28,429 nt of DNA from a virus. Both the position numbers and the translations under genes were made by a program. The stretch spans positions 1 through 28,429 of IMG/VR virus record IMGVR_UViG_3300032193_000308. One strand, 5' to 3'. Below the pieces are notes generated by a model that did not search any database, was not told the origin of the DNA, and saw only the letters and a list, made by a program, of their open reading frames with translations. This document shows, one piece after another, positions 1 to 28,429 of this stretch (positions are counted from its first letter, which is position 1; each line of letters opens with the position of its first letter).

Positions 1-3000
1 AAGAATCCAATATCTCTACCACACTTGCCCTCGTTAAAGAGAGGATTGCCGTAGTCATCAAGAACAGAATCGATTGCTGTTTGTCCATCAGCAAATGGAG
101 CTCCTGGTGTAACTTCAGACTGAACAGCATCAACAGTGATAGCAACTAAAGTCTGAATCGATGCTCTTACATCAGCACATTGCTGAAGACCATCAGATAC
201 ATCGTCTTGGATTTCTCCTGTAACAGTATCAGGAATAATAGTTAAATCTTTTCTGAATAAATTATTAGTTACTGCTAACTCCATTGTATCAGCAGCAGTC
301 TGGAATGCCGTGATTGATTCCTCGCCTTCGCCATCTAGACCAATGAATGTTCCGCTAGGGAAGTATGCTTGAGCAACTGCTTTGGAGTTTACATTACCTT
401 CATTGTATAAGTCATCACAAACACCATCAATTAGATATCCAAGGTCTCTCTTACACTTACCAATACCAGCATTGAAATCTCCATTGTTTACATATGGAAG
501 TAGATCTACATCACCAGCATCGATAGCTTCGGAGATAATAGTATATAGATTTTCAATAGTGTTCTGTACATCAGTACATGCTGTGGGGTCATTATTAGCA
601 ACATCTGGTTCACCACTACCAAACTCCGCTGGACCAGGAATAACAGTTACTGTGTCAGCAATCTGTTGGTTTGCTACAGATAGTTTTAAGAGATTTCTGG
701 CAAAGTCCCAAGCAAACAAAGATGCTAACTTAGCATCACCGGGAATACCATCTGCTATGGGAGCACCAAACTCATCAAAATAGTTGAGAACAAAATCTCT
801 GGAGTATCTGTTTCCTCTAGTGAATAAATCTAGAGCAATAGCATCAATGAAGTATCCGAGATCTCTACGGCACTTTGCCTCTCCTGCTGGTGATGTGTCA
901 ATTACCCATCCCTGAATACCTGCTTCAGTTACTGTGTTAGTGTATGCCTCGTTGATAATGTTGCCCTTGTTGAGACTAATTAAATAGTAAGCATCATAGT
1001 AACGAGCATTGAGAGGATTAGTCTCATCACCAGGGAACTGGAAGTTAGGTGTTCTATAATCAACAGCAAGTTGTGCTAGTGATCTATCAGCAATCTCATT
1101 CTTATTAATCTTGATTAGGTTAGAAGCATCCTGATATCTGCCTTGTGGTACGTTAGTCTCTGGTGGGATGTTAGCAAAACCGCTATTTGGAACAGAGATC
1201 TCGTCGTTCAATACATCCGTTACTATTGTTACTAAACTATTGAGAGTAGATCTAACGTCAACACAAGCAGTAGGATCTGTGTTGGGAACATCACCACCTG
1301 GATTTGCTGGGTTATAGTTTGGATTACCAGTAGCAACGTTTAAGTCTTGATACCATACTTCTCCTCTGTTAGTAGATTCGGTAATTAGGTTGTATGTACC
1401 GTTAGTTAAAACAGCAGAAGTTTGGTTAGCAAATGCTGCCGCCATTAAGTCTTCTACATTATTAAAGGCAATAATACTGGGAGCTTCTTCTCCATCAATA
1501 CCACCTGGATCTAAGAAGATTCCAGCGTCGTCGTAGTATGATAAGAGGAATTGTCTTGTGTAGTTGATAGCACCACCCAAGAATAGATCTAAAGATACAG
1601 CATCTAGGAAGAATCCGATGTCTCTCTTACATTTTTCTGGAGTTCCTTCTAGTGTGAATCCAGAAAGAACCATATCGTCATATGCTAACTCGACGATAGT
1701 AGTTCTATTTCTCTGGACCATCCTATAAGCATCTTTGTATCTAGAATACTGAGACTCTACGGGATCTCCTGGATAAGAGAAGTTTGTACCACCTACAGCA
1801 GTATCAGATGTTAAGGCAATCTCAGCAAGAGATCTATCTACAACTTCTCTACGGTTCTGTTGGATAAGACGATAAGAATCTCTGTATCTGGAGAATCTAT
1901 CTTCCTGATTAGATCCTGGGAAGAAGAAGTCAGGATGATCGATAGCAATCTCAGCAAGTGCTCTGTCCTGAATCTCTTCCATATTGGAGAAGATTAGGTT
2001 TCTGGCATCCTTCCATCTGCCAGACTCAGCAGGGGAGTCGGGGAATACAAAACGGTTGTTGCTTGTTCTGGTGATACCGTCTAAGTTACCAGGGGTAGCA
2101 TCACTACCGATTGCTTGTAGATAAATTAGTGTTAGTGCCCAGATAGCAGAAGCAACATCAGTACAACCAGCACCGTAATCAACAGCAGGTGTAGGTTCTG
2201 TTCTTGTAACTCCGGTTAAATCACCAACTCCAGCATCTGTTCCAATAGCATCGGTGATGATTGTCGTCAAGTCAGCGATCTTAGTTGCTTGAGCAACACA
2301 GTCTGGGTCAGCAGGATCAGGTAATACATAAGGATCAATAACCTGTGTGAATGTATTTTCTGTTCCGCTAATTGGGGCAACAGCGATGCCTCTCATTACA
2401 TCGATTGCTACATCTCTAGCATTCTCGTATACATTTACGGCTTCATCTCTTTCGGCATCTAGTAGAGTAGAAACTGCTTCACCGTTAAATGTTCCAGTTA
2501 CATATACATTAGCAGCATCGTATACTTTATCGTTACCACCATATGTTAGGTTGTAAATGATGGCATCTAATACGTCTAGTACATCATCAATACAATCTTG
2601 TGGTGTGCCTGTTCCTACAAATCCAGCAAATGCTGGGTTGGCAATCATTCTGTCGTAACCTTCGGCAGCAATGAAGTTTTTATTTCTTCTGATGAGATCA
2701 GCAGCTTCAGCAGATGTCTGATCAACGATTGCTAGAGGATCTAAAACAATAGTATTGTCGAATACTGGAGTGAGTCCATGAGCACCTTCAATGACAGCGG
2801 TGGCATCTTGTCTCATTACCTCCATCATTACATAGGCAACTTCCTGGTATACAATAGCGGAAGCATCTCTCTCGCCTGTAATGAGATCACCGTATTCTGG
2901 TCTTGTATATACTTCAGCGTAGTCAAATACTCTGTTGTTGCCATCATACTTCATGTTGAAAGCAACAGCATCGATGAATAGTTTTACGTCATCGATACAT

Positions 3001-3593
3001 TCTTGATTTCCGTTAGGAACAACAAATAGTGGATCAATTACTAGGTATCTTGCTAGTCCTCTTTCGAATCCTTCGTTAGCAATGTAATCAATATTGTTCT
3101 GGATAGTGTCATAGGCATCAATCCATCTGTTGCCTCTGGCATAATCCTTGTACTCAGTTAGAAGTTCTCCGACTACTTCATCCTGAATAAGTTTCTTGTT
3201 TAGTAGAATGTTGTTAGCACCGTCACATAACTTACCGAAGTATCCTCTTTGTGCTGTTCTTAGTGCTGCTCCGATAGATGCCTTTGCTGTCTCTTGACTT
3301 AAACCATCATTTGTATCGTCTCCGTCTTTGGATACAAATAATACGTTCTCAATCGTGAGAGATTTCCAAAGAAGTTTTCCTTCTTTATTAACTTTAAGAA
3401 ACTGTCCGTCTTCTCCAGTGCTACCTGTAGAGTCAATGATAGCGCCTGGTTGAATACTACCATCAATCAGCAATCGGTCAATAGATTCTTGACCAGTGGA
3501 AATGTCGAACAGATCCTGTGCTGTCTCATTAATCTTTACCCTTTGCTGTTCAAAGGTATCTGTTCTGAAAACTTCCTTACGATTAATTGCCAT
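1..3593 (-). CDS. Giant repeat-containing virion structural / fibre-like protein, C-terminus beyond window
   Basis: An open frame runs from ATG at 3593-3591 to the left edge (1197 codons plus two bases) with no stop, so the gene is cut by the window. It begins MAINRKEVFRTDTFEQQRVK, an N-terminus I associate with marine T4-like phage tail or fibre proteins. Around residues 83-110, FVSKDGDDTNDGLS followed by a short helix looks like the opening of a right-handed beta-helix protein. The rest is repeats. One kind has the pattern C-x-x-D-(I/L/V), then DA(V/I), then GN, near residues 196, 332, 652, 905, 1044 and 1189. A second has TACxDV or QQCADV near 772, 1001 and 1137. A third, DRSLAxxA...FPG...RYxDAYxxI, occurs near 540, 585 and 835. 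The start overlaps the preceding 66-residue gene by 11 bases, which suggests translational coupling; no clear Shine-Dalgarno precedes it. Virion role is inferred from context; the exact function is unknown. Confidence 0.85.
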   Translation of the reverse strand, partial: MAINRKEVFRTDTFEQQRVKINETAQDLFDISTGQESIDRLLIDGSIQPGAIIDSTGSTGEDGQFLKVNKEGKLLWKSLTIENVLFVSKDGDDTNDGLSQETAKASIGAALRTAQRGYFGKLCDGANNILLNKKLIQDEVVGELLTEYKDYARGNRWIDAYDTIQNNIDYIANEGFERGLARYLVIDPLFVVPNGNQECIDDVKLFIDAVAFNMKYDGNNRVFDYAEVYTRPEYGDLITGERDASAIVYQEVAYVMMEVMRQDATAVIEGAHGLTPVFDNTIVLDPLAIVDQTSAEAADLIRRNKNFIAAEGYDRMIANPAFAGFVGTGTPQDCIDDVLDVLDAIIYNLTYGGNDKVYDAANVYVTGTFNGEAVSTLLDAERDEAVNVYENARDVAIDVMRGIAVAPISGTENTFTQVIDPYVLPDPADPDCVAQATKIADLTTIITDAIGTDAGVGDLTGVTRTEPTPAVDYGAGCTDVASAIWALTLIYLQAIGSDATPGNLDGITRTSNNRFVFPDSPAESGRWKDARNLIFSNMEEIQDRALAEIAIDHPDFFFPGSNQEDRFSRYRDSYRLIQQNRREVVDRSLAEIALTSDTAVGGTNFSYPGDPVESQYSRYKDAYRMVQRNRTTIVELAYDDMVLSGFTLEGTPEKCKRDIGFFLDAVSLDLFLGGAINYTRQFLLSYYDDAGIFLDPGGIDGEEAPSIIAFNNVEDLMAAAFANQTSAVLTNGTYNLITESTNRGEVWYQDLNVATGNPNYNPANPGGDVPNTDPTACVDVRSTLNSLVTIVTDVLNDEISVPNSGFANIPPETNVPQGRYQDASNLIKINKNEIADRSLAQLAVDYRTPNFQFPGDETNPLNARYYDAYYLISLNKGNIINEAYTNTVTEAGIQGWVIDTSPAGEAKCRRDLGYFIDAIALDLFTRGNRYSRDFVLNYFDEFGAPIADGIPGDAKLASLFAWDFARNLLKLSVANQQIADTVTVIPGPAEFGSGEPDVANNDPTACTDVQNTIENLYTIISEAIDAGDVDLLPYVNNGDFNAGIGKCKRDLGYLIDGVCDDLYNEGNVNSKAVAQAYFPSGTFIGLDGEGEESITAFQTAADTMELAVTNNLFRKDLTIIPDTVTGEIQDDVSDGLQQCADVRASIQTLVAITVDAVQSEVTPGAPFADGQTAIDSVLDDYGNPLFNEGKCGRDIGF

Positions 3594-3783
3594 TTTCGAT
3601 TAGCTGACGGAGTAAACTTTTGATTTCTGACACGTCTTCCTTTAAGTTATTTATGTCAGAAGTTATTGTAGAAAACCTACTAGCAATGGTGTTTTTAGTA
3701 GGTTTATCGGTGTTAATAATGGCACCAGTAGAAGGGTCTCGATATAAATTTTCGTGACCCTTTACCTTAATATAGTTGTTCAT
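3583..3783 (-). CDS. Small coiled-coil protein between two giant structural genes
   Basis: A 66-residue protein. The N-terminal half (YIKVKGHENLYRDPSTGAI) resembles a short conserved protein I recall from structural regions of marine T4-like phages, with the pattern 'VxGHxxLxRDxxTxAIIN'. The C-terminal half, about residues 36-63, has hydrophobic spacing consistent with a short coiled coil (INNLKEDVSEIKSLLRQLI). The start lies one base after the stop of the upstream DUF4815 gene (TAATATG), and its stop overlaps the next start by 11 bases. Translation is therefore probably coupled through all three genes. No membrane segment or signal peptide is visible. A role as a minor virion protein or assembly partner of a neighbouring large protein is inference from position and coiled coil; no biochemical function is assigned. 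Confidence 0.8.
   Translation of the reverse strand: MNNYIKVKGHENLYRDPSTGAIINTDKPTKNTIASRFSTITSDINNLKEDVSEIKSLLRQLIENGN
3648..3655 (-). promoter_or_regulatory. Possible late-promoter box CATAAATA inside the 66-residue gene
   Basis: The minus strand reads CATAAATA, which fits the relaxed late box NATAAATA described for T4-like cyanophages. It lies 54 bases upstream of the ATG of the giant partial gene. It sits in coding sequence (codons for DIN), so it may be chance. An extra late start here would raise output of the downstream giant gene. Confidence 0.25.
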
Positions 3784-3784
3784 A

Positions 3785-6700
3785 TTAGAAAGATGCTACA
3801 GCTCTTAAATCCTGGATCTTGGGTGGGAAAGCAGGATCGTCAGTTTTCATAATAATCTTAACGGCGTAGGAAGAGAACTCCGCTAAGTCAGATACGCTAT
3901 ACTTAAACTCTTGATAAGAAGACTGCTTTTCGTAGTTTCCTGAAATAGAGTTTGTAGCAGTGGCAATATCACTATTATCTGGATTGCCGTCAGTATTGAA
4001 TGCTACCCAGTTAATATCATCAAAGTTTTCTTGACTAGATGCTTTCTTAAACTTATAGAAAACTTTGATGTTTTCGGTATTCTTAACAGAAGCAGTTAAT
4101 CTTACATCAATAGATGTTCCTGGAGTATTGATAAATGTCTCTTTTGTGACATACTTGGCACTAGAAGAACTATTTTTAGATTCTTCATCGGAAACAAAAT
4201 CTACACCAGGGGTGAAGATCATAGATCCTATAGTCAAATACTTATTGTCTAAAGATTCAATAACATCTCCAACTCTAAAGATATCTTTTTCTTGATCTTC
4301 AGGATCAGCTTGTCTTACATAATCGCTATTTGGTAGAATAAGAGCATCATAATCTCCGTTGATAGGAGCATATGGAGTATCAATAGTTAGAATTCTATCT
4401 CTAGAATCCCACTCTACTACCTTTCCATTGATCGTGTTGTCGTACTTAACAGAAGCGTTAGGTGGATAAGAAGCAACTACATTAGCTCCTTGTACAAACT
4501 CATAGTTAACTTGATCTAAAGTGGAGATATTGATTTCATTTCCTTGTAGAAGAACTCCACTAGGATCTGTAATGTTCACCGCTTCGCCAATAGCAAAGTT
4601 GGAAGTTGTAGATACGTTAATAGTTGCTCTTGCTGTATTAGAATCCCATGTTACGATAGTTCCTAAAGCGTTAGAATCTTCACCTTGAATTGTGCTACCA
4701 GCAACAATAGCAGGAGTTCCTCCACCTAATTGAATTAAGATAGCATCAAACGATTCTAGGAATCTTAGTTCTTGATATCTCTTACCGTATCTATCCTCTC
4801 TACCTAAAGCATTTTCTACTCTATTTGAGATGGTTTTTACAGAGGCAGCATTTAGATCGATAACTGGTGATAGATAAGATCTGTCAGATGAAAGATCAAT
4901 TCTATACTCTAACGAATTATCTAGAGAGTTAATAGTTTCGTTGATTCTAGAAGCAATCATCTTTTGATTAATGAAGAAATGTTGCTCGTTTAGGAATGTC
5001 TTTTCAAAATCATCTTGACTATACGAGACATAATTTTCTGTCTCAGAATCAACAGGAACTACATTAGTGGTTTTTACAAAAGCATTAATGTTAGTACCGT
5101 CAACTTGTAAATAGGATACCTGAGCATATAGTTTCTCATACTTTCTATTGTATGTTGCTAGAACGCTAGATCCTCCTCCAATAACATTAGAACCTGCTCT
5201 GCTATTGCTTAGAATAGCATAACCGTCGATACCAGAGTTCCATACTCTAAATAATTCACCGTTTAATGTTAGTGAAGGAATACCACCAACATCCTCAGCA
5301 TTCTTGAAGTAAACGTAAGAAGATCCTCTATCTTCAAATCCATTGTCTCTATGTTGTACTTTAATAATGGAGTTATTTGACTTGAATAAAGTAGATGTGG
5401 CGTTGACAGGAGATCTTACGCTAGTCTCGTAAGGAGACATATCTAGTTTCTCATAACCTAGATCTTCATTAGTGACACTCAAACTAGCAGTTCTGCTTGT
5501 ATCAAACTCTGCTCTCCACATAGAGAACTTGATATCTTCAAACAAGTCTTCGACAAAATTGTCAGTGTTTTGTGACTTGTATAAAGATCCTAACAATGGT
5601 TGGGTGGTAACAGCATTGTCAGATGTAACCTCAATGTCTCCTAGTTTAGAAGTCCATAGATTGTAATCAATAGAATCTGTTTCGATATTTAAGGCATACT
5701 CTGTATCATTCTGTAGATATACTGGATGTCTAAACTTAAACAAGGTAGGAGTGGTTGAAGCAACTCTACCAGATCTTCCAATATCATCAGTTGCTACACC
5801 CATAACTACAGCAGGGGTATCGATATCAATAATCGATTCTACTAGTGCCCCTGTGGATCCTGTTCCAATTCCCTTGACGATAACAGAAGGTGCTTCTGTA
5901 TATCCTCTTCCATTTAGAACTAGGTCAACATTAAATACAGATCCATTAGATACTTGGATATCAGCAGTAGCAATACTTCCTCCAGGAAGTTGTGGGTTCT
6001 CGATAGTAATCGTAGCTCCGTTGTAATTCTCACCCACATTTCTGATCTTAAGATCTACAACTCTTCCAGAATTTTTAGCAATAGTGAATACAGCGTTTCT
6101 GTTATTTGTGTTGTTAAATCTGGTGACAGAAGGAATGTTTAAATTCTCATCTTGAACAAAAGAAATTCCGTTATGATTTCTTAGAATCAATGTATATGTC
6201 TGTTCTTTAGATAAGGTGAATGTTGTGCTTAACTCATCTCCTAAAGAAATGCCATTCTCGTCTAATACATCCTTAACAGGACCAATAGCACCAGAAGTAG
6301 CACCTGTTACATCTTCATCCTTCTGGATAGATACACTCTCGGAATCACCAGTTAGATAAATCTTCAATCTTGTATCTGGGAATAGAGTAGACTGAGAACC
6401 TGGAACAATGTACTTACCAGGAACTCCGGAGTCTACGTTTGTTAGATATACTCTAATAGGTGTATTAGCACTCTTTGTGGAGAAGTATAAATCTACTCCA
6501 GTGGTGAATACTCCACCTTCGAAGTTCTCAACCTTAAATGTTTGTGCTAATGGATTTGGTTTGATCTCTAAATCTGTGTTGCTGTTGGCAAACTGAATAC
6601 CTTCATTAGATTTGAAGTAAGCAGCACCAGTAGAAACAATGCTTTGTGGATTCTGTGGAATGATTCCTGTAGCATAGAAGTTAACTTCAGCATATGTGTC

Positions 6701-9700
6701 TAAAGTTTCTTTTGCTTCTGTTGCTGTTCTTCCAGAGGAGAAGAGTAAAGTCTTAGAACCTTCAGTGATTCTAACTTCCTCTTCTGCTGTATCATATATT
6801 ACTGTTTCTACATCACCAGTCCATCTTGTATTTAATCTTGGTGGAGCTCCAGCAGGAATCAATACGATACCACTTAAACTACCAGTAGAATCTGTTACCA
6901 ATTCATTGCCGAATGTAGAAATGGAGTTTCCAGCAATACCTGTATAGGAAGTATCAGGAGCAACCCATCTTCCGATATCTCTACCCTCTAGATATATGTA
7001 AATTCTTGTATTTGCTTTTAGGCGGTTTAAAGTAAACTTGACTGGAATAGACCTAGCAAAGAACTTAACGCCAGTAGATACTTCTCTGTTGTTGATGACA
7101 GCGGCATTTACACCCTTTCCTAATGTGTTGTTTTGTGGACTTACATTAGAAGAACTCGCTACTGTAGCAGCAGTAGTGGACGAGTTGATGTCTTCTGTAT
7201 TAACATCAGATAGAGAGTTGATGTTGAATAGAGATTTATCGTTTCCGGTCCAGTTTGTGATATAAGAATCAAAAATACTAGATAGAGATTCCTTTGGATT
7301 TTCCTTTGCTAGTAAGATAGAGTTTAGTTTTGTATTTGTATCAACTACAATAGGTTCAACTGAATCGTCATACCACTGGTCGATTGTTGGAGATAGATTA
7401 GCGTCACCTACGTATTGGAGAACTACAAAAGGATTTGGGTTGATAGTCTTAGTAGCATTATCATTACCCAATAACCTTTGTTCGGTATATGGCAACGTAA
7501 CCACGCCATTGTTTATGGTATAACCAGAAATGATTCTTTGATCTTCTCTGGTATTAACTTCTCTTAATACAAAACTGTCTTCTTTTGCTTGTGGTCTAAG
7601 AACCGACTGCTGGGAATCAATAGCACATTGATAATCAATAGAGTTTAAGTTACCAACCGAATGCTCTTCAAAAGCATCTACAAAGAAACCAGACTTAAAC
7701 CTATCAATACCTACACTATCCTTGATCTGCATGTTCAATGCTTGCTGCTCAAGGATGCTCAGGGATGTATAGAATTCTAGACGCTCAATACGTTTCTCTA
7801 GTTTTCCAATATCTCTCATGGTATAACGTCTGTTATCCACAGGGATAATCCTTACATCTTTAGTGCTGTTTGTGAAAGCAGGAATATGTAAGTAAGAAAG
7901 AGCAATCGAATCATCGATCAATTCTGGTCTTGATGGATTTAGAGAAGAGTTTCCTTTCTTAACAACAATGTCTCCTCTCTTTGTTAAGAAAACACCATCC
8001 ATTCTATCTAAGAATTGCTTCTCCGTAAATGTAAACGTAAATTCTAAATTAGAATCTACAGCAGGGGTGAACGAAGGAATACCGCCAGAACCTGTGAAAC
8101 TGACAGATATCTCATCACTTAGAATAGATTGATCTTGGAATCCGGAAATTGTTGTAGTGGAATCTACTTTAGGTCTGAAATCAATTACATCTTTTAAATT
8201 TACTGTACCAAATACAGAAGAATTAAACAGTGGAATATCACTAGATACAACACCAGCCTGATGGACATAAGAATCTACCGTACAGAAATCTCCTAGAGAA
8301 TGCTCGAAGTAATCGAAAGCAATTAGCAACTGACCTTCTGGGGCATCAAATCCTGGTTTTAGGATAATTCTAGATACATCATATAAAGTATCTCTTTGAC
8401 CATTGTCGAATGTATACTTGTATGTAATGTCAGTTCCACTTACGATAACGCCATCAGCATCCGCCTCGGGTGGGTTTGAAGTAGTTCCTTCATATACATA
8501 TCTTAATTTGAAGGCATCGGAGTAAGTGACTGATTCGATAACATCAGAATCATAGTCAACACCACGGAAAGGAATTACTCTATCACCACCAGAAACTACA
8601 ACAATTCTTCTATTACGGATAGCAGTCTTTAATCTTGGTCTTGCTTTGCTGACTTCAACCGTAGCAGTTAATTTTACCTTAGGGAAGATAGTAATACTTC
8701 CTTGACCTTCTCCTAAGAAGTAACTAACTGGTAGTGTGAGTGTTAAAGAACCAGAAGTTACGTTATTAGTTGTAACTGTTCCAGAATTAATCTCTACAAA
8801 TTTTGGATCTACATAGATAATGTCTCCTGTTTCTACTGCTGTAGAGTCTCCGGCATCTAGAATAGTGAAGATGTAATTCTCTTCGGTATACCTTACAAAT
8901 CTTTCTGTTCCTGATTGTAACTGAGCACTAAAGGTTACGGTAGAACCGCTGGCGTTTAGTTCTGTGATAAAATCTTTTCTTACATAATACTGGAATCTTG
9001 TATCTGCTGTGTCATTTACAAGAGATGCTACCTGCTTACTTCCTGTTGGGAAGAGCAAACTAGACTTAGTTACATTATCGATTTTAGGTCTTACTCTAAC
9101 TACAGTGGCATTAGTTACATTTCCCTTCAAAGCATAGTCTAGATAAATTCTAGCTTTGGTTGTACCACCTGAATCAGAAACTGATTGTACAATATTCTGG
9201 ATAGTCTCTCCGGCATCATCAGTATATTGAATCAAATCTCCAGGAACTACAATTTGGTTTAAGTCTGTAGCAAAACCATTGTTGACTAAGAACTTAGTTC
9301 CTCTTTCTCCAGTAAAGGTAAAATTAGTAATCTGGATAGTTTCGGCAAAGTCAGTAGAGGATTTATCAATATCTGCCGTAAACTTATATGAGTCATATAC
9401 AGATTCAAATGATTTTACATTCTGATTTGTATATGTTAATACTGTATTCTTATTAAGAACTGGCGTAATTCTAGCAGTAGTGGAAGCACCTACGTCTTGG
9501 GATAAAGTAATTACTGGTGGGGTAGTATACTTAGTTTTTACAAAGTTAGAGTTGATAATTTCAACGTTGAATATCTTACCACCTTGAATTCTAGCTTCAA
9601 TGATAGATCTATCAAAGACTCTACCATTAATAATAACATTTAGAGGGGAGTTAGTGCTACTAGCATATCCATCTCCTCTATTAGTTACGACAAAGTGAGA

Positions 9701-11881
9701 GATAGTATTCTCATCAGCAATCTTAGCTACATTGTTATCTTCATCAATGATAGTCTCTCCTGGTTTAAATGTTCCAGATAGAGTTGTGACGAATAAAGTT
9801 CTTCCAAAACTAAAGTTTAGTGTTTCGTCATTTTCGATAACGCCATAAGCCTTACTATCTCTTCCTACAATATACTTACCTACTGAAAATCCAAGAGAAG
9901 GAGTACGATCTAACTTGATTTTCGTGAAGAATTTTGGATTAAAATAAGAGAAGTTAAAGGTGGCGCTATATGGTCTAGATCCATCTTCGCTTCTACCTTT
10001 AGATAAAACAATATCAGTATCCTGATTGAATCCTTCTGCTCTTCTTGCTAAAGAGTAATTCTTTGGTTTAGCAACACCAATAGTGGGATGAATAACATCA
10101 TTGTAGTCAACAATGTTTCCGTAGTAGTCGGCATTTGAAGAGACATCTGCTTCTGATGTCCAGAGTAGTCTTAACTTAGAAACGATGTTGCCATCATACT
10201 CTAGCAAAAATGTCTCTAGTAAGGATTTCTCTCCTATAACAGTAAACTCTACAAAGACTACCTGCTCGTCATCAATGACTTCGTTTCTGTTTACAATAGA
10301 TGTACCGATAACATCTACTTTGTCCCAACTAGTTGGTGTTTCAGCATTTACTGTTTTAGAGAACCATAGTTCTGTAGGGAATGTACCATCAAGAGGTGGA
10401 GTAGTTCCGTTGATAGCAACATAGATCGTTTTAATTCCCTGAGATGCTCCAATCTGCTGAGATCTTCTAGCAACTGTATTTTTGAAGTATCCTTCTGCTT
10501 CTAATCCATTTACCCCTACTGTTCCGTCATTAAATACGGAGTTAAAGTATACATCTGGATATGATGTTAACTCACCACCAATATTATTGAGTGGTACAGT
10601 GTTAGTAATATTTGTAATCTTATAGGTAGATAAACCAGACGACTTGATAGTTACATTATCTCTTTGTAACGTATCTCTTGCCTTATCAACTTCTACAAAC
10701 TTTGTTGCTTTATTTACAATCTCATAACCCTTCACATATGCTTTACCGGAACCAATATCCAAAAGCATCTTGGAGTCTGCTTCGGTTTCTGTCAACCCAT
10801 TAACTTTGCCGTCAGAACCGAGTTTGTAGATACCAGAGTTACCATCTTTCTGATAGTATTCTCTTACTGTCATTGGGAACTCATCAACTACATAGTCCCC
10901 AGACTCATCATATGTTCTTCTTGCTAAAGTATCTTCAAGAAGAGTGTAGTCAGCAGGTTTTACTTCTTTTTCAATCGTACCTTGATTGATTTTTAAAAGT
11001 TGGATGAAGTTAGTATCAGTCTTTTCTGAATATCCAAACTCAGTTAACTCAAGACTAATTTTTAATCTGTGTGCTCCAGGAGCAGAAGAGTTAGAGTATC
11101 CTCTAGCATTGTCATATAAACTACGATCTTCTTCTGGAGTTACAACCTCTTCTACGATATTAAATCCTACTTTGGCAGATGTCTTGTCAGAATACTTGTC
11201 AATAACTAGAATCTGCTTATCATTTCTTACAAAGAATCCATTTACAAAATAAATTCCTTCTTCTACTTCTACTGCACTGGCGAATCCCATCGCCGGACTA
11301 GTCTCGAATCTATCTTCTCCGGAGACGGGATCTGTAATTGTGATTGATGTTGGTAGAACGCTTCCATCAATACCAACAACTAATAATGGAGTATTGATAC
11401 CGCCAACAACTTCTAGGGTCTCTCCCTGTCTGAATGAGGTTTCGTTGTTGTCGTTACCACTGTTTAAATAATTAACAAATAGGGTGTCTGATTCGGTGTT
11501 TGTAGAATATGCTGTTTCAACAACTACACCTTCGACACCAGAAGTAATACCTCTTAATGTTTGACCAATTAAAAGGTTAATATCATATCTTTGATAGATG
11601 ATAGTACCATCTGGTTGAGAAATGCCCACCTCAGACACAGATGACAACTTAACATAATCTAGTCTATTGTTAAGACCAACTTCACCAGGAACTACCTGCT
11701 GCCCTTGCTTAAAACTATACCTACCAAAATTTTCAATCTGATTTTGTAATACAGACTGTAAAGTAGTTAGCTCTCTAGTTTGAATAGAATACCCTGGTCT
11801 GAACAGAACCTTGTAGAAGTTCTTGCCAGCATCAAAGTCATCAAAATAAGGAGCTGCATTAATGTTTGTCTTCTGGGGCAT
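3785..11881 (-). CDS. DUF4815-family giant baseplate/tail structural protein
   Basis: A 2698-residue protein starting MPQKTNINAAPYFDDFDAGK, then FYKVLFRPGYSIQTRELTTLQ, the N-terminus I know from DUF4815 proteins of marine T4-like phages. Other family landmarks follow in order. These are SLGDFCTVDSY and then VIDFRP near residues 1190-1225; a predicted coiled coil, IGKLEKRIERLEFYTSLSIL, near 1352-1376; a LPYTEQ...NPNPF segment near 1460-1480; NPLAQTF near 1770; and a C-terminal domain (about 2560-2698) ending FPPKIQDLRAVASF. GxGY-type repeats occur near 731-756, 1948-1975 and 1986-2012. The gene follows gp8, the place of gene 9/10-type peripheral baseplate genes in T4, so a baseplate or fibre-attachment role is likely but inferred. 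The start is chosen by family N-terminus; the 22-base leader has no clear Shine-Dalgarno. An intrinsic terminator lies just upstream, so expression may need read-through. Confidence 0.9.
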   Translation of the reverse strand: MPQKTNINAAPYFDDFDAGKNFYKVLFRPGYSIQTRELTTLQSVLQNQIENFGRYSFKQGQQVVPGEVGLNNRLDYVKLSSVSEVGISQPDGTIIYQRYDINLLIGQTLRGITSGVEGVVVETAYSTNTESDTLFVNYLNSGNDNNETSFRQGETLEVVGGINTPLLVVGIDGSVLPTSITITDPVSGEDRFETSPAMGFASAVEVEEGIYFVNGFFVRNDKQILVIDKYSDKTSAKVGFNIVEEVVTPEEDRSLYDNARGYSNSSAPGAHRLKISLELTEFGYSEKTDTNFIQLLKINQGTIEKEVKPADYTLLEDTLARRTYDESGDYVVDEFPMTVREYYQKDGNSGIYKLGSDGKVNGLTETEADSKMLLDIGSGKAYVKGYEIVNKATKFVEVDKARDTLQRDNVTIKSSGLSTYKITNITNTVPLNNIGGELTSYPDVYFNSVFNDGTVGVNGLEAEGYFKNTVARRSQQIGASQGIKTIYVAINGTTPPLDGTFPTELWFSKTVNAETPTSWDKVDVIGTSIVNRNEVIDDEQVVFVEFTVIGEKSLLETFLLEYDGNIVSKLRLLWTSEADVSSNADYYGNIVDYNDVIHPTIGVAKPKNYSLARRAEGFNQDTDIVLSKGRSEDGSRPYSATFNFSYFNPKFFTKIKLDRTPSLGFSVGKYIVGRDSKAYGVIENDETLNFSFGRTLFVTTLSGTFKPGETIIDEDNNVAKIADENTISHFVVTNRGDGYASSTNSPLNVIINGRVFDRSIIEARIQGGKIFNVEIINSNFVKTKYTTPPVITLSQDVGASTTARITPVLNKNTVLTYTNQNVKSFESVYDSYKFTADIDKSSTDFAETIQITNFTFTGERGTKFLVNNGFATDLNQIVVPGDLIQYTDDAGETIQNIVQSVSDSGGTTKARIYLDYALKGNVTNATVVRVRPKIDNVTKSSLLFPTGSKQVASLVNDTADTRFQYYVRKDFITELNASGSTVTFSAQLQSGTERFVRYTEENYIFTILDAGDSTAVETGDIIYVDPKFVEINSGTVTTNNVTSGSLTLTLPVSYFLGEGQGSITIFPKVKLTATVEVSKARPRLKTAIRNRRIVVVSGGDRVIPFRGVDYDSDVIESVTYSDAFKLRYVYEGTTSNPPEADADGVIVSGTDITYKYTFDNGQRDTLYDVSRIILKPGFDAPEGQLLIAFDYFEHSLGDFCTVDSYVHQAGVVSSDIPLFNSSVFGTVNLKDVIDFRPKVDSTTTISGFQDQSILSDEISVSFTGSGGIPSFTPAVDSNLEFTFTFTEKQFLDRMDGVFLTKRGDIVVKKGNSSLNPSRPELIDDSIALSYLHIPAFTNSTKDVRIIPVDNRRYTMRDIGKLEKRIERLEFYTSLSILEQQALNMQIKDSVGIDRFKSGFFVDAFEEHSVGNLNSIDYQCAIDSQQSVLRPQAKEDSFVLREVNTREDQRIISGYTINNGVVTLPYTEQRLLGNDNATKTINPNPFVVLQYVGDANLSPTIDQWYDDSVEPIVVDTNTKLNSILLAKENPKESLSSIFDSYITNWTGNDKSLFNINSLSDVNTEDINSSTTAATVASSSNVSPQNNTLGKGVNAAVINNREVSTGVKFFARSIPVKFTLNRLKANTRIYIYLEGRDIGRWVAPDTSYTGIAGNSISTFGNELVTDSTGSLSGIVLIPAGAPPRLNTRWTGDVETVIYDTAEEEVRITEGSKTLLFSSGRTATEAKETLDTYAEVNFYATGIIPQNPQSIVSTGAAYFKSNEGIQFANSNTDLEIKPNPLAQTFKVENFEGGVFTTGVDLYFSTKSANTPIRVYLTNVDSGVPGKYIVPGSQSTLFPDTRLKIYLTGDSESVSIQKDEDVTGATSGAIGPVKDVLDENGISLGDELSTTFTLSKEQTYTLILRNHNGISFVQDENLNIPSVTRFNNTNNRNAVFTIAKNSGRVVDLKIRNVGENYNGATITIENPQLPGGSIATADIQVSNGSVFNVDLVLNGRGYTEAPSVIVKGIGTGSTGALVESIIDIDTPAVVMGVATDDIGRSGRVASTTPTLFKFRHPVYLQNDTEYALNIETDSIDYNLWTSKLGDIEVTSDNAVTTQPLLGSLYKSQNTDNFVEDLFEDIKFSMWRAEFDTSRTASLSVTNEDLGYEKLDMSPYETSVRSPVNATSTLFKSNNSIIKVQHRDNGFEDRGSSYVYFKNAEDVGGIPSLTLNGELFRVWNSGIDGYAILSNSRAGSNVIGGGSSVLATYNRKYEKLYAQVSYLQVDGTNINAFVKTTNVVPVDSETENYVSYSQDDFEKTFLNEQHFFINQKMIASRINETINSLDNSLEYRIDLSSDRSYLSPVIDLNAASVKTISNRVENALGREDRYGKRYQELRFLESFDAILIQLGGGTPAIVAGSTIQGEDSNALGTIVTWDSNTARATINVSTTSNFAIGEAVNITDPSGVLLQGNEINISTLDQVNYEFVQGANVVASYPPNASVKYDNTINGKVVEWDSRDRILTIDTPYAPINGDYDALILPNSDYVRQADPEDQEKDIFRVGDVIESLDNKYLTIGSMIFTPGVDFVSDEESKNSSSSAKYVTKETFINTPGTSIDVRLTASVKNTENIKVFYKFKKASSQENFDDINWVAFNTDGNPDNSDIATATNSISGNYEKQSSYQEFKYSVSDLAEFSSYAVKIIMKTDDPAFPPKIQDLRAVASF

Positions 11882-11903
11882 TTTACATTATTTCTTTGAG
11901 GTT

Positions 11904-11929
11904 AAAAACGGTCCCCCGAAGGGGACCGT
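11904..11929 (-). terminator. Intrinsic terminator with cUUCGg tetraloop between gp8 and the DUF4815 gene
   Basis: On the minus strand ACGGTCCCC pairs perfectly with GGGGACCGT (9 bp) across a TTCG loop. The closing C-G pair makes the very stable cUUCGg tetraloop. The last stem base and the next four give a run of five T. The hairpin is strikingly GC-rich against AT-rich surroundings and starts 14 bases after the gp8 stop. Its orientation matches transcription of the baseplate genes. It could end or attenuate the gp8 transcript, or protect its 3' end. Confidence 0.9.
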
Positions 11930-11933
11930 AGTA

Positions 11934-11945
11934 TGATCTAGATCA
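11934..11945. repeat. 12-bp perfect palindrome overlapping the gp8 stop codon
   Basis: TGATCTAGATCA is its own reverse complement and includes the gp8 TGA stop. It lies just upstream of the terminator hairpin. It has no loop and is short, so it may be chance or a protein-binding site; no function is claimed. Confidence 0.35.
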
Positions 11946-13934
11946 GAATTCGATAACGAGTTTGATATCTTCAACCTGATCAGGTGCTCTTGTGATGAGT
12001 CTTCTGTTCTCAAGATACATGATATCGCCAGTGTCCTGAATAAACTCAGTATCAGCAAGTCCCTCGGTGAATGGAGCGACGTTGTTGGCAGCGACGGATC
12101 CTGTAGTTGGGGTAAGACCTTCGCCAGTGATGTCGGCAGGTGGTGTTACACCATCATTGCCTTCGAACGCTCTTACAACACCTTTATCGGTGTGCTCTAG
12201 TGGAGTCTGGTAGTAAGAAATGATACCAGTACCAGCACCAGTAGATTCGAACGAAACAACACGACCCTTAGCAGTACCACCAGTGGATAGTGTCTGGGTG
12301 ATCTGCTCATCAACTACGAAGTCGGAAGCGAGACCAGTAACATCAATTCTCTTGAGGTTGCTTAGTGTCTCTAGTCCAGCGCCATCAGCAATAGCTCCAG
12401 TGGAGGTTGCCTGTGGGTTACGGAGGATACCGATACGACGGAAGTCGTTATCGACAGGGAAGTCTCCATCACCTTCAGCATAGGTTAGACGGATGTTTGC
12501 CATTACACGCTTGGTGTTAAGCTCACGCTCGATATCAGTGCCGTTAACACCAGAACCATGACCGCCTCTTGGGGAGATGATTGGTTCGATAGCAGCAGTA
12601 TCAGTAACACCAACTCCAAGAGGAGTTACGGCGGTGGTTAGAGCAGCATCACTGTGGAGACCGATTGGGGATCCATCATAGACTCCACCGTCTTCAATTA
12701 GAACGTTACCATAGGTGTATCCGGTGCCAGCGTTGGCAATGAATAGACCAGTGATATTAGCACCATCGCTAACCAACTCAATAACAGCACCAGTACCATC
12801 TCCTAGAACAGGAACGAAGTAGCTAGCAGCAGGAAGACCAGTAACATCGAACTCAACAACAGCAGACTGAATACCACCGTCGATAGCAGCAACGTCTTCT
12901 GTCTGTGCTCTGTCAGTTTCTGCTTCGGAGCGAAGGGAAACAGGGATGAAGTCAGTAGAAAGGAAACGTAGAACGTCGTCAATGGACAACTTGTACATAA
13001 ACTTCCATACATAACCACCAGCAGCAGATAGCTGATACTTATTGTTTGGTCCTAGATCAGATCCATCAAGGTTCTCGAAGTATAGACCAGGAGCAATAGG
13101 ATCAGCAGCAGGATCTCTGTATACAGAGGTGCTTAGAAGATTGCTTCTTCTTGGTTCGAGAGTAGCAGGAATACCTTCGGGGTTGGTGGGGGACTGACCG
13201 TTGTAAAGGCACTTGAATACTTCATACTGTCCGTTCATTACATAGAACTTAGAAGTAGCAAGCGAAGATGCCTGAGGATAAGGAGCTCCTCTGTCAGTAA
13301 CGTTCTGAGAACCTAACTTACCCGAAGCACCAACGGTGGCAGGGGCATAGTCGTTCTTGTACATGTCATAGACATCAGTTCCGGTGAGGGCCCAGTTGAA
13401 ACGACGAATAACACCACGGGTGAAAGCGATGGTCATTCTCTTAGCGGCGATTAGATCGTCGTATACAGAGAAGAATTCAGCATCGTTGTCGTTAGCATCG
13501 ACAGGCTCGTTCTCATCGCCATAACGGTATACACCGGTAGTAGCAGTAGAACCAATACCAGCGCCACTAGTTACAGTGAAAGTAGAACCGATATCAGGAA
13601 CAGTGTCCTGGTTTACAGTACCAGAAACAGTCTTTAGAAGAACAGCGTCATCTAAGACTTCTTCGACAACAGCAGCGAAGCTGTTTGTGGAAGCAGTAAC
13701 AGTATCTCCCTCAGTTACAGATGCCCAACCGCCAGCAGCGTCAGCTCTGTTGTAAATTTCTAGGACGGCATACCACTCTTGTGGACGACCGACGAAGAAG
13801 AACATATTATCTCTTTCGGCAAGAGGATCACCTTCGGTGAAGTTACCTTCACTATCATATACGTCATCACCTAGAGCAGATAGAAATTGCTCAGCATTAT
13901 AAATTCTAAACTTTTCTGAAATGATTGCACTCAT
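11943..13934 (-). CDS. 8: Baseplate wedge subunit, T4 gp8-like
   Basis: A 663-residue protein, about twice the length of T4 gp8. The start (MSAIISEKFRIYNAEQFL) and FFFVGRPQEWYAVL near residues 45-60 match the gp8 family of marine T4-like phages. Further landmarks are FFSVYDDLIAAKRM near 150, YVMNGQYEVFKCLYNGQSPTNP near 225-250, GGYVWKFMYKLSIDDVLRFL near 300-325 and DFRRIGILRNP near 490. gp8 is a baseplate wedge component linking inner and outer wedge proteins. About 70 residues (67-137, starting GGWASVTEGDTVTA) seem inserted between GRPQ and the YDDLIAAKR segment, and a GxGY repeat (FIANAGTGYTYGNVLIEDGG) sits near 395-416. The gene has its own late-promoter box 38 bases upstream and an AGGAGA ribosome site with 8-base spacing. 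A strong terminator follows the TGA. Confidence 0.9.
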   Translation of the reverse strand: MSAIISEKFRIYNAEQFLSALGDDVYDSEGNFTEGDPLAERDNMFFFVGRPQEWYAVLEIYNRADAAGGWASVTEGDTVTASTNSFAAVVEEVLDDAVLLKTVSGTVNQDTVPDIGSTFTVTSGAGIGSTATTGVYRYGDENEPVDANDNDAEFFSVYDDLIAAKRMTIAFTRGVIRRFNWALTGTDVYDMYKNDYAPATVGASGKLGSQNVTDRGAPYPQASSLATSKFYVMNGQYEVFKCLYNGQSPTNPEGIPATLEPRRSNLLSTSVYRDPAADPIAPGLYFENLDGSDLGPNNKYQLSAAGGYVWKFMYKLSIDDVLRFLSTDFIPVSLRSEAETDRAQTEDVAAIDGGIQSAVVEFDVTGLPAASYFVPVLGDGTGAVIELVSDGANITGLFIANAGTGYTYGNVLIEDGGVYDGSPIGLHSDAALTTAVTPLGVGVTDTAAIEPIISPRGGHGSGVNGTDIERELNTKRVMANIRLTYAEGDGDFPVDNDFRRIGILRNPQATSTGAIADGAGLETLSNLKRIDVTGLASDFVVDEQITQTLSTGGTAKGRVVSFESTGAGTGIISYYQTPLEHTDKGVVRAFEGNDGVTPPADITGEGLTPTTGSVAANNVAPFTEGLADTEFIQDTGDIMYLENRRLITRAPDQVEDIKLVIEF

Positions 13935-13942
13935 TTAAAAAT

Positions 13943-13948
13943 TCTCCT
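13943..13948 (-). promoter_or_regulatory. Strong ribosome binding site of gp8
   Basis: AGGAGA lies 8 bases before the gp8 ATG at 13934. It is the clearest Shine-Dalgarno in the window and fixes the gp8 start. The other genes here have weak or no recognisable sites and may depend on coupling. Confidence 0.8.
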
Positions 13949-13972
13949 ATTGTGGATGATATTTTATACGAT

Positions 13973-13980
13973 TATTTATA
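13973..13980 (-). promoter_or_regulatory. T4-type late promoter box TATAAATA upstream of gp8
   Basis: The minus strand carries a perfect TATAAATA, the T4 late-promoter -10 box recognised by gp55-programmed host RNA polymerase. It lies in the 52-base gap between the 4007-residue gene and gp8, six bases after the upstream stop and 38 bases before the gp8 ATG. A start about 6 bases downstream would leave a leader of about 30 bases containing the AGGAGA site. A weaker TATAAAAT follows at 13960-13967. Confidence 0.75.
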
Positions 13981-13986
13981 CGAGTT

Positions 13987-16900
13987 TTACCCGATTGTTC
14001 TTACGTAAGACTCTGTGGCATCGTGTGTTTGGGCGGTTGTTCCACCTACACCTCTTGTGATTCCGGTTAGTTGATTTCCGGAAATACCTGTGTATTCGAT
14101 TTGTTCTAAAGTACCATTAACAGCGTCACCAATTAAGATTGTACCGCTGGTTGGCCATGCTAGATCGGCAAGATTTCCTCCTACATTGAGAGTAATACTT
14201 GTGGTTTCCGTGTCAAGAAGGTTGCCCTGTAGCGTTCCACCAACTTCATTAATTGAAGGAATTGCTAGGTTGAACATATCTCCATTTGGTCTTCTGCTAG
14301 ACTCTTCTCTCAATTCAAATTCTTGAATCTCGAAGTCATCTAATAGTTGAGCAATAGAAGCGTTTAGTTTCAACGAACCGTTGGAAACGAAAGCATTGGA
14401 CTGGAACTGTTCGTAGTTTGGTCCAAGTGTTGTTCTTCTGTAAACAGAATCCAACTCATCGGCAATAGCATCAGCAACACCGTTGACAATTCTCTGTACG
14501 ATGATGAGAGATTGCTCGGTGAAGATTGGTTGACTTACATCAGCATTGACCTCTACGATAGTTACAACCTCACGGTCACTGGAAGCAAGGGCGAGGTTAT
14601 CATTGGTTCCGTATGTGGACTCAAGACCTGCTGGTGTGAATCTGATGTATTCCTGGAATATAGTTGCCTGTACATCGAGTTCAACAGAATCAACAATGTG
14701 AACAATCTCGATGTCTGTTGTGATAGGTTCGAAGGCAGTAACAACGGTAACATCAACGATGATTGGTGGATCCTCTCCAGATCCTTCATCTGGGATAGAA
14801 TCCAAGTTGAGGGTGACAGCAATGGGAGATCCGCCAATAAAGGTTCCGACAGATTCAGAAGGCGTGACGACAATCTCCTGGAAGATTGTTGCTTGTACGT
14901 CAATCTCAATCGTCTGATCTCTAGTGAGTTCAAGAGTAACTGTCTGGACAGTAGCATCTCTCTCCTCAATCTCCTGTGGAGGTGCCTGTGTGGGTTGATT
15001 ATCACTACCACCAGGAACAGTCTCAGTGAAGAATACTTCAACACTGACATTGACAGGCATTGCTGGTACAGCATAGAATCCTTCGGATTCATCTAATACT
15101 AATGGATCATCAATTAGATAATGCTGATTAGGATAGAATCTGGATATTTGCTTGGTGATGCCAAGAGTTTCTCCAGCTGATGCTTGAGGAATTACTTCAC
15201 GTAGCATCCAGAATACAGCATTCAACTCATCACCTTGGAATGGAGTTGCTAGTTCTAAGAATGGAATTCCTCTTTCGTCTACAGGGAACTCACCATCTCT
15301 TTCTTCAGCACCACCGGACCATAGATAGACATACTTAGTAACTTCAAATTCACTATCAACAACAGAAGTCTGAGGACCAAAGTCGATGAAGTATTCCTGA
15401 CCATTGATCTTAGATCCTGCTATGAGGATTATAGTTTTAATTTCTTGAACAGAATCGGCATCTACTTGAGGTTGAATAATAAACGTATTGTTATCTTCAA
15501 CTGTAAATGGCGATCCTGCTACTACTTCTGGTTCAATAGGCTTGAGGTTTACATATTCAAACTCAGTAGCGCCCAAGAATACAGAATCAACGACAATCTG
15601 TAGGGTAGATACAACAGCATCTTCTTCGATTTCTACAACCTCGGCACCAAGAACCTCAGTAAGAACTCCCTCAATAAGGATCTGTTCTACTGGGTTGATG
15701 ATAAGAACAATCTCGGTTTCGGTTAGTGTTACTTCAGCTAACTCTTCATTCTCAATAATACGCTTCTTAAATCCAAATTCAGGAGCAATATTGATTAGAC
15801 CAGGATCAATTTGTGGTTGTAAGATGAGTTCATTATCCTGAAGAACTACATCGCTCATTCTTACATCAGGAATGTTGTCAAAATCAGTCCAAACAGGAAT
15901 AATTCTGGCATATTCCAACTCAGTAGTTAGAGCACCAAAGATAACATCCTCTAGTAGATAACGAGAAATAATCTGATCTTCAGTATCAATAGCAACTACA
16001 GAATCAAATGCCTTCTCGTATGGTAATGTTCTGACCCAATGGTTAGAAATATCATTTGGAATATTACCAAATTCAATAGATGTTGGGAGGATGTTAATGA
16101 TACGTGTTGTGGTATCTAAGGCATCAGTAACAACTACATCTGGTTCTACAACAGTTACAAACTGATCTTCAGTATCGATAGTAACTACAGAATCAAATGC
16201 CTTCTCATATGGTAGTGTTCTGATCCACATCTCAACATCTACGTTGAGAGGAGCAGTTCTCTCATCGATAAATCTGATGATCTCCTCTACAGGATCAAGT
16301 TGTACAGGAATCTGAGTAATCTGTAGATATCCATCAGGTAGAGATACAGTTACTGGTCTGGATGCTGCTTCCTGGAATGAAGTAGAGATGAATCTTCTGA
16401 TCTGAAGTTCATCGACAAAGAGATCAGTGACACTACCTGCTACTGGTGATCCAAAGTCAGCAAAGTTGAAGCTTACATCATCATCTTCGAATGTTCTGAT
16501 CCACTGAGCAATATCAACATTAAATGGTGCCTTTCTAGCATCTTCGAATCTGATAAAGATTGGATAACTAAATTGTTCGTAGTAAGCAGCAGTAACAGAT
16601 CCTCTTGGTTCGAATACTCTTGTTCTAGTATTGTCAATAGTTAAATCATTATCAAAGAAGATGAATAGTTCGACTGGGTTGACAATACCAGGAACAACAA
16701 TAATACCACCAGTTTGTAGTTCAATACTAATAGATTCAATACCAATATTGATAGGATGTAAGTAAATTTCTTGCTCAAGAATACTCCAAGAATTATCTGG
16801 TAGTCTTACAGATTGATCTGCTGGTTGAATCCACTGAACTACGTCATCAGTAGAGATAAACGCTCTTACTTCTTCGGGTCCTATTACATCAAAGAATCTA

Positions 16901-19900
16901 GTAATCTGCCAGTTGACATCAGCAACCTTGGTGAAGATCTTAGGTACTAACTCGTAGTTAATAACACCAGCTCTTTCATTTCCAAATATATCGAAATTGG
17001 TTACTAGATTTGCTAATATAGGTTGAGATTCTAGTTCAACCTTAGTAATAACCTCACGCTCAGCGGTCTCTGCCATTCTGACAGCACCGAAGAAGAAGAA
17101 TGGATCAACACCAGGAGGTGTGATCTCTTCAATAATAATGTCAATATCAGCCTGAGCGTTAGAGATAGAGAAGTCAGGTTCGAGACTTACAAGATCTCCA
17201 ATGAAATGATCTGCTTCTGTAGTATTCTTGGATCCTCTCTCAGTGATATAGAAACGATCTGTTTCCTTTGTTAAGTATTCTACCTTCTCAAAGTTAACTA
17301 CTAATGTGCCTTCATCAGGGAATCCATCAGTATTAGTTACATATAGAATAGAGTCTCCAATTAAGAAGTCACCAGAGATGAGAGCATATCTAGTAGAAGG
17401 TTGTGGGCTAGCAGATAAGAAGAAATCATCCGCTTCAACTAGGTACTGTGTAATAATACGAGTATCATCAAATGTTGCTTCTACATCTTGTACAGTTTGA
17501 ACTTGCTCGACGAGTAAGAATTCTTGTCTACTAAAGTTAGTAAAGATCTGAATATTATCAGTAATACTATCGATGACATAGATAGTGTCTTGAGATCCAA
17601 CATTGAGGTTAGCAGATACTAGAACGTCATCTACAGGAAGTTGAACAGTTATCTGCTGGAAGCTAATGGGATTATCAACAGCAAGGAAGAGGAATGTCGA
17701 GAATGTAGAAACTCCTGCTTCAGGAGCAGTAAGAATATTGACAATCGAACTGATCGTAATAGCTGTGTTACTAACCTTAAGATCAAGATTAAGATAACTT
17801 AATGAATCAATTTTCCTATTTGGATCCTTGATTAATTCGTATGGTTTTGCTACAACAACTGTAGGTGGTTCTTCATAACCATACCCGCCTTGCTCTAGAT
17901 TTACACTAAAGACTTCTTTGATAAAGGTTACATTTGCCCTTGCTCCACCACCAGCTGGTGTTTTTGGAATGAAGTAAATTTGTGGTGTTTGTGTATAATC
18001 AAATACAGTATTTTGGATGATTTGTGTAAATTCATCATTCCATACTTTCTTATTCCAGATAAGATCTGTTACAGTACCGTTTTCGTCAATTTGAGCATAG
18101 ATTGATAATCCCTGACCTAACTGGGGACCATTATAAGATGTAGCCTGAATATCAACATAGTGATCTTTAGTGATCAGTTCACCGGCATTAAACTGAGTTT
18201 TGCCAGCAAATCTAGGAATTTCTAATACTTCCCTATACTTGTTCTCACCCGCTATTTTGATTTTATCCTTTGGATGTAGATTAGCGAATGCCTTCGTTCT
18301 CTTATAATAGGCATTGTCATCTCTGTCTCCATTTAACCAGTATGTTGTATTTCTTCTTAGTTGATTACGACCATCTACCGACTGTGGTTCCGAAGTAGTA
18401 ATGGTGGGGAACTCATTAGCCTTAATTGTATAAGACTGAACATCTCTAGTAGTAAATCTATAGTTATTTCTAACAATGAAGATTTTATCAGAAAGATCAA
18501 ACCAGTTTTGATTTGCTTCTACTCTTAGACTAATCTCACCTAACTCACCTCTTGCTGACTTAACTCTTCCTAATGGGATCTCATTGCCACCAGCAGTTTC
18601 GTATTCTCTAGCGATAATAGAAATTTGGAACTCAATATTATCACCTAGAGCAGGTAGTGGATTGCCAGGTACAGGGTCAAATCCAATAGTTTCTACGATG
18701 TCTCCATCTTGATAACCAGTACCATAATCTTCTACTCCAAATTGTCCGGTAATTTGAGGATTAAGACTTAAATCAGTTACAAATAATCCGGTTCCGTACT
18801 GTCCCTCTGGTCCATTAACGATATCTAAAGTTCCTGTGTTGGTAGGAGCAGCGGTGTTGGTGTAAGTAATTTGATCACCAACTACTGCTTCGGGGAATAC
18901 AATAAGTTCTACAAAAGCAAAAGCATCTACTCCTGCTTCCCCTACTGATGTAACATTGATACTAGTTGGATCAGCTACATTGTCAAATCCCAACTCAACC
19001 CCTAGCATCGAAGGGTCACCTACTTCAAAACGGTATGTATTTCCTGGCGATACAGGGATATTTGAAAGTTCAACAGGTGTACCATCACTTTCAAGGTTTC
19101 CACCATTGAGAGTGATAAGATATCCATTAGTTGGCTGGTTGTATAGAGGAACTCTATAACTTAGTTGACTCCCGATATATTCTGATGGAGCATTTGTTAC
19201 CGTGAAAGTTCTTCCGATTACCCACTCTTCGAAGATGCCACTTCTGTCATAAGCATATAGTTCAGTACGCTCACCTTCTCTTAGTGCTTTTCTTGTTCTA
19301 TACCAGTATTCAAAATCATCACCCCATACTTCAGGTCCAGTTAGGTCAATGGTGACATCTCTAAGGTAAGTATCTGGTTCAAATTCATGTAGAGTAAGAG
19401 TTTGATCTACAGTTCTACCATAAACATAGATAAGTTCAATAGTTGGAGGAATAAGAGTTCCATCTGCTTCTCTAGCAAACGGTAAGTCAGTTCTGAACGA
19501 AAGTTGAGATCCAAAAATAGTATAAGATTTTTCTGGAATCTGTAAAATACTGTTTACAAAAACAATAGCATAAAGAGAATCTGGTACATTAACTACAGTT
19601 CCGTCAATACTATTTGTAATGGTAAATGGTCCTTTTGGTTGACGAGGAATAAGCGTCTTGTTAACTGATGCTGTGAAATAATTACCAATAGTATAGATGT
19701 AACACTGCTGTCCATTTCTTAGTACAGAATCTTCTCTAGGATCCTCGGAATCATAAAGAGCATCTTCAACTTCTGGTTTAGACTTAAATTGAATCTTGTC
19801 TGGAGTAGAAGGATCTTCATATCTTAAAATTTCATATGCTTCACCATAACGTTGCTTGACTCCATCAATAACAACGATCAGTAGTTCATTTTCATCTGTC

Positions 19901-22900
19901 TTGGCAATAGATCCGTCATCATAATATAAGTCAAAGTCACTTCTAATATTGTCAAACTGATCACTAATATCCTGGAACTTTCTTAAATACTGATCATTTA
20001 GATCTGTCGAAGCATACTTAAGAGATTTACCATAGAAATTCTGACCATCTACTTCTTGTCCTTCGGCAATTCTAGGACCTAGTGGAGGTTCGTCAAATAT
20101 AATTTGATTGCCTACAGTGGTATATGCTACTCCTGGTTCTTGGATGATACCATCTAGAGTAATTAAAAGTTCTACATCATTGTGTGGTACAATCTGCTGA
20201 TTAGATCCTACCTCAAACATAGAGAACTGTGTAGTTCCTGTTCTCTTAAATGTATCTAGATCTAAGACTCCATCAAACTCAGGTTCTAGTCTGACTTCTC
20301 TAAAGAAGGTATCTGATAGATTAACATCGGAAATAGAAATACCACCAGCACCTCTAACAACATTAGAGTCTCTAACAAGAGCAACAATTTGAGTGATCTG
20401 CCTTTTAGTAACAATACTATCCAAAGCTTGAATAGATACATTCAAGCTACCAACAGATTCTATTGATGGTGCCACCTCTGGCATTGGTCCAGCAGCAGAT
20501 GTAAAGACATTAACTTCACCAAACAACTCAAATCCAGCTGGGTGAGTTGTCTCAAGAATTAGATCTCTCCATCCATCAATAGGAGTCTCGGATTCTACAA
20601 CATAAGAATAATCCTGGTAGAAATAAGAATCTTGAAGTCTGTTAACACTTTCACTAATCTTACCTTTAGATGAGGCAAATGCTCCAGATTCTCTGTAATG
20701 CTTGACTTCTTCTACAAAATCTGTAGAAAGAACATATTTTACTACTGGTTTGAAATCACTAAAACCTTCAATTTCTTTGCCAGATACAAACTCTCCTTCA
20801 ACATCTGTAATTTTTAAGATGTTGCTTCCCTGTCTGTAGTATTTTCCGTCTAGTTTTGCCTTGGCACCGGTAGATGGTTGTGTAATTTCTAGACCAGGAA
20901 CAAATAGATCAGCATTTTCTAGAACTAAGATAGTGCTGCTAGCAAAAGATGGAGTTGTGGAATAGTCATTAGTAAATCCAAGTCCACCAAAAATAATATC
21001 TACGTTTTTAGGTAGACCAATATTATCAGACTCATAGTATGCTACTAAGTCTGTTTCGATAATGTTGAAAGATGCTTCGGTGTATCCTCTACCTCCATCA
21101 TCAACAGTAGCACCTACAATACTTCCGTTAAGTACAGTAAGTCTAACTTTAGCACCAGATCCATCACCGGTAATAATTAATTTTGGAGATACATAACCAC
21201 TACCGGCATTATCTGTTAAAACATTAACAATACTACCGTTTTCTACAACAGGGGTTAGAGTTGCTCTGTTATCTTTTCTTGGGTTTGCTCCAACAATAAG
21301 AGGAACGGTCAACAATGATCTACTGCTATTGAGAATATCTACGGTATTAATCTCACCAAAAGCACTTAAAGAATCTGTTGTGTATGTTATATCACCGGAA
21401 CCGTCATACTCAACAATGGAATCTAAATCATAAACTAGTTTTGTATTTGTCTTATGGGTTACCTTCTTTCTACCACTTAAAGGATCTCTAACAATAGAAA
21501 GTCTAGCATCTTCGGTATCTACACCAGATGCTTTGATGAAGTAATAGAACGTATCATAACGTAAGGATACTCTCTCCGGATCGACCTGATCAATCTCTGG
21601 AGCAAATCCAAATCTAATAGTTGTAAATGATCCAGGATTACCTGGAGCAATATTGCTAGTTACCTTACCATCTACTAAGATGTTTAAGTTGACACTTGGG
21701 GAAATGTCAATAAACGTATCGAGCATAGAGAAATGACTAGTATCAAATCTATACTTGTAATATCTCAATACATCAAACGATGGGTTTACTGTGAAGTTGT
21801 TTTCATCGTCTTTAGATAGTTCTAGTTTGTATGATGCTGTTTCTACATTCCTTAAGGCAATTACCTTTCTTGGCGAACTTTGATCAAAGAAAGTAGTTTG
21901 TTGACCTACTCTTCTGATCTGATCAATATCATCAGCATAATCATATGAAATCTTTGTAAGACCAGATTCTACATCATATTCTTCTAGTGTAGGTGTTAAA
22001 GATTCCTGTCCTAAGAACTTGTAACCTTGATTAAGTCTAAATGGGATCTCTTCTCCAATGACTTCATTTCCATCGTAATGATTTGTAGGAATAGTTCCTT
22101 TTCTTCCTCTGCTTACGTTTACAAAGTTCAAAGCGAGGTTTACACCAAGAACTTCGACGATCTCATCCCCAATTTGGATAAAATCACCATTAGATAGGTT
22201 ATTGAGATTAGAGAGATAGAGATTGTTGTTATCCTCAGCAAATCCTACATGATCTACAACAAAAGCAAATCTATTTGGATTGTTAGTGTCAAGATTAATA
22301 ATAGGAGCACTTTCCACAAACGTTATGATATCGCCCTTTCTATATCCAGCACCCTTTGTCGTAACAGTAACAGAACTTACAGATCCAGCACCGCCTGCTC
22401 CGGATACAACAATAGTTGCTCTAGCATTGAATGGATCTCCTGGTTTTCCTAATCCTTGTCTAGCAGAGTCTTGATCTCTAAAGACTAATTCTACATCAAG
22501 ATAGGTTCCAGAGATATAGGTTTCACCCGTATTAATTACATCTCCACTACCAATACCAGTGTCAGTAATTACAGACTTATGATCTACTGGGATAGTCTCG
22601 AAATTTTGATAGATCTTCTTTCTGACAAAGTAAGTAGTCTCTGTAGTAGCTTCATCTGGGTTGATATCAATATCAATAAAATCACCAACAGATACACCAT
22701 GATCTTCGGCAGTTTCCAAGATAGCAATAGAGTCATTAATTTCGAAGACAGGAATATCTGTACTTAAATCAATGACAGAAATGACTTCGGATCTAGAAGT
22801 ATCAGATAATACGCTACTCTTCAAGAAATACTCATCTCCAGTAACAAATGTACCAGAAAGTACCTTAACAGTGACAGCATTCTGTGAAACAGTCTCTTCC

Positions 22901-25900
22901 AAGACTTCTCCAGTAGCTACAACTGTTTGTGCCTCAATATCAATCAAACTTACTGTAGCACCTAGAGTATAGGTAGAAGAGGAATCTAGAACAAACCTTT
23001 GAACCTTAGTAAGAGACGAAATGAGGTCTGTTGTATTAAACTGTCCCTGAATATCTCTTAAGATGAAGTTATTTCTATTAACTGTACTGGTTACAATTTT
23101 TCCAGTAGCACCTTGAGGTTGTTGTACGATGATATCATCGGCAAACAAATACACATTACTAGATGTAGTTATTTCTAGTGCTTTAGTTTGTTCGGATTCA
23201 ATCCCAACAACAGATTTACCTTTTACGGAAGAAACAGAAGAAGATACTAAGTTTCCTTCTGAAATAAGTTCAGAACCTACTTCGAATGTGGGAGCAGATG
23301 AAACTACAGAAACATTCTTTACATTACCAGCAGAAACATCTTTGATCCTACCTACAAATCCATCACCGTTACCATCAAAATCAGGAGAGTTTAATCTCTT
23401 AACCTGTTTTGGAATATCTTTCTGGGAGATAGTGGAGTTGTAGTTAGAATCTACAGGAATAGAGTAGAAATTCTCGCCTAAGATATATGGAAATTGAGGA
23501 GTTTGATCCTGATCCATAGTAACAAAATAAGCGTATACACCATCTGGATAATCTGGTGTTACACAGAATCTACCATTGTTTTGGTCTAACTCTGTCTTTT
23601 CACTATTAACAGAAGGAACCCACTCATAATCATCAACAAAAGTTCCTAATACAAACTCGATGATAGTAGGTCCATTAGGTCTAGATGTCTTTAGTCTATA
23701 TCCAGACTCTAATCTACTAATAGCAGAAGAGCTGTCTAGGGGATTAGAATATCCATATGGACCATAGATGGGATTACCATCATAGGCATAACCTACGATA
23801 GGAGAGTGCTGAATAGGACCCTGCTCTTCATATACTGTGTTGATGCTATCAAGTAATCTTCTTCTCAATACCTTAGGGTTAGCAACTACACCATAACCGT
23901 AAGAAATGTTAAATTTAGATTGGAAGACGTAAGAGTTATTAACGTCAAGCAAACTATTTAATAAAAAATATCTATCTTTGGTCCATCTTCTTACTTTAGC
24001 AGTTGCTGTAGCTCCGGAACCATTTGCTACTGCTACTACAGACGTAAATCTAGCATCATATAACTTACCACCAGAAACTTTTACTAGATCTACAATTTGT
24101 CCATTTTCTACAGATGCTTCATACTCAGCAAAGTTTCCTCTGCCGGTGATGTCGGTGATTATAATTCTTGGTGGGAAACTATAATACTGTCCTGGGTTGT
24201 CGATAGCAATACTAGTAATCTCTCCGTTTGTTACAACAGCAGATAATCTTGCCCCTTCTCCGGAAGTAATTCTTACAGCAGGATCTTCCTCATATACAGA
24301 AGTATCTGTAATTTCAATACTACCTACAGTTTCTCCAGACAAAACAGAGAATGCCTTATTTGGTTCTTCATTGATAAGAACAATAGGAGGAACTTTATAC
24401 CCTCTTCCCTTGTTATTGATGCTTACACTATCAATAAGACCATAAGTAATCTGCTCTTCTGACCTGTTACTATAAACAGGAGTACCATCAACTAAGATAC
24501 CAACATCTTTGTTACCAGTGCTGTATACCTCTGTTGTGGTAATAGGTTGCTTTCTGATTAACTTAAGAAGTTCTTGATCTTGGAGATCCTGTGTAATACT
24601 AGGAGTTAATAGAATCTGATCTGATGGGAAAGACGAAGAACAGATATAGAAATACTGATCATCCTCAAAAATAGCACTTACATCAGCAACAACATCATCT
24701 AACTGGATTTGTGGATGAATACTATTTGGTTCTACGTAAGTGGTGTTTAGTAACCATCTAACTTCATTGTCTACATTCTTAATTACAGGAGATGCTGTAT
24801 CAAATCCATTCGAACCAACTTCAATTTTGTCTCCAGTAGAAGCATATGGTTGAGGATTTTTTGGTAGAAGGTTGAAAACAACACCTTCGATCAAGAACTC
24901 AACATCGCCACTAGATACAGGATTAGCGGAATATACTTTAGTTCCTGGTTGGTATACAACAAAGGTATCATCTTTCTTTTGGATCGTAAACTGGTTTACA
25001 GTTTTCTTAGAATACGAAATCTCTTTGTTGTCAATAAACAACTTACCGACCTGTGGAAAACCTTGAGTGGAGAATACTGTAATCTTATCACCTTCACCAT
25101 CAGTGGGTCTGAATGCTCTTTTTAGTTCTGTCTTCGAGGCAATCTCAAACTCACCGTTGATGGTATCGGGAGCAATGATTAATGTGTTATCAATTACATT
25201 ATCAACAACAGCAGTGACACCTCCCTGTGTGATTACATTGCCAATAAGACTTTGAGGATCACCAGAGATGGGTACAATACGAATAGTATAGTTAAACTGC
25301 CAATCAGAAGTAGAAGCTTTAAAGGTATAATCCTTAGGAGCGTATGTACTTACTGCCTCATCTGGGTTAGCAGAGATAATAGTCTTGAATAAGAACTGAA
25401 TAGAGCGATCTGTTCCTTTTGCTCTGTAGAAATCACCAATGTTCTTAATTAGAGTTCTCTTATCAATCTCTCCACGTAAAAACTTCTCTGGGAAAGATGC
25501 TAAGTATTCAGATTCAAAATTCTTAACAAAGGCATATAAGAACAGGTTACTGATGTTTAATACTTCATCACCTGTAACATGCTCCGATGCTTCGGTAGTT
25601 ACAAACTCACTTTTAGTGTATAGATCCCCTAGCGTGTTATTTCCACTAACGCCACGGGATACTTCTAGAAATTCTGTGTTAGTTCTTTCTTTGTAAAAGC
25701 AAATTTCATTACCAATCTTGATATATCCGTTCTTCTCTGGAAATGAAGTTGCATCTTCTACTACAATACTTGTAACATTACTAGCAATGTTGGATGTTAA
25801 AGTAGATTTTTCAGTTAATATCTCTTTACTATAAAAATCAATATTACGATACTGTGTAATATTGTGAATAATATCTAAAGGTTGCCCACGAAGTTCCTGC

Positions 25901-26010
25901 TGCTCATAGTATTTCTCTATGAACGTTTTAAACTTACTATAATCCTCAATGATAAATCCAGGTAACTGGCTTTCAATTAAGGTTGAAATATTTCTCGTCT
26001 TAGCAGCCAT
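13987..26010 (-). CDS. 4007-residue giant baseplate/virion structural protein with YHYH domain (gene 7 position)
   Basis: A continuous 4007-codon frame between gp6 and gp8, where T4 encodes wedge protein gp7 (about 1,030 residues). The first 240 residues (LIESQLPGFIIEDYSKF; later LIKNIGDFYRAKGTDRSIQF) match large structural proteins of marine T4-like phages. A YHYH domain spans about 735-825: YAYDGNPIYGPYGY, then DDYEWVP, NGRFCVTPDYPDG and VYAYFVT. THPAGFELFGEV follows near 1817. A beta module (FPxxGxIxI..E.I.Y...RG...H..G..V) recurs near 88, 312, 1268, 2888 and 3953. GxGY repeats occur near 531, 603, 1214, 1595, 1634, 2424 and 2704. Three 'DGxxQxxxxxY' repeats lie near 1947, 2040 and 2147. 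Residues about 2700-3850 are acidic, lysine-poor and unrecognised. A wedge role is inferred from position; homology to T4 gp7 itself is unproven. It starts 7 bases after the gp6 stop. Confidence 0.9.
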   Translation of the reverse strand: MAAKTRNISTLIESQLPGFIIEDYSKFKTFIEKYYEQQELRGQPLDIIHNITQYRNIDFYSKEILTEKSTLTSNIASNVTSIVVEDATSFPEKNGYIKIGNEICFYKERTNTEFLEVSRGVSGNNTLGDLYTKSEFVTTEASEHVTGDEVLNISNLFLYAFVKNFESEYLASFPEKFLRGEIDKRTLIKNIGDFYRAKGTDRSIQFLFKTIISANPDEAVSTYAPKDYTFKASTSDWQFNYTIRIVPISGDPQSLIGNVITQGGVTAVVDNVIDNTLIIAPDTINGEFEIASKTELKRAFRPTDGEGDKITVFSTQGFPQVGKLFIDNKEISYSKKTVNQFTIQKKDDTFVVYQPGTKVYSANPVSSGDVEFLIEGVVFNLLPKNPQPYASTGDKIEVGSNGFDTASPVIKNVDNEVRWLLNTTYVEPNSIHPQIQLDDVVADVSAIFEDDQYFYICSSSFPSDQILLTPSITQDLQDQELLKLIRKQPITTTEVYSTGNKDVGILVDGTPVYSNRSEEQITYGLIDSVSINNKGRGYKVPPIVLINEEPNKAFSVLSGETVGSIEITDTSVYEEDPAVRITSGEGARLSAVVTNGEITSIAIDNPGQYYSFPPRIIITDITGRGNFAEYEASVENGQIVDLVKVSGGKLYDARFTSVVAVANGSGATATAKVRRWTKDRYFLLNSLLDVNNSYVFQSKFNISYGYGVVANPKVLRRRLLDSINTVYEEQGPIQHSPIVGYAYDGNPIYGPYGYSNPLDSSSAISRLESGYRLKTSRPNGPTIIEFVLGTFVDDYEWVPSVNSEKTELDQNNGRFCVTPDYPDGVYAYFVTMDQDQTPQFPYILGENFYSIPVDSNYNSTISQKDIPKQVKRLNSPDFDGNGDGFVGRIKDVSAGNVKNVSVVSSAPTFEVGSELISEGNLVSSSVSSVKGKSVVGIESEQTKALEITTSSNVYLFADDIIVQQPQGATGKIVTSTVNRNNFILRDIQGQFNTTDLISSLTKVQRFVLDSSSTYTLGATVSLIDIEAQTVVATGEVLEETVSQNAVTVKVLSGTFVTGDEYFLKSSVLSDTSRSEVISVIDLSTDIPVFEINDSIAILETAEDHGVSVGDFIDIDINPDEATTETTYFVRKKIYQNFETIPVDHKSVITDTGIGSGDVINTGETYISGTYLDVELVFRDQDSARQGLGKPGDPFNARATIVVSGAGGAGSVSSVTVTTKGAGYRKGDIITFVESAPIINLDTNNPNRFAFVVDHVGFAEDNNNLYLSNLNNLSNGDFIQIGDEIVEVLGVNLALNFVNVSRGRKGTIPTNHYDGNEVIGEEIPFRLNQGYKFLGQESLTPTLEEYDVESGLTKISYDYADDIDQIRRVGQQTTFFDQSSPRKVIALRNVETASYKLELSKDDENNFTVNPSFDVLRYYKYRFDTSHFSMLDTFIDISPSVNLNILVDGKVTSNIAPGNPGSFTTIRFGFAPEIDQVDPERVSLRYDTFYYFIKASGVDTEDARLSIVRDPLSGRKKVTHKTNTKLVYDLDSIVEYDGSGDITYTTDSLSAFGEINTVDILNSSRSLLTVPLIVGANPRKDNRATLTPVVENGSIVNVLTDNAGSGYVSPKLIITGDGSGAKVRLTVLNGSIVGATVDDGGRGYTEASFNIIETDLVAYYESDNIGLPKNVDIIFGGLGFTNDYSTTPSFASSTILVLENADLFVPGLEITQPSTGAKAKLDGKYYRQGSNILKITDVEGEFVSGKEIEGFSDFKPVVKYVLSTDFVEEVKHYRESGAFASSKGKISESVNRLQDSYFYQDYSYVVESETPIDGWRDLILETTHPAGFELFGEVNVFTSAAGPMPEVAPSIESVGSLNVSIQALDSIVTKRQITQIVALVRDSNVVRGAGGISISDVNLSDTFFREVRLEPEFDGVLDLDTFKRTGTTQFSMFEVGSNQQIVPHNDVELLITLDGIIQEPGVAYTTVGNQIIFDEPPLGPRIAEGQEVDGQNFYGKSLKYASTDLNDQYLRKFQDISDQFDNIRSDFDLYYDDGSIAKTDENELLIVVIDGVKQRYGEAYEILRYEDPSTPDKIQFKSKPEVEDALYDSEDPREDSVLRNGQQCYIYTIGNYFTASVNKTLIPRQPKGPFTITNSIDGTVVNVPDSLYAIVFVNSILQIPEKSYTIFGSQLSFRTDLPFAREADGTLIPPTIELIYVYGRTVDQTLTLHEFEPDTYLRDVTIDLTGPEVWGDDFEYWYRTRKALREGERTELYAYDRSGIFEEWVIGRTFTVTNAPSEYIGSQLSYRVPLYNQPTNGYLITLNGGNLESDGTPVELSNIPVSPGNTYRFEVGDPSMLGVELGFDNVADPTSINVTSVGEAGVDAFAFVELIVFPEAVVGDQITYTNTAAPTNTGTLDIVNGPEGQYGTGLFVTDLSLNPQITGQFGVEDYGTGYQDGDIVETIGFDPVPGNPLPALGDNIEFQISIIAREYETAGGNEIPLGRVKSARGELGEISLRVEANQNWFDLSDKIFIVRNNYRFTTRDVQSYTIKANEFPTITTSEPQSVDGRNQLRRNTTYWLNGDRDDNAYYKRTKAFANLHPKDKIKIAGENKYREVLEIPRFAGKTQFNAGELITKDHYVDIQATSYNGPQLGQGLSIYAQIDENGTVTDLIWNKKVWNDEFTQIIQNTVFDYTQTPQIYFIPKTPAGGGARANVTFIKEVFSVNLEQGGYGYEEPPTVVVAKPYELIKDPNRKIDSLSYLNLDLKVSNTAITISSIVNILTAPEAGVSTFSTFLFLAVDNPISFQQITVQLPVDDVLVSANLNVGSQDTIYVIDSITDNIQIFTNFSRQEFLLVEQVQTVQDVEATFDDTRIITQYLVEADDFFLSASPQPSTRYALISGDFLIGDSILYVTNTDGFPDEGTLVVNFEKVEYLTKETDRFYITERGSKNTTEADHFIGDLVSLEPDFSISNAQADIDIIIEEITPPGVDPFFFFGAVRMAETAEREVITKVELESQPILANLVTNFDIFGNERAGVINYELVPKIFTKVADVNWQITRFFDVIGPEEVRAFISTDDVVQWIQPADQSVRLPDNSWSILEQEIYLHPINIGIESISIELQTGGIIVVPGIVNPVELFIFFDNDLTIDNTRTRVFEPRGSVTAAYYEQFSYPIFIRFEDARKAPFNVDIAQWIRTFEDDDVSFNFADFGSPVAGSVTDLFVDELQIRRFISTSFQEAASRPVTVSLPDGYLQITQIPVQLDPVEEIIRFIDERTAPLNVDVEMWIRTLPYEKAFDSVVTIDTEDQFVTVVEPDVVVTDALDTTTRIINILPTSIEFGNIPNDISNHWVRTLPYEKAFDSVVAIDTEDQIISRYLLEDVIFGALTTELEYARIIPVWTDFDNIPDVRMSDVVLQDNELILQPQIDPGLINIAPEFGFKKRIIENEELAEVTLTETEIVLIINPVEQILIEGVLTEVLGAEVVEIEEDAVVSTLQIVVDSVFLGATEFEYVNLKPIEPEVVAGSPFTVEDNNTFIIQPQVDADSVQEIKTIILIAGSKINGQEYFIDFGPQTSVVDSEFEVTKYVYLWSGGAEERDGEFPVDERGIPFLELATPFQGDELNAVFWMLREVIPQASAGETLGITKQISRFYPNQHYLIDDPLVLDESEGFYAVPAMPVNVSVEVFFTETVPGGSDNQPTQAPPQEIEERDATVQTVTLELTRDQTIEIDVQATIFQEIVVTPSESVGTFIGGSPIAVTLNLDSIPDEGSGEDPPIIVDVTVVTAFEPITTDIEIVHIVDSVELDVQATIFQEYIRFTPAGLESTYGTNDNLALASSDREVVTIVEVNADVSQPIFTEQSLIIVQRIVNGVADAIADELDSVYRRTTLGPNYEQFQSNAFVSNGSLKLNASIAQLLDDFEIQEFELREESSRRPNGDMFNLAIPSINEVGGTLQGNLLDTETTSITLNVGGNLADLAWPTSGTILIGDAVNGTLEQIEYTGISGNQLTGITRGVGGTTAQTHDATESYVRTIG
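15973..16038 (-). repeat. Internal duplicated segment, second copy in protein order
   Basis: These 66 bases match 16162-16227 at 61 positions, with a 189-base (63-codon) offset. They encode WVRTLPYEKAF and the following SVVAIDTEDQ, near residue 3325 of the giant protein. Three of the five differences are synonymous, which points to recent duplication or purifying selection. Confidence 0.9.
16162..16227 (-). repeat. Internal duplicated segment, first copy in protein order
   Basis: Partner of the copy at 15973-16038. It encodes WIRTLPYEKAF and then SVVTIDTEDQ, near residue 3262. The offset is an exact multiple of three, so the frame is kept. Weaker versions of the WIRT/WIQP element occur near residues 3058 and 3170, so this is the freshest pair of an older repeat series. 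Confidence 0.9.
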
Positions 26011-26017
26011 TTAAGAA

Positions 26018-27817
26018 TTACTCGGAAAATGTAGTAAATTTACTCTTTGTAATGTCAACATCTAGATATACATTACGTAAAGCGTTCAAATCTTTATTTC
26101 GAGGTGTTACGCGAACCTCAATCTTATTGTCAAAGAAGGATCCTTTGATAATTGTCAACTTATCAATGATGACTTCACCCTTCATATAATCAACCTTTCC
26201 GATAGACTCGAACAATACGATTTTATCGCCGGTTGGACCTAATGTATATAGGTAGACTTCACCATCATTATCTTCGAAATATGCTGTTAAATTGGGGAAT
26301 TGACTGATCACAAATCCTGTAGACTGAACAATAGGAGTTCCACAATATTCAGCGAATTCATTCTGATAACACAACTCATAATAAGACTCGGAATTGATGT
26401 TTGGATAGAAATCCTTCCTCATTGTAGCAGTGGTCTCATTTGACGTAATTACACGATCAGCATTATCAATGATAGATACAAACTTACTGTATCTAAACTT
26501 ACCGTTAAATTTCTCAGTATCTGATTGGGCAATGTAATCTTCTACAGATGTAATTACCTTTTTCTTGATATCATCTGGTTTTGCTGTGGTAATCTTGCTG
26601 TTGTAATAGATGTTACTGTTTAGTTCTACAAACAGAATAGAGGGATCAATGATCTCTGGAGTCACAGAAGCAACCATATAAGGTTTTAGACCATCAACAA
26701 TCTGCTTCTTGGTGAAACTAGACAGTCTAGAAGAGTTTTTAGGTTTGATTACAATCTTGACCTTACCGTACTCGGGATTGACCTCTTCCTCCCCTCCATA
26801 AGTGATAATATCAGCAACAGATGGATAGATGTTCCTACCTACAATAATGGCAGCATAGTCCGCTGCTGTGACCGCTCTGTCCTGTGTTCCGAAGAACTTA
26901 GGGGCATTGTACTTGATAGAACTAATACTTTCGATGTCTTCGCCACCATCAGAAGTAACGATAGTGTCGATTGTGATATCAGCAGGGAAGTTTGTATTGC
27001 CTAGAGAGTCTTCTAAGATACCAGCAAACGTAAATGACCTTGCTCCGTTGGTAACAGGACCGTTTGTGATGATATATGTAATCTCAACTAAGTTTCCGTT
27101 GTCTAATGCTGATCCTAGTGTTCCATCACCAAAGAAGATTTCATATCTCTCGTCTTCAGTCTCTTCAATGAAGAATACATCGGAGTCAGCTTTTACATTT
27201 AAAATATTGTCGGAATACTCGTAATCCGTGAATCGGGTGGATTGCTCACTCTCAAATACACGTACACGTACCGTATTCGTGTCAACCCTTTGGTTATCAA
27301 TGACAAAGCGTTGATCTAGTGTCGAATTGACGGTAAAAGAACTCTTAATTAACTTTCCTTCGTAAATAGGTACTTCAGCAAAAGAAGCGAAGTTAGAATT
27401 GACAGGAACTGTGATATCGTCTGCTGTAATATACTGATACAGGATATCATCAAAGATTGTGGTAAATCCAGTTCCTTTCTTTAAATTGATTGTGGTTGGT
27501 GCTGTACCAGTAAAATTAACAGCAAATGTAAGATAAGCAACAGGTGCTCTCTTAGATCTTGGTTGATAACCAAGACTCTTTGCTAAATTAACTACATTCT
27601 CTCTTAATGATGCCGAATCTAAAAATAACTCGTTCGCTACCATATTGGTATTGAACGCTGTATAATATGTGTTGTATGCTAGAACATCCAAAAGGATGCT
27701 CATAGCAGAACCCTCAAAATCATAATCTGTAAAATCAGATTGTGTTCTGAGGTATTCCTTTAATGTTTGTTTTATCTCAGCAAAGTCTGTATTTGCTAGT
27801 TGTACGTAAGATGGCAT
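26018..27817 (-). CDS. 6: Baseplate wedge subunit, T4 gp6-like (baseplate J family)
   Basis: A 599-residue protein close in length to T4 gp6. Its N-terminus (MPSYVQLANTDFAEIKQTLK; then DYDFEGSAMSILLDVLAYNT and NELFLDSASLRENVVNLAKS, to about residue 90) is classic gp6. FFGDGTLGSALDNGNLVEI near 230-250 and APKFFGTQDRAVTAADYAAI near 305-325 are further family signatures. gp6 forms the inner ring that joins the baseplate wedges around the hub and works with gp25 and gp53 at the sheath-initiating face. The gene follows the gp25 stop by 10 bases and precedes the giant protein by 7, an operon-like arrangement. No strong ribosome site is visible before the ATG. It looks complete and intact. Confidence 0.95.
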   Translation of the reverse strand: MPSYVQLANTDFAEIKQTLKEYLRTQSDFTDYDFEGSAMSILLDVLAYNTYYTAFNTNMVANELFLDSASLRENVVNLAKSLGYQPRSKRAPVAYLTFAVNFTGTAPTTINLKKGTGFTTIFDDILYQYITADDITVPVNSNFASFAEVPIYEGKLIKSSFTVNSTLDQRFVIDNQRVDTNTVRVRVFESEQSTRFTDYEYSDNILNVKADSDVFFIEETEDERYEIFFGDGTLGSALDNGNLVEITYIITNGPVTNGARSFTFAGILEDSLGNTNFPADITIDTIVTSDGGEDIESISSIKYNAPKFFGTQDRAVTAADYAAIIVGRNIYPSVADIITYGGEEEVNPEYGKVKIVIKPKNSSRLSSFTKKQIVDGLKPYMVASVTPEIIDPSILFVELNSNIYYNSKITTAKPDDIKKKVITSVEDYIAQSDTEKFNGKFRYSKFVSIIDNADRVITSNETTATMRKDFYPNINSESYYELCYQNEFAEYCGTPIVQSTGFVISQFPNLTAYFEDNDGEVYLYTLGPTGDKIVLFESIGKVDYMKGEVIIDKLTIIKGSFFDNKIEVRVTPRNKDLNALRNVYLDVDITKSKFTTFSE

Positions 27818-27827
27818 TGTAGTTCAG

Positions 27828-28214
27828 TTACTGTCTTTCTAAGAATAACTCGGTTGTAACTCTTTGGTCACGTCCAGTGATAATGTAATCTAACTCAACG
27901 TCGTAACCATCATCGGCATCATTAGGGAATACATCGACTCTAATTACCGTGATTCTAGGTTCATAGTTTTTCAATACATCACGAATTTCAGTCTCTACAA
28001 TAGAAGCACTACCAAAATCAAGTGGTTCGAACAATACTTCCCTTAATCTAGTACCAATATCACTATTAAACAGTCTTTCACGCTTGTTTGTTAATAATAA
28101 CGAACGGATAGACTGTTTAATTGCTGCATCATCTTTTACTACCTGTAAGTCATCTGTAACAGGATGAGACTTAAAAGTCAAACTAAAATCTTTAAAGTCC
28201 GGTACTTGAGGCAT
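27828..28214 (-). CDS. 25: Baseplate wedge subunit, T4 gp25-like (GPW/gp25 family)
   Basis: A 128-residue protein, the usual length for gp25 (132 in T4). It carries the family core: AIKQSIRSLLLTNKRERLF near residues 30-48, DIGTRLREVLFEPLDFGSA near 51-69 and LKNYEPRITVIRVDV near 86-100. The N-terminus (VPDFKDFSLTF) also fits. gp25 is a lysozyme-like-fold wedge protein with no known enzyme activity, and forms the platform where the tail sheath starts. An AAAGGAAG at 28228-28235 could act as ribosome site, although its 13-base spacing to the ATG is long. The stop is 10 bases before the gp6 start. The neighbouring gp6, its structural partner, supports the assignment. Confidence 0.94.
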   Translation of the reverse strand: MPQVPDFKDFSLTFKSHPVTDDLQVVKDDAAIKQSIRSLLLTNKRERLFNSDIGTRLREVLFEPLDFGSASIVETEIRDVLKNYEPRITVIRVDVFPNDADDGYDVELDYIITGRDQRVTTELFLERQ

Positions 28215-28234
28215 GTAAGAGATCTATCTTCCTT

Positions 28235-28242
28235 TATTTATT
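28235..28242 (-). promoter_or_regulatory. Possible late-promoter box AATAAATA upstream of gp25
   Basis: AATAAATA on the minus strand fits the relaxed cyanophage late box NATAAATA and overlaps the stop of the 59-residue gene. It sits 20 bases before the gp25 ATG. If used, the start would fall at or just inside the AAAGGAAG ribosome site, which argues against it. It may simply be AT-rich spacer. Confidence 0.3.
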
Positions 28243-28420
28243 ACAGATCCTCGAAGAACTCAGTATAATCCTCTACAGTCAACTTAATCGTCTGATGGAC
28301 TCTTTTAAGTGCTTCACTCTTTTCTTTCTTACTAAGATATCGTTCCGAAGCATAATCAGTAATTAATGTCATCCCACTTTCAATAAATTCTTTACTTTTA
28401 TCGACAGGACTATTAGCCAT
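28241..28420 (-). CDS. 59-residue unknown protein upstream of gp25
   Basis: ATG at 28420-28418 reads to TAA at 28243-28241, giving 59 residues that begin MANSPVDKSKEFIESGMTLI and end DYTEFFEDL. It is charged and looks mostly helical (YLSKKEKSEALKRVHQTI), with no membrane segment or cysteine. I do not recognise the family. It ends 26 bases before gp25 in the same direction, so it is probably co-transcribed. Only nine bases lie upstream in the window and they stay open in frame (GGTTTTTTC), so the true start could lie outside and the protein could be longer. A second in-frame ATG is at residue 17. A small late protein tied to baseplate assembly is a guess from position only. Confidence 0.6.
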   Translation of the reverse strand: MANSPVDKSKEFIESGMTLITDYASERYLSKKEKSEALKRVHQTIKLTVEDYTEFFEDL

Positions 28421-28429
28421 GAAAAAACC

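Follow-up and report, generated by a model that had tools for sequence, protein, structure and literature searches.

The tail-fibre gene and its repeat units

The window, by which we mean the whole 28.4-kb stretch of DNA that was analysed, is a fragment of a T4-like cyanophage, with genes including those for baseplate gp25, gp6, a gp8-like protein and a DUF4815 protein. At its low end lies a partial tail-fibre gene (positions 3 to 3593, minus strand), an open reading frame encoding the first 1197 residues, the remainder lying beyond the contig end. The product matches PHROG 4527 (short tail fiber protein) with an E-value of 4e-189 and PHROG 5342 with 5e-58, which places it in the T4-like cyanophage tail-fibre family. 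The cyanophage tail-fibre proteins of these two PHROGs are the same protein family as the window protein and their entries mention neither a repeat nor a resemblance to phycobiliproteins.

There are 13 cysteines in the 1197 residues, and 11 of them fall within two cysteine-containing elements that form a repeat. Neighbouring proteins in the window are cysteine-poor, with four in 4007 residues, two in 2698 and one in 663. The 4007-residue protein (13,987 to 26,010, minus strand), whose gene is flanked by those for the gp8-like protein and gp6, contains no unit of the repeat, and a search of it against NCBIfam gave no match.

The first element, C-x-x-D..DA..GN, occurs six times, at C199, C334, C655, C908, C1047 and C1191, the last copy being truncated. 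Successive first cysteines are separated by 135, 321, 253, 139 and 144 residues. The second element provides C432, C777, C1006 and C1139, which are 98, 122, 98 and 92 residues past the first cysteine of the same unit; with an additional GCTDV at C477 this element is present four to five times. An earlier note on this DNA had counted at least six copies of the first element, as is the case. Its spacings of 136, 139, 145 and 253 residues are right to within one residue, but that of 321 was overlooked, and the second element, which it correctly saw in the last two full units, also occurs at C432, C777 and C477.

All units lie on the minus strand, the boundaries being taken from matches to a unit HMM except where stated. 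Unit 1 (2799 to 3020, residues 192–265) carries C199, lacks a second cysteine and, like unit 2 (2235 to 2609, residues 329–453, C334 and C432), is a CxDD variant. Units 3, 4, 5 and 6 have CXRD at the start of the central helix. Unit 3 (1200 to 1649, residues 649–733 and 747–798) contains C655 and C777. Unit 4 (507 to 1016), defined by the HMM match at residues 900–1029 and the helices of an AlphaFold model, is complete with its own leading helix and contains C908 and C1006. Unit 5 (114 to 485, residues 1037–1160, C1047 and C1139) is abbreviated, the helix that precedes it being the CTDV helix of unit 4. The start of unit 6 (3 to 50, residues 1182–1197, C1191) is cut by the contig end; the unit continues in the complete relatives L011 and L013. 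Ahead of units 3 and 4 a leading segment, R[YW]xDAxxLIxxNxxEIxDRxLAxIAxxxPDFxFPGD, is repeated two to three times about 43–49 residues apart: three of these 'DA' helix segments occupy 1644 to 2018 (residues 526–650) and two occupy 885 to 1139 (residues 819–903), both sets on the minus strand.

Six close relatives of the window were recovered from IMG/VR. The gene is complete in relatives L011 (2509 residues) and L013 (2512 residues), with about ten units each. A long C-terminal part devoid of units follows the last one in both. Judged by eye, L011 from about residue 1970 and L013 from about residue 1975 have the look of a parallel beta-helix (FVKSGVYTEQTPI.LPPNTGIFGDNLRDVSIYPSD...).

Conservation and distribution of the unit

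A unit alignment was built from eight cyanophage isolates and 86 viral-contig loci. The consensus of the leading helix is R[YF]xDxYRLIQxNKxEIVxxAW and that of the central part is KCxRDxGYFVDAISLDxFxGGNxYSRxFxxxYFDxxGxPISNGLxGEExxSxxAFNxARDLMKxAxTNQL; about 30 residues further on there is a helix beginning DPxxCxDVQxxIxxLxxIVT. The central helix of a typical unit begins K-C-x-R-D-[IL]-G-[YF]. Two types can be distinguished: a complete unit brings a leading 'DA' helix of its own, and an abbreviated one is preceded by the CxDV helix of the prior unit.

The unit HMM identifies 665–736 domains in the fetched loci, the upper figure upon iteration of the HMM, and C-to-C spacings peak at 130–139 residues (157 of 495 intervals). 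The first cysteine and its aspartate are each about 99% conserved, at a mean pairwise identity of only 34% between dereplicated units. This cysteine is found in 241 of the 244 dereplicated units and CxRD in 210, and both cysteines are present in 181 of 191 units with both columns readable. The profile, the peaked spacing and the conservation confirm that the repeat proposed from the window alone is genuine.

How widely is the unit distributed? Among 50,697 phage records, 359 contain the consensus unit, and the names of these are all Synechococcus, Prochlorococcus, 'Cyanophage' or 'Marine'. None was found in the plasmid collection searched, nor in T4, P-SSP7, Pelagibacter phage HTVC008M, P-SSM2, S-CREM2 or P-TIM68. 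In the phage genomes examined the unit-bearing frames are large and of fibre or baseplate type, not a free small protein.

Relationship to phycobiliproteins

In Pfam the window protein matches a single family, PF00502 (Phycobilisome), that of phycocyanin, phycoerythrin and allophycocyanin subunits. The score of 23.8 bits (cut-off 22.2, E 4.8e-5) is summed over the whole protein and no single stretch exceeds the cut-off by itself; the best stretch comprises residues 870–941 (771 to 986, minus strand). Scores above the cut-off are also obtained for L011 (36.9 bits) and DSL-LC03 (27.6 bits), with weaker matches in 12 of 14 phage records, every one inside large open frames. Of 47 units considered individually, 15 hit PF00502 at E<0.01, and none has a match to a different Pfam family. 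NCBIfam gives only sub-cut-off matches to phycocyanin alpha and one unrelated weak match. A match of L013 to PF07209 (DUF1415, E 0.001) is below the cut-off and was rejected as chance, as were the remaining weak Pfam matches.

Searching 177,635 PDB sequences with a profile of the 47 units returns phycobiliproteins as all of the best 60 matches, with a top E-value of 1.9e-4. A profile of abbreviated units finds phycobiliproteins more weakly, via the CXRD helix only, together with one unrelated entry at E 0.18. For HMM-HMM comparison with hhalign the reference consisted of phycocyanins from 80 cyanobacterial loci. The unit scores 50.4 against phycocyanin alpha (probability 94) and 46.7 against all phycobiliproteins, whereas 100 column permutations reach 22.0 at most, the reversed profile 15.6 and seven unrelated families no more than 15.1. 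The match to phycocyanin beta subunits alone is weak (probability 3.9). The signal is strongest in the 24-column CXRD helix, weaker in the leading helix and absent from the second half; the leading helix on its own scores 21.9, above the 16.5 that its best permutation reaches, with its register unchanged.

Unit and phycobiliproteins therefore share the CXRD helix, GG at +18/+19 of the cysteine, a leading helix in matching register and a predicted all-helical fold of about 165 residues. There are also differences. The phage units are arranged in tandem inside one giant virion protein, and the N-terminal 40 or so residues of phycobiliproteins, the X-Y hairpin region used in alpha-beta assembly, have no counterpart in the unit: the profile alignments are confident from the A/B helix onwards, at around phycobiliprotein residue 40, and nothing earlier is matched. 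The conserved D, N and Y of the phage unit are absent from phycobiliproteins, and the columns concerned (D at +14, N of GGN, Y and N) equal the CXRD triad in conservation. Outside light harvesting there are further relatives of phycobiliproteins, some with CXRD and some that bind bilin without a lyase, but by their description these are stand-alone cellular proteins in bilin gene clusters.

Predicted fold

Template-free AlphaFold modelling of residues 845–1190, covering two units, gives an almost entirely helical structure (pLDDT 85, pTM 0.79). Phycobiliproteins make up 49 of the best 50 PDB fold matches to this model, nearly all at probability 1.00, with target-normalised TM values up to 0.79, whilst the Foldseek E-values are weak, the best being 0.03. 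Modelled in isolation, the abbreviated unit reaches a lower confidence (pTM 0.63) and finds no phycobiliprotein fold match. That this unit folds like a phycobiliprotein independently is accordingly not supported, and the modelling speaks for the full fold only where a unit has a leading helix or stands in tandem. It thus lends support to a predicted globin-like, all-helical fold where the leading helix belongs to the unit itself.

The possibility that the resemblance reflects chance, or convergence upon one short amphipathic helix with a cysteine, deserves mention. The sequence signal is mostly within about 24 columns, the isolated abbreviated unit lacks a match, amino-acid similarity also enters the Foldseek score and the motif may pull AlphaFold towards this fold. 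Set against this, the leading helix offers separate support in an unchanged register, the TM values quoted extend over whole domains and three different searches return one family. We regard chance or convergence as most improbable.

The unit is clearly real and widespread, with a clear relationship to the light-harvesting protein family, and the repeats are very probably divergent members of the phycobiliprotein, or bilin-binding-globin, superfamily placed in tandem in a giant cyanophage fibre. A light-harvesting protein fold would thus have been taken over as a module of virus fibres, in hundreds of the cyanophages that have been sequenced. The earlier note was accurate in describing, for a virion protein, a helical unit of about 130–140 residues that has two conserved cysteines, and the fold it proposed to predict is now modelled for two units; the phycobiliprotein resemblance went unrecognised. 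We found no earlier report of the repeat or of this resemblance in the literature searched, which largely leaves out subscription papers, such that absence there is no proof. Full-length homologues already described as having the repeat were likewise not encountered within the searchable scope, and homologues in the databases carry no annotation beyond 'tail fiber' or 'structural protein'.

Location in the virion

In phage S-SZBM1 all seven unit matches fall in one frame of 6619 residues. That is the length given for S-SZBM1_208, for which 71 peptides were detected in purified virions (PMC9146016), and the unit-bearing protein is therefore present in S-SZBM1 virions. The virion location is shown for this one relative.

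This location bears on the idea that the domains mimic host phycobiliproteins so as to engage lyases, linkers or the antenna while the phage infects or is assembled; any pigment would then be incidental, or there would be none. The confinement of the unit to cyanophage and marine phage records, and its likeness to a major host protein, are in keeping with mimicry. Yet the carrier is a large virion component, the units occur in large fibre or baseplate-type frames instead of a free small protein, and no host partner is known. Mimicry is accordingly a very unlikely explanation.

The cysteines, bilin and CpeT

Cyanophages carry genes for bilin synthesis and attachment. In phycobiliproteins CXRD is the motif in which a linear tetrapyrrole (bilin) is joined to the cysteine and held by the other two residues (PMC10151467). 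Cys-84 is the conserved bilin site of all phycobiliproteins and extra sites evolved near position 150 (PMC2327270). The beta-subunit Cys-155 is served by T-type lyases (PMC2327270), bilin attachment at beta Cys-153/155 being carried out by cellular enzymes of this type (PMC2327270, PMC10452541).

The earlier note implied a disulfide between the two cysteines of the unit. This is not the best-supported role and we rejected it as the main reading, since the first cysteine belongs to the CXRD bilin-attachment motif and occurs without the second, for example at C199. When full-length sequences are aligned at low stringency, the second cysteine comes to lie at the position of beta Cys-155, where the last helix starts. 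With the C-terminal half alone 7 of 100 permutations were as good, which is not significant, and the residue was not accepted as a proven beta-155 equivalent.

Phage CpeT (PF06206) is a relative of the T-type bilin lyases and a candidate partner of the fibre units; the role of the phage gene has been called unresolved in the literature (PMC3037559). Ignoring kinship between phages, cpeT is present in 15 of the 20 unit-bearing phages and in none of the six that lack units, and a Fisher test on the first 25 genomes, again ignoring kinship, gives 0.0026. Five phages have units with CpeT undetected, and P-SSM2 has a bilin reductase and no units. In five genomes cpeT stands shortly before a unit-rich fibre gene. 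It ends 0.3–2.0 kb ahead of that gene in S-CAM4, S-RIM32 and ACG-2014h, the cpeT-like genes of these three being located at 8637–9161 in L002, 9409–9942 in L005 and 7442–7972 in L008. In S-PM2 and S-WAM2 one fibre frame has its first units starting 1.8 and 3.4 kb past cpeT, respectively. In P-HM1 and P-HM2 cpeT and units are far apart. No CpeT was seen on the relatives closest to the window, which are fragments.

These observations suggest a scheme in which fibre units would bind bilin made by the host, or made with the phage bilin reductase where there is one. Attachment would be autocatalytic or would depend on a lyase from the host or the phage; among these CpeT may have a role in loading the units. 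The infecting particle would thereby carry pigment on its fibre. That at least some units hold a covalent bilin seems to us evenly balanced between true and false.

Alternatively, the domains may be derived from phycobiliproteins and now act as rigid helical fibre modules without pigment, the cysteines serving in folding, or in disulfides within a pair or from one unit to its neighbour, or being ancestral. The presence of both cysteines in nearly all readable units (181 of 191) fits such modules, as do the equally conserved D at +14, N of GGN, Y and N, which lack phycobiliprotein counterparts. Giant structural paralogues of gp7 type in P-SSM4 (L188), P-RSM4 (L189), Syn9 (L190) and S-RIM2 (L191) bear the unit with a degraded motif, the arginine being mostly replaced (CxTD, CxDD), and in the P-SSM4 units that were read the cysteine is lost. 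We counted both features against pigment, because the fold is therefore able to serve without bilin. A structural cysteine explains less well why the arginine is retained, why the first cysteine is kept where the second is absent (C199) and why cpeT co-occurs with units. Such purely structural modules are a serious contender, judged at a little under an even chance. We favour a pigmented fibre over purely structural reuse of the fold, whilst recognising that the choice is close to an even one.

Light and adsorption

If bilin is bound, virus particles may carry a light-absorbing pigment. With a phycobiliprotein-like, possible bilin acceptor in the virion, the role of phage cpeT and light-dependent adsorption both become directly testable. 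Jia et al., in 2010, reportedly included S-PM2 among phages with light-dependent adsorption. Adsorption in the light only is documented for some cyanophages: P-HM2 is unable to adsorb in the dark whereas P-SSP7 is able to infect in the dark (PMC7112961). P-HM2 (NC_015284) has five units and CpeT; P-SSP7 (NC_006882) has neither. This contrast would fit virions that are chromoproteins, with fibre bilins that are loaded with the aid of CpeT and gate adsorption by absorbing or sensing light. It is a comparison of two phages from different families and therefore only a lead. We consider a light-related function of the fibre units unlikely on present indications, and gating of adsorption by such chromoproteins somewhat more doubtful still. 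Transcripts of P-HM2 have been measured in dark infections in another study (PMC5082946).
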